NCBI GenBank assembly: GCA_040757335.1 | Contig: JBFLXB010000020.1 | Location: 1 to 64,000 of the forward strand | Origin: Nitrospirota bacterium | GTDB taxonomy: Bacteria > Nitrospirota > Nitrospiria > 2-01-FULL-66-17 | Direction: 5' to 3' | DNA length: 64,000 nt | Shown here: piece by piece, positions 1-64,000 of the stretch | Layout of the letters: every line of letters starts with the position of its first letter | Numbering within the stretch: position 1 is the stretch's first letter | Position numbers and translations under genes: made by a program | Notes under the pieces: model-generated | The model's input: the letters and a program-made list of their open reading frames with translations, nothing else | Database searches by the model: none | Told to the model about the DNA's origin: nothing

Positions 1-33
1 GCGGATGACCCGACCAGGGACCGGCCTGGGGCC

Positions 34-63
34 CGCTGAGGGGCCGCTGACGGCCCCTCAGCG
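34..63. repeat. Perfect 13-bp hairpin with 4-nt loop
   Basis: Two perfectly complementary 13-base arms (34-46 and 51-63) are separated by CTGA. The hairpin contains the TGA at 37-39 that closes the regulator reading frame on its 5' side. No T tract follows, so an intrinsic terminator is possible but not shown. It may mark a break in the regulator gene. Confidence 0.6.
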
Positions 64-144
64 CCTGCGGACCGTACGAGTCCGGCCAATACTGCGCTCA
101 ACACGCTCAAGTCCGACAGCCTCCTAGCAGCTTGCCTTCACGCC

Positions 145-1602
145 GTGGAAAGAGGCTTAAACCTCGGGCAAGAGAGTGGCGTGCATTACCACGATTATTG
201 GCTCGTCGCCCAGGCGGTGTACGCCACGTTGTCCATGGGCCGGTGGGATGACGCAAAGCAATACTTGGCAAACGCGAGTGAGCTTGTGCCAGGCGGGCAA
301 CCAATGTTTCTGTCGAGTCACCAGTTACATCGTGGTTGTCAGGCCATATTGACCGGAAATCCGTCAGAGGCTCTCCGGCACGCTACGGACGCCCTGGGAC
401 ATGCGCGCGAATGGCCCTTTGTCGAGACGCAATGCCACCTTGCGCTGATGCAGGCGCTGCTGGAATGTGGCCGGCAAGAAGAGGTCGGGCCGCATCTCGA
501 GAAGGCGTCTCGTCTTGCCCAGGAAACGAACTGTCAGCACTTTGTTCAACTGGCCTTATTCGCTCAGGCCCAGATGGACCTGGATCTGTCGGACCGTAAA
601 CAGAATCGCAAACCGGAGAAGCAGGCAGTGGAACGAGGGCTATCCGCCCTGCTTCGGGCGATGGTGATCGGCCGCGAGCAGGGCTACGTGAACCACCCAT
701 GGTGGCGGCCGTCGGTGATGGCGCGGCTGTGCGCGAAGGCGCTGGAGCATGGCATCGAGGTGGACTATGTCCGGGATCTGATCAGAAAGCGGCATCTGGT
801 TCCCGATTCGCCGCCGTATGCGATCGAGACGTGGCCGTGGCCGGTCAAGGTCTATACCTTGGGCCGGTTCTCAATCCTGCTCGATGATCAACCATTGTCG
901 ATGGGCCGGCGCAGCCAACACGGCAAACCGCTGGCGTTGCTCAAGGCGCTGATCGCGCACGGCGGGCGTGACGTGGGCCAGAGCGAGCTGGCCGAAGCGC
1001 TGTGGCCCGAGGCGGATGGGGATACGGCCCGGCGGGCGTTCGATACCACGTTACATCGTCTGAGAAAGCTGCTGGGGGAGGAGGCGATAGCCCTTGCGGA
1101 TGGACGACTCACGCTGGATCCGAAGCGGGTGTGGGTGGATCTGTGGAGCGTCGAACGGCTCATTCGAGATCTGGATCAGACGCTTAAGAGACCGTCGCCG
1201 GATTCCGAGGCGGTGTGTGCCACCGCCGAGAAGCTATTCCGGTTGTACCCCGGCCCCTTTCTGCGCGAGGAGAGCGACGCGGCCTGGGCCGTGAGTCGGC
1301 GCGAGAAGATTCATGGCCGGCTGGTCGCGCTGCTGGGCGAACTGGGGCGGTGCTGGGAGCGCGGCAAGGACTGGGAACGGGCGGTGGCGTGCTATCAGCG
1401 CGGCATCGACCTCGATCCCTTGGTGGAGCCGTTCTACCAGCGCCTGATGCTGGGGTATCAGACCTTGGGCCGCCGGGCCGAGGCGCTGGCGACGTATCGC
1501 CGCTGCCGCGAGACCCTGCACGCCCAGCTCCAGATTCCGCCGTCGCCGGCCACTGAGACGATTCACCAGCAGATACGAGCGGGCGCGAGCCAACCCTCGT
1601 GA
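145..1602 (+). CDS. BTAD-domain transcriptional regulator, 5'-truncated
   Basis: This is the C-terminal part of a large MalT/AfsR-like regulator. Residues 1-220 are TPR-like helices. A winged-helix DNA-binding domain starts near residue 233 (KVYTLGRF...) and includes ALWPEADGD. A bacterial transcriptional activator TPR domain fills the rest. Full-length relatives are around 1000 residues, with an N-terminal motif of the PRLSVVLPRPRLFRL type and an NTPase domain; neither is present here. Coding-like sequence continues upstream of the GTG at 145 to the in-frame TGA at 37-39, without a start codon. The gene is therefore either truncated or frameshifted with its front part outside the window. The stop overlaps an ATG (TGATG at 1600-1604). 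A partial copy lies at 2544-2810. Confidence 0.75.
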   Translation: MERGLNLGQESGVHYHDYWLVAQAVYATLSMGRWDDAKQYLANASELVPGGQPMFLSSHQLHRGCQAILTGNPSEALRHATDALGHAREWPFVETQCHLALMQALLECGRQEEVGPHLEKASRLAQETNCQHFVQLALFAQAQMDLDLSDRKQNRKPEKQAVERGLSALLRAMVIGREQGYVNHPWWRPSVMARLCAKALEHGIEVDYVRDLIRKRHLVPDSPPYAIETWPWPVKVYTLGRFSILLDDQPLSMGRRSQHGKPLALLKALIAHGGRDVGQSELAEALWPEADGDTARRAFDTTLHRLRKLLGEEAIALADGRLTLDPKRVWVDLWSVERLIRDLDQTLKRPSPDSEAVCATAEKLFRLYPGPFLREESDAAWAVSRREKIHGRLVALLGELGRCWERGKDWERAVACYQRGIDLDPLVEPFYQRLMLGYQTLGRRAEALATYRRCRETLHAQLQIPPSPATETIHQQIRAGASQPS

Positions 1603-1709
1603 TGCGCGGAATCAAACTCCAACTCGGGTCTCACGTCCGGAGGCGGCTGGCTCGTCGTCTTGTGATTTACCTCCAAGTTCACTATCCTGAAGGTGTCTAC
1701 GATTTCTGA
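1602..1709 (+). other. Small ORF overlapping the regulator stop
   Basis: An ATG shares bases with the regulator stop codon (TGATG) and opens a 35-codon frame that starts MRGIKLQ and is rich in arginine. The same TGATG arrangement joins the truncated regulator copy to FadL at 2808-2812. This may be the residue of a coupled downstream gene replaced by the TA module, or chance. Confidence 0.25.
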
Positions 1710-1738
1710 GGCCCACGAAATGTGAAAGGAGACGGACG

Positions 1739-1990
1739 ATGAGCCGGATTACGGTGGACATTCCGGAAGAAACACTGCTGGCCCTGAAGCTCGCGCCGGA
1801 AGCGATGGGCGAGGCGCTGCGGATGGCCGCGGCGATGAAACTGTTCGAGCTCGGACGCTTATCCTCCGGGGCGGCGGCCCGGTTGGCCGGCGTGCCCCGG
1901 ACCGTGTTCCTGACCAAACTCGCCGACTACGGCATCGACACCTTTCGCTTGACGGAGGATCAGCTCCAGAGGGAATCGCGCATTGCCTGA
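1739..1990 (+). CDS. UPF0175 family antitoxin
   Basis: This 83-residue protein starts with the RHH-like strand MSRITVDIPEE. The UPF0175 core follows: helices around ALRMAAAMKLFELGRLSSG, then an AAxLAGVPRTVFL helix-turn-helix-like segment. The family pairs with DUF3368 PIN toxins, and such a gene overlaps it by 8 bp downstream. A good Shine-Dalgarno (AAAGGAG) precedes the ATG. The expected role is to bind and neutralise the PIN nuclease and to autoregulate the operon through its N-terminal domain. Confidence 0.85.
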   Translation: MSRITVDIPEETLLALKLAPEAMGEALRMAAAMKLFELGRLSSGAAARLAGVPRTVFLTKLADYGIDTFRLTEDQLQRESRIA

Positions 1991-2477
1991 GGTGATCTGC
2001 AACACCTCGCCCATTCAGTATTTGCATCAAATCGGGTTGCTGCATCTGTTGCCGGCCTTCGCGGGACGCGTCATCGTGCCGCAGGCGGTGGTGGAAGAAC
2101 TGGCACAAGGACGAGCGGTGGGTCTGAACCTCCCGGATCCGGCGGCGTGTGACTGGATGGTTGTCCGGCGTCCGGCCAGCGTCTCCGCTTTGCCCCTGGT
2201 CACCGATCTGGGGCCGGGTGAAACGGAGGTGTTGATGTTGGCATTGGAGTTGCGGGACGCCGTGGTCATCCTCGACGATGCGCTGGCCAGGAGGGTCGCA
2301 AGCGCGTTGGACATTCGGGTGACGGGAACGCTTGGTGTGTTACTGGACGCCAAGCGGACCGGCCGCGTGTCATCCATCCGGGAGTATGTCGAGCAACTGG
2401 ACGCATTGCGGTTTCGCCTGGCTCCTGAGACTCGCGCCGCCGTGCTCAAACTGGCGGGCGAGCAGACGAATTCGTAG
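1983..2477 (+). CDS. DUF3368 PIN-domain toxin
   Basis: This 164-residue protein starts with TTG inside the antitoxin gene, which suggests translational coupling. The start is typical of DUF3368 (PEVICNTSPIQYLHQIG), where N and S replace the usual DTN of VapC proteins. Acidic residues follow at LGPGETEVL and ILDDALAR, forming the PIN metal site. The predicted activity is Mg-dependent RNA cleavage blocked by the UPF0175 partner. The module lies between the regulator gene and its truncated copy. Confidence 0.85.
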   Translation: MPEVICNTSPIQYLHQIGLLHLLPAFAGRVIVPQAVVEELAQGRAVGLNLPDPAACDWMVVRRPASVSALPLVTDLGPGETEVLMLALELRDAVVILDDALARRVASALDIRVTGTLGVLLDAKRTGRVSSIREYVEQLDALRFRLAPETRAAVLKLAGEQTNS

Positions 2478-2543
2478 GCCTTACGGCCAGCAATTATCAA
2501 GATCGGCGGCAGGAACTGGGACCCGGCGGGGGCGAGGTGAGTG

Positions 2544-2810
2544 ATGGCGGGACAACGCGGACGCTCCATCGCCAAGATCAGCCGCCCGCGGCTTTCCGTG
2601 GTGCTGCCGCGGCCGCGTCTGTTCCGGCTGGTGGAACCGTTCTACCAGCGCCTGATGCTGGGGTATGAGACGCTGGGACGGCGGGCCGAGGCGCTGGCGA
2701 CGTATCGCCGCTGCCGCGAGACGTTGCACGCCCAGCTCCAGATCCCGCCGTCTCCGACGACTGAGACGATTCATCAGCAGATACGAGCATCCGTGAGTCA
2801 CCCCTCGTGA
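2544..2810 (+). pseudogene. Internally deleted BTAD regulator remnant
   Basis: This 88-codon frame (ATG at 2544, possible GTG at 2541) joins two parts of one regulator. Residues up to about 30 match the N-terminus of MalT/BTAD regulators (AKISRPRLSVVLPRPRLFRL). Residues from VEPFYQRLML to the stop match the last 60 residues of the regulator at 145-1602, with few differences. The junction LFRL/VEPF keeps the frame, so roughly 900-1000 residues are missing. The last ~180 bp resemble 1421-1604 closely, including the TGATG overlap with the next gene. It cannot bind DNA, but it could still be translated and so couple to FadL. Confidence 0.75.
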
Positions 2811-4119
2811 TGCGCGATCGTCGTCGCGCAGTTGGATTTCTCCATCCTACCCTGTCCGCTTCGTATGGTTCGCCTATCTCGCGCTCGCGAGCCCGGCCTG
2901 GGCTTCGAACGGGCTCAACCTGATCGGGTTTGGCGGGGAGTCGTACATCATGGGCGGGGCTGATCTGGCGGTCGCCCGCGACACCACCGCGGCGAATACC
3001 AATCCGGCCGGACTCAACCAGATCGACAATCGCCGGTTCGATCTGTACTTTGGCGTCGGGTTTGTCTTGGATGGCTTTCGACATGCCGATACGTTCGGCA
3101 ATGACGCGAAGCTCTCGAGTCCGCCGGCCAAGCTTGCCAACTTCGGATATGGCCATCGCCTGGGCGATCGCACCACGGTGGGGATCGGCCTCTTTGCCCA
3201 AGGGGGATCGGGCGTGGAACACGACGCGCTGAACACCGCCTTCGGTACGCGCGATGAATTGTCCGTGGCCTTCCTGATCGCGCGGTTGACGCCGGCTGTG
3301 GCGTTTGAGGTCAACGACGCGCTCTCGGTGGGCGCCTCGCTGCTCGTCACCTATTCGAGCTTCGAGCAGAAGTTCTTTCCGAACACCTCCTATGTGGATC
3401 CCGACCCGACGCAATCCTTCTTCGGCTCCGAGCTCAAAGACCTGGAGACCGTCAACATCGGCGCAAAGGTCGGCTTGCTCTACCGCGCGAGCGAGCGCGT
3501 GCGGGTGGGCGTGGCGTATACCAGCGCCGTGCCCCTGAAGTTCGACGACGGGCGCATGATCGTGAACATGTCGGCCGCGGGCCTCGGACCCGTGACATAC
3601 CGGTCCGTGTCGGCCGAAGGCATCGACCAACCCCAGGAGTTCGGCATCGGCCTCGCGTTTGAGCCGACCGACCAGTGGTTGCTGGCCGGGGAGGTGAACT
3701 GGATCGATTGGTCAGGAGCCGTGAAGCGATCCACCCTGGAGGCTCGCGATCCCGACAACCCGTCCGCGCCCGCGACCATCAACGTCACGCAAGATCAGAA
3801 CTGGCGGGATCAGTACGTGCTCGCCCTCGGCCTCGCGTACGAGCCCACAACGCGCTCCGTGATTCGGGCGGGCTACAACTACGCCCGGCATCCCTTGTCT
3901 CCGGAGACCATCAACCCCTTGTTGGCCCCCACGGGCGAGCACCACGCGACGTTCGGCGGCGGCTATCAACTGGGAGCCAAGTGGCGGATCGATGGAGGGA
4001 TCGAGTACGCGTTCAAGAACTCGGTCACGTACACCAACCCCAGCCTGCCCTTCGGCCCAAACGCCGAAGAATCCTACGAGTTCACGTCGCTGCATATGAC
4101 GCTCAGCCGGGTGTGGTAG
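2810..4119 (+). CDS. FadL/OmpP1-type outer-membrane transport protein, frameshift near signal peptide
   Basis: This is a predicted beta-barrel of the FadL/TodX family, which passes hydrophobic compounds across the outer membrane. After a signal-peptide-like segment (FVWFAYLALASPAWAS) come the family's mature N-terminus (GGESYIMGGADLAVA, NPAGL) and a C-terminus ending in SRVW with alternating aromatic strands. The long frame has no usable start until ATG 2950, which is inside the mature protein. The natural start is ATG 2810, overlapping the upstream TGA, but it lies in another frame. A 1-base indel around 2825-2865 would join them. This is a real frameshift or a sequence error. A related tail lies at 4968-5011. 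Confidence 0.75.
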
Positions 4120-4122
4120 GCA

Positions 4123-4518
4123 TCAGGGCGGCGCTAAGTATCGGGCCAAGGTGAGAATCGGAATGTCGTGGTACCGGCCCAAGGAGAGCATCGCCCGATC
4201 TCCGGTAACCACCGCGTCAGCACGTCCCGTCACGGCGCATTCCAGCACGCGGTTGTCCGGATCGTCCTTGAGAATCCTCACGCGGCGTTTCGGATGGACG
4301 AGCGTGCCGATCTCCGCCAAAAACACCGCCACGTGGGCGAGCTCTTCCTGGTCGCGGCTGAATTTTCTCGAAAGCGTGGTGAGCAGTTCCTCAAGAATCG
4401 CCTTGGAGATGATCAGGGAGTCGTGACCGTTCACCACCCGGCGGATCGCCTCCTCGGCACGGCTTCCAGGGATCGCAAAGGCGGAGACAAAGATGTTGGT
4501 GTCGAAGACGACTCTCAC
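4123..4518 (-). CDS. PIN-domain toxin
   Basis: This 131-residue PIN nuclease of the 'putative toxin-antitoxin system toxin component' type begins MRVVFDTNIFVSAF (first catalytic Asp). It continues with an ILEELLTTLSRKF segment, DDPDNRVLECAVTG (central acidic residues) and VVTGDRAML (C-terminal acidic site). It overlaps its antitoxin gene by 4 bp. It lies 3 bp from the convergent end of fadL, so the two genes share almost no intergenic space. Confidence 0.9.
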   Translation of the reverse strand: MRVVFDTNIFVSAFAIPGSRAEEAIRRVVNGHDSLIISKAILEELLTTLSRKFSRDQEELAHVAVFLAEIGTLVHPKRRVRILKDDPDNRVLECAVTGRADAVVTGDRAMLSLGRYHDIPILTLARYLAPP

Positions 4519-4751
4519 TCGGTGAGAAATCGCTCAAGGTCTTTGTCGGTCAGAATGCCCCGTTCCTTCGCGAGTCGGCTCCAGTAGCCCTGGATTCCCT
4601 GGAACTCCTTGTTGAGGCGAGTGCGCCGGGCAAGCCGAAGGGCGTCCTGAATCACGGCACTCAGGGTTTTCCCCTCGGATTGTGCGATCCGCTCGGCGTC
4701 CTTTGCCAGGTCGGATGGAAGCGAAATCGTTTTCTTGACGGCGGTCCCCAT
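4515..4751 (-). CDS. RHH/CopG-type antitoxin
   Basis: The chosen start is the ATG at 4751, preceded by AGGGG; a longer upstream frame lacks family character. The 78-residue product starts MGTAVKKTISLPSDLAKDAE, a ribbon-helix-helix DNA-binding strand and helix. The rest is a charged tail that would wrap the PIN toxin. It overlaps the toxin start by 4 bp, which is typical for coupled TA expression. Autorepression is expected from the family. Confidence 0.8.
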   Translation of the reverse strand: MGTAVKKTISLPSDLAKDAERIAQSEGKTLSAVIQDALRLARRTRLNKEFQGIQGYWSRLAKERGILTDKDLERFLTE

Positions 4752-4831
4752 GACTCGATCCCCTGTGGTATGAAAAAATCCTACTCTTGAAACCGGACCT
4801 CTGTCAACCGGACCCATCTGGCGCTTCAACT

Positions 4832-4962
4832 TGGTTCAGAAGAAAGGGGGATGTGACGACCAGAAAACGCCGATCGCGCCAGGCATTCAGCAATTCGGCC
4901 TGGGCTCCTCGGCGCATCAATAGCCCGCTCACCATCCTGATTGGTGTCAAGAACGACTCGAT
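4832..4962 (-). pseudogene. N-terminal remnant of a second PIN toxin, frameshifted
   Basis: Read on the minus strand, one frame gives RVVLDTNQ and the next frame gives MVSGLLMRRGAQAELLNAWR followed by RRFLVVTSPFLL. Joined by removing one base near 4938, this is the first ~45 residues of a PIN toxin (DTN, SGLL, AELL, VTSP). No downstream catalytic residues follow. It abuts the FadL tail fragment at 4968. Confidence 0.65.
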
Positions 4963-4967
4963 CCACG

Positions 4968-5011
4968 CCGAGTTCACGTCGCTGCACCTGACGTTCAGCC
5001 GGGTGTGGTAG
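4968..5011 (+). pseudogene. Orphan FadL C-terminal tail
   Basis: This segment encodes EFTSLHLTFSRVW and a stop. It repeats the last codons of the FadL gene at 4077-4119 (EFTSLHMTLSRVW). It differs at several bases, so it looks like the end of a diverged paralogue rather than a fresh copy. Everything upstream of this tail has been replaced by PIN-toxin DNA. Confidence 0.7.
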
Positions 5012-5039
5012 TCGGGGCGAATTCGGCGGACTAGAGTGG

Positions 5040-5432
5040 TCAGGCGAGCCAGTCCGCCAGGCGTAATCCCGGAATCTGGGCAAAATCCTTCGTGTTGTGA
5101 GTGACGAGCGTTGCGTCGTGGGCGAGGGCGATCGCCGCGATCCAAGCGTCGGTCTCACCGGTCGGGCGACCCCGCTGGCGTAGCGCCGCTTTTAGCGCGC
5201 CGAACGTTCGCGCGGCATCGAGGTCGAAAGTGACGATAGGGAGGCTGCGAAATAGTCGCTCAAGCTTGTCCAGGTTCTCGACGGCACGAGCCGAGGCGGA
5301 CGCCCCATAATAGAGTTCAGCGGCCACCAGCGCGGGGACGGCGATGTCTCCAAGATGATCGACCAAACGCTGTGCGACGCCGGGAGAGCCGTTAAGATAA
5401 GCAACGAGGATGTTGGTGTCGAGCAGAATCAC
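5040..5432 (-). CDS. vapC: VapC-type PIN toxin
   Basis: This 130-residue VapC ribonuclease begins MILLDTNILVAYLNG (first Asp). It has VPALVAAELYYGA (Glu), GETDAWIAAIALAHDATLVT (paired acidic residues) and HNTKDFAQIPGL (final Asp). Length and motif order are those of intact VapC. It overlaps the upstream antitoxin gene by 4 bp. Confidence 0.92.
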   Translation of the reverse strand: MILLDTNILVAYLNGSPGVAQRLVDHLGDIAVPALVAAELYYGASASARAVENLDKLERLFRSLPIVTFDLDAARTFGALKAALRQRGRPTGETDAWIAAIALAHDATLVTHNTKDFAQIPGLRLADWLA

Positions 5433-5674
5433 GGGATCGAGAGATCCCGCCCCTGATGCGCGCGGCGTTCTTCAGCGATCTCCCTGAAAATCTCCGGAAG
5501 CGACGCATCGTCCCTCCAGACGCCCGCGAGCGCGAGGATCGCCCGCCGTCCCTCCTCATCGACACGCCGCAGCGGCTCGACTGATACGGAGACGCGCGAC
5601 CCATCGGGGAGCCTGGATCCCTGTTCGAGGTCGATATGTTTCCCGTGGATGGTGCCTGTCAGTGTCTCCCGCAT
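5429..5674 (-). CDS. Antitoxin partner of VapC
   Basis: This 81-residue protein begins MRETLTGTIHGKHIDLEQG, a short beta-rich N-terminus of the kind seen in AF2212/AbrB-like antitoxins. An amphipathic C-terminus rich in Glu and Arg (EIFREIAEERRAH) fits toxin binding. It is placed by its 4-bp overlap with vapC. The exact antitoxin family is uncertain. Confidence 0.7.
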   Translation of the reverse strand: MRETLTGTIHGKHIDLEQGSRLPDGSRVSVSVEPLRRVDEEGRRAILALAGVWRDDASLPEIFREIAEERRAHQGRDLSIP

Positions 5675-5740
5675 AGTTCCCTCGCTGTGAGAGTGGTAGT
5701 TGCCAGTATAACGAGGACTGCCAAGCCGTTCAACTCACCG

Positions 5741-6040
5741 TCAGGATCCACGCCGTTTGGCTCGAACCGCCGCGACCGCAGAGGCCACGTCCGTGACGAC
5801 CTCCTCCTCCGAGACAGGCGGTAGCCCGGCTCGAATCTCATCGATGACGTGAAATCTGGCCTCGCGTTCCTGGATCAGCCGCTGAAACTCCTCGGCGCTG
5901 ATGATTCCGGCGACCGGAATCCCCCCTTGTTCCACGAGGTAACGGGCGTGTCCTGACTGGACGTTCTTGAGGATTTCGCCGAAACGGGTCCGGGCCTGGA
6001 GGGCCGGGATTTTGTCGGTGGTATCCGCGGGCTTTTTCAT
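5741..6040 (-). CDS. Phd/YefM-family antitoxin, apparently orphan
   Basis: This 99-residue protein has the Phd/YefM core: IPALQARTRFGEILKNV, then HARYLVEQGGIPVAGIISAE, then a charged helix. The family represses its own operon and blocks a Doc, RelE or PIN partner. No partner gene follows; 66 bp downstream the unrelated antitoxin/vapC pair begins in the same direction. It may be solitary or may have lost its toxin. Confidence 0.8.
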   Translation of the reverse strand: MKKPADTTDKIPALQARTRFGEILKNVQSGHARYLVEQGGIPVAGIISAEEFQRLIQEREARFHVIDEIRAGLPPVSEEEVVTDVASAVAAVRAKRRGS

Positions 6041-6357
6041 CTCGCGTCTAGGCCGTCCCGACCGAGCACCGGACCGCCCAACTTCCTTTCACGGCATGGA
6101 GGAGCGTCGCCCATTTTGGTGAAAAAACCGGGGAAGCACGGCCAAGGCGAGAAGGGACCCCAAATCCTTGAGCGCTAAGACCTTGAAAAAGCGAATGAAG
6201 CAAAAACTTCGGCATCTGTAAGACGTATGTAAGACGTGGTCTGATACAAAAGCGCAAAACACGGGAACGATTCGCCTCTACTGCCGGATGGCGAATCCAG
6301 AATGGCGGCACGCTGTGGACGCGAAGGCGATCAGGCCATGCCGAATTGGAGGAAGCC
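6041..6357. other. Intergenic region with a degenerate gene fragment
   Basis: Bases 6085-6129 resemble 16834-16878 inside the small gene at 16737: both encode PFHGMEE, but here the frame stops soon after. Bases 6223-6240 hold a directly repeated GTAAGACGT. The rest presumably carries the promoters of the divergent phd-like and PKD-protein genes. Nothing else was recognised. Confidence 0.5.
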
Positions 6358-7686
6358 ATGCTTTCGAGAATGATGCGGAATCGGATCGCAGCGACGTTGT
6401 TCGCTACGGCGCTCGTGCCGTTCTCGGCCTGGGCGCAGGTCAATCAGCCTCCGGTGGTTACCGCGGGGGCGGATCAGACGATCTTCCTTGGGCAGATTAC
6501 GCTCCTCCAGGCGACAGCTATCGATCCGGACGGCGATGCGATCGCGTACTGGAGCTGGATGATCGACTCGGCTCCTAGCGGCAGCTCGGCGACTTTATCG
6601 GATCCGACTGAGCCCAATCCAATTTTCGATACGGACATGGTTGGAGACTATGTCCTGACCGTCGCTGCTGCCGACTCTGTGGCGTGGGGCGCCCCGGATA
6701 GCATGGTGATCCACGTGGTTCCGATTCTACCGCCAGTGGCAGTGGCAACAGCGAACGTAACGACAGGGCCGGCCCCTCTCACTGTCCAGTTCGATGCGTC
6801 GCAAAGTCATGATCCGCAGGGAGCAGCATTGACCTACCGTTGGATCTTCGGCGACGCATCGCTGCCGTCGGTGGACATTTCACCGGTGCACACTTACTTG
6901 CAATCTGGCGTCTACATCGCTCACTTGGTGGTGTTCAGCGCCACTGGCCTCGTCGGTGAAGACGCACTCGAGATCACGGTAACGGAGCCCAATGCGGCAC
7001 CCACCGTGAGCCCTGTCGCATCTCCGGTATCAGGTGCCGCGCCGCTGGCCGTGCAATTCTCGGCCCGTGCGTCGGATCCGGACGGCGATCCACTCAGCTT
7101 CGCCTGGGACTTCGGCGACGGCGGCACGAGCGCCGACGCCAACCCGAGCCACGTCTTCGCCGCGGCGGGCACCTACACCGTCCTGCTCACCGTCTCGGAT
7201 GGACATGCCGAGGTCACGGCCTCGCTGCTTATCACGGTGTCGCCCGCGATCGCGCTGTCCATTGACAAGGCCAAGATCGATCTCAAGAAACCCGGTGGCA
7301 GGATCGCGGATGTGTCCATCAAGGCCGACGTCAGCGCCCCGCTGCCCGCACCTGACGACATCCTGGCCGTTCTGGTCGACGGCGTGCCCATCGTTGCCGC
7401 CCCGTTCTCCGACTTTCGGTTCGCGTCGACGGACGACGAGGACGATATCGACGACGGCGTGGCGACCGCCTACAAGCTCAAGACGCGCGACATGCGGGTC
7501 AAGATCGACTTCGGCGCGGGCCGCCTGACCGTGCACCGCCAGAACGTGCTGCTGCCCACGCTCGATCTGGCCAACGGCCTGACCGTGGAGCTCCGTATCG
7601 GCGATGCCGTGGTGGTGGAAAACATTCTGATGACCGCCCACGGGGCGAAGCAGTACCGGTATCACCGGGTAGGCGGGGAGGAGTAG
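6358..7686 (+). CDS. Secreted PKD-repeat protein
   Basis: The ATG at 6358 follows GGAGGA; an upstream in-frame TTG (6346) is less likely. The 442-residue product has a Sec signal (MLSRMMRNRIAATLFATALV..., cleavage near AWA/QVN). It then has a REJ-like domain (PPVVTAGADQ to about residue 115) and two PKD domains with the WIFGD and WDFGDGG signatures. A ~140-residue C-terminal beta-rich segment of unknown family (LSIDKAKIDLKKPGGRI) follows. PKD domains usually mediate protein or sugar contacts at the cell surface. It is the first of four secreted proteins in a row. Confidence 0.8.
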   Translation: MLSRMMRNRIAATLFATALVPFSAWAQVNQPPVVTAGADQTIFLGQITLLQATAIDPDGDAIAYWSWMIDSAPSGSSATLSDPTEPNPIFDTDMVGDYVLTVAAADSVAWGAPDSMVIHVVPILPPVAVATANVTTGPAPLTVQFDASQSHDPQGAALTYRWIFGDASLPSVDISPVHTYLQSGVYIAHLVVFSATGLVGEDALEITVTEPNAAPTVSPVASPVSGAAPLAVQFSARASDPDGDPLSFAWDFGDGGTSADANPSHVFAAAGTYTVLLTVSDGHAEVTASLLITVSPAIALSIDKAKIDLKKPGGRIADVSIKADVSAPLPAPDDILAVLVDGVPIVAAPFSDFRFASTDDEDDIDDGVATAYKLKTRDMRVKIDFGAGRLTVHRQNVLLPTLDLANGLTVELRIGDAVVVENILMTAHGAKQYRYHRVGGEE

Positions 7687-7778
7687 CTACTTTGATCACG
7701 GTGCTCCCAGGAGTGTCAAGTGAGGGCTCGTCCTCCCATGGCTCTGAGCCACAGAACTCTTTTTCAAGGAGAAACACA

Positions 7779-8068
7779 ATGAATTCGAACCGGAATACGC
7801 GAACACTATACGAAAAATGTCTGGAACAGCCCTTCCTTTCTAGCCGGGCTGGTGTGGGGTCGGCGGACGATGGCCGGTTAGGGCTGGTTTCGCTGCCCGA
7901 CGAATTCCAGGGATGCGGGCATTCAGGCCATGTCCGTCCCTCGGTGATGTGGACCAACTGCGCAGCCGGATCGATGCGTTCGAGAACCACCAACACACGT
8001 ACTTAACCGGGGAAGGGGATGGACACAACAATATCCGCGCCCAGACCTCGGCGCCCCTTCGGCCTTAG
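7779..8068 (+). pseudogene. Small frameshifted ORF upstream of the surface protein
   Basis: An ATG at 7779 with a good Shine-Dalgarno (AAGGAG) begins MNSNRNTRTLYEKCLEQPF. From about 7946 the coding-like sequence moves to another frame: DQLRSRIDAFENHQHTYLTG, then EGDGHNN, ending at 8068. The HxHTYLTGxGxGHNN pattern looks like a conserved C-terminus. One indel would restore a ~95-residue protein. Function unknown. Regions 7687-7778 and 8069-8162 hold no other gene. Confidence 0.4.
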
Positions 8069-8162
8069 GCGACAGGAGCCACAGGATGCGTGGCCGGCAT
8101 TGCGCGGGGACATTGTTCGACAAGAGCAATGATCTGCCGACTTTCCCATACCCAGAAGGGAG

Positions 8163-11021
8163 ATGAGACCGATGGACCGAACAGATATGCGACATGCTCC
8201 GTGGGTTAGCCGACTCGCCCTGTGCGTCCTCGTTGTGGCGGCCCTGTCTCCCGCTCGCATGGCCTGGGCGCAACTCGCTACGACCGAGCTCCAGGTGACG
8301 CGGTCCACGGCCACGGAGACGACGCCGACCCTGGGCGCCGACAACGCGAGCAGCCTGGTGGTCTACACGAGCCTCTCTGGCGGCGTCGGCCAGGTCTTCT
8401 ACCAGCGCGTGAGCGACACCAGGCTCCTCGGCAGCCCCGTCCTGGTCAGCGAAGGGGGCACGAACGACCAGCTCAACGACGTGAGCGGCGACTACATCGT
8501 CTATACCTCGTACCTCAGCACGACGAGCCGCATGGGCGAAGTGAAGCTCTACGAGATCGCCAGCGGTATGACCACGGTGCTCTCGCAGCTCACGGAGATC
8601 TTCGAAGCCCGGGTTCACGACCGTAAGGTCGCCTGGGTCGAAGGCGCTGCCGCCTCGACGCGAGTGATGCTGCTGGACCTAGACGGCCTGGCCCGTGGCG
8701 AACGCCCCATCGAAATCGCCGGGCCGATTCCGCCGGCTTCGAACCTCGAGATCGGCGCCAACCTTGTAACGTGGATGGAGCGCATCGACTCGCTGCCCGA
8801 CGTGCACTTCGACGTTACCGCCTACGACATGCGTAGCGGCGCCCGGGTGACGATTGCGGCGGACCCTGGTTTGCAGGAGGCATTCCCGTCCACCAGCGGG
8901 AGCTGGGTAACGTGGCAGGCTGTCGTCGGTAACACCGGCACCCCCACCACGATCGAGGCCTATAACGTGGACACCGGGGAGCGCCGGACGCTCGGACACG
9001 CCGGCGCCGCGAACCTGTCCCCGACCATCGACGGCGACCTCATCGCCTTCGAATCGAACGCCTCGGGCAACTTCGAGATCTATCTGTACCGTATCAGCAC
9101 CGGCGAGACGTTCCAGGTGACGTCGCATCCGGCGGATCAGCGGCTCAACAATGTCTTCGGCAATCACGTGGCCTACGTTGATTCGCGAGACGGCAACCAG
9201 GACGTGTACGTGTCGGCGTTCGCATTACCGCCTCCTGACCCGCTGATTGCCCACTACGACTTCAACGGCTCAGCGGACGATATCAGCGGGAAGGGTAACC
9301 ACGGCACCCTGTTTGGCGGCTCGTTCACGGCGGACTGGGCGGGCAACGCCAGCGGGGCGCTGCTGCTGGACGGGGTGGATGATTATGTGCTGCTCCCCAA
9401 CGAATTTCGGTTTGATCTGTCGTCCTTCACCATCCTCGCGACGCTCAAGGTTCCCGACTCTTCAAAAGAGAACTGGATCCTGTCCAAAGGGCCGTTCTTC
9501 GGCAACTACACGTTGAGGATCCTGGCCGACGATCATCCCTTTCACCCCGGCAAGGCCTCCTATGTTCATCAAATCGGCGGTGGGAACTTCTCGTCGTTGG
9601 TGTCCAACCGCCCCGTACCCCTCAACCGATATTTCAATATGGCCGTGACCATTGATGCCGGAGGATCGAGAACCTATTTCGACGGCGCGTTGCAGTTGGA
9701 AATTCAACCTCCGTATTTTGCCCCGCCCTTGTTGAACAATGCTCCCGTGACGATCGGGGCGGGCGGGTACTACTCCCTCTCCGACTTCTTTTCAGGGGCG
9801 ATCGACGAGGTCCGGATCTACAACTACGCCCTTTCGTCCACCGAAATCCGCGATCTGCATGACACGCCGCCTCTCGCCAATGCCGGTCCCGACCAATCCG
9901 GTCACGCCGGTACCGTGGTGACTCTGGACGGGAGTCAAAGCACCGATCCCGACGGACACTATCCTCTAAGCTATTCCTGGACCCTCGCCTCCAAGCCGAC
10001 AGGCAGTACAGCGGTCCTTTCAAAACCTACGGCCGTGAACCCGTCCTTCACGGCGGACGTGCCCGGCGGCTACACCCTGGATCTGATCGTGGCCGACAGC
10101 CTCGGGCTCCAAAGCGCGCCGGATACCGTCAGCATCAGCACGTCCAACACCAAGCCGGTAGCGGATGCAGGACCGGATCTGGCGGTCATCGTGCTCGATT
10201 CCACGGTCCAACTGAACGGCAGCCAAAGCTACGACGACGATGGCGATCCCCTGACCTACGCCTGGACCGTGGTTCAGCGCCCGGAGGGCAGCAGTGCTGT
10301 GCTGTCGGACTCGATCGCGGCCAGCCCCACCTTCGTGGTCGATACGCAGGGCGACTATGTGATCGAGTTGGTGGTGAGCGATCCGTGGAGCGCGAGCGAC
10401 CCGGATGCCATCACGGTGAGCTTTACGAACGTCAAGCCCGTGGCCAACGCCGGAGGCAATCAGGCCGTCCTGGTGGGTGACACCGTGGTGCTGTATGGCG
10501 GGGACAGTGCCGATGCCAATGGCGATCCCTTGACGTATCAATGGAGCCTGGTCTCGGCTCCCGCCGGGAGCAGTGCGGCGCTGGTGGACGCGACCGCTAT
10601 GCTGGCGTCGTTTGTCGCGGACGCAGCCGGCACGTATGTCGTGAGCCTTGTGGTCCACGACGGCCTGGCGGCGAGCGACCCGGCCAACGTCACCATCGTC
10701 GCCACCACCGTTCAGAGCGAGACCACGAACAAGCTGATCGACGCCATCACCACGATCAACAACCTGGACCCCGGCGTGTTCAAAAACAGCAACCTGGTCA
10801 ACGCGCTGACCAACAAGATCAACTCCGTGTTGGGCCTGATCGAACAGGGGCTGTACCAGGAGGCGTTGGATAAGTTGCAAAACGACATCCTGGGGAAGAC
10901 CGACGGTTGTGCCACCACCGGAAGCCCCGACAAGAACGACTGGATCATCGATTGTGACGAGCAAGCGATGGTTTATCCATTGGTCATGGAAGCTATCCAA
11001 CTAGTCGGCCGCTTGCCGTGA
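8163..11021 (+). CDS. Large secreted TolB-propeller/LamG/REJ-PKD protein
   Basis: This is a 952-residue exported protein. The signal peptide spans residues 1-36 (ends ARMAWA). Residues 40-355 form TolB/DPP-like propeller repeats (RISTGETFQVTSHPADQRLN). Residues 360-570 are a LamG/concanavalin-like domain (LIAHYDFNGSADDISGKGNH, LLLDGVDDYV). Residues 570-850 are three REJ/PKD-type repeats, each with a 'AGPDQ...LDGSQS' start and a 'DPLTYxW' core. Residues 855-952 are a helical tail (NNLDPGVFKNSNLVNALTNK) related to the tails of the next two genes, with two cysteines. A role in surface adhesion or polysaccharide contact is inferred from the domains. Confidence 0.8.
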   Translation: MRPMDRTDMRHAPWVSRLALCVLVVAALSPARMAWAQLATTELQVTRSTATETTPTLGADNASSLVVYTSLSGGVGQVFYQRVSDTRLLGSPVLVSEGGTNDQLNDVSGDYIVYTSYLSTTSRMGEVKLYEIASGMTTVLSQLTEIFEARVHDRKVAWVEGAAASTRVMLLDLDGLARGERPIEIAGPIPPASNLEIGANLVTWMERIDSLPDVHFDVTAYDMRSGARVTIAADPGLQEAFPSTSGSWVTWQAVVGNTGTPTTIEAYNVDTGERRTLGHAGAANLSPTIDGDLIAFESNASGNFEIYLYRISTGETFQVTSHPADQRLNNVFGNHVAYVDSRDGNQDVYVSAFALPPPDPLIAHYDFNGSADDISGKGNHGTLFGGSFTADWAGNASGALLLDGVDDYVLLPNEFRFDLSSFTILATLKVPDSSKENWILSKGPFFGNYTLRILADDHPFHPGKASYVHQIGGGNFSSLVSNRPVPLNRYFNMAVTIDAGGSRTYFDGALQLEIQPPYFAPPLLNNAPVTIGAGGYYSLSDFFSGAIDEVRIYNYALSSTEIRDLHDTPPLANAGPDQSGHAGTVVTLDGSQSTDPDGHYPLSYSWTLASKPTGSTAVLSKPTAVNPSFTADVPGGYTLDLIVADSLGLQSAPDTVSISTSNTKPVADAGPDLAVIVLDSTVQLNGSQSYDDDGDPLTYAWTVVQRPEGSSAVLSDSIAASPTFVVDTQGDYVIELVVSDPWSASDPDAITVSFTNVKPVANAGGNQAVLVGDTVVLYGGDSADANGDPLTYQWSLVSAPAGSSAALVDATAMLASFVADAAGTYVVSLVVHDGLAASDPANVTIVATTVQSETTNKLIDAITTINNLDPGVFKNSNLVNALTNKINSVLGLIEQGLYQEALDKLQNDILGKTDGCATTGSPDKNDWIIDCDEQAMVYPLVMEAIQLVGRLP

Positions 11022-11117
11022 CGGGTAGCTCAGGCGGCCAGCGTGACGGGTGTTTTGTAAGCCACAGACTGTTCGGGGATAGAAAGCATAAACCAACATA
11101 AGGATGGAGGACCGGCG

Positions 11118-12152
11118 ATGAAAAGATCAATAGCAACGGTAATCGGGGGTTTCCCATTATTCATGTTGTGTCTCTGCATTGGGGTTCCCGTAGCTGGTGC
11201 AGACCAAATCATCACCGGTACTGTCGTGGATGCCGGTGGTGCCGGGATTCGCGGTATCCAAGTCACTATCCTGGACAGCAAGAATGCAGTTGAGGCGGCC
11301 ACCACTGCTACCGATTATAATGGGACCTTCAATAGCCCCAATATCCCTTCCGGTTCATACCGGGTTCGATTTGCTGGCTCAGACCAATTTGGGCGGCTTC
11401 TATCTCCAGAGTTCTACGGTGATACAGAGCGTGACGAGTTTTGTGGGGGGGCCGTAGTCAGTGTCCTCCCGGATACGAGAACCGGCCTGAAGACAGAAGA
11501 CATGCAACTCGCGGAGCCTCTCCCGGCGCCCGAAGGGCCTGTCCAAGGGGCTATCCATGGTACCGTGGTTGATGCTGAGACCGGTGTTCCTCTCCAGGGC
11601 GTCCAAGTCGCTGTTTTTCTTTCAGATAACGCGCAGACAGTGCCTATTAGTTCCGGGACGAGCATTACGGATGCCGACGGGCGTTACAGAATCGCGTTTC
11701 AAGTGGTGGGTACCGACCTAATCAGGATTAGATTTTCTGATCCAACGGGCATCTTTTTCTCTGAATACTCCGGTGAGAGCGACTTAACTCGTGATCATGA
11801 TGTCTTTTGTGCGGGTACTGTGCTCAGAGTTGATCCAGCGGGGACGACGCAGACCGTCAACGGATTTCTGGACCGTATCCCGGCGGAGCAACTGACTGAG
11901 AATCTGACAGGCATGGTCACAGATTTGGATATACCTGCCAACGTGGAGGCGGTATTAGCCACTCCGTTGATTCGGGCTGTGGATCTACTGACCGATGATA
12001 CTCCCAATAACGATGCGGGGGTGTGTGCCCAACTTGCTTCCTTTATCACGCGGGTGGATATACAGGAAAAGACCGGCCAGCTTAGCCCAGAGGAAGCGGA
12101 TGCCTTGCGCCAGTCAGCCACCAATATTAGAACGACACTGGGTTGCAGTTAG
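11118..12152 (+). CDS. Secreted protein with two carboxypeptidase-regulatory-like domains and Cys tail
   Basis: The 344-residue product begins with a signal peptide (MKRSIATVIGGFPLF..., cleavage near VAGA/DQ) after a good ribosome site (GGATGGAGG). Two carboxypeptidase-regulatory-like beta-sandwich repeats follow (ITGTVVDAGGAGIRGIQVTI and IHGTVVDAETGVPLQGVQVA). Each ends in a short Cys-bearing stretch (DEFCGGAVVSV, DVFCAGTVLRV). The C-terminal ~80 residues form a helical tail with paired cysteines (VCAQLASF ... TTLGCS). After the TAG the same frame stays open and encodes a second tail. Confidence 0.8.
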   Translation: MKRSIATVIGGFPLFMLCLCIGVPVAGADQIITGTVVDAGGAGIRGIQVTILDSKNAVEAATTATDYNGTFNSPNIPSGSYRVRFAGSDQFGRLLSPEFYGDTERDEFCGGAVVSVLPDTRTGLKTEDMQLAEPLPAPEGPVQGAIHGTVVDAETGVPLQGVQVAVFLSDNAQTVPISSGTSITDADGRYRIAFQVVGTDLIRIRFSDPTGIFFSEYSGESDLTRDHDVFCAGTVLRVDPAGTTQTVNGFLDRIPAEQLTENLTGMVTDLDIPANVEAVLATPLIRAVDLLTDDTPNNDAGVCAQLASFITRVDIQEKTGQLSPEEADALRQSATNIRTTLGCS

Positions 12153-12347
12153 AGGGCTTTTGAGTGGAGCGCATCCACCAAAGAGAGCCTCTGTGCGGCG
12201 GTGAACGAGCTGGGCGCGTTCAAGAATCAAATCGCGGCCCAGAGCGGCAAGAAGATTTCCGACGCGGCGGCCGGGTTGTTGACCGAGTACGCGAACAACA
12301 TCATCGCCAAGCTGCTCGCTCAGCTCCCGCCTGGCGAAGGGTGCTGA
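12153..12347 (+). pseudogene. Orphan helical Cys-tail module, in frame after an amber stop
   Basis: Directly after the TAG at 12150-12152, in the same frame, are 64 codons ending in TGA at 12345-12347. They encode another copy of the C-terminal module: SLCAAVNELGAFKNQIAAQS, then a GKKISDAAAGLL helix, ending in GEGC. There is no obvious start codon of its own. It is either the end of a deleted neighbour or a readthrough extension. Confidence 0.65.
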
Positions 12348-12372
12348 TCGAGATGGGCAAGGAGGATCTCCA

Positions 12373-15300
12373 ATGACGCCTGTGAAAAAGCTGGTCATCC
12401 TGGGTGTGCTCGGGGGAGGTCTGATCATCCCTCCCAACGCTTCCACCCCGTTGGCTCAGCAAGAAGTACCTGAGAAGCACGCTGCCGTGGGTAAGGCTTC
12501 GACCGCCCAGATTCAACGGGCGTACGGCAACCTACCGCTCTCCTTTATCCAGAACAAGGGGCAAGTGGATCAGCGGGTGCTGTTTTATGAGCAGGGAAGT
12601 GGTCACGCCACGTCGTTTATGAAAGATGGGATCTCCCTGTCCTTGGTCAACCGCCGCGGGTCGGAGACCATCAAACTTGTTGCCGTTGGCGGCAACAAGA
12701 AGCCCACGATCCTGGGGGAGGGCTTGCAGGAAGGGACCGTGAATTACTTCGTGGGCCGGGATCACACGAAGTGGCGGAGCGGGATCCCCACCTATCACGC
12801 CGTGGTGTATCAGGAGATCTATCCCGGCATCGACCTGAAGTTCTACGGGACCAATCGGCAACTGGAGTACGACGTCATCGTCAAACCCGGCGCGGACCCG
12901 TCCACGGTCAGGTTGGCGTATGAGGGAGTCGAGGCGTTGCGGGTGACTGAGGCCGGGGATTTGGAGATTCGGCTGAAAGGGAGCACGGTCCTGCAGAAAA
13001 AGCCCGTCGTGTATCAGGACATCGATGGGAAACGGGTGGCGGTCTCGGCGCAATTCAAAGTCCTCGAACCTGTCGGGGCGACGAGCGCAGCGACCGCGGC
13101 AACCCGGAATGAGATGGCAGCGCCTGCGGCTCGCCAGGACCCATCCCCGGCCGTTGCCTACACCTTCGAGGTCGCCTCCTATGACAGGAACCATGCCCTG
13201 GTCATCGACCCGACCCTCGTCTATGCCACGTTTCTGGGCGGGAGCGGCGACGAAGACGGCGAGGCGTTCGGTCTGGATTGGGCCATCGATGCGGCCATCG
13301 AAGCGGATGCACTGGGTTACGCCTATGTGACCGGTTCCACGACGTCGCTGAACATCGGCGTCGACTCAGCCACATTCGGCGCCCGGGGGGCACACGACGT
13401 GTTCGTGGCAAAGCTCAATCCGGCAGGGACCGGTCTCGTCTACGCCACCTACCTCGGGGGAAGCGGCTACGATGGCGGCCACGCGATCACCGTCGATCCG
13501 CAAGGCAATGCCTATCTCACCGGCGAGACCACGTCCCCGGATTTCCCCACTACGGACGGCGCCTACCAAAGGACCTGCGGCACGGATACGCTCTGCAACG
13601 GCGGGCGCTACGACGCGTTCGTTGTGAAACTGAATCGTGACGGGACCGGTTTGGTGTACTCGACGTACCTGGGCGGAAGCGGCCAGGACGCCGGCCACGA
13701 TATTCAGGTGAACGCGAGGGGCAACGCCTATGTGATCGGAACGGTTGAGTCCGATCCTCCTGACTATGCGGATCCCGGCTTTCCGACGACACCGGGGGCC
13801 TTTGACGAAAAGTACAACGGCTCATGGGGCGATGCCTTTGTGGCCCAGTTGACTTCCGATGGCACCGGCCTGGTGTACTCCACCTACCTGGGTGGCAGCG
13901 GCGGCGATGTCGGCGGGGGCATTGCGCTGGACGCGGCCGGCAACGCCTACCTGACCGGCGACACCCTCTCTCCTGGTCTCGCGACGGTCTCCGCGTACGA
14001 TCTCGACTGCGGAACGGTGACGGCGCCGTGCAGCGACACCGGGAAATTCGACGGCTACGTGGCCAAGTTGAATGCGGCGGGAAGCGCCCTTGAGTATTTC
14101 ACCTACCTGGGCGGCAGCGAGGAGGACCGAAGCATCGGGATCGACCTGCTCTCGGAATGGAAGGTCTACGTCACGGGTCGGACCTCATCGTCGGATTTCC
14201 CGACGACCCCCGGCGCGTTCGATACCGACTTTAATGGCGGAGTGGACCAGTTCGTGGTGGCGCTGAACACCTTCGGATTTTTCTATGCGACGTTCCTGGG
14301 GGGTGAGGGAATCGAAGACGGCCATAACCTCGTGGTTGACCCGTCATCAGGCAGCGTCTACGTCAACGGCGGGACCACCTCTGCGGATTTTCCGACCACA
14401 CTCGATGCCTATGATCGGAGGTGCGGGACCGACGGGACCTGCGACGTCACGCGGGACGGATATCTCGTGAAGCTGCGACTCGATAACACTCTCCCGAACG
14501 ATCCCTGCGAGATCGCCGGAAGACGGTACAACGACTGCGCCGATCTCAGCTATTCCACGTACCTGGGAGGAAGCGGAGACGATATCGGGCACGGCGTCGC
14601 CGTCGATGGGTGGGGCAATGTCTACGCCACGGGGCGAACATCTTCTAAGGATTTTCCGAATTTCCCGCCCTCTTCTTCGGAGTTCCCGGATGCCTACGGG
14701 AGGGCCTTCAACGGCGGAGCGACCGACGCATTCGTGGCCAAGTTCGGCCGAACCCCGGCCCAAACGAAGGCCGAAGCGGACGCGCTCCCGATCATCGATC
14801 TGCACTTTCATGGTCACCCGGACTGGGCCCGGGACCCTCAGGTCCTCGTGGACGTGTTTGATGAAGTTGGAGTGGTGCGAGCATGCAATGGGGGGGTATT
14901 TCCATTTGCCATGGATGACAGCGGAGCCCCGATTGTTGATGACAGAGGAGTCCTGGATTTCGAAACCGCGATCGACGCGATTGATTCGGGGCGGTACATT
15001 CCCTATGGCGGCATGGACGTTCTTCGCAAAATCACCTTTGACGACAAGTTGGACCTGGGGGATGCGAACGCTGGAACTCTCAGCGCGAACATGTTGACCT
15101 ATCTTTCAGGCCTCGAAGCGAACCTTCGTCTGGGACGCTTCTCTGGAATTGGCGAGCTCTTTCCAAATAATCAAAACTCTCACCCCGGTGGTCCAGACAC
15201 TGATCCCTTCAGCCATCCATCTGTGTACCCAGCGGATTCACCGCTCATGCAGCGCTTGTGGGCCTTGTCGGCGGCATTCCAGATTCCTTTGAATGTTCAT

Positions 15301-16689
15301 ATGGAAGCAACCCAAGCCTCCGTGGCGCAGATGGAGCGGCTGCTGGACATGGAATTTGACGGTCGCAAGGGAATTTGGATCTGGGCTCATGCCGGGTTTT
15401 ATGATAACCCGTCAGGGTTTTGGGAACTCCCCATTGTTACCAGTCCAGACGACAGTTTTTTTGATGAACCACCGGCACCATCGCCGGACTCGTCGCCGAT
15501 TTGGTTCAACCGACTACTGGAGCGTCACCCAAACCTCTACGTTGAGCTCTCGTATCGGGATCTTCGGCAGGGAGGGTTTTTCGGAATTGTCGATGACTCG
15601 GGAATGCTGAAACCCGATTGGAAGGCCCTGCTTGAACAGTATTCCCACCGTTTTGTGATCGGCACCGATGTGGATGCCCCTTATCCGAAAGCGCCGAAAG
15701 CGTACGCCGGGCTGATTACCTTCTGGCGGGGGATCTTGGCCCAACTCTCTCCGGAGGCTCGGGCCAATATCGCCCACGGAAACGCTGACCGACATTCACT
15801 CTGTGAGCAACGGAATACCCCCGTCGGAAGTAATGTACAAGTATCTCCTGATAGCGGCATGACCGTGACCTTCGCCTCGGTCACTGTCCCTGGCAAGACC
15901 ACCGTGACCACGAACAGCACCGGTCCCACGCCTCCGGCCGGCTTCCAACTCGGCGATCCACCCACCTACTACGACATCACCACGACAGCGGCGTACACCG
16001 CTCCCGTGACCGTGTGTCTCAACTATGACCCGGTACAGTACAGTGATCCGACGGCGCTTCGCCTGCTCCATTACGAAGCCGACGCCTGGACGGACGTCAC
16101 CACGACGAACGATACGACCACGAACATGATCTGTGGAGAGGTGTCAAGTTTATCGCCCTTCATTGTGGCGGAACCGGTGGCAGACACAACCCCGCCGGTT
16201 CTGACTGTCCCGGGCACGATCACCACGAACGCCACCAGCCCGGCGGGGGCGGTGGTCAGCTACAGCGCCTCGGCGACCGACAATCGCGATTCAGCCCCGG
16301 GGGTGACGTGTACACCTTCCTCGGGCAGCACCTTCCCGATCGGGACCACCACCGTGACGTGCATGGCAAGTGATGTTGCGGGAAACAGCGCCAGCGTACA
16401 GTTCCAGGTGATCGTTCAGGGAGCGCCCGAGCAAATCGCGGCCCTCGTGGGGCTCGTTCAAAGCTTCAATCTCAAGCAGGGGATCGAGAACAGCCTGGAT
16501 GCCAAGCTGCAGAACGCCCAAGACGCCCTCACCGCGGCCCAGGGCGGAGATCTCCCGTCGGCGTGCAACCTGCTCAATGCGTTCAGTAACGAAGCCCAGG
16601 CCCAATCGGGCAAGGCGATTACCCCGGATCAGGCGAGCCAACTCAACGCCGCCGCCAATCAGGTCACGGCGGTGCTGGGATGCCTGTAG
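12373..16689 (+). CDS. SBBP-repeat surface protein with embedded amidohydrolase domain
   Basis: This 1438-residue exported protein has five parts. A signal peptide occupies residues 1-28. Residues 35-270 are the domain that usually precedes SBBP repeats (FIQNKGQVDQRVLFY). Residues 275-795 are SBBP beta-propeller repeats (TYLGGSGYDGGHAITVD, ATYLGGS repeated). Residues 805-1140 are an amidohydrolase-2-like TIM barrel: IIDLHFHGHPD (HxH), WAHAGF with His1006, GTDVDAP with Asp1099, and the family end NIAHGNADRHSL. Then come a beta domain and a HYR domain (from about 1271). Residues 1353-1438 are the helical tail with two cysteines (SACNLLNAF, AVLGCL). A metal-dependent hydrolase in this setting is unusual; activity is inferred only. 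Confidence 0.82.
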   Translation: MTPVKKLVILGVLGGGLIIPPNASTPLAQQEVPEKHAAVGKASTAQIQRAYGNLPLSFIQNKGQVDQRVLFYEQGSGHATSFMKDGISLSLVNRRGSETIKLVAVGGNKKPTILGEGLQEGTVNYFVGRDHTKWRSGIPTYHAVVYQEIYPGIDLKFYGTNRQLEYDVIVKPGADPSTVRLAYEGVEALRVTEAGDLEIRLKGSTVLQKKPVVYQDIDGKRVAVSAQFKVLEPVGATSAATAATRNEMAAPAARQDPSPAVAYTFEVASYDRNHALVIDPTLVYATFLGGSGDEDGEAFGLDWAIDAAIEADALGYAYVTGSTTSLNIGVDSATFGARGAHDVFVAKLNPAGTGLVYATYLGGSGYDGGHAITVDPQGNAYLTGETTSPDFPTTDGAYQRTCGTDTLCNGGRYDAFVVKLNRDGTGLVYSTYLGGSGQDAGHDIQVNARGNAYVIGTVESDPPDYADPGFPTTPGAFDEKYNGSWGDAFVAQLTSDGTGLVYSTYLGGSGGDVGGGIALDAAGNAYLTGDTLSPGLATVSAYDLDCGTVTAPCSDTGKFDGYVAKLNAAGSALEYFTYLGGSEEDRSIGIDLLSEWKVYVTGRTSSSDFPTTPGAFDTDFNGGVDQFVVALNTFGFFYATFLGGEGIEDGHNLVVDPSSGSVYVNGGTTSADFPTTLDAYDRRCGTDGTCDVTRDGYLVKLRLDNTLPNDPCEIAGRRYNDCADLSYSTYLGGSGDDIGHGVAVDGWGNVYATGRTSSKDFPNFPPSSSEFPDAYGRAFNGGATDAFVAKFGRTPAQTKAEADALPIIDLHFHGHPDWARDPQVLVDVFDEVGVVRACNGGVFPFAMDDSGAPIVDDRGVLDFETAIDAIDSGRYIPYGGMDVLRKITFDDKLDLGDANAGTLSANMLTYLSGLEANLRLGRFSGIGELFPNNQNSHPGGPDTDPFSHPSVYPADSPLMQRLWALSAAFQIPLNVHMEATQASVAQMERLLDMEFDGRKGIWIWAHAGFYDNPSGFWELPIVTSPDDSFFDEPPAPSPDSSPIWFNRLLERHPNLYVELSYRDLRQGGFFGIVDDSGMLKPDWKALLEQYSHRFVIGTDVDAPYPKAPKAYAGLITFWRGILAQLSPEARANIAHGNADRHSLCEQRNTPVGSNVQVSPDSGMTVTFASVTVPGKTTVTTNSTGPTPPAGFQLGDPPTYYDITTTAAYTAPVTVCLNYDPVQYSDPTALRLLHYEADAWTDVTTTNDTTTNMICGEVSSLSPFIVAEPVADTTPPVLTVPGTITTNATSPAGAVVSYSASATDNRDSAPGVTCTPSSGSTFPIGTTTVTCMASDVAGNSASVQFQVIVQGAPEQIAALVGLVQSFNLKQGIENSLDAKLQNAQDALTAAQGGDLPSACNLLNAFSNEAQAQSGKAITPDQASQLNAAANQVTAVLGCL

Positions 16690-16736
16690 CCGGACGAGGT
16701 GATTACGGCATTTTCAGTGAGAACCGGAGTGTCAAA

Positions 16737-16940
16737 ATGGAGAGCTTTGTTGTGCGCATTTACCAGCGTACCAAGACGCCGACGGACAGTCTGGTGGGCG
16801 TGGTGGAGGATGTCCGGCGCGGGCACCAGACCCCCTTTCACGGCATGGAGGAGCTGTGGGCCATCTTGTTGGAAAAACGTGTCAGAGTGAAATCGACCAG
16901 GCCGAGAAAGGGGAGTCCGCCGCCCCATCCAGGCGAGTGA
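16737..16940 (+). CDS. Conserved small protein preceding a BTAD regulator
   Basis: This 67-residue protein begins MESFVVRIYQRTKTPTDSLV and continues VGVVEDVRRG...PFHGMEELWAILL. Small proteins of this pattern occur next to signalling and regulator genes, but I know no function. It overlaps the next gene by 4 bp (GTGA), so the two are probably co-translated. A broken 45-bp fragment of this gene occurs at 6085-6129. Confidence 0.6.
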   Translation: MESFVVRIYQRTKTPTDSLVGVVEDVRRGHQTPFHGMEELWAILLEKRVRVKSTRPRKGSPPPHPGE

Positions 16941-17524
16941 GCATCGCATTTCGTGTTGACGACCGTGTAATGGCCCAAGCTCACGCCGGGAGGTCACCGG
17001 CACTGGTGATTCAGTCCCTTGGCCGATGCGAGATCCTCCTCCACGGGCGCATCATCCCGAATGAAGGGTGGCGTGATCCCAAGGAGCTGGAGGTGCTCTT
17101 GGCGCTGGTCACGCTGGGCGGCCAGCAGGTCCCGCGATCCGAGCTCGCACAACTGCTGTGGCCGAAGTACGGCGACGACGAGCGCGTAAGCAAGCTCTAC
17201 GCGGCGCTCCATCGCCTCCAGGAGACCTTGGGCCGATCAGAGCCAACGGGATCGCGATTGATCACGGTCGTCGGAGCACGTCTGTCGCTCAACGCTACAT
17301 CCTGCTGGGTGGACTGTTGGGCCTTCGAGGAAGCGGTTCGTCAGGCCCAGCGTCTGGGTGTGTTTGGCCAGATGGCGTCGGCCCAAGATCGTCTGAAGGA
17401 AGCCAAGGCCCTCTACCGAGGCGAATACTTGCCCGGTTGTCACGGATTGGCGTGGGTAGAAGCCAAGCGCCACGCCCTCCGTCGGCAACGGCTCTGGGTG
17501 GAACGGCAATCGGTGGGGCGGTGA
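16937..17524 (+). CDS. Short BTAD-type winged-helix regulator
   Basis: The start is the GTG overlapping the upstream TGA. The 195-residue product has an OmpR/SARP-like winged helix at about residues 15-110 (LVIQSLGRCEILL, ELAQLLWPKYGDDE, KLYAALHRLQETLG). Only the first ~60 residues of the BTAD TPR region follow (FEEAVRQAQRL, YRGEYLPG) before an early stop. It lacks the ATPase part of the large regulator at 145. It may act as a stand-alone DNA-binding regulator or be a truncated gene. Confidence 0.65.
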   Translation: MSIAFRVDDRVMAQAHAGRSPALVIQSLGRCEILLHGRIIPNEGWRDPKELEVLLALVTLGGQQVPRSELAQLLWPKYGDDERVSKLYAALHRLQETLGRSEPTGSRLITVVGARLSLNATSCWVDCWAFEEAVRQAQRLGVFGQMASAQDRLKEAKALYRGEYLPGCHGLAWVEAKRHALRRQRLWVERQSVGR

Positions 17525-17757
17525 ACAGAGGTATTGCGGGTTCTCCTGCGCGACGCCAAAACCGGCGTTCGTGTCAGTTCAAGGCTCGCTTCAGACAACA
17601 TCAAAAGAGGTGGTTGAAGCCACCACCATTGTGCCCGACCAGGCCCGCGAGGAGTTCTTGATCGCCCGATTGGCGTTGCGCGATCTCAGTGCAGTCGACG
17701 GGAAGCCGAGCTACAGGGCTCACAAGTGATTTGAAATTATGAGAGAGGGAGGTGCTG
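17525..17757 (+). other. Gap with possible remnant ORF
   Basis: A coding-like frame ends at 17729 with EEFLIARLALRDLSAVDGKP and could start at GTG 17571 (52 codons). In the regulator frame just after its stop, VLRVLLRDAKTGVRVSS is also open. Neither is recognised. They look like remnants of a gene ending before the direct repeat. Confidence 0.3.
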
Positions 17758-18033
17758 GTAACCTGCTGGGTGTACGTGGCAGGTCATCAGCTTCTAAGTC
17801 TTTGAAATTGGTGGAGGGTACCGGGATCGAACCGGTGACCTGCTGATTGCGAACGGACAACACGGGTTGTGGCTTCGGGCTTGATGTTGCGACGGTTTCC
17901 CCGTTTTCTTTGGCAAAACAGCGACGTTGTTCGATTTCAGGGATTCTACGGATTCCAAGAGTGCTTGGCTTTTTCGACGATTGCTAATTTAGCACAAGCT
18001 GGTGGGGTGAACCCTCTGTTGAAACAATCTTCG
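17758..18033. repeat. Direct repeat copy 1 (~275 bp) carrying a tRNA 3' half
   Basis: This stretch is strongly similar to 19125-19408. Shared blocks include CTTCTAAGTCTTTGAAA, the tRNA segment, GGACAACACGGGTTGTGGCT and GATTCTACGGATTCCAAGAG. The copies differ by scattered substitutions and small indels, so the duplication is not recent. The interval between the copies holds only a PIN/AbrB toxin-antitoxin pair. Confidence 0.85.
17809..17853 (-). tRNA. tRNA-Ala(CGC) 3' half, truncated at the anticodon loop
   Basis: On the minus strand this reads anticodon loop TTCGCAA, stem TCAGC, variable AGGTC, intact T-arm (ACCGG/TTCGATC/CCGGT), acceptor strand ACCCTCC, discriminator A and CCA. The base at tRNA position 70 is T, as expected for the alanine G3:U70 identity pair. 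The 5' half is absent: the bases before the loop do not pair with the stem. Truncation at the anticodon loop is typical of an integrase attachment site. It is not a functional tRNA. Confidence 0.7.
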
Positions 18034-18089
18034 GGTCTTACGGCCATGAGGGTCGCCGAAAGATTCGGTAGCTCCCGCTGGCCGCGGTA

Positions 18090-18542
18090 TCAAGGGCCTT
18101 CGGACAATGCGTTTCGGAATGCAAGGAGAAACTCGCCGGGCGTCACGATCTGAAAGCGAACGGCTTGCCGCACTCTTGGTTGGTGGAAGTGCTTCGTATT
18201 CCAAGTCACGAGATAATCGGCCTCGGCCTCAATGGCCGCTGCCAGGATCGGCGCATCATTGGAATGGATCACGCCGGAAAGACGGGAGACCTCCGTAGGA
18301 GCTGGATCGTCGACAAGGGTAGGCGCGATCGACTGGATCAACAGGCGATAGTCAGCCACCAATCCGGGCAGCTTCTCGGAGAGGTTGCGGTCGGCTTCGG
18401 TCAGGACTTGTGGAGACACCAACGTTTCGACGACGCCGGCCTCGCACAGGCGCAGGACCTCGCGCGCCGCGCCCGTCTGCGAGATCAGGCCCGCAATCAG
18501 GGCGCTGGTATCGAGGAACACCCGCCATCGCTTAGCCTCCAT
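18090..18542 (-). CDS. PIN-domain toxin
   Basis: This 150-residue PIN protein begins MEAKRWRVFLDTSALIAGLI (first Asp). It continues with VSPQVLTEADRNL, HSNDAPILAAAIEAEADYLV (paired acidic residues) and TWNTKHFHQP in place of the usual final acidic segment. It overlaps the AbrB-type antitoxin gene by 11 bp. The pair lies alone between two direct repeats that each contain a tRNA fragment. Confidence 0.88.
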   Translation of the reverse strand: MEAKRWRVFLDTSALIAGLISQTGAAREVLRLCEAGVVETLVSPQVLTEADRNLSEKLPGLVADYRLLIQSIAPTLVDDPAPTEVSRLSGVIHSNDAPILAAAIEAEADYLVTWNTKHFHQPRVRQAVRFQIVTPGEFLLAFRNALSEGP

Positions 18543-18795
18543 ACCGTTCTCGGTTGTACCGGCGCCGCTGTTTCTCCAAATCGCGCAACAGATCCTCGAG
18601 CGTCAGTCCCTCTTTTTTCAGTTCCCGAGCGGCTTTCTTGGCCACAGCGTCGCCGATCAACTTCTTGGGCGTCAACACGAGCGCGTCTCCGGCCCTGACT
18701 ACGCTCAGCGTCGTCTCCTCGTCCAATCGCAGTTCCTTCCGTAGCGAAGCCGGAATCGTCAGTTGTCCCCTGCCCCAGACCTTGACCACCGCCAT
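18532..18795 (-). CDS. AbrB/SpoVT-type antitoxin
   Basis: This 87-residue protein begins MAVVKVWGRGQLTIPASLRK, a swapped-hairpin AbrB DNA-binding domain, followed by LRLDEETTLSVVRAGD and a basic helical C-terminus for toxin binding. It overlaps the PIN toxin gene. The short sequence TTCAGTATAATGCTGATC just upstream may be part of its promoter, not proven. Confidence 0.85.
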   Translation of the reverse strand: MAVVKVWGRGQLTIPASLRKELRLDEETTLSVVRAGDALVLTPKKLIGDAVAKKAARELKKEGLTLEDLLRDLEKQRRRYNRERYGG

Positions 18796-19124
18796 CGCGA
18801 TTCCTCCAGTTCAGACTATCCGATCAATCTGAAATTCAGTATAATGCTGATCGTTGTAGGAATCAAGCGGAGCCGCGATCTGATCCCGAAGGACTGAAGA
18901 CTGGTGGCCGTGGGCCCGCTGAGCCACCGATATCGCGCCTCCAGGCATTCACCGTCCAGAAAGGACTATCGTCTAACGGGCGACCGGTCCACGCTTCACG
19001 ACATATTCTTGCGCTGGGCGCAATCGTGCGTATTCCAGGGTGAAGAAGTATTTTCGCACGTCGCCGTGAATGAGCTTTGTAGCGGCGTTGCCTATCTCGC
19101 GGCAGGGGAAAATGACCATAAGCC
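18796..19124. other. Intergenic region, nothing recognised
   Basis: A 74-codon frame (18904-19128) is open on the plus strand but has no recognisable motif or ribosome site. I see no coding or RNA feature here apart from the probable promoter of the antitoxin gene. Confidence 0.4.
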
Positions 19125-19126
19125 GT

Positions 19127-19154
19127 GACCTGCTGATTTTATACTCAGCAGGTC
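19127..19154. repeat. 10-bp inverted repeat at the edge of repeat copy 2
   Basis: GACCTGCTGA and TCAGCAGGTC are separated by an 8-base AT-rich loop. The same 10 bases lie inside the adjacent tRNA fragment. It may be a recombination site or the scar of one. Confidence 0.6.
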
Positions 19155-19177
19155 ATCAGGCTTCTAAGTCTTTGAAA

Positions 19178-19222
19178 TGGTGGAGGGTACCGGGATCGAG
19201 CCGGTGACCTGCTGATTGCGAA
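19178..19222 (-). tRNA. Second tRNA-Ala(CGC) 3' half fragment
   Basis: This has the same structure as the fragment at 17809-17853 and the same truncation point. One T-loop base differs: the first loop base (T54 position) reads C on the tRNA strand. Loss of this nearly invariant base supports a decaying attachment-site scar rather than a working tRNA. Confidence 0.65.
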
Positions 19223-19408
19223 CGGACAACACGGGTTGTGGCTTGGGGCTTGATGTTGCGACGGTTTCCCCGTTTTCGTTGTCAAAACAGCGGCGTGGCT
19301 TGATTCTGCTGATTCTACGGATTCCAAGAGTTCTTGTCCTTCTCGATGATTTCTAACACGAATTAGCACACTCGGCTGGGGTGACCCCCTCTGTTGAGAC
19401 AGTCTTCC

Positions 19409-19595
19409 GTTGTCACACTGGGTTGATTGAGCAGCACCAAAAGGTCAGACCGGACCTTCCGACCAGCCTCGCTCTGTAGGTCAATAGTGATCTGGCACCG
19501 AGAGTCATTGAAATGTGGTGCCGTTTGCGACGATAATCCGCCAACGCAACCGTCCGCGTCGTTCAACCATCGGCCCGAGAAAGCATTCCGTAACG
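19409..19595. other. Spacer before the PpiC operon
   Basis: I see no recognisable gene. A minus-strand frame (19363-19566) is open but has no family features. This region must hold the promoter of the operon starting at 19596. No convincing -35/-10 pair stands out. Confidence 0.4.
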
Positions 19596-20432
19596 GTGAA
19601 GCGCTGGCTCAAGGAACCATTGCTCCATTTTCTCCTTATTGGCGGGCTGCTGTTTTCGGCTTATGCCTGGCTCAATCGCGGGGAGGCGGAACCGCGCGTC
19701 GTGCGCATCACGGCGGCGGAGGTGGACTGGCTCAAGGAGACGTGGGCGCGTCAGTGGCAGCGGCCGCCCGACGAACGGGAGCTCCGCGGCCTCGTGACGG
19801 ACTACCTGAAGGAGGAGCTTCTCGCCCGCGAAGCGCAGGAACTTGGGTTGGACGAGAACGACACCGTCGTGCGCCGTCGGTTGGCGCAGAAGATGGAGTT
19901 TCTCGTCCAGGACACGGCGCAGCTTGCCGAACCGGCCGAGGAAGAGTTGCGCCGGTTGTATGATATTGACCGCGTGCGATACGTCACGCCAGCTCGCATT
20001 TCGTTTTCCCAACTCTATTTCAAAACCGAATCGGCCTCCCAGCAGGGGCTGAAGGCGCTTGCAGCTGACCCCGCGGCCGAGCCGGGCGAGCGGACGTTAC
20101 TGGAGCGCGACTACACCGGGGTGGATGAGCAGACGGTGACCAGTCTCTTCGGGCCGGAGTTTACCGATAGGGTGTTCACCCTGCAGTCCGGTTCCTGGCA
20201 GGGCCCGGTGAAGTCTGGTTACGGGTTTCATCTCGTCTGGATCGACGTGAGGGAGGCCGCCGAGCCGCGCCCGTTCGAGGAGGTGCGCGCACAGGTGGCG
20301 GAAGAGTGGCGTCACGCGCAGCAGACCCAGGCGAACAAACAGTTTTTTGCCTCGCTGTTCAAAAAATACGATATCCAATTGGATGAAAGCGTCAAACCAT
20401 TGATCTGGCCGCTGACGGAGATAGTGAGATGA
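19596..20432 (+). CDS. PpiC-type peptidyl-prolyl isomerase, membrane-anchored
   Basis: The chosen start is GTG 19596, giving KRWLKEPLLHFLLIGGLLFS, an N-terminal membrane anchor. A SurA/PrsA-like helical region follows (RELRGLVTDYLKEELLAREA). The parvulin domain is degenerate: ARISFSQLYFK at its start, then SLFGPEFTDRVFTLQSGSWQ and SGYGFHLVWI as the usual end motif. It would fold or escort periplasmic proteins. It overlaps the next gene by 4 bp (ATGA), and the three-gene order PpiC, HupE/UreJ, DUF3604 is a recurring one. Confidence 0.82.
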   Translation: MKRWLKEPLLHFLLIGGLLFSAYAWLNRGEAEPRVVRITAAEVDWLKETWARQWQRPPDERELRGLVTDYLKEELLAREAQELGLDENDTVVRRRLAQKMEFLVQDTAQLAEPAEEELRRLYDIDRVRYVTPARISFSQLYFKTESASQQGLKALAADPAAEPGERTLLERDYTGVDEQTVTSLFGPEFTDRVFTLQSGSWQGPVKSGYGFHLVWIDVREAAEPRPFEEVRAQVAEEWRHAQQTQANKQFFASLFKKYDIQLDESVKPLIWPLTEIVR

Positions 20433-21409
20433 ATCGGGCGGTCGCGATGGCGCTGCTGTTGATGGCCGCCGGTCCGGTCTGGGCTCATGAAGTCCGCCCG
20501 GCCTATCTTCAGCTGCACGAGGAACGGGCCGGTGAGTTTCGCGTGCTCTGGAAAACGCCAATGCAAGGGGAGTTGCGGTTGGCGCTGTCGCCGGAATTCT
20601 CCGGGCGCACTGAGCCGCTCACGCCTGTCACGGAGCGACAGTCCGGCGCCGCTGAGGTGCAGACGTGGCGGTTGAAAGCGATCAACCCCTTGCGCGGCCA
20701 ATCGGTGCGCATTGACGGGCTCGAAGCGACGATGACCGACGCCCTGGTGCGTATCGAATTCGCCGATGGTACGACCTGGACGCAACGGTTGACGCCGGGT
20801 CGACCCGTGGCGGTGATTCCCGCGAGTCAATCAGGTCTGACGGTGGCGGGCATCTATCTCACGCTCGGGGTCGAGCACATCCTGCTTGGTGTGGACCACC
20901 TGCTGTTCGTGCTCGCGCTTCTGCTGATTGCCAACGGGACCCGGCGTCTGGTCAAAACCGTCACCGCCTTCACCGTGGCGCACAGCGTCACGCTGGCGCT
21001 GGCGACGCTCGGGTTCGTGCACGTGCCGCAGGCGCCGGTCGAGGCGGTCATTGCACTGTCGATCGTCTTCGTGGCCGCTGAGATCGTTCACGCGCGTGCC
21101 GGGCGGGAGGGACTGACGGCCCGTGCGCCCTGGATCGTGGCGTTCACGTTCGGGCTGCTGCACGGTTTCGGCTTTGCCGGCGCCTTAAGCGAAATCGGTC
21201 TGCCGCAGGGACAGATCCCGATTGCGCTGCTCTTTTTTAATCTCGGCGTTGAGGCCGGCCAGCTGATGTTTGTCGCCGCCGTGCTGGCCGTTATCGCCAT
21301 CATCCGACGCACCCGCATGCCGATCCCGCTCTGGGCGAAGCTGGTGCCGGCCTATGCCATCGGCAGCGTGGCCATGTTTTGGGTCATTCAGCGAATCGCA
21401 TCATTTTAA
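20429..21409 (+). CDS. HupE/UreJ-family membrane protein
   Basis: This 326-residue protein has a signal peptide (MNRAVAMALLLMAAGPVWAH) and a ~130-residue periplasmic beta domain (EVRPAYLQLHEE). Seven or so membrane segments follow, carrying the family's metal-binding type motif GVEHILLGVDHLLFVLALLL and later FGLLHGFGFAGAL. HupE/UreJ proteins are nickel or cobalt permease candidates. Here, beside PpiC and DUF3604 rather than urease or hydrogenase, the substrate is unknown. Confidence 0.85.
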   Translation: MNRAVAMALLLMAAGPVWAHEVRPAYLQLHEERAGEFRVLWKTPMQGELRLALSPEFSGRTEPLTPVTERQSGAAEVQTWRLKAINPLRGQSVRIDGLEATMTDALVRIEFADGTTWTQRLTPGRPVAVIPASQSGLTVAGIYLTLGVEHILLGVDHLLFVLALLLIANGTRRLVKTVTAFTVAHSVTLALATLGFVHVPQAPVEAVIALSIVFVAAEIVHARAGREGLTARAPWIVAFTFGLLHGFGFAGALSEIGLPQGQIPIALLFFNLGVEAGQLMFVAAVLAVIAIIRRTRMPIPLWAKLVPAYAIGSVAMFWVIQRIASF

Positions 21410-21427
21410 ATAACCAACAAGGAGCCA

Positions 21428-23371
21428 ATGACCATGCTCAGACAGAAGATATGGAAAGCGATGCTCCCGATGGTGCTCGTCGTCGCCTTCGTGGTGCCGG
21501 CATTTGCCGCGGAGCAGGAACTACAGACCGACCTGGGCGCGATCGACAAAGAGGCTGTCGGACAGGCCTTCAAGAAGCCGGGTTATTCGCCGTACGCAGG
21601 GCGCAACTTCCCCACGCGGCCCTACTTCGGCGACACGCACCTGCACACCGCGATCTCGCTCGATGCCGGTGCCGTCGGCGCGAAGGTGGGGCCGGACACC
21701 GCCTATCGCTTCGCCCGGGGCGAGGAAGTGACGACCTCCACCGGCCAGCCGGCGAAGCTGTCGCGTCCGCTCGACTTCCTGGTGGTCAGCGATCACGCCG
21801 AAGCCTTCGGCGGCATGGTCGAGGTCATCAAGGGCAATCCCGCGCTGTTGGCCGATCCGCAAGTCAAGCAATGGCACGATATGATCGCCGCCGGCGGCGA
21901 CACGGCGGTCAAGGCCGCATGGGACATGATCGGCGCGCTTTCTGCCAACAAGCTGCCGAAGGTGATGACCGATCCGGCGTTCATCCGCTCGGTCTGGGAG
22001 CCCTACATCAAGACCGCCGACCGGTTCAATGAGCCGGGCAAGTTCACCGCCTTCATTGGTTACGAGTGGACCAGCATGCCGGACGGCGACAACCTGCACC
22101 GCAACGTCATCTTTCGTGACGGCGCGGACAAGGCCATCCAGTCCTTCCCCTTCTCGGCCACCGACAGCGAAAACGTGGAAGATCTGTGGAAGGTGCTGGC
22201 CGCCTACGAGGAGAAGACGGGCGGCCGGGTGTTGGCGATTCCGCACAATGGCAATGTCAGCGGCGGGCGAATGTTCGCGCTGGCCGATTTCCTGGGCAAT
22301 CCGCTCACCCGCAAGTACGCCGAGGCGCGCGCCCGCTGGGAGCCGGTGGTCGAGGTCACCCAGCAGAAGGGCGACAGCGAGTCGCACAGGTTTCTGTCCC
22401 CCAATGACGAGTTCGCGGGTTATGAGGCCTGGGACAAGATGAACCTCAACGGCACCAAGTTGCACAAGGACGAATATTTCCAATCCGAATACGCGCGCGC
22501 CTCACTCAAGAACGGCTTGAAACTTGAACAGCAGCTCGGTGTCAACCCCTTCAAGTTCGGCATGATCGGCAGCACCGATGCGCATACCGGCATCTCGGCA
22601 GTGGAAGAAGAAAACTTCTTCTCCAAAGCCCCACCCTACGAGCCAAGCGCCGAGCGGACAACGCACGTGTTCACGAAGTCCGGCGACAAGACAGTGATGT
22701 CGTGGGAACTCGCCGCCTCGGGTTATGCGGCGGTCTGGGCTACGGAAAACACGCGCGAGGCGCTGTGGGATGCGATGAAGCGCAAGGAGGTCTACGCCAC
22801 CACCGGCCCGCGCATGATGGTGCGCTTCTTCGGCGGCTGGGACTTCGAGGCCACGGACGCACTGAGCCGGCTGCCGGCGGCCGTTGGCTACACCAAGGGC
22901 GTACCCATGGGCGGTGATTTGCGCGATGCCCCGAAAGGGAAGTCGCCGACGTTTCTCGTCGCCGCCCTCAAGGACCCGATCGGCGCGAATCTGGATCGCA
23001 TCCAGATCATCAAAGGCTGGCTGGACGCCAAGGGCGAGGTGCACGAGAAGGTCCACGACGTCGTGTGGTCGGGCGGGCGCAAGCCGGATGCGAAAACCGG
23101 CAAGTTGCCGCCGGTCGGCAATACCGTGGATGTGCAGAATGCACTTTGGACCAACACGATCGGCGACCCGGAGCTGATCACGGTGTGGACGGATCCGGAT
23201 TTCGACCCCACCCAACGCGCCTTTTACTACGCCCGCGTCATCGAAATCCCAACGCCGCGCTGGACGGCCTATGACGCGAAATACTTCAAGGTCACGTTGC
23301 CGAAGGAGGTACCGATGACCACGCAGGAACGGGCCTATACGTCGCCGATCTGGTACTCGCCGGGGAAGTAA
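21428..23371 (+). CDS. DUF3604 family exported protein
   Basis: This 647-residue protein has a signal peptide (cleavage near AFAA/EQ) and the DUF3604 core with PHP-like metal motifs: YFGDTHLHTAISLDAG (HxH), FLVVSDHAEAFGG (DHAE), FIGYEWTSMPDG, AIPHNGNVSGG, and IGSTDAHTGISAVEEENF. These residues suggest a metal-dependent hydrolase of the PHP type, but the substrate is not known. A good ribosome site (AAGGAG) sits 18 bp after the HupE gene, consistent with one operon. Confidence 0.88.
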   Translation: MTMLRQKIWKAMLPMVLVVAFVVPAFAAEQELQTDLGAIDKEAVGQAFKKPGYSPYAGRNFPTRPYFGDTHLHTAISLDAGAVGAKVGPDTAYRFARGEEVTTSTGQPAKLSRPLDFLVVSDHAEAFGGMVEVIKGNPALLADPQVKQWHDMIAAGGDTAVKAAWDMIGALSANKLPKVMTDPAFIRSVWEPYIKTADRFNEPGKFTAFIGYEWTSMPDGDNLHRNVIFRDGADKAIQSFPFSATDSENVEDLWKVLAAYEEKTGGRVLAIPHNGNVSGGRMFALADFLGNPLTRKYAEARARWEPVVEVTQQKGDSESHRFLSPNDEFAGYEAWDKMNLNGTKLHKDEYFQSEYARASLKNGLKLEQQLGVNPFKFGMIGSTDAHTGISAVEEENFFSKAPPYEPSAERTTHVFTKSGDKTVMSWELAASGYAAVWATENTREALWDAMKRKEVYATTGPRMMVRFFGGWDFEATDALSRLPAAVGYTKGVPMGGDLRDAPKGKSPTFLVAALKDPIGANLDRIQIIKGWLDAKGEVHEKVHDVVWSGGRKPDAKTGKLPPVGNTVDVQNALWTNTIGDPELITVWTDPDFDPTQRAFYYARVIEIPTPRWTAYDAKYFKVTLPKEVPMTTQERAYTSPIWYSPGK

Positions 23372-23386
23372 ATGGAGAGGTCGAAG

Positions 23387-23453
23387 AGTCGCAGGGTCGA
23401 CGAGTCGAACATGTTTGACCCCTTCGACTCTGTGACTCTGGGACCCTGCGACT
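23387..23453. repeat. REP-like palindromic element after the DUF3604 gene
   Basis: Perfect 12-bp arms AGTCGCAGGGTC (23387-23398) and GACCCTGCGACT (23442-23453) enclose shorter repeats of GTCGAA/TTCGAC. This could act as a terminator for the operon. A remnant of a four-helix-bundle gene begins 14 bp further on. Confidence 0.65.
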
Positions 23454-23466
23454 AACGGTTCAACCC

Positions 23467-23544
23467 ATGGAGAAGGCGAAGCGAATTGACGACCTGTGGA
23501 TTTGGCAACAAGCCCGCGATCAATGTGTGCGGCGGTGGCAATGA
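23467..23544 (+). pseudogene. N-terminal fragment of a four-helix-bundle (S23-like) protein
   Basis: Twenty-five codons, MEKAKRIDDLWIWQQARDQC and a few more, match the typical start of the four-helix-bundle (23S rRNA intervening-sequence-type) family, 'I.DLEVWQKAREL'. A TGA follows, and the continuing frame (GVYLEDAFFSGEP) does not match. The gene is truncated. Bases up to 23633 hold nothing else. Confidence 0.5.
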
Positions 23545-23633
23545 TGCCGGGGTCTATCTGGAGGACGCGTTCTTCTCCGGCGAACCGTGAGTGCGGCTCC
23601 TAATTGCGATGCGATTGCGGCGTTCACCCAACG

Positions 23634-24794
23634 TCACTTGAGGTCGGCGAGGTCCGTCCACACCCGACCAAGGGGCAGCGCGGTTGTCTTTGGCCCCATT
23701 GAGAAAGTGTCTTTGCCCGCATGGATGACGTAAAGGTGAGACAGACGGAGGTTGGCGAGTGCGGAGCGCATCGAGGGGGTCACTTGGGGCGCGTCGGTGT
23801 GTTTCACTTCGAAGCCCAGGCGCACCCGGCCGCGTGCAATCAGAAGGTCGAGTTCCGCTCCGGAATGGAGACCCCAAAAGAAGCACTCCCGAGGATGGGC
23901 GCCGAGGCGGTTGATGATTTGGCCGATCGCGAAACCTTCCCAGGACGCGCCCCGTTTGGGATGACCGAGCAGGTCATCGCGCGTACCCACGCCGAGCATG
24001 GCATGCAGCAGCCCGCTGTCCGAGAGGTAGACCTTGGGCGCTTTGACCGCGCGCTTGCCGGCGCTCTCGTGCCAGGGCGGCAGTCGAAATGCGACAAACG
24101 TCGCGACCAGAAAATCGAGATAGGCGCGCACGGTCTTTTCCGACACGCCGAACGCCCGGGCGAGTTCGGCCCCATTCCAGGTCTGCCCGTGATAGTGAGC
24201 CAGCATGTTCCAGAAGCGCCCGATGACCGCGGGCGAGAGGCGAAGTTCCAACTCCGAAATCTCCCGCTCGATGAAGGTCGCGATGAACTGTCGGCGCCAG
24301 AGGAAACTCGCCGCATCCGTTTTGGCGGTAAACGACAGCGGGAATCCGCCTCGCAGCCACAGACGGTCGATCGCGCGCAGTCCGACTTCGGACAGATCGA
24401 ACCCGGAGAGTTCGTGGTACGCGATGCGTCCAGCGAGCGTTTCGGAGCTCTGGCGCAAGAGCGGCGGGGAAGCACTGCCGAGCACAATGAAGCGAGCGGG
24501 TCGAGGGCGTCGATCCGCGAGCACGCGCAACACGGGAAACAGGTCAGGACGTCGCTGGATCTCGTCGAGCACGACCAGGCCCTTGAGCCCTTCCAGGGCA
24601 AGCATGGGCGTGTCGAGCCGCGCCAAGGCCCGAGGGTCTTCGAGATCGAAGAACGTCGTACGGTCGCCGGTTTGCTCGGCCAACGCGCGCGCGAGCGTGC
24701 TCTTGCCCACCTGTCGTGCGCCGATCAGGCCCACAACCGGAAACTGTCTGAGCAGACGCTGCAGGACGGCCAGGTGTCGGGAACGAGCGAGCAT
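23634..24794 (-). CDS. AAA_14/DUF4143 ATPase (1 of 4)
   Basis: This 386-residue P-loop ATPase has Walker A GARQVGKSTLARAL, Walker B GLVVLDEIQRRPDLF, and sensor VLGSASPPLL. The C-terminal DUF4143 domain has the GxFPxSF-type motif (RGGFPLSFTAKTD), winged-helix KTVRAYLDFLV and the nuclease-like end GAELDLLIARGRVRLGFEVK (E-D-E-K). Such ATPases are common accessory genes of unknown role. A -10-like TAAGAT lies about 8 bp before the ATG, so the mRNA may have almost no leader. Confidence 0.88.
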   Translation of the reverse strand: MLARSRHLAVLQRLLRQFPVVGLIGARQVGKSTLARALAEQTGDRTTFFDLEDPRALARLDTPMLALEGLKGLVVLDEIQRRPDLFPVLRVLADRRPRPARFIVLGSASPPLLRQSSETLAGRIAYHELSGFDLSEVGLRAIDRLWLRGGFPLSFTAKTDAASFLWRRQFIATFIEREISELELRLSPAVIGRFWNMLAHYHGQTWNGAELARAFGVSEKTVRAYLDFLVATFVAFRLPPWHESAGKRAVKAPKVYLSDSGLLHAMLGVGTRDDLLGHPKRGASWEGFAIGQIINRLGAHPRECFFWGLHSGAELDLLIARGRVRLGFEVKHTDAPQVTPSMRSALANLRLSHLYVIHAGKDTFSMGPKTTALPLGRVWTDLADLK

Positions 24795-24934
24795 GGCGCA
24801 TATCTTACCACGAAAATCAGGAGTCTAACTCCCGTTTTTCCTGGTGATCATCTTGGCCCGTTCTGTCTCCGGGCAATGCGATCGCGCGTAGCTCGAAGCA
24901 GGCGGGTCAACAGAGGCAACGGGGGAAACCGTAC

Positions 24935-27088
24935 ATGAAGAAAGTCGTCGCCTGCGCGATCGTCGCGCTGGGGATCTGGACTGACGCGGCCGAGGCGGTC
25001 GACTGGCCGCAGGAGATCGACGCGCCGGAGGGAAAGATATTCGTCTACCAACTGCAGCCGGAGAAGCTCAGCGGCAATGTGTTGACTGGACGGGCCGCGA
25101 CGGCGATCGAGCTCAAAGACAAACCTGAGCCGGTCTTCGGGGCGTTTTGGTTCTCCGCAAAGATTGACACGGACCAGGACGAGGGCACGGCGCTCGTGCG
25201 CGACCTGCACGTGACCAAGGTGCGCTGGCCGGACTCGACCGAAGCGGGCCAGGCCCGGTTCACGGAGATCGTCAACAACGCGGTGCCCAAGGCGGGCTTT
25301 GAGATTTCACTGGAGCGGCTTTCCGCGAGCCTCGCGAGCGCGGAGCGCGAGCAACGCAGTCTCGCCTCGCTGAAGAACGATCCGCCTGCGATTGTGTTCA
25401 GCGAGGAGCTCGCGGTGCTGCTGCTCTACGACGGCGCGCCGCGCTTTCGAGCGATCGAGAACAGCGGCTACGAGCGCGCGCTCAATACGCCGTTCGCGGT
25501 CGCGCGCGACGCGAAGACGAAGCGGGTCTATTTGAGCAGCGGGACGCTCTGGTACAGCGCAGACGACCCATGGGGTCCGTTCGCGCCCACGCAATCGCCG
25601 CCCGCGGATCTGGTCAAGATGCTGCCCCCGCCGGACAAGGACATCCCGGCACCCGCGAAGCCGCCGAAGATCGTGGTCGCAACCAAGCCCACGGAACTGA
25701 TCGCCACCGACGGCACGCCCAAGTGGAAGGCGCTGGCGGGGGACAAGCTGCTCTACGTCGAAAACACCGAAACACCGTGGCTGCGCGCCATCTCGGACCA
25801 ACAGATGTACGTGCTGCTTTCAGGCCGCTGGTATCGCGCCAAGACGCAGAAGGGCCCCTGGTCGTTCGTGCGGCCCGATCAACTCCCCGTGAGCTTCAAG
25901 GACATCCCTCCGGACTCGCCGATCGGGGGCGTGCGCACCTCGGTCGCGGGAACACCGGAAGCCGAGGAAGCCGTGCTCGCCGCCGCGATTCCCCAGACCG
26001 CCGCCATCAAGCGCAGCGAGGCGAAGCTGGAGGTCCAATACGACGGCGCGCCGAAGTTCGAGAAGATCGCGGGCACCAACGTGTCCTATGCGGTCAACAC
26101 CGGCGCGCAGGTGCTGGAGATCAACCAGCGCTATTACGCGGTGGACAACGGCGTGTGGTTCACGTCCGCGTCCCCCACCGGTCCTTGGACCGTGGCGGAC
26201 AAGGTTCCGAAGGAGGAAATCGACAAGATTCCACCTAGTTCGCCCGTGTACAACGTGACCTACGTCACCATCTACGATTCCACACCGGAGGTGGTGTACG
26301 TGGGATACACGTCAGGCTACCTCTGGTCTTACCCCTATTACGGCGTGCCGGTGTACGGCACCGGCTGGTACTACCCCCCGTATTGGGGTCCCGTCTACTA
26401 CTACCCGCGGCCGCCCACGTGGGGTTTCCATGTCGGGTACAACCCGTGGACCGGCTGGAACTTCGGCGTGAGTTGGACCAACGGATTCTTCAGCTTCGGC
26501 GTGAGCTGGGGCGGCGGCTACGGCCCCTATCCTCCGTATCGCTGTTGCGGCGGCTGGTACGGGGGCGGGTATCGTCCGCCGATGGTAGTCCACCATGGTG
26601 ACATCAACATCGGCAACACCATCAACGCCGGCAATCGCGCAAACGTCAGCGACCGAATGGCTGCCGCAGGCGACCGCGCTCGCCCCGGCCAGAACAATAA
26701 TCTGTACAACCGACCGGAGAACCGCGCGCGCGTAGCGGACCGCGCCACCGCAACCCGCGACCTCCAACAGCCCCGACCAGCGACCGGGCGAGACAACAAC
26801 GTGTACGCGGATCGCAACGGCAACGTGGCGCGGCGCACCGGCGATCAATGGGAAACGCGCGACCAAGGCGTCTGGAAGCCCGAGCCTTCCGTGGACGACC
26901 GGACGCCTGAGCCACGCCAGCCGCAAACGCCGCCCTCGCGCGAAACGCGCCCCGCCCCAACGCCTTCAACGCCGTCGTTCGACCGGGCCGACATGAATCG
27001 GTCGTACCAAGCGCGGCAGTCAGGCGCCGCGCAGGAGCGCATGCGCCCGGCGCCGCGTGCAGGAGGCGGAGGCGGGCGCAGACGGTAG
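24935..27088 (+). CDS. Secreted 'carbohydrate-binding family V/XII'-type protein
   Basis: This 717-residue protein has a signal peptide (MKKVVACAIVALGIWTDAAE). Residues 20-430 contain repeated beta units with ALNTPFAVARDAKT, LYVENTETPWLR, YYAVDNGVWFTSASPTGPW and similar Trp-containing hairpins, the feature behind the carbohydrate-binding label. Residues 440-550 are a Tyr/Pro/Gly/Trp-rich low-complexity stretch (YYPPYWGPVYYYPRPP). The C-terminus (about 560-717) is disordered, rich in Asn, Arg and Pro, and ends GGGGGRRR. It is likely periplasmic or cell-surface; binding partner unknown. Confidence 0.75.
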   Translation: MKKVVACAIVALGIWTDAAEAVDWPQEIDAPEGKIFVYQLQPEKLSGNVLTGRAATAIELKDKPEPVFGAFWFSAKIDTDQDEGTALVRDLHVTKVRWPDSTEAGQARFTEIVNNAVPKAGFEISLERLSASLASAEREQRSLASLKNDPPAIVFSEELAVLLLYDGAPRFRAIENSGYERALNTPFAVARDAKTKRVYLSSGTLWYSADDPWGPFAPTQSPPADLVKMLPPPDKDIPAPAKPPKIVVATKPTELIATDGTPKWKALAGDKLLYVENTETPWLRAISDQQMYVLLSGRWYRAKTQKGPWSFVRPDQLPVSFKDIPPDSPIGGVRTSVAGTPEAEEAVLAAAIPQTAAIKRSEAKLEVQYDGAPKFEKIAGTNVSYAVNTGAQVLEINQRYYAVDNGVWFTSASPTGPWTVADKVPKEEIDKIPPSSPVYNVTYVTIYDSTPEVVYVGYTSGYLWSYPYYGVPVYGTGWYYPPYWGPVYYYPRPPTWGFHVGYNPWTGWNFGVSWTNGFFSFGVSWGGGYGPYPPYRCCGGWYGGGYRPPMVVHHGDINIGNTINAGNRANVSDRMAAAGDRARPGQNNNLYNRPENRARVADRATATRDLQQPRPATGRDNNVYADRNGNVARRTGDQWETRDQGVWKPEPSVDDRTPEPRQPQTPPSRETRPAPTPSTPSFDRADMNRSYQARQSGAAQERMRPAPRAGGGGGRRR

Positions 27089-27100
27089 GCGGCCACGCAG

Positions 27101-27493
27101 CTAAATGAGTTCGATTTCTGCGTGATGTCCGGCGGCCGCGGCAAGACCCGCATCGCGGGTTACCAACGGTGCGGCAAGGGCCTCTGCCAGGACAAGATAG
27201 GCCGCGTCGTAGGCAGTGACGTTGTGACGCAGCTCCCAGATCCGGGGGAGAAACGGGTCATGAGGGTAACGGGTCATCGGGAAATCGGTGAGGTCTTCCA
27301 GCGCCTCGAGTCCCCGAGCGGGATCGAGTTGGCCGCTCAGGGCATAGCGGCGAAGCACCTGCGCGACTTCAACATCCAGCAGATGAGGAGCATGAAGGGT
27401 CTCGTTCGCGGCAAAAAGCCGCTCACGGACCAGCGGTGCAGAAGGGGTATTGAGCAGGACTTCAAGCATCGCCGAGGCGTCGACAACGATCAC
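27101..27493 (-). CDS. VapC/FitB-type PIN toxin
   Basis: This 130-residue PIN nuclease has MIVVDASAMLEVLLN (first Asp), APHLLDVEVAQVLRR (Glu/Asp), NVTAYDAAYLVLAEALAAPL (paired acidic residues) and VTRDAGLA (last Asp). The gene overlaps its antitoxin by 4 bp. Length and motif order are intact. Confidence 0.92.
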   Translation of the reverse strand: MIVVDASAMLEVLLNTPSAPLVRERLFAANETLHAPHLLDVEVAQVLRRYALSGQLDPARGLEALEDLTDFPMTRYPHDPFLPRIWELRHNVTAYDAAYLVLAEALAAPLVTRDAGLAAAAGHHAEIELI

Positions 27494-27720
27494 CGGGGCT
27501 CGCGTTCGGCCCTGACGGCCTTGGCCGGAGGAACTTTGGGGGTAACCGACGTTCGGCGCTCGAGTCGGTTGATCAATTCGCCGACCGTGGGGCGTTCTGC
27601 GACGCGCCTGACCTCCTCAAGGAGGTAATCGGACAACGAAAGTCCTGCGAGAGCCGCTCTGGCCTTGAGTTTGCGATGGAGTTCGTCGGGGACGTGACGA
27701 AGCTGGATCATCTTGGACAT
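27490..27720 (-). CDS. FitA-like RHH antitoxin
   Basis: The start chosen is ATG 27720 (MSKMIQLRHVPDELHRKLKA). The RHH fold is clear, with AALAGLSLSDYLLEEVRR, and the C-terminal tail (PPAKAVRAEREPR) fits toxin docking. A longer frame upstream has no matching sequence. The gene overlaps the PIN toxin start by 4 bp; autoregulation is expected. Confidence 0.85.
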   Translation of the reverse strand: MSKMIQLRHVPDELHRKLKARAALAGLSLSDYLLEEVRRVAERPTVGELINRLERRTSVTPKVPPAKAVRAEREPR

Positions 27721-28123
27721 GCGCGTATTATGACTGCATGTTATCCACATGTCAATATCGTGAGGCCATGCGGCGCGTAATGACAGCCGGAAGGAATTCG
27801 GGGCGGACCCCATGAGGACATCGGTTTCCATTCCACCGGGATCACGGATCCGAACACGGGCGCGCCGGCCGGCGATGACGGCGTGGGCAGCGAGCTGAAA
27901 CTCGCCGCGCGTTAGCGGGACGGGTGTCCAGGAGCTCCGTGCCGACCTGACGCGCTGCCCAGTCCCGCCGCACCCGCGTCAGGCGCCAGGGAGTCTTGAG
28001 AATTCTAAAGCGGACTGGATGGAGCGAGCTACAACGAAAGGTCATCGCGTGCGAACGATTGTTCGCGAAATTGTTTACCCTCGCATCGGTTGTGGTCAAT
28101 CTCGTGTCCTTGGACCGCCGGCC
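27721..28123. other. Gene-free stretch with fragments
   Basis: One plus-strand frame reads DIGFHSTGITDPNTGAPAGD and ends at 27917 (a possible 3' fragment of an unknown gene). CTTGAGAATTCTAAAG near 27995 resembles the promoter area of the ATPase gene at 30679. Bases 28010-28103 copy the 5' end of the patatin gene. No intact gene is seen. Confidence 0.5.
28010..28103. repeat. Degenerate copy of the patatin gene 5' end
   Basis: The segment from GCGGACTGGAT, through ACAACGAAAGG and GCGAACGATTGTT, to GTTGTGGTCA matches 29343-29453, which spans the upstream region and first ~17 codons of the patatin-like gene. Here the frame is broken. The two copies bracket the ATPase gene at 28124-29275. Confidence 0.8.
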
Positions 28124-29275
28124 TCAAGGAGCCGGAATGCCCTGCGGGTTGCAGACCGTGACTTCGAGCCGGTTGAATCGCTTCACATAGGCGGGACCGT
28201 GGTGTGGTGTGACGAGATAGTTCTTGCCTTTCGGGTAGTGCGATCGGAATATCTCCAGGGCCCCCGGGGCGAACTCCGAGGGGTTCCACTTGCACTCGAT
28301 GGCATCCACCACATCGCGGGGACGTACGAGGACGAAGTCCACCTCGCGCCCGGCTTTATCTCGCCAGTAGCGGATCGGCAGGTTCGGGACATGCGCCTGC
28401 AGGTGCTCCAGCACGATGTGCTCCCAAAGCACGCCGTAGTCCTCGGGGCGCAGCGGCTCCCAGCCGCGCGCGAAGCTCACGAAGCCCGAGTCGAATCCGT
28501 AGACCTTGGGCATCTTCACCAGCTCCTTCTGGCCGCCGCCGTGGAAGGGGCGCACGCGGGTGATGGCCTGCGTGATCTCCAGAGCCCGCAGATGGCTCTC
28601 GACGGTGGGCCGCGAGATGCCGAGGGCCGCGGCGGCCCGCGTCTGCTCCAGTTGCCCCCCGCTCTGGCGCAGGACGTACTCGAAGAGCGCGTTGAAGCGG
28701 GTGATGTCTCGGAAGGCGAAGAGCCGCTGGATGTCCCGCGCAAAGAAGGAGTCCATCCATTCGCGGTAGAACGACGGCATCTTCGCGTCGGCGAGCAGCG
28801 TCTGGGGGAGACCGCCGTGGTACAGGCGTTTCAGCAGAGTAGCCCCGAAGGCGCCGAGCTCGGTCCACAACACGGGCACCAGATGCAGCTCACGCTTTCG
28901 TCCCGTGAGGGTGTCGCGAAACTTCCTGCTGGCAGCCAGCGTGGAGGAGCCGGTGGCCAGGATCCGGAGATGGGGGAACAGGTCGGCCCCGACCTTCAGC
29001 ACGCGGCTGGGGTCGCGCAGTTGGTGGATCTCGTCGAAAATGACCGCCGGCTTGGGACAGTTGCGGTAGAACAGGACCGGATCGCGCACCATGTCTTCGA
29101 CCGCCGGCAGGTCGCAGTTGACATAGAACGTCTGCTCGGCGCCGAGGCTCTGCGCCAGGGTGGTCTTGCCGGAGCGCCGGACGCCGGAGAGCCAGACAAT
29201 GGGGGCTTCCCGCCAGGCGCTCTCAATGCGTGCTTGCCAAAAGGGTCGGGTTATCATGAATATCGTACTTTGCAT
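28124..29275 (-). CDS. AAA_14/DUF4143 ATPase (2 of 4)
   Basis: This 383-residue P-loop ATPase has Walker A LSGVRRSGKTTLAQ, Walker B PAVIFDEIHQLRDPS, sensor RILATGSSTLA, a GGLPQ motif, winged-helix segment LGISRPTVESHLRALE, and C-terminal nuclease-like residues GREVDFVLVRPRDVVDAIEC (D, E, K-W). The family is accessory and of unknown role. It lies between two copies of the 5' end of the patatin gene, which suggests insertion. Confidence 0.88.
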   Translation of the reverse strand: MQSTIFMITRPFWQARIESAWREAPIVWLSGVRRSGKTTLAQSLGAEQTFYVNCDLPAVEDMVRDPVLFYRNCPKPAVIFDEIHQLRDPSRVLKVGADLFPHLRILATGSSTLAASRKFRDTLTGRKRELHLVPVLWTELGAFGATLLKRLYHGGLPQTLLADAKMPSFYREWMDSFFARDIQRLFAFRDITRFNALFEYVLRQSGGQLEQTRAAAALGISRPTVESHLRALEITQAITRVRPFHGGGQKELVKMPKVYGFDSGFVSFARGWEPLRPEDYGVLWEHIVLEHLQAHVPNLPIRYWRDKAGREVDFVLVRPRDVVDAIECKWNPSEFAPGALEIFRSHYPKGKNYLVTPHHGPAYVKRFNRLEVTVCNPQGIPAP

Positions 29276-29342
29276 TTAGTGTGACTTTTTGTCAAGTACG
29301 AAATCTGAGAGGCACTTCATATATCTCATCACACCGTCGGTG

Positions 29343-29453
29343 GCGGACTGGATAGAGTCGGGTTACAACGAATAGAGTCGGGTTACAACGAAAGGTGATC
29401 GCATGCGAACGATTGTTGTGAAATTGCTTACCGTCGCGTTGGTTGTGGTCATC
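29343..29453. repeat. Intact copy of the repeated patatin 5' region
   Basis: This matches 28010-28103. It also contains a perfect 20-bp tandem duplication (29352-29371 and 29372-29391, starting ATAGAGTCGGG) that is single in the other copy. The tandem lies just before the patatin start codon. Confidence 0.8.
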
Positions 29454-30611
29454 GGAACCGTGGTCGTCGGCTGTGCCTCGGCGCCGCGGCGACCGGATCG
29501 GACAGTGCAGGATCTGTTCGCGGCTCGGCAGATCGATGACGTGGCGAGAGCCAAACAAACCCGCCAGTTCATGCAGAAGCTGTTGGAGCGTGTCGAGCGC
29601 GAAACCGAAGCCTCAGCGCAGGGTGTGAAGGTGACCAAGTGGAAGACCATCGACGTCCTCGTCATCTCGGGCGGCGGGGACTGGGGCGCGTTCGGCGCCG
29701 GTGTGTTGAAGGGCTGGGGGAAGGTCAAGGGCGAGCTGGCGCGGCCGCAGTTCGACGTGGTCACGGGCGTCAGCACGGGGGCGTTGATCGCTCCCTTTGC
29801 GTTCCTGGGCGACAATGAATCCTATGACCGCGTGGTCCAACTGTATCGCCATCCCCAGAAGGACTGGGCGGTCTCGCGCGGTACGTTGTTCTTCTTGCCG
29901 AACAACCCGTCGTTCTTTGCGCTGCCCGGTCTGGAACGCGAAGTGCGCACGGCGCTGGACCGTCCGATGCTGGAGCGCATCGCGGCGCAGGACGGCAACG
30001 GTCGCGGACTGCTGGTGAACACCACGAACATCGACTTCGGCAGCATGCATGCGTGGGACATCGTGGCCGAGGCCAAGACGGCGCTGGCCAAGAACGATCC
30101 CGACTGGGTGCACAAGATCCTGCTGGCCAGCGCGGGCATACCCGGTATTTTCCCGGCACGGGACATCGGTGAGTACCTCTACGTGGACGGCGCCATCACC
30201 GGGAACATTCTATACGGCGGGCGAGTGCGTCAAGAGGACAGCCTGCCCGCGTTGTGGGAGGCGAGACATCCCGGTGAGCCGATGCCGCTCCTGCGTTACT
30301 GGGTCATCTTCAACAACCAGTTCCGTTTTCCGCCCCAAGTGACGAAAGGGCGCTGGCCCGACATCATGACCCGCGCCACGATCATGTCCACCCAGACTTC
30401 CACCGTCAATTCCATGCGCCACCTCTTTGCACTGGCGGAAATCGCGAATCTCAAGCACAGCGGAGAAATACAGGTGCGCGTGATGGCGGTCCCTGACGAG
30501 TGGGTGCCGCCCAAGCCCGGCACGTTTCAGATCGAGGTGATGAACACCTTGGCTGATCTGGGCGAGCAAATGGGCGCCGATCCCACCAAGTGGCGGACAG
30601 AGCCGCCGTGA
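29403..30611 (+). CDS. Patatin-like phospholipase lipoprotein
   Basis: This 402-residue protein has a lipoprotein signal with lipobox VVGC (Cys24). The patatin fold shows the oxyanion loop GGGDWGAFGAGVLKGW (about residues 90-104), nucleophile elbow GVSTG with Ser124, and the catalytic Asp motif VDGAITGN. The Ser-Asp dyad is intact, so acyl hydrolase activity on lipids is expected, anchored to the inner or outer membrane. The ATG follows AAAGGTGATCGC. Its 5' end is duplicated upstream of the neighbouring ATPase. Confidence 0.88.
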   Translation: MRTIVVKLLTVALVVVIGTVVVGCASAPRRPDRTVQDLFAARQIDDVARAKQTRQFMQKLLERVERETEASAQGVKVTKWKTIDVLVISGGGDWGAFGAGVLKGWGKVKGELARPQFDVVTGVSTGALIAPFAFLGDNESYDRVVQLYRHPQKDWAVSRGTLFFLPNNPSFFALPGLEREVRTALDRPMLERIAAQDGNGRGLLVNTTNIDFGSMHAWDIVAEAKTALAKNDPDWVHKILLASAGIPGIFPARDIGEYLYVDGAITGNILYGGRVRQEDSLPALWEARHPGEPMPLLRYWVIFNNQFRFPPQVTKGRWPDIMTRATIMSTQTSTVNSMRHLFALAEIANLKHSGEIQVRVMAVPDEWVPPKPGTFQIEVMNTLADLGEQMGADPTKWRTEPP

Positions 30612-30641
30612 GAACAATCGCGGCGGGCGTCAGGATAGAAC

Positions 30642-30670
30642 TTGAGAAATCTAAAGAGTAAGTTTATAAA
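30642..30670 (+). promoter_or_regulatory. Probable sigma70-type promoter of the ATPase gene at 30679
   Basis: TTGAGA (30642-30647) and TATAAA (30665-30670) are separated by 17 bp. The expected transcription start is around 30677, only 2 bases before the ATG, which predicts a leaderless or nearly leaderless mRNA. Confidence 0.6.
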
Positions 30671-30678
30671 TCTCAACT

Positions 30679-31854
30679 ATGAGATACGTTCGACGCCGCT
30701 TAGAGGCTCAGATCCGGAAAGCCGTCAAAGACTTTCCCGCGGTCATCCTCACAGGGCCCCGCCGGGCCGGGAAGACCTGGCTGCTCCGGCACCTGTTCCC
30801 CAGGGCCAGTTATTTCCTGCTGGAAGATCCGGACATCGTGGCGCGGCTCCGGGCCGACCCGCAGGGATTTCTCGATGCCGTGAAGACGCCCGCGATCCTC
30901 GACGAGGTACAGAACGTCCCCGAGGTTTTCGCGTTGGTCCGCTCGCGTATCGATCGCCGGCCGCGGCGCGCCGGCCAGTGGGTGCTGACGGGCTCGCAAG
31001 AGGCGCCGTTGATGCGGGGCGTATCGGAATCGATGGCCGGCCGCGCGGCGGTGTTTCAGTTGTACCCGCTGTCCGTGCGCGAGACGCCGAAGGTCACGCT
31101 GCTGCACGGGGGCTATCCCGAGGCCGTGGCGAGACCGGGCGGCGCGAGGCTGTGGTTTAGCTCCTACCTCCAGACCTACCTGGAGCGGGACGTGCGAGCG
31201 GTTACGGCGGTCAGGGACCTCGCCACGTTCAGGCGGTTTCTGGCGTTACTGGCGAGCCGGCACGGGCAGGTGTTGAACAAGACCGATCTGGCCGCGCCAG
31301 TCGGCGTCAGCGTGCCGACGATCACGCAATGGCTCGGGGTACTGGAGATGACGGCGCAGATTCTGATCGTTCCCCCGTACTATCAGAACTTCGGCAAACG
31401 GCTGATCAAATCGCCGAAAGTGTATATCGCCGACTCCGGCCTTGCTTGTCATCTGCTGGGAATCGACACGGCAGCCGAATTGGCCAAGTCGCTGTTCCTG
31501 GGCACGCTGTTCGAGGGTTTCATCGCGTCGGAAATCGTCAAAGGTCAGGTCAATGCGGGCGGGCGGCGTGAACTGTATCACTTCCGGGACGAACAGGGAT
31601 TGGAAGTGGACTTCGTGGTGCCGGGGCGTGGAGGATCCGTTTCGTTGGTGGAGTGCAAGGCCAGCAAGACGATCACGCCGGCGATGGCGGCGCCCATGCA
31701 GAGGCTGGCTCAGGCGATGAAGAAGAAGTGCCCCAAGCGGGCCGCCGTGGACATGTTTCTGGTTCACCAGGCGCCGAAGTCAGGCGCCGGAACACCGGCG
31801 GTGGCGCCGGGCGTGCGGGCGCTCTCCTGGCAGGGATTCTTGGAAAAGCCGTAA
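30679..31854 (+). CDS. AAA_14/DUF4143 ATPase (3 of 4)
   Basis: This 391-residue P-loop ATPase has Walker A LTGPRRAGKTWLL, Walker B PAILDEVQNVPEV, sensor VLTGSQEAPLM, GGYPEA motif, winged helix APVGVSVPTITQWLGVLE and nuclease-like end GLEVDFVVPGRGGSVSLVEC followed by Lys. It has no ribosome-binding site, and its promoter abuts the start codon. The family's function is unknown. Confidence 0.88.
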   Translation: MRYVRRRLEAQIRKAVKDFPAVILTGPRRAGKTWLLRHLFPRASYFLLEDPDIVARLRADPQGFLDAVKTPAILDEVQNVPEVFALVRSRIDRRPRRAGQWVLTGSQEAPLMRGVSESMAGRAAVFQLYPLSVRETPKVTLLHGGYPEAVARPGGARLWFSSYLQTYLERDVRAVTAVRDLATFRRFLALLASRHGQVLNKTDLAAPVGVSVPTITQWLGVLEMTAQILIVPPYYQNFGKRLIKSPKVYIADSGLACHLLGIDTAAELAKSLFLGTLFEGFIASEIVKGQVNAGGRRELYHFRDEQGLEVDFVVPGRGGSVSLVECKASKTITPAMAAPMQRLAQAMKKKCPKRAAVDMFLVHQAPKSGAGTPAVAPGVRALSWQGFLEKP

Positions 31855-31872
31855 CGGAACCGTGCTCGCGGC

Positions 31873-32649
31873 ATGGCGCGCCGATCGACAATGCAGATCC
31901 CCGTGTCACCGTACACTGAGAGACGCACTCGGCCGTTGGTGGCGCTCGCGGCGCTGGGTCTGAGCGCCTGTGTCTCACTGCCGACCGGTTACCCCCGTAC
32001 CGAATCGTCGGCATTGACCGAGACCAACGATACGTTGCTCGGGCGGGCGTTCGTGCCGCTCGTTGCGGAGCACCCCGGGGAGTCGGGATTTCTCGCGCTC
32101 GAGCGGGGGTTGGACGCGTTCGTCGCTCGCATCGTCCTGGCCGAGGCGGCGCAGAAGAGCCTGGATGCGCAGTACTACATCTGGCACGGCGATACGACCG
32201 GCCGCCTGCTCGCGGAGGCGCTGGTGCGCGCCGCGGAGCGCAGGGTGAGAGTGCGCCTGCTGCTGGACGACCTTGGTACCGCGGCCAAGGACGACGCGCT
32301 GGTGGCGCTCGACGCGCATCCGAACATCGAGGTCCGCCTGTTCAACCCAATCGCGCTGCGCACGGCGCGGGGCCTGGGCATGCTGCTCGACTTCGGGCGC
32401 GTCAACCGCCGCATGCACAACAAATCGTTTACCGCCGACAACCACGCCACCATCGTGGGCGGGCGCAACGTTGGCGACGAGTACTTCGAGGCTCGGCCCG
32501 ATCTGGACTTCGGCGATCTCGATGTGCTGGCCATCGGCCCTGTGGTCAGCGAGGTGTCGTCGGCGTTCGATCTCTACTGGAACAGCGCGGCGGCGTTCCC
32601 GATCACGGCGTTGACAAACGTTCGCGTCTCCTTGCCCGGCACGAAATAG
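31873..32649 (+). pseudogene. Phospholipase D-family protein, N-terminal part only
   Basis: This is the first ~245 residues of a PLD/cardiolipin-synthase-like lipoprotein. The signal contains [24 protein letters not shown] follows, and the first HKD motif is [20 protein letters not shown] (H, K, D). Homology ends near [12 protein letters not shown] (about 32615). The expected second half, with the second HKD, is missing, and the next part of the protein lies inverted just downstream. Two HKD motifs form one active site in this family, so the product is almost surely inactive. Confidence 0.75.
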
Positions 32650-32922
32650 GGGGAGATGATCAGCAGCTCGCGGCGCGTGAGAGCGATGACCTTCCCGATC
32701 TGCGGACCGAGGTGCGTGGAGGTGTCCGCGGGGTCGGTCGCCACCTTGCGGGGATGATCGTAGCCCAGCCACGCGCGGCCCCAGACGAAGGACACCTTGC
32801 CCTGCCGCAATTGCGTGGCCAGGGCAGAGTTCTTCAGCGCCTGCGCATAGGCCGAGTCTTCCTGCGCCTCCCGATACGCGCGCAGTGCCTCGCGGCGTCG
32901 CGCCAGGTCCTCGGCCGCGGCA
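32600..32922 (-). pseudogene. Inverted middle segment of the phospholipase D gene
   Basis: Read on the minus strand, 32922 to about 32637 encodes [66 protein letters not shown] and [12 protein letters not shown]. This is the central part of PLD-family proteins that should directly follow [12 protein letters not shown]. It is therefore the same gene's continuation in the opposite orientation. The junctions are near 32615-32640 and 32905-32922. Confidence 0.75.
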
Positions 32923-33449
32923 ACTCCAACTGGCGGGGCCCGGTCTGGATGCCGGTGAACGCGATGATCATCCGGGCGTTGCTCAATTTCTACCTGTACT
33001 ACGGTGACAACTTCAAGATCGAGTGCCCCACTGGGTCAGGGAAGATGATGAACCTCTTTGAGGTTTCCAAGGAGATCGCGGATCGGCTGAGCCGGATCTT
33101 CCTGCGTAATGAACAGGGGCAGCGGCCAGTCTATGGCGGCACGGAAAAGTTCCAGACCAATCCTCTCTGGCGAGACCATCTCCTCTTCTACGAATACTTC
33201 CACGGCGACAACGGCGCCGGGCTGGGCGCGAGCCATCAAACCGGGTGGACCGGGCTCGTGGCCAAGTCCATCCAGCTCTACGGCCTTCTGGATGCCAAGC
33301 GGGCGCTGGAGGGCGGCAAGCACGCCGCGTTCAAGAAGGGCACCCCGGATGCTGGGAGCGTGAAAGGGACCGACGCCCAAAAAGAAGACGTGACGATCGA
33401 GCTAAAGGCAATGAAGGCGGCTGACAAGGCGGAGGACAAAGCGCGATAG
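32905..33449 (+). pseudogene. C-terminal fragment of a GH63-like glycosidase
   Basis: The plus frame from [20 protein letters not shown] to the stop at 33449 matches the C-terminal end of large MGH1/GH63-type glucosidases. It has [43 protein letters not shown] and a lysine-rich tail. The first ~700 residues are absent; their place is taken by the inverted phospholipase fragment. No ribosome site is evident. Confidence 0.7.
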
Positions 33450-33670
33450 GGTTGGACGAGACGCGCGATGAGGCCGTCCGATGGGAAGACTGCGGAGTGC
33501 GACCTGTTCCAGGAGCGTTCCTTATGAGCGACGCCATGTCCGACGTCCGGCCGGCCATGTGAACGTCACCGCAGTTGCGACCAATTTCTTCACGGTTGGT
33601 GCGTACCTCTATTACGCCCGCCGTGAACGGTAGTCGATCAGGAATTCGGGCAGTCGTGGAATGCACAAAT

Positions 33671-34576
33671 GTGCGATCACATACCGTATGGCTGGTTGTC
33701 CTTACGGGCCTGCTCGTCAGCGCAGGGCCGGCGGCGGCCCAGCAGCTCGAACCCCGGGCCTATTCGCCCTCGCCCGTTGGCGCGAACTTCCTCGGCTTGG
33801 GCTACGCCTATTCGAGCGGGGGCGCAGTCACGGACCCCTCCGTGCCGATTACGAACATCCATGCCCGAGTCCACAGCGCGGTACCTTACTACGGTCGCAC
33901 CTTCGGCCTGCTCGGCCGGCAAGCCAGTGTGACATTGACGACTCCGTACGCGTGGGCCACGGTCTCTGGCGACGTGCAGGAGGTCAATCGAACCGTTGAT
34001 CGGTCCGGATTCGGCGACCCGCAATTTCGGCTTAGCGTGAACGTGATCGGGGGGCCGGCGCTGACACCGCAAGAATTCGCGCGTCATCAACAGGCAACCA
34101 CCCTGGGCGCAAGCGTCATCGTCATCGCCCCGTTCGGCGAGTACGACTCCTCAAAGTTGATCAACCTGGGAACCAACCGCTGGGCGTTCAAGCCGGAGGT
34201 GGGGCTCTCGCAGCCCCTGGGAGCTTGGAACCTCGAATTCTACGCGGGCGTGTGGCTGTTCACGGAAAACGACGACTTTTTCGGCGGCCAGGTACGGAAA
34301 CAGGATCCGCTTGCCTCGCTCCAGACCCATGTGGTATACACGATCCGTCCGCGCCTGTGGGCGGCCTTCGACTTCACCTACTACTCGGGCGGGTCGACGA
34401 CGGTTGACGGCGCGGTTCAGGACGACCGGCAAAACAATACCCGCGGAGGAATCACTCTGTCGGTCCCGGTGACAGTTAGCCAGTCCGTGAAGCTTACCTG
34501 GGCGCGGGGAGTCTCGACCCGCATCGGCTCCAACTTCGATACGATGGGGGTTGCGTGGCAGTTGCTGTGGTTCTAG
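33671..34576 (+). CDS. MetA/phenol-degradation-type outer-membrane protein
   Basis: The likely start is GTG 33671 (RSHTVWLVVLTGLLVSAGPA, signal peptide cleaved near AAA/QQ). The ~275-residue mature barrel has ARAYSP-like N-terminal strands, GLLGRQASVTLTTPYAW, IVIAPFGEYDSSKLINLGTN, KPEVGLSQPLGAWNLEFYAG and a C-terminal strand ending in Trp-Phe. This is the 'transporter / phenol MetA-pathway' barrel family; the substrate is unknown. Confidence 0.78.
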   Translation: MRSHTVWLVVLTGLLVSAGPAAAQQLEPRAYSPSPVGANFLGLGYAYSSGGAVTDPSVPITNIHARVHSAVPYYGRTFGLLGRQASVTLTTPYAWATVSGDVQEVNRTVDRSGFGDPQFRLSVNVIGGPALTPQEFARHQQATTLGASVIVIAPFGEYDSSKLINLGTNRWAFKPEVGLSQPLGAWNLEFYAGVWLFTENDDFFGGQVRKQDPLASLQTHVVYTIRPRLWAAFDFTYYSGGSTTVDGAVQDDRQNNTRGGITLSVPVTVSQSVKLTWARGVSTRIGSNFDTMGVAWQLLWF

Positions 34577-34606
34577 CGGCCAATGATCTCACATAAGGAG
34601 TATGAG

Positions 34607-34948
34607 ATGCCTCAAGATGCGCGACTGTGGGCCTACGCTCTGGCTCTCACACTAATCGGCGGAGCGCTGGCCGGTTGCGTTCAGCCGAAGCCGTATCCGA
34701 TCCAGGGTGCCTATCGCTACCAGTGCGAGGGTGGGAAGACGTTCCAGGTGACAGTGGCTCCGGATCAGAACTCGGCTGTGGTGAAGTTTGACGAGCAGGA
34801 GTGGACTATGAAGCGCACCATCTCCGCGAGCGGCGCGACGTTTACCGACGGCGGAAAGGTCCTGTGGATGAAGGGCAACCAGGCCCTGATTGAATCTGAC
34901 AGCGAGGTCTTGTTCCGAAAGTGCACGTCGGTGTCCTCGCCCCGGTAA
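34607..34948 (+). CDS. MliC-like lipoprotein
   Basis: ATG 34607 follows AAGGAG. The 113-residue product has a lipobox (GGALAGC). The domain has the MliC/C-type lysozyme-inhibitor pattern: YRYQCEGGKTFQVTVAPDQN, AVVKFDEQEWTMKRT, FTDGGKVLWMKGNQALIESD and a closing Cys. The two cysteines would form the family's disulfide. It may protect the cell wall from lysozyme; this is inferred from the fold only. Confidence 0.72.
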   Translation: MPQDARLWAYALALTLIGGALAGCVQPKPYPIQGAYRYQCEGGKTFQVTVAPDQNSAVVKFDEQEWTMKRTISASGATFTDGGKVLWMKGNQALIESDSEVLFRKCTSVSSPR

Positions 34949-34983
34949 GCTCGCGTGGTCAAGCCATTGATCAGGAGTGGATG

Positions 34984-35778
34984 ATGGCAAGAGGATTGTG
35001 GATTGTGGTCGTCGCAGTGATCGGGCTGGCGGCGAACGAGACGTGGGCCGAGGAAGTGCCCGATACATGGATGCTCCGAGCCGGAGGCTTTCTCGTGCGC
35101 AATTACGACACGACGCTCCGCCTCGACGCGGTCGGAGCGCCAGTGGGTACGACCATTGATTTCGGGGACACGCTCGGCGGAGATTCCAGCGCCAACGTGG
35201 CGCGAGTGGACGGATACTACCGTTTCAATCCCCGGCACCGCGTGGACGCGTCCTATTACCGGATTCAGCGGGAAGGTGTACGCGATTTGGATCTGACCAT
35301 TCAGTGGGGTGACGAGAGTTTTGCCGTCAACGACGTGATCAACAGCGAGATCGACACCGGGGTCGTGAAGCTCGGGTACACGTACTCCTTTTACCACAAT
35401 GATGATGTGGAACTCGGCGTGTCGGCAGGCTTCTATACATCCCTCGTACGGGTGGCGTTGTCCGACTCAACCGGTCAGTCCGAAGCCGAGAGTGTCACGG
35501 CGCCCTTGCCCGTGTTCGGCTTCCTGATGGACTATCACATCACCCCGCGTTGGACCGCAAAGGTATCCGCGCAGTATTTCTTTTTTAACGCGTTCAACAT
35601 GAGAGGACAACTGACGGACGCGCTGATCGCGACCGAGTATCGGTTCACCGAGCACTTCGGCGTGGGACTGGGAATCAATCATTACGCCAACGGGTTGGAG
35701 CTCGAAGGGGACGACGCCCTGCTGTTGGAGCGCAGTAACTACCGGGGATTTCTGGCTTACCTGTCGATGTACTTCTAG
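34984..35778 (+). CDS. Outer-membrane beta-barrel protein
   Basis: ATG 34984 (or 34981) follows AGGAG. The ~264-residue protein has a signal peptide (MARGLWIVVVAVIGL..., cleavage near TWA/EE). Alternating strands rich in Tyr and Phe follow (RVDGYYRFNPRHRVDASYYR, LGYTYSFYHNDDVELGVSAG) and it ends with the barrel signature LSMYF. I do not assign a function. Confidence 0.7.
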   Translation: MARGLWIVVVAVIGLAANETWAEEVPDTWMLRAGGFLVRNYDTTLRLDAVGAPVGTTIDFGDTLGGDSSANVARVDGYYRFNPRHRVDASYYRIQREGVRDLDLTIQWGDESFAVNDVINSEIDTGVVKLGYTYSFYHNDDVELGVSAGFYTSLVRVALSDSTGQSEAESVTAPLPVFGFLMDYHITPRWTAKVSAQYFFFNAFNMRGQLTDALIATEYRFTEHFGVGLGINHYANGLELEGDDALLLERSNYRGFLAYLSMYF

Positions 35779-35800
35779 CCGCGTGGCAACGCGACGGGTG

Positions 35801-37052
35801 TCAGAACCATTCTCCGATGTAGAAGTACCAGCCCTCGGAATCGTAACCGCGCGCATAGTCGACGGACACGTTGACGCGGTGTTTCTCCGCGGCCATCCAG
35901 CGCAGTCCGAGCCCCCAGCTTGGGAGCATATCGTCGGTGGAAAAGGCGCTCCATGTCGGCGCTACCTCTCCCAATCCGGCGAAAATCGTGACGCCAAGGC
36001 GACGGGGAAGCCGGTGGCGGTATTCGACCTGACCACTCAATAACAGGTGGTCGCGATACTGGCCGCCCACGTACCCGCGAAGATTCTGGCTGGTGCCCAG
36101 CATACACAACTCGTAGAACGGTGTCGCCGTTGGTGGCGCAGGCAAACCCCTGCAGGGCCAACACCCCCCGATCCCCGAGACCGCGATAGTTCGTGGCGGT
36201 CAACTTGAACAGGGTGTAGTCGTGGTCGCTGCCGAACCCTTCGCGCATGAAGTCGGTAAGAAGGTTCAGGCTGGTACCTCGGTAGGCGTTCAACGGGTTG
36301 TCGCGCGAGTCGTAGCTGATCGCCACCCCTGGCCCGGCGCTTACGGTCCGGATATCCTGCGGGATCGAGCCGGCCGTTCCGGGAAGGAGGTCTCCAAGGT
36401 CGTCGACGAGCTGATCCCATTGCGAGGAGCTCGTGGTGACGGCGAGATAGCGGTATCGCAGACCGATGTACGCGTCCGAGACGGCGCGGACCGACAGCTC
36501 GGGCAGCGCCACGGTGCCGGATTGCGAGATCGGAATTCCGGTGCCGCGATCTCCGGCACTCGTTCCGATTCCGTAAAAGTCGATGTTGGCGTCGGCATAC
36601 CCCGCGATCAGGTTGAAGCGGTACCGGTCCTGATCGAAAAATGTTTTCTGGCTGACGCCGGCGCCCCAGGTCCCGCTGTTGGTGTAGGCGCCGCCGACCG
36701 TGGTGCTCGAAGGCGGGGACTGCTCGTCGAGCCTGTAGAGAATCATGGTGGCAAAGGCAAGGCCGGTGCCGATCGTGGGATTCGACAGCGGCATGGGCAT
36801 GACCACGAGTTCGGTCTTCAGCGACTCTGGCATGATGCCGCTGACGGGTCGCGTCACGTCCTCGATTTGGCGGCTTACCGGGTCGGTCGCGGGGTCGCCT
36901 GCCATGGCGACGGTAATCGGCATCGCGATGAGCGGCAGGCTTATTAGGGTGGCAAACCGACAGACTCTACGTCGAATTCGTGCCCGAGCGGCGCAGTGAA
37001 CCTCGCCCCGGTTGGGTGGCGGTGGCATGGCGGTGGTCGTACGCCTACGCAC
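35801..37052 (-). pseudogene. Omp85/surface-antigen (D15)-like barrel with one frameshift
   Basis: The N-terminal part has a signal peptide-like stretch (LISLPLIAMPITVAMA) and barrel strands (NPTIGTGLAFATMILY, GAGVSQKTFF, RYRFNLIAGYADANIDFYGI, GPGVAISYDSRDNPLNAYRG). It runs to GVLALQGFACATNGDT near 36120. The protein then continues in another frame: PFYELCMLGTSQNLRGYVGG, LPSWGLGLRW, YFYIGEWF. The NLRGY motif and terminal Phe are Omp85 hallmarks. One base change in length would restore the gene; it may be a true mutation or a sequence error. The start (GTG 37052) is uncertain and there are no POTRA domains. Confidence 0.72.
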
Positions 37053-37077
37053 ATCAATAATCCCCTGGGCTAGACCT

Positions 37078-39423
37078 TCAATCCGTACCACGAGCGCCTT
37101 CGACCTCTTTCGGCTTCTTCCCTCCCGGGATCACCGGGGCCATGATTTTGAACGGGAGTTTGAGCGTGCGCTCCATGATCCCGCCAAGCTCTTTGGCAAC
37201 CGCGCCCGGCGGAACCGCGTCCACTTTCGGATCATCGAATGGACCGGTCACGCGAACCGGGATGGTCACCAGCGAGCCCCCCAGAATCTCCCGTACCAGA
37301 GGGATTCTCTTGACTACGGCGTCCACCGTAGTCAACGGGGCGACAAGCACGGTGATGTCAAACGTCTGCTTTCGCAGGTCGAGTGATCCGGTTGCCGCCA
37401 TCTGCGCAGTCGAACTCGTCACCACCGCCTCGCTAATTACTAGGCGACCTCGCTGCGCGGTGCCACGCACAACCACACTCTTGTAGGCAAGGCCGTCTGA
37501 TCCGGGGTCGGGGAAGGCGCCTCGCAGCAGCTCGGTGAGGTTCAGGTACGAGAGGATTCTGACCACGGCGGAATCCGCGTAGAAGCGTCCACCCTTGATT
37601 GATAGCGCGACGGTGCCGCCGAGGTGGTCCACCAGGGTCTTGCCGGCTCCCGTGGAGTCCAGCTTGCCCGACAGATCGAACGTGCCGGTTACCCGCATGG
37701 GCTTGCCGACCAGGCACGTCAGGGTGGGTTCGAGGTTCTGGTTCTTCGTCGACGACGTGATGGCGATCCGGGTTGCGTCCCCGGCGATCGTGGCCGACCC
37801 CGCGACCGTGATGCCGCACACGATGGCCTCATGAAGGGTGATGTGGGGGGGATCAGGTCCGATGGCGACGTCCGCGCGGGCCGGCTCCGCGGTCCAGCCT
37901 CCGGCCGTGAACGACCCGGCAGAGACGCGGATGGTCGCTCGAACCGGCTCCCCCGCTGTCGCATCGCGGGCCGGCTCCGATCCGGCGGTGTCGGAGTCGG
38001 CGGTCCTGGAGCCGAAGAATTGCGCGATCGTCCCCCAGTCGAGCCGGTCAACGTGCAGATCCAGGAGCCATTGCTCGGCGTCGGCTGAAATCTGGCCGCG
38101 GACGGTGTGTTGGATGCCGTCGATCGTGATCACGAGAGGATCAACCGAGACCGTGCCTTCCGTTGCCTGCGCGACGACCCGGTCGATGAACACCGGAATC
38201 CGTGTCTGGATCGGGAGGACCAACCGGTCTCCCTCCAGTCGACCCTGTGCGGTGGAGTCGCGTGGACGATCCAACGCGATTTGCGTTCGGAAATCGCCCG
38301 CCAGCGAACCGAACTCCACGCGCTGTTGCTCGAAGACGCGGGCCAAGGTCGAGTGTGCCAGATGTCCGGCGAATGAGAGACGCAGCACCCGGTTCCGGAG
38401 GTCCAACGTGAAGGCCGCCTGCGAGTCCTTATCCCGCACGCCGAGCTCGTCGATGGTGAAATAATCCGGGGATCGTTGAACATTGAACGCGATTGACACG
38501 TCACGCTGCACCGATGCCGACCCCTTGACCTGCACAGTGCCGCCCGATTTCCAGGCCAGGTGCGCCGACGAGACGGACACCGGCGTGCGGAGCAGCAGTT
38601 CCTCCGGGAGGGACGTCGCGGTGCGGATCCACTGCATCGTGTCGGGGCCGATGGATCCCGCGATCGTGAAGTCGGCAGCGGGGTGCGTGGTCAGGTAGTC
38701 ATCGAACCGGCCTGAGACGGTCCAGTCTCCGTCGAGCGCCTGTACCTCGCTGTCGGTGAACGAGACGGTGTGCGGACGTGCGTCAAACGTTCCAATCCGC
38801 AGTGTGACCGGTCCCGGTAACTCCTCCTTCGTGAGGACCCCGCGCGCGTTTCCCGTGATCCGAAATGGCGCGGCATCCTCTGGTGAAAACGCGATCCGGA
38901 TCGAGGCATCGTCGAGCACAAACGCGGGCTCCTCTTGGCGAGAGAAGACCAGGCGTCCGTGGTCGATCCGAATCGCCAAATTCGGCATGGTAGTGGCCAG
39001 CCATCCCAGGACGGCGGCGAGGGGCCGATTGGATGGTGCGGTGTCCGCGTCTCCCCGCGTCGAGGGCGTGTCTCCCAGAATCAGCGTGACGTCGGGGTGA
39101 CTGAGCCGCACGTCGGCGAGCCGCGCCTTGCCGACGAAGAGGGGGAGCAGTTCAAACGCCACCTTGAGGGACTCGGATGTGCCGGCCATGCTTCCCGGGA
39201 TCGTCACGGAGAGCCGGCTGATCACGACCTGCGGCCGCGGAAAAATCGCGAGTCCCACGCGCTGGTACTGGAGCTGCCCCCCCAGCTCCCGAGAGACTGC
39301 GGTCTCGATGCGATTCTTAATCCCGTCTTGATTGATCAGCCGGCCCGCAAGGATCGTGAAGCCTACAAAGAGCAGCGGGATCAGTAGGAGTGGAATGAGA
39401 ATCCAGCGTACGCTCCGTTTCAT
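37078..39423 (-). CDS. AsmA-family envelope protein
   Basis: This 781-residue protein starts at ATG 39423 (MKRSVRWILIPLLLIPLLFV, N-terminal membrane anchor). A long AsmA/TamB-like beta-groove follows: GIKNRIETAVSRELGGQLQY, DVRLSHPDVTLI, and in the C-terminal part VALSIKGGRFYADSAVVRIL and GSLDLRKQTFDITVLVAPL. Proteins of this family bridge the periplasm and move phospholipids or assist outer-membrane assembly. The Omp85-like gene lies just downstream with nearly no gap, suggesting one transcript for barrel and lipid functions. Confidence 0.85.
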   Translation of the reverse strand: MKRSVRWILIPLLLIPLLFVGFTILAGRLINQDGIKNRIETAVSRELGGQLQYQRVGLAIFPRPQVVISRLSVTIPGSMAGTSESLKVAFELLPLFVGKARLADVRLSHPDVTLILGDTPSTRGDADTAPSNRPLAAVLGWLATTMPNLAIRIDHGRLVFSRQEEPAFVLDDASIRIAFSPEDAAPFRITGNARGVLTKEELPGPVTLRIGTFDARPHTVSFTDSEVQALDGDWTVSGRFDDYLTTHPAADFTIAGSIGPDTMQWIRTATSLPEELLLRTPVSVSSAHLAWKSGGTVQVKGSASVQRDVSIAFNVQRSPDYFTIDELGVRDKDSQAAFTLDLRNRVLRLSFAGHLAHSTLARVFEQQRVEFGSLAGDFRTQIALDRPRDSTAQGRLEGDRLVLPIQTRIPVFIDRVVAQATEGTVSVDPLVITIDGIQHTVRGQISADAEQWLLDLHVDRLDWGTIAQFFGSRTADSDTAGSEPARDATAGEPVRATIRVSAGSFTAGGWTAEPARADVAIGPDPPHITLHEAIVCGITVAGSATIAGDATRIAITSSTKNQNLEPTLTCLVGKPMRVTGTFDLSGKLDSTGAGKTLVDHLGGTVALSIKGGRFYADSAVVRILSYLNLTELLRGAFPDPGSDGLAYKSVVVRGTAQRGRLVISEAVVTSSTAQMAATGSLDLRKQTFDITVLVAPLTTVDAVVKRIPLVREILGGSLVTIPVRVTGPFDDPKVDAVPPGAVAKELGGIMERTLKLPFKIMAPVIPGGKKPKEVEGARGTD

Positions 39424-39506
39424 GATCGATCTGTCCGGGAATTGGTCGCCGCATGTTACCACTACCAACGGTGCCGATACATCGGATCCTGCGGTCCTGA
39501 TAGCTG

Positions 39507-39522
39507 CTAGTAGATCTACTAG
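39507..39522. repeat. Perfect 16-bp palindrome
   Basis: CTAGTAGATCTACTAG is its own reverse complement. It lies ~85 bp upstream of asmA and between it and the divergent DUF481 gene. It could be an operator for the divergent pair. Confidence 0.55.
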
Positions 39523-39525
39523 TAG

Positions 39526-39669
39526 ACAGGCTTCACGACACCGTGGTATAGCCACGGCCAAATTCTCTCCGGGTGTCAGAATGAAACGAAGCTGCGGAAA
39601 GGCGACTACGAGCCGTTCGACGCCGCCCGCGCGAAGGTGCGGGCTTGGGAGAAGGCCAACCTGAAGTGA
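39526..39669 (+). pseudogene. Short 3' gene fragment overlapping the DUF481 start
   Basis: After an in-frame TAG at 39523 the frame encodes SGCQNETKLRKGDYEPFDAA and RAKVRAWEKANLK before TGA. There is no start codon. It looks like the end of a real gene of unknown family. Its TGA overlaps the GTG of the DUF481 gene (GTGA). Confidence 0.35.
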
Positions 39670-40943
39670 GCGAATTGGGGGCTGGAGAGACGAGCCTCGG
39701 CGTCATCGCGGTGGGGATCATCCTGCTGATTCCCGGGAGCGCCCGCGCCCTGTCGTCGCTTGTGGACCTCCCGACGGACACGTTCGCCCAGCTGGCTTCA
39801 GAACCGCCGAACGCCGAGCCATCATCCTCGCCACCCGGGCAGTCCGGACTGACAGTGCCCTGGCGACCTCCTGATCCGGAAGCGGATCGATTCGACTGGA
39901 TTCAACTCAAGTCCGGTGAATGGCTCAAAGGGAGCCTCAAGTCGATGCAGGACTACAGCTTGGAGTTCGACAGCGAGGAGCTCGACTGGCAGGAGTTCGA
40001 CTGGGAAGACGTCTATCAGGTTCGGTCGCCGCACCTCCATCAGGTCTTGTTCGATAAGCGACCAGGGGAGGGGACGCCTTTTGGAGACTTCGTACTCCTG
40101 CCCCACTTCAACGAGATTTTCGCGTTTTCGGATGAGCGGGTGAGTATCGAGGGCAGCTTGCAGGTGTCAAGGGACAAGGTCACCGTGCAGGGCAGGGACG
40201 GTCCGGTCGTGTTCGACCGAGCCCGACTCATTGCCATCACGCCCGCGGGCTCGCACGAGATCGACTACTGGTCGGGCAAGGTCAGCATTGGCCTGACGAC
40301 ATTGACCGGCAATACCGACAGCAAGGGCCTGAATATCACAACCGACCTGACCCGGCGCACTCCCGCCACCAGATTGTCCCTGGATTACCTGGGGGCTATG
40401 GAAGAACTCGAAGGCGTGGAGTCGGCCAACAACCATCGTGTGACGGCGGTATTCGACTATTGGCTGTCCCGCCGCCTCTACGTCCGAGCCCCGGTGTTGG
40501 AATACTTTAGCGATCCGTTCAGCAATGTGGCCTACCGAGTCACCGGCGTTGTCGGGCTGGGCTACGATATCGTTCACCGGCAGAATCTGGAGTGGGACGT
40601 CTTCATGGGCCCGGGCTATCAGCGGACCCGGTTCGAAACGGTCGAGACGGGGGAGAACGAATCCGAGGACACGATGGTCTTCGCGATTGGTACCAGCGCC
40701 GAGGCGGACATTACCAAACGTACCGACTTGAACCTTTCGTACACCGGCCAATTTGTCAGCGAAGAAGCCGGAGGCGCATTGCATCATACGGTCGCCACGC
40801 TGGAGATCGACCTCACCAAGGTGTTCGACGTGGACCTGTCAGTGGTCTGGGATCACGTGTCGGATCCCCAAGCAGCGGCGGACGGGACCGTGCCCAAAAG
40901 GAACGACGTGCGTTCGAGCCTGTCGTTGGGCGTGGAATTCTGA
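39666..40943 (+). CDS. DUF481-containing outer-membrane protein
   Basis: GTG 39666 overlaps the upstream fragment's stop. The 425-residue product has an N-terminal signal (SLGVIAVGIILLIPGSARA). A ~180-residue N-terminal domain contains WIQLKSGEWLKGSLKSMQDY, an SH3-like unit. The DUF481 barrel starts near YWSGKVSIGLTTLTGNTDSK and ends in LSLGVEF. DUF481 proteins are salt- or stress-induced outer-membrane barrels with unknown ligands. Confidence 0.82.
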   Translation: MSELGAGETSLGVIAVGIILLIPGSARALSSLVDLPTDTFAQLASEPPNAEPSSSPPGQSGLTVPWRPPDPEADRFDWIQLKSGEWLKGSLKSMQDYSLEFDSEELDWQEFDWEDVYQVRSPHLHQVLFDKRPGEGTPFGDFVLLPHFNEIFAFSDERVSIEGSLQVSRDKVTVQGRDGPVVFDRARLIAITPAGSHEIDYWSGKVSIGLTTLTGNTDSKGLNITTDLTRRTPATRLSLDYLGAMEELEGVESANNHRVTAVFDYWLSRRLYVRAPVLEYFSDPFSNVAYRVTGVVGLGYDIVHRQNLEWDVFMGPGYQRTRFETVETGENESEDTMVFAIGTSAEADITKRTDLNLSYTGQFVSEEAGGALHHTVATLEIDLTKVFDVDLSVVWDHVSDPQAAADGTVPKRNDVRSSLSLGVEF

Positions 40944-41164
40944 TGACCCTGATGAAATGACGAGGTTGTTCCTCTACCTTCGACGGTAGCTTAGCTCATC
41001 CTCGTACTGCCTGACATCCACTCCCGCCAGTCAGTAGCGATCAGCCTTACCGTTTCTTAACACCAGCTTGACCAAACTTCACGCCGGCTTTATCGCGGGC
41101 TAATGCCCGCGGAGTAAGCTCGCACCCGTCAGTCAGGGCTGTCCCGAAGTCTACGGAGGTGAAC
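40944..41164. other. Intergenic region with small hairpin
   Basis: CGCGGGC-TAAT-GCCCGCG forms a perfect 7-bp hairpin at 41094-41111, 54 bp before the first tiny membrane ORF. TTCTTAACACCAGCTTGACC upstream (41054-41073) could be a promoter or response-regulator site; not assigned. Confidence 0.4.
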
Positions 41165-41266
41165 ATGCAACCGCTGGGGTCTCTAGCCTACGGGCTCGCA
41201 ATGCTGTTGGGGTTTCTCGGCATGATGGCTTGGTCAACCCATCTGAGCGCGACACTGGCTCCCTGA
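41165..41266 (+). CDS. 33-residue single-pass membrane peptide
   Basis: ATG 41165 has a strong ribosome site (GGAGGTGAAC). The peptide begins MQPLGSLAYGLAMLLGFLGM and is mostly hydrophobic, with one predicted membrane helix and a short polar end (AWSTHLSATLAP). It is followed after 13 bp by a second such gene. Too short for homology from memory; possibly a small subunit or regulator of a membrane complex. Confidence 0.6.
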   Translation: MQPLGSLAYGLAMLLGFLGMMAWSTHLSATLAP

Positions 41267-41279
41267 GGAGGTGATCAAC

Positions 41280-41369
41280 ATGGAGTCGATGATTCTGGCG
41301 TCGGTCTTGATTCTGGCCGCGTTTGGGGCGGTGGCGGTTTCGATGGTGGTGATTGCTTCCGAGCAGTAA
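41280..41369 (+). CDS. 29-residue single-pass membrane peptide
   Basis: ATG 41280 follows AGGAGGTGATCAAC, close to the ideal Shine-Dalgarno. The peptide MESMILASVLILAAFGAVAV plus VSMVVIASEQ is one hydrophobic helix with acidic ends. It forms a pair with the peptide at 41165. Two good ribosome sites in tandem make chance unlikely. Confidence 0.6.
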   Translation: MESMILASVLILAAFGAVAVSMVVIASEQ

Positions 41370-41478
41370 ACAGTGAAGGCGTCCGGGTCGGACCCACGAT
41401 CGTCGAGAATGGGTTCGAGGTGCGCTTGTCCGAAGAGGGCCAGGACCGTGTTTACAGCCGAGGGAGAAAGGGAGTAGC

Positions 41479-41517
41479 ATGGACTTGACCTGTGCCACGC
41501 GGGAGTCGCGTCCTTGA
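41479..41517 (+). CDS. Possible 12-residue leader peptide of the response-regulator gene
   Basis: ATG 41479 has a ribosome site (GGGAG). The ORF MDLTCATRESRP ends in a TGA that overlaps the TTG start of the response regulator (TTGA). The regulator has no good ribosome site of its own, so translation may depend on coupling from this leader. Confidence 0.4.
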   Translation: MDLTCATRESRP

Positions 41518-42227
41518 CGACCAAAGGATCGGCGAACCCCATTCTGATCGTCGACGATGATCCGCAGATCTCGTCGTTGATCGCCAGCGCCCTCCGCAAC
41601 GAAGGTTTTGCCACCCTGACCGGCGCCGACGGCGAAGAGGCGCTGGCCCTGGCTGCCAAACACGAGCCGGCCCTCATCATTCTGGACCTGATGCTGCCCA
41701 AGATCGACGGCATCGAAGTGTGCCGCGACATCCGGCGGCGATCCGATACCCCGATCCTCATTCTCACGGTCAAAGCCGACGAATTCGACAAGATCCTGGG
41801 CCTTGCCATCGGCGCCGACGATTATCTGACCAAACCCTTCAGTCCGCGAGAACTCATCGCCCGCGTGAAAGCCATCTTGCGGCGCAGCTTGCACCGGCCC
41901 AATACCGCGACCAAACGCCTTCGACATGTTGATTTGGACGTGGACTTCGAGAAACGCAAGGTCATGGTCGGGGGCCAGGAAGTGGCGCTGACCGTCTACG
42001 AGTACAAGATTCTCGAGGCGCTGGCGCATGCGCCGGGCATTGCCTTGTCCCGCGAGCAATTGATCCAACGGATCTACGCCTACGAAGACGTGAGCGTGGT
42101 GGACCGAGTGATCGACGTGCACATCGGCAATCTGCGGGCCAAGATCGAAGAAGACCCGTCCCACCCGCGATACATCATCACAGTCCGGGGTGTCGGGTAC
42201 AAGTTCACCGAGGTCGACTCGGAATAG
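41514..42227 (+). CDS. OmpR-family response regulator
   Basis: This 237-residue protein has a receiver domain (residues 8-122) with acidic pocket DDD at 14-16, phospho-acceptor Asp58 (IILDLMLPKIDG), TVKADEFDKI and Lys107 (YLTKPF). A C-terminal winged helix (about 135-235) contains RHVDLDVDFEKRKVMVGGQE, LSREQLIQRIYAYE and VDVHIGNLRAKIEEDP. The start is TTG. It pairs with the histidine kinase 62 bp downstream. Confidence 0.92.
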   Translation: MTTKGSANPILIVDDDPQISSLIASALRNEGFATLTGADGEEALALAAKHEPALIILDLMLPKIDGIEVCRDIRRRSDTPILILTVKADEFDKILGLAIGADDYLTKPFSPRELIARVKAILRRSLHRPNTATKRLRHVDLDVDFEKRKVMVGGQEVALTVYEYKILEALAHAPGIALSREQLIQRIYAYEDVSVVDRVIDVHIGNLRAKIEEDPSHPRYIITVRGVGYKFTEVDSE

Positions 42228-42289
42228 CACGTAATGCCCGCGTCTCGCCGACGGGCGGGGACGCGGCCTGCCGAAGAGAAGGAGACCGC

Positions 42290-44833
42290 ATGGCCTCCCA
42301 GGCGCCCAAGAAAGGCCTCAGGAAAAAGATCGTCCTCGCCTTTCTGTTGGTGGGCTTCATCCCGGTGCTCGTGGGTCTCCTGATGACGTACTGGACCGGG
42401 ACCCTCCATCTTCGCGAGGCGATGGGCCAGAACTTCCAAGGACTGGCCGTCGAGGCGGCTCGCAAGATCGATATGGTCATTGAACGGGAGATCGACGGGA
42501 AGCGGCATCTCGCGGCGCGGAGCGAGATCTTGGCGGATCTCAGCGCCGCGAACAGGGCCTATGCGCGACTCTCCGATTCCGACGCGGCGCGCGTGTTGGC
42601 GGAGCGGCGCGAGCGCTGGGAGAGCGGAGAGCACAACTCGCTGCGACAACAGATCCTGCTGAGCCCCACGTCCAGCGTGTTGAGGGGGTACATCCGGACG
42701 ATGGCAGTTCCGTATCTCGCGTTCTTCGTGACCGACGAGCAGGGGGCGGTCGTGGCCAGCGCCAATGGCGCGCCGGACTATTTGAACAGCGACCAATCGT
42801 GGTGGCGGGAGACCTACAACAATGGCCTGGGCAAGAGCTACATCGGCGACCTGTTTTTCAGCGAGGCGGACCAAACCTACGCGATCATCATGGCAGTCCC
42901 GGTAATCGATGAGAAGAGCCAAAAGGCGATCGGCGTGTTGGCGGTGGTTCACGATGTGCGAGAACTACTCCAGGCCCCCATCCACGCCATCCTGTTCGGC
43001 AAGTCGGGTCACGCGATGCTGATCGACTCGGACGGACGGGTCCTGACCTGCCCGTTCCTGCCGACCGGCACCCTGCTCAAGGATCAGGGGTTGGTCTCCA
43101 CCCTGACATCAGCCGTGCCCAACTGGGTCATGGCGGACGACGATGGGCACGGCGGAACCGGCTCCATCATCGGGTTCGCGCCGGTGTCGGCAACCTCGGT
43201 CATCACCAGCGCTTCGACCGGGAAGCGGTGGCACAGTTTCATCCGACAAGATCCGGAGGAGCTGTACGAGCCGATCGACTCGCTGCTGTGGTCCGCGACG
43301 TCATCCGGCATCGTGCTAATCTGTTTTGTGGCGTTGATGGGACTCGTCTTGTCGAAACGCCTGGCCAAGCCGATCCAACTCCTTCAACAAGGGGCCGAGC
43401 AAATCGGCAAGGGAAACCTCGACGTCACGCTCGCGATCCGGACCAACGACGAGATTGAGGAGCTGGCCGGAGCCTTCAACGAGATGACCGGTAAGCTGCG
43501 AGAATCCTATTCCACGCTTGAGCAACGTGTGATGGAGCGCACCAGCCAGTTGTCCGCGTTGAACATGATCGCCGCCACGACCAACCGCTCGCTGGAGCTG
43601 GAAGACACGGTGGACAACGCCCTCGAAAAGATCCTGGAAGTGATGGAGTTCGAGAGCGGGGCCGTTTGGCTTTGGAACGCCGAGGAAGACCGCCTGATGC
43701 TCCAGGCGTCGCGCGGCGTTCCCCCGGAGATCATCAAGCGCTACAAGGAAGTAGCGGCCGGGGAGCTGACCATCGGCGAGGTCGCCGGGTCGGGCCGACG
43801 GATGATCATCGAGGGCACGAGCCAAGGCCCTCCCAGCGAGGGGCTCATCGCGAAGGAAGGATGCACCGCCTGGGTAGCCATCCCCTTGGTCTCCAAGGGA
43901 CGGGTGTTGGGCGTGTTCAGCGGAGCCTGCCAGGGACCGCGGCAGTTCAGCCAGCAGCACCTCGGTCTGTTGGAGTCCATGTGTTCCCAACTGAGCGTCT
44001 CCGTCGAAAATGCTCTCCTGTACAGCCGGACCCGCGCGATGGTCGAGCAACTCCGGGAAGCCGAGCGATTCAAGGAGTCGTTCTTCTCCAACATCAGCCA
44101 CGAACTCCGAACGCCGTTGACCTCGATCCTCGGGTACTCCGAAGCCTTGTTGGCGAAGATGGCCGGGGAACTGACCGCCAACCAGCGCGAGGCCGTCACC
44201 AGCATTCACAACAGCGGCACGCTGTTGCTCGAGATCGTCAGCAACCTCCTCGATCTCACCAAAATCCGGGCCGGCAAGATGGAGTTGCACTTCGGCGAGT
44301 TCTCGATGAGGCATCTCATCACGACCTGTCTCAAAGCCGTGGACCCGCTCGCGTCACAAAAACGCCAGGTCCTGACCCACACCCTGGGGCCCGAGCCGCT
44401 CATGGTTCAGGCCGATCAGATCAAGGTGAAACAGATACTGCTGAACCTTCTGAGCAACGCCATCAAGTTTACGCCGCAGGGCGGACGCATCCAGATCGAA
44501 GCCCGCGAGTCGATCATGGGCGGCCGCCCTGCAATCGAGGTCTCGGTGATTGATCAGGGGATCGGGATCAGGGAGGAGGATGCCGAGCGAATCTTCGAGG
44601 AGTTCACCCAGGTGGATTCGTCATTCACCCGCGAATTCGGAGGCACCGGGCTGGGGTTGCCGATCGTCAAGCGGTTTGTGGAGATGCACGGCGGATCGGT
44701 CGCCGTCACCAGCCGGGTTGGACACGGTTGCCGGTTCACGTTCGTCATTCCCACGCGGCTCGACCTTGAACCCGCGGTTTCGCAGCCGTCGGAGAACGGG
44801 GCACCGCGGGCCGAAGCAACACGCCGCCTGTGA
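42290..44833 (+). CDS. Membrane sensor histidine kinase (dCache-HAMP-GAF-HisKA-HATPase)
   Basis: This 847-residue kinase has a first membrane helix at about residues 13-35 and a double-Cache periplasmic sensor (about 40-335; FVTDEQGAVVASANG, WWRETYNNGLGKSYIGDLFF). A second helix near 345-365, HAMP, then GAF (about 435-580; CTAWVAIPLVSKGRVLGVFS) follow. HisKA carries His604 in FFSNISHELRTPLTS. HATPase_c has NLLSNAIKFTPQGG, DQGIGIREEDAERIFEEF and GTGLGLPIVK. Cache domains sense small extracellular ligands, but which one is unknown. Good ribosome site AGAAGGAG. Confidence 0.92.
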   Translation: MASQAPKKGLRKKIVLAFLLVGFIPVLVGLLMTYWTGTLHLREAMGQNFQGLAVEAARKIDMVIEREIDGKRHLAARSEILADLSAANRAYARLSDSDAARVLAERRERWESGEHNSLRQQILLSPTSSVLRGYIRTMAVPYLAFFVTDEQGAVVASANGAPDYLNSDQSWWRETYNNGLGKSYIGDLFFSEADQTYAIIMAVPVIDEKSQKAIGVLAVVHDVRELLQAPIHAILFGKSGHAMLIDSDGRVLTCPFLPTGTLLKDQGLVSTLTSAVPNWVMADDDGHGGTGSIIGFAPVSATSVITSASTGKRWHSFIRQDPEELYEPIDSLLWSATSSGIVLICFVALMGLVLSKRLAKPIQLLQQGAEQIGKGNLDVTLAIRTNDEIEELAGAFNEMTGKLRESYSTLEQRVMERTSQLSALNMIAATTNRSLELEDTVDNALEKILEVMEFESGAVWLWNAEEDRLMLQASRGVPPEIIKRYKEVAAGELTIGEVAGSGRRMIIEGTSQGPPSEGLIAKEGCTAWVAIPLVSKGRVLGVFSGACQGPRQFSQQHLGLLESMCSQLSVSVENALLYSRTRAMVEQLREAERFKESFFSNISHELRTPLTSILGYSEALLAKMAGELTANQREAVTSIHNSGTLLLEIVSNLLDLTKIRAGKMELHFGEFSMRHLITTCLKAVDPLASQKRQVLTHTLGPEPLMVQADQIKVKQILLNLLSNAIKFTPQGGRIQIEARESIMGGRPAIEVSVIDQGIGIREEDAERIFEEFTQVDSSFTREFGGTGLGLPIVKRFVEMHGGSVAVTSRVGHGCRFTFVIPTRLDLEPAVSQPSENGAPRAEATRRL

Positions 44834-44876
44834 TGCGATGGACGCGGCGGTACCGGATCGCAAGAGGAGAACGGCG

Positions 44877-45245
44877 ATGGAACGTCACCAGTCAATCAAG
44901 AGAGTCGCCGCAACCAGCGCGTCACTCGCCTGCCCCCATTGTCGAGCCGGCGCGGACCAGGCGGTGGTGGGACTCTGCTGGGACCAGGACGAGGCATCAT
45001 GGCGTTGCCTGCTGTGCGGCTACCGGGTGTTCGACCGGCCGCGCCGCAGTAAGGCACAAATCGCCGCAGAACGGTTTTGGGAGCAGATGTTCCCGTCCAT
45101 GGAGGACGGGGACGGCCGGCCGCAGGCGGAGGAGGAAGAGCCCGACGAGGAGTTCGGGGCTCTTCCTCCCCAGGCCGCACGCCTGGCTCCGCGGTCGGCG
45201 CGCCCATCGGGAGTTGTCAGCGTTTCTGGTCCCGGTCGTCTGTGA
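44877..45245 (+). CDS. Zinc-ribbon-like small protein
   Basis: ATG 44877 follows AGAGGAGAACGGCG. The 122-residue product has two CxxC pairs, ACPHCRAG and CLLCGYRVF, spaced ~30 residues apart, which is a zinc-ribbon pattern. An acidic, low-complexity tail follows (QAEEEEPDEEFGALPP). It sits 43 bp after the histidine kinase and may be part of that operon. Function unknown. Confidence 0.55.
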   Translation: MERHQSIKRVAATSASLACPHCRAGADQAVVGLCWDQDEASWRCLLCGYRVFDRPRRSKAQIAAERFWEQMFPSMEDGDGRPQAEEEEPDEEFGALPPQAARLAPRSARPSGVVSVSGPGRL

Positions 45246-45286
45246 TCTCAGCCGGCCGGCGGGCCGGTACAGTAGTCGCAATGACG

Positions 45287-45324
45287 GTCCGGGAGGTCGG
45301 GTGACACCCGCCGACCTCCCGGAC
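45287..45324. terminator. 14-bp hairpin between convergent genes
   Basis: GTCCGGGAGGTCGG and CCGACCTCCCGGAC pair perfectly across a 10-base loop. The hairpin lies between a plus-strand gene ending at 45245 and a minus-strand gene ending at 45330, so it probably ends transcription from both sides. There is no strong T run. Confidence 0.6.
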
Positions 45325-45329
45325 TGCTG

Positions 45330-47600
45330 TCACGGGATGGGATAGGGGCCGGAGTACTTGGCGTTGTTGGCCTCGTTCCACTCCGTCACCACGGTTCCGG
45401 CATCGCTGATCGCGAGCAGGTATCGGCTGCCCGCCGCGAGTCCGGATGGAATCGGAAACGGGGTCGTTTTCGAGTGATAGGCTCCGCCGCCCGCCAAACT
45501 CGGGACACTCCGGCTCCCGAGAGGCGTATCCCCTGCGTCCAGGACCGTGTTGAACGACAGGTAGAACGAGACCGTGAACGGCTCCGCTCGACGGTTTCCC
45601 AGATTGCGCTGCGTGTCGATCACGTAGAGCGTTCCGCCCGACTTCACCGCGCTCAGCCTGGTAACGATGAGGTCGGGACCGATGGTGAAGGTGCCCGCCG
45701 CGCACCGGGTGTTGTTTCCCTCATCCAATTCGGCCACGGCGCCGGCTGAATCACCGGCGGCACAGACGTAGTAGGTGCCGGTTGGCGTGGCATCGGGAAT
45801 CGCAAACTTCGTGGTTGCGGAGTTGTACTGAGATCCGCCGTTGATTCCGGACACGCTGCGGGTCCCGATCAGCGTGCCGGCGGTGGGGGCGTTGGGGTTG
45901 GCTGCAAAATAGAACGACACCACCGATGGCTCCGCCCACCGGTTGCCGATGTTGCGTTCCACGTCCGACACGTTGATGTACGTGCCGGCGAGCGAGGCCG
46001 AGACGCTGGAGACGGTGAGGTCCGGGCCGACTGGATAGGTCTGCGTCGTGCAGCGGGAATTGTTGGTCTTGTCGGCTTCATTGACGGCTCCGCCGGAATC
46101 CGTGATCGCGCACACGTGGTACGTGCCCGTCGGCGTGTTGGCCGGGATCGCATACGAGGTCGACGCGGTGTTCACCGCCCCGTTTGCCGCAAGCCCGGTG
46201 AGGCTTCGCGTTCCGATGGAGGTCCCGCCAGCCGGGGACGCCGGGTTCGAGGCAAAGTAGAATGCCACGGAAAAGGCTCCTGCGGCTTGGGCCCCGATGT
46301 TCTGCTGGGTATCCCCGATCAAAACGGTGCTCCCGGAAACTGACGCGGAGAGTTGCGACACCAGCAGATCAGGAACTGCGGCGGTCTGCAGCGCCGAATC
46401 AGTGGTGTTGAGCAGGATCGAGACCGTGTCGCTGTTGGAATTGACCACCGCCAAATCCAACGCATCGTCCTGGTTGAACTGCCCCGAAGCCAACAGATCG
46501 AAGGACGAAAGCCCGCTCCCTCCGATGCAGTGCATGGCGGGCCCGAAGATACCGGCGCCATTGCCCGGCAGGATGGACACGACGTTCTGGAGCGTGTAGG
46601 CCACGGCCAGATCCACCAGGCCGTCCCCGTTGAAATCACTGATCTCGATACTCTGAGGCCCGGTCAAGACCGGAACGGTGGTCGGCGCGGCAAAAGACCC
46701 CAGCCCGTCCCCGAACAGAAGCGACACCGCGGGAGCATAGGCCGTGGCGACAGCAAGATCGGGTTTGTCGTCGGAATTGAGATCCCGGATGGCCACAAAC
46801 GTCGGACCTGGACCCGCGTTGAACTCGGTCGGCGGTCCAAAGTCGCCCATCCCATCCCCAAGCAGAATCGCGACCCTGTCGTTGTAGAAGTTGGCGACGA
46901 CCACGTCCGGCTTCTCGTCACCGTTCAGATCCCCAATCGCAACCGACGCGGCTCCGTTTCCAACCGGACGATCCCGGGCAAGATCGCTGCGTGGGGAAAA
47001 GCCACCCGTGCCGTCACCCAGCAGGATCGAAACGGAGTTGCCGAAGAAATTGGCGGTGGCCAGGTCAGGCTTTTGGTCCAGGTTGAAATCGCCGATCGCG
47101 ACCGAATACGGACCATTCCCGGTAGGGATACTGGCCCCTGGGCTGCACGGCCCGGCATCGGTACCCAACAAGACCGACACGTCGTCGCTGTCGGCGTTTG
47201 CCACCACAATATCCGGCTTCCCGTCTCCGTTAAGATCGCTGATAGCGACGGCCACAGGGGTGGTTCCGACATCACACAGGGTGGGATCGAGAAACGACCC
47301 GTCCCCGTTACCGGGGTGCACCCACACGTTGTTGCTCCCGGAATTGGCAATCACCAGGTCGGCCTCTTCGTCTTGGTTGAGGTCGCCGACCGCTATCGCT
47401 TGCGGATTGTCTCCGGCGGGGTAGCTCAACGGGGGGGCGAAGGAAAGGGGTTGAGCCCCACTCGGCACCGAGAACGTTACGGCCCAGCCCACCGCCGCGA
47501 AGTAGATTAACCCTATCCTCCAGCAGAACCCACCGCATCCACCTTGTCGATCGTGAGCAACACAGCGGCTCACTGTTGCCGAACTGACATCGGGATTCAT
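45330..47600 (-). CDS. FG-GAP/VCBS repeat protein with three CARDB domains
   Basis: The start is ATG 47600 (MNPDVSSATVSRCVAHD), preceded by GGGAGG. The ~756-residue protein has a membrane or signal segment (LIYFAAVGWAVTFSV). Seven or more FG-GAP/VCBS repeats follow, each with 'DLNGDGKPDIVVANADS' calcium-type motifs. Three CARDB domains follow (PDLLVSQLSASVSGS, PDLTVSSVSASLAG, PDLIVTRLSAVKSGG), each with N-x-R-C-type ends. A cell-surface adhesive or structural role is likely. Confidence 0.85.
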   Translation of the reverse strand: MNPDVSSATVSRCVAHDRQGGCGGFCWRIGLIYFAAVGWAVTFSVPSGAQPLSFAPPLSYPAGDNPQAIAVGDLNQDEEADLVIANSGSNNVWVHPGNGDGSFLDPTLCDVGTTPVAVAISDLNGDGKPDIVVANADSDDVSVLLGTDAGPCSPGASIPTGNGPYSVAIGDFNLDQKPDLATANFFGNSVSILLGDGTGGFSPRSDLARDRPVGNGAASVAIGDLNGDEKPDVVVANFYNDRVAILLGDGMGDFGPPTEFNAGPGPTFVAIRDLNSDDKPDLAVATAYAPAVSLLFGDGLGSFAAPTTVPVLTGPQSIEISDFNGDGLVDLAVAYTLQNVVSILPGNGAGIFGPAMHCIGGSGLSSFDLLASGQFNQDDALDLAVVNSNSDTVSILLNTTDSALQTAAVPDLLVSQLSASVSGSTVLIGDTQQNIGAQAAGAFSVAFYFASNPASPAGGTSIGTRSLTGLAANGAVNTASTSYAIPANTPTGTYHVCAITDSGGAVNEADKTNNSRCTTQTYPVGPDLTVSSVSASLAGTYINVSDVERNIGNRWAEPSVVSFYFAANPNAPTAGTLIGTRSVSGINGGSQYNSATTKFAIPDATPTGTYYVCAAGDSAGAVAELDEGNNTRCAAGTFTIGPDLIVTRLSAVKSGGTLYVIDTQRNLGNRRAEPFTVSFYLSFNTVLDAGDTPLGSRSVPSLAGGGAYHSKTTPFPIPSGLAAGSRYLLAISDAGTVVTEWNEANNAKYSGPYPIP

Positions 47601-47684
47601 GGCATCCTCCCTTTCGTCTCCTTGTGATTTGCGACCCGAACCCACCAGCGCGCCGCGTCATCCCCGCGTTGGGTGGCCGTCGCG

Positions 47685-48062
47685 TTACTCTTCAGCCACG
47701 ACGACTCCCCACACTTGCATATGGTTCGCGCAGAAGTAGTGATAGGTCCCGGGCTGGGTAAATACCTGTGTATAGCTGGCCCCGCTCGGGAGAGGCGTAT
47801 TGATAAAGGGCTCGCTTGGTTCAGTGGTGGACTGGCGTGAAACCAGACCGGCTGATACCAGCGAGTGAAGTTCGTCGTCTTGATTGACCCACGTCACCTT
47901 GTCTCCAGCTCGGATCGTCAATCGCTGCGGGGTAAACTCTTCGACGCCGGCCTTGACCAGAACCTTGAGCGTTGCCGCCCGGGCGTCAGCGACGTCACCT
48001 ACCCCCCACGCCGCGAGCAGGACGCTGACAACTATCAGGGCCGTCGGACCGTTCGTAGACAT
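47685..48062 (-). CDS. Cupredoxin-like periplasmic protein
   Basis: ATG 48062 follows GGGGGTGATC. The 125-residue protein has a signal peptide (ends DARAA) and a plastocyanin-type fold: FTPQRLTIRAGDKVTWVNQD, DELHSL (His ligand), QPGTYHYFCANHMQVWGVVV. Cys and His ligands are present at C-x-x-H. The usual axial Met several residues later is missing: the Met comes directly after the His. A modified or non-classical copper site is possible. It is downstream of the small gene at 48067-48294. Confidence 0.8.
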   Translation of the reverse strand: MSTNGPTALIVVSVLLAAWGVGDVADARAATLKVLVKAGVEEFTPQRLTIRAGDKVTWVNQDDELHSLVSAGLVSRQSTTEPSEPFINTPLPSGASYTQVFTQPGTYHYFCANHMQVWGVVVAEE

Positions 48063-48066
48063 ACGA

Positions 48067-48294
48067 TCACCCCCTTTGCCCACCACGACAGGATGCTGAA
48101 ACCAAGCCGTGCGGGGCGTCATTGTGGCGCTGAGCGGGTGGGCCCTCTTCGCGGCCGCTCATCTCGCGCGCTGCGACGACGGCCGTTGAAAGGCCGCTGA
48201 CCGCGCCAACCAGCAGGGCGGTCAGTTCATCACCCATCGAGAGTCCGGAAGGTACAACCAACCAGATAGTCATCTGACCAGGCTGAGGATCCAT
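48067..48294 (-). CDS. Small hydrophobic protein co-transcribed with the cupredoxin
   Basis: ATG 48294 follows CCAGGAGGCCCGCAC, a strong ribosome site. The 75-residue product begins MDPQPGQMTIWLVVPSGLSM and contains one hydrophobic stretch (LTALLVGAVSGLSTAVVAA). The stop lies 4 bp before the cupredoxin start codon, so the two are almost certainly one operon. I recognise no family. Confidence 0.55.
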   Translation of the reverse strand: MDPQPGQMTIWLVVPSGLSMGDELTALLVGAVSGLSTAVVAAREMSGREEGPPAQRHNDAPHGLVSASCRGGQRG

Positions 48295-48507
48295 GTGCGG
48301 GCCTCCTGGTTTCATGGGAAGTTCCAGTGGGCGTTGAGGTACCGCCTGTTTGCAAGTCAAGGTGTAAACCTATTGCGGCCCAGTTACAATTTGAAACGCC
48401 GGTGGTTGGCAGACTTTTCGCGGTTGCGGCAGACCTTCTCGGTTGGTTCTTGACGTTCGGGGTTGGGAGGCCGCGGATGAACCTGGGAGAGCGCCCTTCA
48501 GACGAGC

Positions 48508-49047
48508 TCAGTCACAACCGCCGGTGAGTTCCTCGCAGTCCACGATGCAGTCCGTCAGATCGGATCGGTCCTGCGCGGGATCGACGGTCGATAACGCGGG
48601 ATCGATCCGAGAGCCGTGGGGTGACCGGGTTCCGTAGAAGACGAGGTTATGGTTCCGATAGGTGCTGGGCGCACAGGAAAAGTGTCTCGCGAAGGCTTTG
48701 GAAAACACCTCGGGCGCGCGAAAGCCCACCTCGTACGCGATCTCTTTGATGCTCTTGGTCGAGGTCACGAGGAGGGTTGTCGCGTGTCGAAGGCGAACCG
48801 TCACGAGGTACTCATGGAACCCCACCCCGGTCTCGGACTTGAAGCGGCGACTGAGGTAGTCGGGATGAAGGTCGACTACGGCGGCCGCATCGCGAAGGGA
48901 GAGGGGACGCGCGAAAAACTGATCGAGGAACATGGTTACGCGCCAAATCTTCGGACTCAGAGAGGACGGTGTTTTCGGGCTCGACCCGAGGGACCCGTGG
49001 TCGACGCGGCCGGCTGTCTTGGTGGAGTGTTTGTGGGTGGATAACAT
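48508..49047 (-). CDS. AraC-family DNA-binding protein
   Basis: ATG 49047 follows GAAGGAGCTCGCC. The 179-residue product has the AraC double helix-turn-helix: LSLRDAAAVVDLHPDYLSRR, then SIKEIAYEVGFRAPEVFSKA with FARHFSCAPSTYRNH. The N-terminus has no ligand-binding domain, only a polar stretch of ~40 residues. It may regulate the divergent gene at 49214 or the cupredoxin genes downstream in the same orientation. Confidence 0.82.
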   Translation of the reverse strand: MLSTHKHSTKTAGRVDHGSLGSSPKTPSSLSPKIWRVTMFLDQFFARPLSLRDAAAVVDLHPDYLSRRFKSETGVGFHEYLVTVRLRHATTLLVTSTKSIKEIAYEVGFRAPEVFSKAFARHFSCAPSTYRNHNLVFYGTRSPHGSRIDPALSTVDPAQDRSDLTDCIVDCEELTGGCD

Positions 49048-49213
49048 GGCGAGCTCCTTCTCAAAGGGTGGCAGCTTTTCTGGTTACCAGCCTAGCCCCC
49101 TGATGTCAGCGCTCGATAAGAACTGTCCGTGGGTCGATAAAGATCGCGTACAGAAATCGCAAGGCCATCAGGCGCAGCGGTGGCGCAACCCCGATGCTCC
49201 AAGTGAGGGGGTT

Positions 49214-49819
49214 ATGAGCAGGTGGTCAAGAAAACGCTGGAAACGTCAACTCACGCCACAGGGTCTCGGTCTCGAACATCGGTTTGCGATTGTGGATCAA
49301 TGCGCGGTGGTTTACACCGTTCCAGGGATCAAACTGGGGGCACGCGGCGAGAAGCCGACCGACACCATGAAGCGTCTTCCTCCACGTTATCAGCAGCTCG
49401 CGAACGAGGTTTCGCAGCGATTGCCGCCGAGGTGGCTGGCGTGCGAGTTGGAGGGCGACGCGCCCAGCGTCGAATGGGAAATCGAGCTGACCGAGGACGT
49501 GCATTTGACGCAGAGCGGGTGCGTCGTGGTGGCTTCAGCCGCGGCGGAGCGGTTTGAGACCGTTGAGTGCTGGACGGTCACGCTGCATCGGCGTGTGCTG
49601 GACCAACTGTCGGATCAGGCCGTCCGTTGGGTCATTGCCCGTGAACTCGGGTACGTTGCGGCTTGCCGCGCCTCGGGCATCGTGGTCTCGCCGGAATCCG
49701 ATCCCTCGGGCCCGGCCTCCATCCGCGCAGCCTGCGAGCGTCGCGCGGACTTGTACGCGATTGATTGGGGATTCTCCGAGGAGAGGAAGGCGTACGACCG
49801 AGAGGTGAGCTTGTTGTAG
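49214..49819 (+). CDS. Degenerate metallopeptidase-like protein
   Basis: ATG 49214 follows GTGAGGGGG. The 201-residue protein contains TVTLHRRVLDQLSDQAVRWV and IARELGYVAACRASG, then ERRADLYAIDWGFSE. This is the layout of small zinc peptidases (AHELGHVAA, then EREAD). The zinc motif HExxH is replaced by RELGY (143-147), so both His ligands are lost; only Glu and the downstream acidic residue remain. It could be a pseudoenzyme or binding protein. The family assignment is by pattern only. Confidence 0.5.
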   Translation: MSRWSRKRWKRQLTPQGLGLEHRFAIVDQCAVVYTVPGIKLGARGEKPTDTMKRLPPRYQQLANEVSQRLPPRWLACELEGDAPSVEWEIELTEDVHLTQSGCVVVASAAAERFETVECWTVTLHRRVLDQLSDQAVRWVIARELGYVAACRASGIVVSPESDPSGPASIRAACERRADLYAIDWGFSEERKAYDREVSLL

Positions 49820-49833
49820 GCGAGCAGATTCCC

Positions 49834-49867
49834 AAAAAAATCGGGCTGGCCCCGAAGAGCCAGCCCG
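49834..49867 (-). terminator. Rho-independent terminator of the tRNA-Met remnant
   Basis: On the minus strand a 9-bp GC stem (CGGGCTGGC / GCCAGCCCG, loop of 8) is followed by ATTTTTTT. It lies directly downstream of the tRNA-Met 3' half in the same orientation. On the plus strand it could also end the gene at 49214-49819. Confidence 0.7.
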
Positions 49868-49877
49868 TTGCTTTGTT

Positions 49878-49922
49878 TGGTTGCGGGGGTGAGATTTGAA
49901 CTCACGACCTTCGGGTTATGAG
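49878..49922 (-). tRNA. tRNA-Met(CAT) 3' half, truncated at the anticodon loop
   Basis: The minus strand reads anticodon loop CTCATAA, stem CCCGA, variable AGGTC, T-arm GTGAG/TTCAAAT/CTCAC, acceptor CCCCGCA, discriminator A and CCA. The bases 5' of the loop (plus-strand GGCGTT...) do not pair with the stem, so the 5' half is missing. This is a typical attachment-site half of an integrated element; the terminator is retained. Confidence 0.75.
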
Positions 49923-50242
49923 GGCGTTGGGACCTAAAATCGCAGTTTCTTGATAAGTGGCCTGGTTTCCCGATTCACTACGAAAATCAAGGCGCTTCGC
50001 ATTTATATCTGGCTCGATCGCGTCCGGCTGTTTCGATCGATTTCGACGTGTTCAGACACAATTTAGGCACAGCGCAAGCTGATCCATAAAACATCCGCGT
50101 CACTGTTCCTTGGGTCGATCCGGAGCGGTAGTCCTTCTGCTGACCGCCTAACCCACATGTGCAGATCGGAGTGGCTGGCAACGGGCATGGGTTCGCGTCC
50201 GTCTGAGGGCTGCGGAACGTCGGCGCGGGACGATGTCTCGGT
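49923..50242. other. Region next to the tRNA-Met scar, no gene seen
   Basis: I see no coding frame of note. The position directly beside the attachment-like tRNA half fits the edge of an integrated island whose integrase has been lost or lies outside the window. Confidence 0.4.
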
Positions 50243-50515
50243 TCAGAGCGAGTAGCGCTGGCGCACGGCCTCTTCGGTATTCTCCGCGAGGTCGCGATCG
50301 ACTTCCTCGCGATTGTCGTAATAATACGCGAGCGCGTCGTGGGTCTGGGCCAGCGTCAGGTACGGAAACTGTTCGACCAGTTCCTCAGGGGTGAGGCCGT
50401 GTTTCAACACGTATATCATGACCGATCGGACGGGAAATCGCGTCCCGGCGATCACAGGGCTTCCTCCGCCAATCTGCGGGTGGCTGGTGATAAGGGGATG
50501 GCCGATCCGGGGCAC
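50243..50515 (-). CDS. DUF433 antitoxin-like protein
   Basis: The likely start is GTG 50515 (PRIGHPLITSHPQIGGGSPV). The ~90-residue protein has the DUF433 helix-turn-helix: GGSPVIAGTRFPVRSVM, then HGLTPEELVEQFPYLTLAQT and HDALAYYYDNREEVD. DUF433 usually precedes a DUF5615 PIN-like toxin. None follows here, so it is solitary or its partner is lost. Confidence 0.82.
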   Translation of the reverse strand: MPRIGHPLITSHPQIGGGSPVIAGTRFPVRSVMIYVLKHGLTPEELVEQFPYLTLAQTHDALAYYYDNREEVDRDLAENTEEAVRQRYSL

Positions 50516-50689
50516 GGAGCGTCCTCGTCTATATAGACGAAGCAAGAATACCACAGACGACTTGTCCTTTAATACACGTCCTGCCTGGGCGTCCTTAGGC
50601 CCTCACCGCAGACCTTTGTAGGTCAGGGGAGCAGGGTTACCACCTGTCCCCCCTATTATTAACTTCCTGTCCGGTGTCGCCCGTTATTG

Positions 50690-51838
50690 TCAGCCCTTCA
50701 CGAGACCAGACTTTTGAAGTCTTCCCAGGAAGCTGGGCTTCGTCGCGTGCCGCTCGTAGAGCGCCTGGATGCGTACTCGGGTGTCTGAGCCGCGGCCGTC
50801 CCGCTGCGCGAGCTCCTGAAGGTCCTTGAGGAGCCTGACGGCTTCGTCGTAGTCCTGCGGCCGCCGCATCGCGATCAGGATATCGACCTTGTGCCAGGTT
50901 TCGTCCTCGCGCTTGGCCAAATCGTCGAGATACCGCCTGCGACGTTGAGTCTCTTCGCGCTCACGGCGGCGTTGCTCGCGGGCAGCCCGTGCGGCCTCGA
51001 CGCGCCTGCGCGCGTCGGCGCGTTGTTTGGCGGCGGCCAGGAGCTGCGCGACCGTCCGCGGTTTCGGGGCGCCGCCAGCGCGGAGGGCCTGGCGGCCCTT
51101 CTGAAATCGACGCAGCAGCTCGGCTTGGACCGGGGCCTGATCCCCCGCTGCGAGTCGTACGAGGAATTCGGTTTTGTCGGAATCGGGTAGCGTCTGGACC
51201 CAGCGTGCGAAATCCTTCGATGACACCGCTCCGCTCAGATCTGGGCTGTGTTCAGCGGCGACGGCGATGAGGTCACCGTCGATTCGCAGGAACTCCGCGA
51301 ACGCCGTCAGCGGCGCGGTCACCTGGCGCAGGCCCGGAGGAACCGGCGGCTCGGTCGCGTGGTGGTCGGGCGCCCCACGCTGCACACCGAGCAGCCACGC
51401 GAGGTAGAGTGCCCGGTGGTCACCGCTTTCAAGATCCCGACGCAAGGGGATGAGCGAGGAGAGCCAGCCGCTCCCGTCGTCTGTCCACTCGCCTTCCTCG
51501 TCGTCCGAACAAAACTCGAGAATGACGAACTCGCCGCTGGCCCGAACGGCGGCCGACTCGCTCCGGCAGTATTGCCTGGCGGTCCGGAGATCGAACGACG
51601 TCTTGGGGACGCGCAGCATCAGTTCGTGCGTGCCCCAGTTGGCCAGAAAAAGGAACGCATCAAAGTACCGTTCCATCCACCGTGACGGGTTGCCCTTGAA
51701 ACCGCCCCATTCGTAGTGATTGACGAAGCGGGTGGACGTGATCGTGGCGCGCGTGGAGTACGCGCGCAGTTCGCGCATCTCGCGCTCGGTCAGCGGCCGA
51801 TCGATGGCTTGGAACTCGTAGTACTGGTACTCACTCAC
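50690..51838 (-). CDS. Conserved protein of the primase-helicase operon
   Basis: This 382-residue protein begins MSEYQYYEFQAIDRPLTERE and MRELRAYSTRATITSTRFVN, a strongly conserved start in a widespread uncharacterised family. The middle is globular with acidic loops (EFCSDDEEGEWTDDGSG). Residues ~265-310 are a highly charged Arg/Glu/Ala coiled coil (RRRVEAARAAREQRRREREE). Relatives occur near helicases and SWIM zinc-finger proteins. It is the third gene of the operon 54808-50690; a role in the same defence or repair process is inferred. Confidence 0.65.
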   Translation of the reverse strand: MSEYQYYEFQAIDRPLTEREMRELRAYSTRATITSTRFVNHYEWGGFKGNPSRWMERYFDAFLFLANWGTHELMLRVPKTSFDLRTARQYCRSESAAVRASGEFVILEFCSDDEEGEWTDDGSGWLSSLIPLRRDLESGDHRALYLAWLLGVQRGAPDHHATEPPVPPGLRQVTAPLTAFAEFLRIDGDLIAVAAEHSPDLSGAVSSKDFARWVQTLPDSDKTEFLVRLAAGDQAPVQAELLRRFQKGRQALRAGGAPKPRTVAQLLAAAKQRADARRRVEAARAAREQRRREREETQRRRRYLDDLAKREDETWHKVDILIAMRRPQDYDEAVRLLKDLQELAQRDGRGSDTRVRIQALYERHATKPSFLGRLQKSGLVKG

Positions 51839-51947
51839 AGGTATCCTCCATGCGGTGACCCACTAGGGCCAAGTCCGAAAGGCATCGATCCACTCCGCGC
51901 CTGCGGGTAGTCGTGTGGGGGAGGAGGTGTGTGCCGCCCGTTAACCG

Positions 51948-52349
51948 TCACCCACCGCGCCGCCAGCGTCGATACGCGGCGATCCATTCGGCTCCCCGGG
52001 GTGGCGGCGAAGGCAGGGGTAGATCCACGACCGGGATCCGCTGGCGCTCGCGACCGCGTCGGCAGAACGCCACGATCTCGTCCGCATCGTTGAAATCCAC
52101 GCGCTCCACCGTCACGGTTGCGCCGAGGACCGTTGTCTCGAACGGGACCTGAAGGTGCTCCTGGATCATGGTGAGTAGGCCCGTCAGTTCCTCGGCCTCG
52201 TTATAACAGTCGACCGTGGCTTCCTCGATCAGTTTGCGCAGGCGTGTTCCGGTCGGGGCCGGCCCGCGGGTTGCTGCGCCACCTGAGCGGAGGGAGCTCT
52301 TTGCCTGTCGCGCCGTTGGCGCGAAGCGGGTTCTGGGTTTGGGGCTCAT
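51948..52349 (-). CDS. 'Calcium-binding protein'-type small protein in the helicase operon
   Basis: ATG 52349 overlaps the helicase stop (ATGA). The 133-residue product has a basic N-terminus and the conserved core LRKLIEEATVDCYNEAEELT, GLLTMIQEHLQVPFETTVLG, VTVERVDFNDADEIVAFCRR and the motif RIPVVDLPLPSPPPRGAEWI. Databases often call this family 'calcium-binding protein', but I see no EF-hand. It is coupled to the primase-helicase gene. Confidence 0.7.
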   Translation of the reverse strand: MSPKPRTRFAPTARQAKSSLRSGGAATRGPAPTGTRLRKLIEEATVDCYNEAEELTGLLTMIQEHLQVPFETTVLGATVTVERVDFNDADEIVAFCRRGRERQRIPVVDLPLPSPPPRGAEWIAAYRRWRRGG

Positions 52350-54808
52350 GAGTGTTCCGTTTCGGTGTATCCGATGGCTCGGTAACCCCGCAGGCGTTTC
52401 TCGAACATCCGAGCGAGCATGGGAACCTGGCGGTCTACGTAATCGACGATGCGCACCTCGGTCTTGCCGACACGCAGTCGGTGCAGCCGGCCGGCATACT
52501 GCACCAGCGTGCCCTTCCACGAGATGGGCATGGCCAGGAAGAGCGTGTCCAGCCGCGCGTCGTCGAAGCCTTCCCCGGCGTAACGCCCCGTCGCCAGCAC
52601 GAGGCGCTCCTCATCGCCCGGGAGCGTGGCAAGCCGCGTCCTCATTTCCTCCCGGGCTTTGCCCGTCATCCCGCCCTGCAACACGATCAGATGGCGGGTG
52701 AACGGGCGGAGCCGAGTGGCCAGGTAGTCCAAATGGTCCTTGCGCTCTGTCAGCACCATGGGTGTCCGGCCTTCGTGCAGAGCGCTGATCACGTCGTTGA
52801 GGATCAATTCGTTCCGCGCCTCGTCGGTCGCGAGCTGCGCGTACAGCGCCTGGATGCCACGCGTCGGTTCGGAATCGACCCCGTGAAACACCGTGTCCCG
52901 GACGATCAACCGGTGAGCGAAGGGCCGGCGCGCCGCGTGATGCTTCGGATCGACCACGAAGCGAGCAGGCCCCAACTGCATCTGGGCGATGGGGTGGTGT
53001 CCATCCCGGCGTTGGGGTGTGGCCGTGAGTCCGGTCACGAAGCGGGCCTTGACCTCGGAGAGCACGCGCTCGAAGGAGACCGCGGGCACATGGTGGCACT
53101 CATCCACGATCACGTGTCCGTACCCGGCGACCAGATCATCCACCCGCCCTTCCCGGACGAGGCTCTGGATCATCGCCACGTCGAGCTGGCCAGTGGGCGC
53201 GCGACGGCCGCCGCCGATCTGGCCGATCGCCTTGGGCTCGATACCCAGGAACAGGGCCAGTTGCGCGACCCACTGGTCCAAGAGCGGACGCCGATGGACC
53301 AAGACCAGCGTGCTGCGACCACGTTGCGCGACGAGGTAGGTGCCGACTACCGTCTTCCCCACGCCTGGTGGCGCGACCAAGACGCCGAGATCGTGGGCGA
53401 GGAGGGCGTCCGCCGCTTGGGCCTGGACCGGTGTCAGCGCGCCGTGGAATGTCCACCTGGCCTCGTCACCCATGAGCCGCTGATCGTCAACCGTGAGCGA
53501 GATCTCGTAGGCGCGAAGCAGGTCTTCCAGCTCTCCGAGGCAACCGCGAGGGAGTGCGAGATGCTCGGGAAACTCCTCCGCACAGGTGATTACGCGGGGC
53601 GTGGTGACCGTGGAAAGCCGCATCTGCTGCTTTTTGTAAAACTCGGGATTCTGGAATGCCGCGAGGCGCTTGATCTGGTTCAGCAGCGCGGGCGGACAGC
53701 CTGCTTTCTCCACGAAGAGGCGCTGGCCCAACACGGCTCGGATCGATGTGGGAAGCGTTCCCGTGATCTGCGCGGCGAGCGGGCGACCGGATGGGGGCCG
53801 CGCCCACGGCTCGTGGTCATCGTCCTCCGGCGCCTCGGCCATGCGCACGCCGATCACGCGCCCCTGGTGCGTGGCCTCTCGGGCGATCAGCTCGACGGCC
53901 TGCGGATCGATCCGCGGGATCGAGGCGAGCGCGGCCCATTGGTCCTCGTCCGGGTAGGGGACCAGCTGCTCGTCGAGGAACACCGTGTGGCCGCGCTGGC
54001 GCGGCTCGTGTTGAAACGGCAACGCGATCAAGTTCCCGAAGCCGCCGCGCGGCATGGTGTCCTGGTTCGGAAACAAGCGGTCATACGACTCCATGCTGAG
54101 TTCATGGCGCCGCGCCATCGTGTCCGTGATCAGGGCGCAGCCCATCGCGCGGGCAGTGCGAGCGGCGACGGGTGCTGCGAAAAAGAACCAGACATGCGCG
54201 CCGCACCCCGATCGCGAGCGCTCCACCGCAACCGAGAGGCCCGCATGCCGGCAGGTCTCCCGAAACGCGGCGACATCCTCGGTCCAGGAACGCTTGTCGA
54301 AATCCGCGGCGAGGAACCAACAGGTCTCATCAGCGAGGAGGGGGTAGACGCCGATGACGTGACGGCCCTGGAGGTGATCGAGGATCGCCTGATCCGAAAC
54401 CGGGATGAACGCCTGGTTGGGGCACTCGCCGCATTTGACTCGCGGCTTCTCGCAGACCCCACGCACCCACTCATTGGAACAAGCCGGCGCGTATCCCGTT
54501 TTGCCCGACTTGGCGTTGGTCCACAGCTTGGGATAGACATCCTCCCGCCCACGAAACCGCTGTCGAAACAACGCCACCTTCTCAAGAGGCGTCGTGGGCG
54601 CCGCCGGGGGTGGGAGGACGGGCAACCGCACGCGGATGGCCAGCTCGGCATCGCACGACGCCAGGTCGGCGTTGAGAGAGTCGAGTCGCGCCTTCGTCGC
54701 CTGCCGCGCTCGCTCCAACTCGGCAAGCTGCGCTTCTTCCTTGGCGATGGCTTCACGGAGCGCGTCCTCGCGTCTGGGGGTTGGCGCAGTCACCTGTCCT
54801 CGTTGCAC
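52346..54808 (-). CDS. TOTE-type archaeo-eukaryotic primase fused to SF2 helicase
   Basis: This is an 820-residue fusion. Residues 14-55 are coiled coil. Residues 75-330 are an archaeo-eukaryotic primase-type domain with a Cys cluster (CSNEWVRGVCEKPRVKCGEC), catalytic DFD (Asp169, Asp171) and GCGAHVWFFF (His205). Residues 450-815 are a DEAD/DEAH-like helicase: Walker A APPGVGKT (479-486), DECHH (569), TATPQRR (595), and C-terminal QYAGRLHRLRVGK. TOTE conflict systems carry this primase with nucleic-acid enzymes and are thought to act against foreign DNA. It is the first gene of a three-gene operon. Confidence 0.88.
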   Translation of the reverse strand: MQRGQVTAPTPRREDALREAIAKEEAQLAELERARQATKARLDSLNADLASCDAELAIRVRLPVLPPPAAPTTPLEKVALFRQRFRGREDVYPKLWTNAKSGKTGYAPACSNEWVRGVCEKPRVKCGECPNQAFIPVSDQAILDHLQGRHVIGVYPLLADETCWFLAADFDKRSWTEDVAAFRETCRHAGLSVAVERSRSGCGAHVWFFFAAPVAARTARAMGCALITDTMARRHELSMESYDRLFPNQDTMPRGGFGNLIALPFQHEPRQRGHTVFLDEQLVPYPDEDQWAALASIPRIDPQAVELIAREATHQGRVIGVRMAEAPEDDDHEPWARPPSGRPLAAQITGTLPTSIRAVLGQRLFVEKAGCPPALLNQIKRLAAFQNPEFYKKQQMRLSTVTTPRVITCAEEFPEHLALPRGCLGELEDLLRAYEISLTVDDQRLMGDEARWTFHGALTPVQAQAADALLAHDLGVLVAPPGVGKTVVGTYLVAQRGRSTLVLVHRRPLLDQWVAQLALFLGIEPKAIGQIGGGRRAPTGQLDVAMIQSLVREGRVDDLVAGYGHVIVDECHHVPAVSFERVLSEVKARFVTGLTATPQRRDGHHPIAQMQLGPARFVVDPKHHAARRPFAHRLIVRDTVFHGVDSEPTRGIQALYAQLATDEARNELILNDVISALHEGRTPMVLTERKDHLDYLATRLRPFTRHLIVLQGGMTGKAREEMRTRLATLPGDEERLVLATGRYAGEGFDDARLDTLFLAMPISWKGTLVQYAGRLHRLRVGKTEVRIVDYVDRQVPMLARMFEKRLRGYRAIGYTETEHS

Positions 54809-55122
54809 TGAGCGGGGTGCAGACTGATGTGCTCGGTTGATGGCTGGAGCCTAAAGAGTTTTCTCTCTCGCGTCAATTGACCCAGGAGTGCTGCCGATGC
54901 GCGGTCACGGACCGCGAACAGAATCGAATAACGCTTCGCCATCTGGCTACGGCACCATGCTTGGTCGATTGGAACAAGCGTCCTATACTGGAGCCGGACC
55001 CAACGTCCAGATTAGAATGGCATGCGACACCGTGTTAGAAGGCGTCCTCTTCATGCTCCTGCCCAGGGTTCTGACGAAGAGACTCTTTTTAGGGGCGTTA
55101 GCGGTGCGCGATCGCGGATTCC
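54809..55122. other. Intergenic region upstream of the primase-helicase gene
   Basis: An 84-codon plus-strand frame (54888-55142) has no recognisable features. On the minus strand, TTGACG followed 17 bp later by TAGGCT (within 54850-54880) is a weak candidate promoter for the operon. Nothing else is seen. Confidence 0.3.
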
Positions 55123-55368
55123 TTACTTGGGGTGAGGAATGATGGCGAGAATGTGGTACGTGTCCCCGTGGATCTCGAAATAGAACCGATAATTGCGGTC
55201 AACGCGGGCCTGCCACACCCCCGCACGCTCCGCGTATTTTTTGGCTTTCAGTGAAGGGTGCCGGAGATTCATAAGAAGAAAGCCAAGTTGTTTATCAAAC
55301 TTGGCTTTCAGGTCTTCAGCGAGCGCGGCATACTGCTCGGCCGCCCGAGGGGAGAAAAGGGCTCTCAC
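55123..55368 (-). CDS. RelE/ParE-superfamily toxin
   Basis: This 81-residue protein begins MRALFSPRAAEQYAALAEDL. It shows the RelE-like core with AERAGVWQARVDRNYRFYFE and closing strand YHILAIIPHPK. Arg and Tyr residues of the V-RxxYRFY segment are present, consistent with a ribosome-dependent mRNase or gyrase inhibitor. It overlaps the antitoxin by 4 bp. Confidence 0.85.
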   Translation of the reverse strand: MRALFSPRAAEQYAALAEDLKAKFDKQLGFLLMNLRHPSLKAKKYAERAGVWQARVDRNYRFYFEIHGDTYHILAIIPHPK

Positions 55369-55661
55369 GCGGTGCGGTGGCGCCTGGCGGGCGTGCTGGC
55401 CTTTGCACGAGGGGACTTCGCGACGCGCCGCAGGGCGCGGGAGGCTTCCCCAGCGGTTTTAAACGGGCCGAGGTACTCGCCTGCCTTGATTTGCTCGCGC
55501 GCAAGATCGATCTCGCGGTTCACGAGGTCTTTAGGGGAGAGTTCCAAAACGCCGTTTTTGATCTCGGCTTCGAGAAGATCGCCCACCTTCAGGGCAAGGC
55601 GCGCGCGGAGGTTCACCGGCACCGTTATTTGGAACTTATCTTTGACCTTGACGATCGACAT
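55365..55661 (-). CDS. AbrB/MazE-type antitoxin
   Basis: This 98-residue protein begins MSIVKVKDKFQITVPVNLRA (AbrB swapped hairpin), then LALKVGDLLEAEIKNGVLEL, then a basic helical tail (AGEASRALRRVAKSPRAK). It pairs with the RelE-like toxin by a 4-bp overlap. The AbrB domain should bind the operon's own promoter. Confidence 0.85.
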   Translation of the reverse strand: MSIVKVKDKFQITVPVNLRARLALKVGDLLEAEIKNGVLELSPKDLVNREIDLAREQIKAGEYLGPFKTAGEASRALRRVAKSPRAKASTPARRHRTA

Positions 55662-55830
55662 GCATCGCTCCTCTGTTAGAATTTTTGACTTTCTGATTTT
55701 ACCACGATTGCGGACCAGGTCAAGGGGTGCGGCGATGGCGCCAGAGCCTGCGACTTGACCGGCTCCGAAACGTTAGAAGGGTCGCGGTCCGCGTTCGGTT
55801 CGTTTGAACTGGCGGTGGGCCCCCAAGTGA

Positions 55831-56060
55831 ATGCCGCCTGAGATAAGGCGTCTCTCCAGCGAAGAGCTCTACGCTCTGGTGTGGGCCGAGCCCATGACCA
55901 AGGTCGCGGCACGCTTTCATCTGTCCGATGTCGGTCTCAAGAAGATCTGCCGGAAGCATTGGATCCCTGTGCTTGGCCGTGGGCTATTGGCAGACGCTCC
56001 AGGCGGGACTGCGGGTCAAACAACCGCCCCTGTCCTCGTACCGGCCAAGCGCCCATGATC
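55831..56060 (+). pseudogene. Frameshifted DNA-binding-type protein fragment
   Basis: The frame from 55831 encodes IRRLSSEELYALVWAEPMTK, then VAARFHLSDVGLKKICRKHW and IPVLGR. It then loses homology; the next frame continues GYWQTLQAGLRVKQPP. Together they match the conserved start of a helix-turn-helix family (LSREELYELVWSEPMTKLA...). One indel near 55980 breaks it. The C-terminal part is missing or unrecognisable. Confidence 0.6.
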
Positions 56061-56369
56061 AACATTGCCGTCCGTCCCGGGCAGCGAACGACGAAAGCGT
56101 GCCACCGATTGTCCTGCAGCACACAAGCGGAAGAGAACCCCGTGTCGGACGTCGTCCGTTAATGCTCTGGGCCGAGGCTGACGGAACTGGAAGAAGCCCT
56201 TGGGTCGGTGATCGGATCTCCGGGGGGGCAAACGGGTGGGGCAATTGACACCGTGTCAAATGCCCTACTCGTTGCCCCCCCTAACCCCTGTCCACAGGGA
56301 GTTGACCGTGACGTTCCTTTGACCTGTACGGTATATCACCGCATATTTAGCGGTGGGAAGGGGACCACC
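56061..56369. other. Upstream region with repeated operator-like element
   Basis: Bases 56200-56285 resemble 59146-59230. Both contain TTGACACCGTGT(C/T)AA. In this copy TTGACAC-C-GTGTCAA (56245-56259) is a perfect 15-base palindrome. It may be an operator for the antitoxin-like gene at 56370 or part of a small repeated coding fragment (GGQTGGAIDTVSNA here, VGQTGMAIDTVLNA in the other copy). Confidence 0.5.
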
Positions 56370-56561
56370 ATGAGTACGAAAGACAGAGATAAGCCGGGGA
56401 AGGGGGCTCGGTATAAACGACTTGAAGCGCGGGTCAGCGCCGTACAGACGCTGAGCGAGCATGACCGCAAGGCCTTTGTGGCGGCGCTGCTCCAGCCCGC
56501 CGCGCCCGGCAAGGCGCTCCGGCAGGCGGCGAAGCGCTACAAGGACCGTGCGCGGCTTTGA
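56370..56561 (+). CDS. TacA/DUF1778-like antitoxin, short
   Basis: ATG 56370 follows GAAGGGGACCACC. The 63-residue product ends with SEHDRKAFVAALLQPAAPGK and ALRQAAKRYK, the C-terminal toxin-binding motif of DUF1778/TacA antitoxins ('LSxxDRxxFxxALxxPPxPNxALRxAAxxY'). The usual N-terminal RHH domain is replaced by a short basic stretch, and no GNAT toxin gene follows. A hairpin follows 16 bp after the stop. Confidence 0.6.
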   Translation: MSTKDRDKPGKGARYKRLEARVSAVQTLSEHDRKAFVAALLQPAAPGKALRQAAKRYKDRARL

Positions 56562-56577
56562 AGAAATATGGGGTTCT

Positions 56578-56604
56578 CTTTCAAAGCTGGAACGGCTTTG
56601 AAAG
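56578..56604. terminator. 10-bp hairpin after the antitoxin-like gene
   Basis: CTTTCAAAGC and GCTTTGAAAG pair perfectly around a 7-base loop. There is no T run after it, so termination is likely but not certain. Confidence 0.5.
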
Positions 56605-56698
56605 TCGCCTTTCGTTCGTCCTCAAAGTCTCACTGGCATCTCAATAACTTGATTTTCTAATAATTAAGTGCATAGTGTGTCATTCACTTCTTGGAAAA

Positions 56699-58171
56699 AT
56701 GTGGTATTTATCGAGTTGGGAGCGAGAATTGAAGGATCTTGTTGACCGGGCGGAGATTATCGCGGTCCTGCACGGTTTTAATCCGTGGTGGAGCGGGAGA
56801 CCGGTTCGTGTCCCCGAGTTCCGGCGCCTCGCCTACAACGCCTGTCGTCGCTACTTAGGGCACCCCACGCTGCAGCGCGCCATCCTGCTCTCCGGTCCAC
56901 GACGAGTCGGCAAGACAACGATCTTGCAACAGGTCGTCGACGGGCTCATCAGGGACGCCCAGGACCCCAAGAGCATCCTGTATTTGAGCCTGGATCATCC
57001 GATCCTCAAGCTCCTCTCGTTGCGAAATATTCTCGCCGTGTACCACGAGCACATCCATCCCGAGGGACAGCCGACCACGTTGTTACTGGATGAGATCCAG
57101 TACTCCCGCGAGTGGGAAACTGAGATCAAGTTGCTCGTCGACCACCACCCGGACTATCGCATCGTGGCCACGGGATCGGCCAGCGTGGTCCATAAGGAAC
57201 GGCTTGCCGAAAGCGGAGTGGGACGCTGGATCACGGTGCCGGTGCCCACGCTGTCGTTTTACGAATTCACCCGTCTGCGCGGCGAACCGGAACCGGCGAT
57301 CGATCCCAGGCTCCGTCCAGGCGACCTGTTCGAGGCTGACGCCGCGACCCTGACCACAATCGCGGCAAGTGTGCGGCCGCTGTTGCCGTTCTTCCAACGC
57401 TACCTGCTGGTCGGCGGGTTTCCGGAAACCGCCAAGCAGGACGATATCAGCTTGTGTCAGCGCCTCTTACGCGAGGACGTGGTCGAGCGAGTGCTCAAGC
57501 GCGATATGACCGCGCTGTTTGGCGTACGCAACGTCAACGACCTTGAGAAGCTGTTCATCTACCTCTGCCTGCACACCGGCGGCATTCTCGCGCACAAGAC
57601 CGCGGCCACGGCCCTGGAGACCACGACTGGCACCGTGGCAAACCACCTCATGCTGCTTGAGCAGGCGAACCTGGTGTATCGGTTGCCGCCGGTCCGCGCC
57701 GGGGGAAAGAAAGTCCTCAAAGCTCGCAACAAGTACTACTTGGTCGATGCCGCGTTGCGCAACGCCGTGCTGCTCCGCGGAGAAGAAGTGCTCACCAACC
57801 CAAATGAGATGGGGTTGATCGTCGAGACCACGGTGCTGCGGCACCTCTACGCCTATTACTACCGCGACGTTCCCGAAATCGCGTATTGGCGTGACGCGGT
57901 CAGCGACCGGGAGGTGGACATCATCATCCGCAGCCCCAAGTACGTGTTGCCGTTCGAGGTCAAGTACCGAGACAAGGTACCGCTCGATCGTTCAAGCGGC
58001 CTCGCGGTGTTCAGCGGAACCGAAGGCGTGAAGCAGGCGTACTTTGTGACCAAGAACGAGACGGACTTCGGCGTCACCAAACTCGAAGGGATCGACACCC
58101 AATTCCTCAAGATCCCGGCGCACGTGTTGACTTATCTGCTTGGTCAGGCGGAGCGGCTGCTGTGGGAGTGA
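56699..58171 (+). CDS. AAA_14/DUF4143 ATPase (4 of 4)
   Basis: This ~490-residue ATPase, larger than the other three, likely starts at ATG 56699 (MWYLSSWERELKDLV). An extra N-terminal part (FNPWWSGRPVRVPEFRRLAY) precedes Walker A LSGPRRVGKTTILQQ, Walker B TTLLLDEIQYSREWE, sensor IVATGSASVV, RLRGE-containing insertions, GGFPETA motif, winged helix ALETTTGTVANHLMLLEQAN and the nuclease-like end DREVDIIIRSPKYVLPFEVK. The AT-rich 56640-56690 region likely holds its promoter. Confidence 0.87.
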   Translation: MWYLSSWERELKDLVDRAEIIAVLHGFNPWWSGRPVRVPEFRRLAYNACRRYLGHPTLQRAILLSGPRRVGKTTILQQVVDGLIRDAQDPKSILYLSLDHPILKLLSLRNILAVYHEHIHPEGQPTTLLLDEIQYSREWETEIKLLVDHHPDYRIVATGSASVVHKERLAESGVGRWITVPVPTLSFYEFTRLRGEPEPAIDPRLRPGDLFEADAATLTTIAASVRPLLPFFQRYLLVGGFPETAKQDDISLCQRLLREDVVERVLKRDMTALFGVRNVNDLEKLFIYLCLHTGGILAHKTAATALETTTGTVANHLMLLEQANLVYRLPPVRAGGKKVLKARNKYYLVDAALRNAVLLRGEEVLTNPNEMGLIVETTVLRHLYAYYYRDVPEIAYWRDAVSDREVDIIIRSPKYVLPFEVKYRDKVPLDRSSGLAVFSGTEGVKQAYFVTKNETDFGVTKLEGIDTQFLKIPAHVLTYLLGQAERLLWE

Positions 58172-58291
58172 TCGACCACATTGGTCAGCCGGGATCGAGT
58201 GGCCGTTACGGTCGCGATATCGTCTTTGCTGGGACGCCAGCCGCAGCCTGATCCGCGACGGACTGCTTGGCGCATCGCGGGAGGACGAGTA

Positions 58292-58513
58292 ATGAGCGAT
58301 TACCACATCAACATCTTCTATAGCGAAGAGGATAGAGGCTATATCGCCGACATCCCCGACCTTGAGTTCTGCTCTGCGTTCGGACGCAGTCCAAAGGAAG
58401 CGCTTGCCGAGGTCGAGCGCGCCAAGGGCGCCTGGATCGAAGCCGCGAGAAGCGAGGGGAAGCCAATTCCCGAACCCCGTTACCGCCCCGTGATTTATCA
58501 AGCGGCGCGATAG
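58292..58513 (+). CDS. HicB-like antitoxin, solitary
   Basis: ATG 58292 follows GGGAGGACGAG. The 73-residue product has the HicB half-RNase-H fold: YHINIFYSEEDRGYIADIPD, then CSAFGRSPKEALAEVERAKG and AWIEAARSEGKPIPEPRYRP. No HicA gene is next to it. It could act alone as a regulator or be left over from a TA pair. Confidence 0.82.
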   Translation: MSDYHINIFYSEEDRGYIADIPDLEFCSAFGRSPKEALAEVERAKGAWIEAARSEGKPIPEPRYRPVIYQAAR

Positions 58514-58514
58514 G

Positions 58515-58553
58515 CTTTGCTAAACGACAACCGATTCCGGTGTTTTAGCAAAG
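58515..58553. terminator. 10-bp inverted repeat after hicB
   Basis: CTTTGCTAAA (58515-58524) and TTTAGCAAAG (58544-58553) can pair. A further TTTAGCAAA copy follows at 58555. This may end the hicB transcript or be a small repeat element. Confidence 0.45.
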
Positions 58554-58649
58554 GATTTAGCAAACGAATTTGGAACTGGACTGCCCTCACACTCGTTAGC
58601 GGTAGGGGCCTTTCAAACGCAGCACGAGCCCGTTGGAACGAGCCGAACG

Positions 58650-58994
58650 CTAATCGTCGTGGTCGCGTTCGAGGAACTCCTGACCGTAATTCCAGTACGC
58701 CTTCGTTCCCGGAATAAACGGATTGCGGTTTCGCTCTTCGTCCCAGTCGAATGTCCGGGACTTTTCGGTCCGCACTTTGCCTATCAGCAGTTGGGTGATC
58801 GTCGCAAGGAGAAACCCGCTCACGCCGATTGCCGCAATCACGAGCAGGCCCGCAAAGAGGTCCTGATGAAGCAACCCGCCGATCACCCACACAGCGGCGA
58901 TGAGTAAACCGAAGGCGGCTGCGAGCCTTCCCGCGCGGCGGCGAAGGACCGAACGTGATGGAATGAGATAGAACGCCGTTGTCGAATCAGTCAT
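58650..58994 (-). CDS. Small two-helix membrane protein
   Basis: The likely start is ATG 58994 (MTDSTTAFYLIPSRSVLRRR). The 114-residue protein has two membrane helices (LAAAFGLLIAAVWVIGGLLH and LFAGLLVIAAIGVSGFLLAT) and a polar C-terminus (FDWDEERNRNPFIPGTKAYW). No family recognised. It is in opposite orientation to the restriction operon. Confidence 0.5.
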   Translation of the reverse strand: MTDSTTAFYLIPSRSVLRRRAGRLAAAFGLLIAAVWVIGGLLHQDLFAGLLVIAAIGVSGFLLATITQLLIGKVRTEKSRTFDWDEERNRNPFIPGTKAYWNYGQEFLERDHDD

Positions 58995-59487
58995 CTGTCG
59001 TCCACTCATGCGAACAGTGTACGCTCCAGCACGAAATCAAAGCCACTTGGGCTCTGTTCTCATAATGTTCTGGGTCGGGCGTGATGAGAACCGGGAGGAG
59101 CCTTGGCAAGGACGAGGAGATGAATGCGAGACGGCCGATGCAGGCTATCGGTGACTCGATCTCCGTGGGGCAGACGGGCATGGCTATTGACACCGTGTTA
59201 AACGCCATACTCCTCGACCCCTTGGCCGCTATCCGGGCAACCCCAAAGTTGCGCACTCGTCTTGTTCATGATTCATGAACGACGTTGATCAGTGAACAAA
59301 TGCGAGGAACCGCACTCCGTAGGCCCTCGGAGAACCCCTTCACTGAGGAGTTGTTCTTGACCCTCGAACCCGCAACGGGCTAAGCTGGGCCTCTACTTCT
59401 TTTATAAGGGGGCTTGGCGTTTGTCTGAAAGCCGTCCCAACTCCGCAACCCGCTCTGGGTTGCGGCACCCACGTGTACCGAGGAGAC
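58995..59487. other. Upstream region of the restriction-modification operon
   Basis: Contains the second copy of the TTGACACCGTGT-type element (59187-59201, one mismatch from palindromic) within 59146-59230. The short frame there reads SISVGQTGMAIDTVLNAILL, followed by DPLAAIRATP, possibly a degraded coding piece. A promoter for hsdM must lie between here and 59487. Nothing else is identified. Confidence 0.4.
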
Positions 59488-61044
<1,557 letters not shown>

Positions 61045-61073
61045 GGCAAGGAAAGGTTATGGAGGTTCCCACT

Positions 61074-61946
61074 ATGAGTGCTAGCTGGGCACTGAACTCG
61101 ACTATTTTTGCAGATCTTGATCTGAAGGGGTTAGTTGGTGGCCAGGGGCTTGGTTTTCATCGGCTCATAGCGCAGGTGGATGTAACCACCCACAGCAAAC
61201 AACCTGGAGAGGATGTCGCGGTCACGAATATCGGCGGTGAACTGCGGGTACGTGGAAGGAGCGAACCGGAACATGTTGTGGGTTACATGAGGCGACAGGG
61301 CCAAGAGGTGCCCCTTGCAACTGGTCAATATACGTATAAGACAAATGTCCCGCTTGAAATTGAATTGGACGCAAGACGCGTCGACGCAATAGAGCGGGTC
61401 AGGCTTGGAGGAGATTTATTTTTCAGCCTAAGTCTATTTGGAGTGGCCCATGGTGGCCGCGATAGGATCACACAGCCAGTGCCGGTCACACTTCAATACA
61501 GGGCCAATCAAGGCACCTGGATTGAAATACTTGGACAAATGGGCTATCGGAAAACAATTCTCTTGGAAATTCCGGTACTAGAAGACGACGTCAACCCACA
61601 GTTTCCGCAGGCAGCGGAGTATCTTCAAACAGCGCAGACGCATATGCTGCGCGGGCATTTCCGGGATGCGGTGGGTGCATGTCGGGATGTCATGGAATCG
61701 TTGTCAACAGTTTTGAACGACGATGGAGTCCAACCGCCCGAGGCGATCAAATCGTGGTTCGAGGGCACGCGGGCGATGGGTAAAGAAGAACGGCTTCGGA
61801 TCGTGCGGAGGGCACTCAAAATATTGACACATCCGGCGCGACATGCGGATGAGGTCTCGACTGCAATTGAGTGGGGGCCGGCTGACGCGAGGGGGGCCAT
61901 AGTCATGGCGGCGGCTCTGCTCAATGTGGCGGGCGAGAGGAAATGA
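61074..61946 (+). CDS. Uncharacterised accessory protein between hsdM and hsdS
   Basis: Possible starts are GTG 61041 (overlapping the hsdM stop), ATG 61059 and ATG 61074; the last has GGAGG at good spacing. The ~290-residue product has an N-terminal beta-rich half (STIFADLDLKGLVGGQGLGF, YTYKTNVPLEIELDARRVDA). The C-terminal half is helical (YLQTAQTHMLRGHFRDAVGA, RIVRRALKILTHPARHADEV) and resembles HEPN- or abortive-infection-type C-terminal domains in pattern only. Base composition here is lower in GC than hsdM, consistent with separate acquisition. Confidence 0.6.
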   Translation: MSASWALNSTIFADLDLKGLVGGQGLGFHRLIAQVDVTTHSKQPGEDVAVTNIGGELRVRGRSEPEHVVGYMRRQGQEVPLATGQYTYKTNVPLEIELDARRVDAIERVRLGGDLFFSLSLFGVAHGGRDRITQPVPVTLQYRANQGTWIEILGQMGYRKTILLEIPVLEDDVNPQFPQAAEYLQTAQTHMLRGHFRDAVGACRDVMESLSTVLNDDGVQPPEAIKSWFEGTRAMGKEERLRIVRRALKILTHPARHADEVSTAIEWGPADARGAIVMAAALLNVAGERK

Positions 61947-62035
61947 GCAGGTTCGTGCCCAACTTCGCGTAAAGACTGCATGGTCGCTGACGCACGATGA
62001 AGAAGCGATCGCCCGTAACCTGCACGAGTTTGCGT

Positions 62036-63304
62036 ATGGGGAGTGAGTGGCCAGTTAAGACCATAGCCGAGTGCGCATCTGCCGAACCGTATTCAACCCA
62101 GATCGGGCCTTTCGGCAAAGCACTGATGGCCGATGAATACACCGAGATCGGAGTACCGGTCCTGCGCGGCGTGAACGTCAATCGTGGCCGTTTTCACGAT
62201 GACGATTTCGTCTTCATCGACAATAAAACGGCGGATCGACTCAGCAAGTTCGAATCCTTCCCAGGAGACGTTCTTCTGGTCCACAAAGGGACGCTTGGCC
62301 AAATCGGGTTAATGCCGACCAAGCGTAAATATCCCCGCTACATCATGGGCAACAGCATGATGCGTGTACGGTGTGATCCGGCGAAGCTCTTGCCTGAATA
62401 CCTCTACTATTGGCTGTCTTCGCCCGAGGGCCAACACTATCTATTCAGTCGCGTCTCCCAGGTAGGCGTCCCGCAGATACAAACGCCGCTGACTACATTA
62501 CGGCAAGCCGCTCTACCTGTTCCTCCTCTCCCCGAGCAACGCGCCATCGCCCACATTCTCGGCACGCTGGACGACAAGATCGAGCTGAACCGGCGACTGA
62601 ATGAGACGCTGGAGGCGATCGCGCGGTCGCTCTTCAAGTCGTGGTTCGTGGACTTCGACCCGGTCCGCGCCAAGGCCGAAGGCCGCGACCCCGGCCTGCC
62701 CAAACACATCGCCGACCTGTTCCCTGATTCCTTCGAGGACTCGGAGCTGGGAGAGATTCCGAAGGGATGGGAGGTCGCGAGTTTGGGTGACGTGATTGAT
62801 CTCGCCTACGGAAAGGCATTGAAGGAGGAGGCTCGGCTAGCCGGACGAGTCCCCGTCTTCGGCTCTAACGGTCAGGTTGGCTGGCACAACGAGAAGTTGG
62901 TCGATGGGCCCGGAATTATCGTCGGGCGCAAGGGCAACCCTGGGATCGTAACGTGGGCGTCAACAGATTTCTTCGCCATTGACACCACGTTCTACGTCGT
63001 GCCGAAGGCTAAGTGCGACAGTCTCTATTTCCTGTACTACGCGCTCCAAGACCATGGCCTCGCGTCGTTTAGCGCCGACTCGGCCGTCCCCGGCCTCAAT
63101 CGGAATATGGCCTACATGAGCAGACAACTGGTCCCATCACCTACTGTTCTGCGTGCGTTTGACAGCCACATCCGGCCCCTTTTTCAGCGTTACCATGGCA
63201 GCAATGAGCAATCTGGTGCCTTGGCCGCCCTGCGCGCCGCGCTGCTACCGAAGCTCATTTCTGGCGAACTGCGGGTGAAGGAGCGAATCGCCACGGAGGT
63301 CTGA
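62036..63304 (+). CDS. hsdS: Type I restriction specificity subunit (HsdS)
   Basis: The likely start is ATG 62036 (GSEWPVKTIAECASAEPYST); an ATG at 61997 is possible. The 422-residue protein has two target-recognition domains. The first ends in LRQAALPVPPLPEQRAIAHI, followed by central helices (LGTLDDKIELNRRLNETLEA, FKSWFVDFDPVRAK). The second starts GEIPKGWEVASLGDVI, and the C-terminus (LAALRAALLPKLISGELRVK) forms the second helix. It determines which two half-sites are methylated and cut. Confidence 0.93.
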   Translation: MGSEWPVKTIAECASAEPYSTQIGPFGKALMADEYTEIGVPVLRGVNVNRGRFHDDDFVFIDNKTADRLSKFESFPGDVLLVHKGTLGQIGLMPTKRKYPRYIMGNSMMRVRCDPAKLLPEYLYYWLSSPEGQHYLFSRVSQVGVPQIQTPLTTLRQAALPVPPLPEQRAIAHILGTLDDKIELNRRLNETLEAIARSLFKSWFVDFDPVRAKAEGRDPGLPKHIADLFPDSFEDSELGEIPKGWEVASLGDVIDLAYGKALKEEARLAGRVPVFGSNGQVGWHNEKLVDGPGIIVGRKGNPGIVTWASTDFFAIDTTFYVVPKAKCDSLYFLYYALQDHGLASFSADSAVPGLNRNMAYMSRQLVPSPTVLRAFDSHIRPLFQRYHGSNEQSGALAALRAALLPKLISGELRVKERIATEV

Positions 63305-63305
63305 A

Positions 63306-64000
63306 ATGGTGCCAACGGTGTCCAAAGAGACTCTAACCAGCTTGGCGATGTTAAAGGTGAACATCGACCAAGGGCAGGACTACCTTGATTACCTGAGGCC
63401 CTTCATTCTGCAGGTGCTTGTTGACCACAGACCCGATCCGGTCACTGACCAAGCGGTCCATGATCTCCTCTACTCTCAATTTGGTCTAGAAATTCCTGCG
63501 CGTACGGTACAGGTGGTATTGAAGCGCATCTCACGGAAGTACCCGCTGAAACGTCAGGAAGGCATATACCGCATAACGGGTACTCTTCCGAATCCACGCA
63601 TTGCGCATAAGAAAAGTGAGGCTGAGCGACATATTCAGGCTGTTATATCTGGGCTCATTGAATTCGCCAAAGGCAGAAGCCAACCTATCACGACACCGGG
63701 CGAAGGTGTCGCCGCCATCTGCGCCTTCTTATCCGAGTTCAGTATTTCGTGTCTGCAGGCCTACCTGCGCGGCACGACCATACCAACTGCAGCGGGGAAG
63801 CGGCAAACCGTCCTTGTGTTGGTCAGCGAGTATGTCCTACATCTACAACGGAACGACCCGGAACGCTTTGAGAGCTTTCTGATCATGGTTCAAGGGCATA
63901 TGCTTGCGAACGCTTTGCTCTGTCCTGATCTGCAGAACGCACCAAAGACATATAAGGGAGTCACGTTCTATTTTGACACGCCTCTTTTGGTGCAACGCCT
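63306..64000 (+). CDS. PIN-like protein of the restriction operon, truncated by window end
   Basis: ATG 63306 begins directly after the hsdS stop, and the frame stays open for 231 codons to the window edge. The start MVPTVSKETLTSLAMLKVNI and DQGQDYLDYLRPFILQ is followed by a winged-helix-like part (ARTVQVVLKRISRKYPLKRQ). A helical region (FESFLIMVQGHMLANALL) then leads to VTFYFDTPLLVQR. That last strand with FDTP is the first catalytic strand of a PIN-like nuclease found in type I restriction loci. The rest is outside the window; hsdR is expected further on. Confidence 0.65.
   Translation, partial: MVPTVSKETLTSLAMLKVNIDQGQDYLDYLRPFILQVLVDHRPDPVTDQAVHDLLYSQFGLEIPARTVQVVLKRISRKYPLKRQEGIYRITGTLPNPRIAHKKSEAERHIQAVISGLIEFAKGRSQPITTPGEGVAAICAFLSEFSISCLQAYLRGTTIPTAAGKRQTVLVLVSEYVLHLQRNDPERFESFLIMVQGHMLANALLCPDLQNAPKTYKGVTFYFDTPLLVQR

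Follow-up and report, generated by a model that had tools for sequence, protein, structure and literature searches.

The window analysed here, a 64,000-nucleotide stretch of a Nitrospirota bacterium contig (JBFLXB010000020.1), carries a three-gene operon built around a known class of primase-helicase: gene A, which encodes the primase-helicase, stands with gene B, which encodes a small CcbP-type protein, and gene C, a member of an unannotated family. We interpret A-B-C as a horizontally mobile, modular system that processes nucleic acids, most likely a conflict module, in which B and C would form a sensor/adaptor pair and A would be a recruited primase-helicase effector, and assign this reading a probability of roughly one half. 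All three genes are encoded on the minus strand, A first, then B and C: A at 52346-54808 (820 amino acids [aa]), B at 51948-52349 (133 aa) and C at 50690-51838 (382 aa). A and B overlap by 4 bp (ATGA, 52346-52349), with the start of B sitting within the stop codon of A. C follows after a gap of 109 bp and has a GTG start codon preceded by GGAGG. Promoter and terminator scans gave no signal above chance level. A preliminary description of this DNA had claimed a three-gene operon, and its open reading frames, strand, order and coordinates are all as described; the clustering of the genes is far beyond chance when observed and simulated counts are compared (discussed below).

Gene A is, as first described, a fusion of a primase (DFD, His205) and an SF2 helicase. 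Residues 76-306 match the AEP-TOTE primase-polymerase domain (PF22548; E = 9e-96, 320 bits against a cut-off of 27), residues 458-800 match SF2 helicases of the ResIII/XPB/RadD type (ResIII E = 1.1e-19, with a ResIII/DEAD match as well), and an N-terminal coiled coil is visible by inspection. The primase motifs (DFD at 169-171, which includes D169 and D171, and SGxGAHxW with His205) and the helicase motifs (Walker A at 479-489, DECH at 566-575, LTATP and motif VI) are all intact, as had been claimed for the catalytic residues, and nearly all of them recur in 21 homologues whose loci also contain C, the helicase motifs showing minor deviations. No nuclease domain was detected in A by Pfam profile search. 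Structures have been solved for XPB/Rad25, RadD and the AEP chains 7nqd/7nqf, to which A is related in sequence. The genome of the window encodes a second AEP-TOTE domain (G000 C9:54783-55262; L002, L103), which is fused to PriCT_1, lies near a probable tyrosine integrase (judged from sequence) and looks like an element primase.

The product of gene B passes the cut-off of the CcbP family PF11535 narrowly (22.3 bits against 21.5), and its relatives score 25.4, 27.7 and 22.7 bits (range 22.7-27.7). To this extent, the overlapping gene is indeed of the 'calcium-binding' type proposed for it. Acidic positions D47, E53, D85 and D109 are kept. The structure predicted for B is of moderate confidence (pLDDT 73.9, with 82-93 in the core) and consists of four strands with flanking helices; when it was searched against the PDB, no significant match was found. 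A PDB profile search relates B to CcbP weakly (E of approximately 0.006-0.009 over 32-33 residues). A TAL-effector match in the PDB profile search was rejected as an artefact because it is made of many repeats scoring 1-4 bits each. In Rhodococcus and Micromonosporaceae, a Helicase_C_3 protein of approximately 445 aa adjoins or lies near B or the B-C pair (L015:6270-7616, L036:1638-2969, L071:5856-7205).

Gene C matches no family in Pfam, NCBIfam or PADLOC, and a scan of one genome per species identified at least 548 relatives. Across 77 homologues the initial MSEYQ does not vary, which bears out the strongly conserved start attributed to C. The charged coiled coil attributed to it corresponds to a charged helical region, helices 263-309 and 311-324 of the predicted model. 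This AlphaFold model is confident (pLDDT 94.6, pTM 0.85) and comprises an N-terminal alpha/beta domain to approximately residue 112, helices, the long helix 263-309 and a helical tail; among PDB and BFVD (viral) structures, nothing matched it at E 0.001 or better. The modelled fold is apparently undescribed, although a comparison with PDB and BFVD does not prove a 'new fold'. The tail (approximately 311-382) is also found at the end of DUF6880-type proteins: these TPR-type proteins (PF21810) share the C-terminal helical tail with C but do not have its MSEYQ N-terminal domain. A DUF6880-type gene is sometimes located close downstream of C (L030, L035, L060, L086).

The distribution of C is patchy. 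Several copies contain stop codons, no convincing C was found among 57 relatives of the same class as the window genome, and C is often solitary, as on S. meliloti pSymB, where it lies between cyclic glucan genes. Phage cargo is unlikely, as only a single relative of C was found among 2.9 million viral contigs and neither B nor C has a credible match in PHROGs. An association of C with SWIM zinc-finger genes was not borne out among its recurrent neighbours. The functions of both partners had been called undescribed, and this agrees with the lack of a Pfam, NCBIfam or PADLOC model for C and of a system model for B or C. The link of this family to a primase-helicase makes hundreds of 'hypothetical proteins' accessible to testing.

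Among the 80 loci closest to the window C (out of at least 548 relatives), the genes found most often beside C are B and A: B adjoins C in 27 (2 of these as fragments), an intact A is located at most 3.5 kb from C in 19, and A remnants lie beside C in four further loci (L018, L058, L067, L093). A survey of 201 Micromonosporaceae genomes, in which neighbours were defined as lying within 3 kb, covers 35 A, 46 B and 54 C loci. A neighbours B or C in 24 of its 35 loci and B is by C in 36 of 46, while 16 of the 54 C loci have neither A nor B. The chance expectation from simulation is 0.009 A-C neighbours, and Fisher p values by genome, with kinship ignored, are 4e-14 for A-B and 7e-12 for A-C. The preliminary description had asked whether the partner genes occur mostly without the primase-helicase; this is the case for C, which has A within 3 kb in 21 of 54 loci, but not for B, which is with A in 22 of 46. 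The 274 Planctomycetota genomes surveyed contain approximately 19 strong A loci and 15 C loci: 2-3 of these A loci are by C and 2 by B (0.002 expected), C is with A in 2-3/15, and 16-17/19 strong A loci have no nearby C. Distances among A proteins correlate with those among C proteins (Mantel r 0.77, 0/2000 permutations), to which shared vertical descent could contribute. By these counts, A is genuinely associated with B-C without being obligatory: the core consists of B and C, which mostly form a coupled operon, A joins them as an optional third gene, and the majority of C loci lack a nearby A. As A, B and C recur jointly in distant bacteria, they probably work together.

The A>B>C order is also present in L030 (Planctomycetota) and L041 (a deltaproteobacterium); in L023 (Myxococcota) and L029 (Phycisphaera), a family 10 gene stands between B and C, and the B of L029 is a fragment. 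The same 4-bp A/B overlap is found in the window, L023 and L041, consistent with the tight coupling claimed at the outset. In a tree of A, the proteins of the window and of the planctomycete, myxobacterial and deltaproteobacterial A>B>C loci form one clade, which also includes L121, where A>B runs off the contig end. The nearest branches to this clade are L119 (where AbiE genes accompany A and C is 3.3 kb off) and L118 (with a family 10 gene directly before A). In a separate actinobacterial clade, A lies beside B-C or beside a family 3 gene and C, in divergent, downstream and convergent arrangements. Independent A-C associations occur elsewhere in the tree, in actinobacteria (with several gene orders) and in L091 (A>C), L012 and L014. 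Small genes also replace B beside C, namely family 3 (12 loci) and family 10 (4 loci); these (for example, L083:3989-4309 and L023:9297-10004) have no Pfam match and overlap or abut the start of C. In L041, a YhcG-type PD-(D/E)XK nuclease gene (L041:5957-7138) has a 4-bp overlap with the start of A and is a possible nuclease partner.

An element integrated at tRNA-Met probably carries the window operon as cargo. The 3' half of a tRNA-Met gene (49880-49922, 43 bases, minus strand) is the probable attachment site and the only copy in the assembly. A relative of the same family (G001) has an intact tRNA-Met gene and a second, half copy, and the flank of this half copy shares 188 bp (77% identity) with window positions 49885-50072, a related element end (L132/L133). 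Such an arrangement is what an integrative element typically leaves on entering a tRNA gene. The element is visible from the tRNA-Met half to the contig end at 64540, a span that includes neither its other end nor its integrase, and the operon begins 0.7 kb inside it. Genes for a ParE-type toxin and a MazE/AbrB-type antitoxin (55123-55661, with a 4-bp overlap) immediately precede the operon and, like it, are on the minus strand, and the type I restriction genes HsdM and HsdS (59473-63304, plus strand) belong to the same element; HsdR would fall past the contig end. Further element genes encode a TacA1-like antitoxin, an AAA_14/DUF4143 ATPase and a HicB-like protein. In the G001 element, a HigBA-like pair (recognised by eye in translation) occupies the place of A-B-C, so the operon looks like cargo and not element core.

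As a conflict module, A-B-C could operate as follows. As a complex, B and C would detect DNA that is foreign or damaged and bring in A, which would then open the duplex with its SF2 motor and prime or polymerise on it; this would block replication of the invader or expose the invader to nucleases. This reading is supported by the retained A/B overlap, the gene order kept across phyla within one A clade, the independent A-C associations, the co-occurrence in Micromonosporaceae, the correlation of A and C distances and the conserved catalytic motifs of A. It is also supported by patchiness (the 57 relatives without C, the A remnants and the stop codons in C) and by toxin-antitoxin, AbiE, YhcG and type I restriction surroundings; AbiE genes and a YhcG PD-(D/E)XK nuclease are neighbours in other A loci. 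Counting against it, B and C are in no defence library (PADLOC models match neither), PADLOC matches show no clear excess at distances of up to 3 kb from C over those beyond 5.5 kb (the two are similar apart from AbiE), C is often alone, A itself lacks a nuclease domain, and the Mantel correlation could in part be shared descent. The operon had been called a working defence or repair system: the intact residues, coupling and co-conservation are confirmed, and a role in defence, for which PADLOC offers neither models nor clear enrichment, is plausible but unproven. More tentatively, C may sit at the centre of a modular conflict system as its adaptor, with small partners (B, family 3 and family 10) and effectors that are both interchangeable. 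The AEP primase-SF2 helicase would be one such effector, and the effector step would be nucleic acid synthesis on the target and not cutting; this broader scheme is speculative.

Among the alternatives, A-B-C could be an accessory of DNA repair or replication restart, in which A would serve as a PrimPol-helicase for repriming or gap filling, its partners B and C would be loading factors, and there would be no anti-invader role. The helicase of A resembles the repair helicases XPB and RadD, AEP polymerases elsewhere have roles in repair and in the tolerance of damage, and some copies are in chromosomes with no visible island, such as L029, beside methylmalonyl-CoA mutase genes. However, so patchy a distribution, with remnants and stop codons, is unusual for housekeeping repair, as are the probable integrated element of the window and mobile neighbours such as the serine recombinases of L030, and we regard this explanation as unlikely. 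It is similarly doubtful that A serves the mobile element itself, through replication, transposition support or maintenance, with B-C as stability or regulatory cargo. Such a role would suit the location of the window operon inside a probable integrated element, and plasmids of alphaproteobacteria commonly carry solo relatives of A, which follow TniQ or TniB-TniQ transposition genes directly (L106, L108); against this, the A proteins encoded with B-C branch apart from the Tni-linked ones, Pfam scans found no transposition genes beside the window A-B-C, and the HigBA-like pair of G001 makes the operon look like cargo. That the three genes are unrelated cargo sharing islands by chance or through a common insertion hot spot is improbable: C is often without A, and most strong Planctomycetota A loci have no nearby C, but start-stop overlaps and gene order across phyla are conserved, A is found by B-C in several independent arrangements, and co-occurrence is far above the chance expectation.

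The conflict module that we favour shares individual parts with several known systems. B is like CcbP of Anabaena (Alr1010; PDB 2k2v, 2p0p, 3urg) in that it passes the PF11535 cut-off with its acidic positions kept; CcbP, however, is known from cyanobacterial calcium signalling and not from a primase-helicase operon, and a CcbP-type protein is now placed in a context far from that signalling. A is of the same AEP family by sequence as the CRISPR-associated primase-polymerases (NF040561; PDB 7nqd/7nqf), but it scores 76.7 on NF040561 against a cut-off of 200 bits, and no cas gene or direct-repeat array was found at 45-64 kb of the window; a CRISPR link was rejected on these grounds. The DEAD/DEAH helicases of alphaproteobacterial plasmids align over 90% of the length of A and are approximately 55% identical to it, but they belong to a different A clade and have no adjoining B or C in the four loci read. 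Two plasmid loci, of Sinorhizobium and Sphingobium (L106 and L108, respectively), each have a solo primase-helicase behind TniQ or TniB-TniQ, with a 4-bp overlap in L108, and possibly represent a Tn7-like element with an AEP helicase. The libraries and papers searched contain no account of A in combination with B and C, an absence from those sources and not proof of novelty.

A further comparison is with TOTE conflict systems, whose name stands for TPR, OB, TBP and Effector (PMC12458937, citing Aravind et al. 2022). As in these systems, the primase domain of A is of the Pfam AEP-TOTE family and is fused to an SF2 helicase. Unlike them, the window has B and C in place of the TPR-OB (cold-shock) and TBP genes: a Pfam scan of the genes called at 48.5-63.3 kb identified no TPR or CSD domain and no TBP-like protein. 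Because TPR-OB and TBP genes are absent near the operon, strict membership, as defined in PMC12458937, was rejected and the operon is not filed as a TOTE system; the term 'TOTE-type', used in the preliminary description, suits the primase domain (PF22548) and not the system. A may nevertheless work like a TOTE effector, and its link to the C family also bears on the role of AEP-SF2 fusions outside CRISPR and TOTE contexts.
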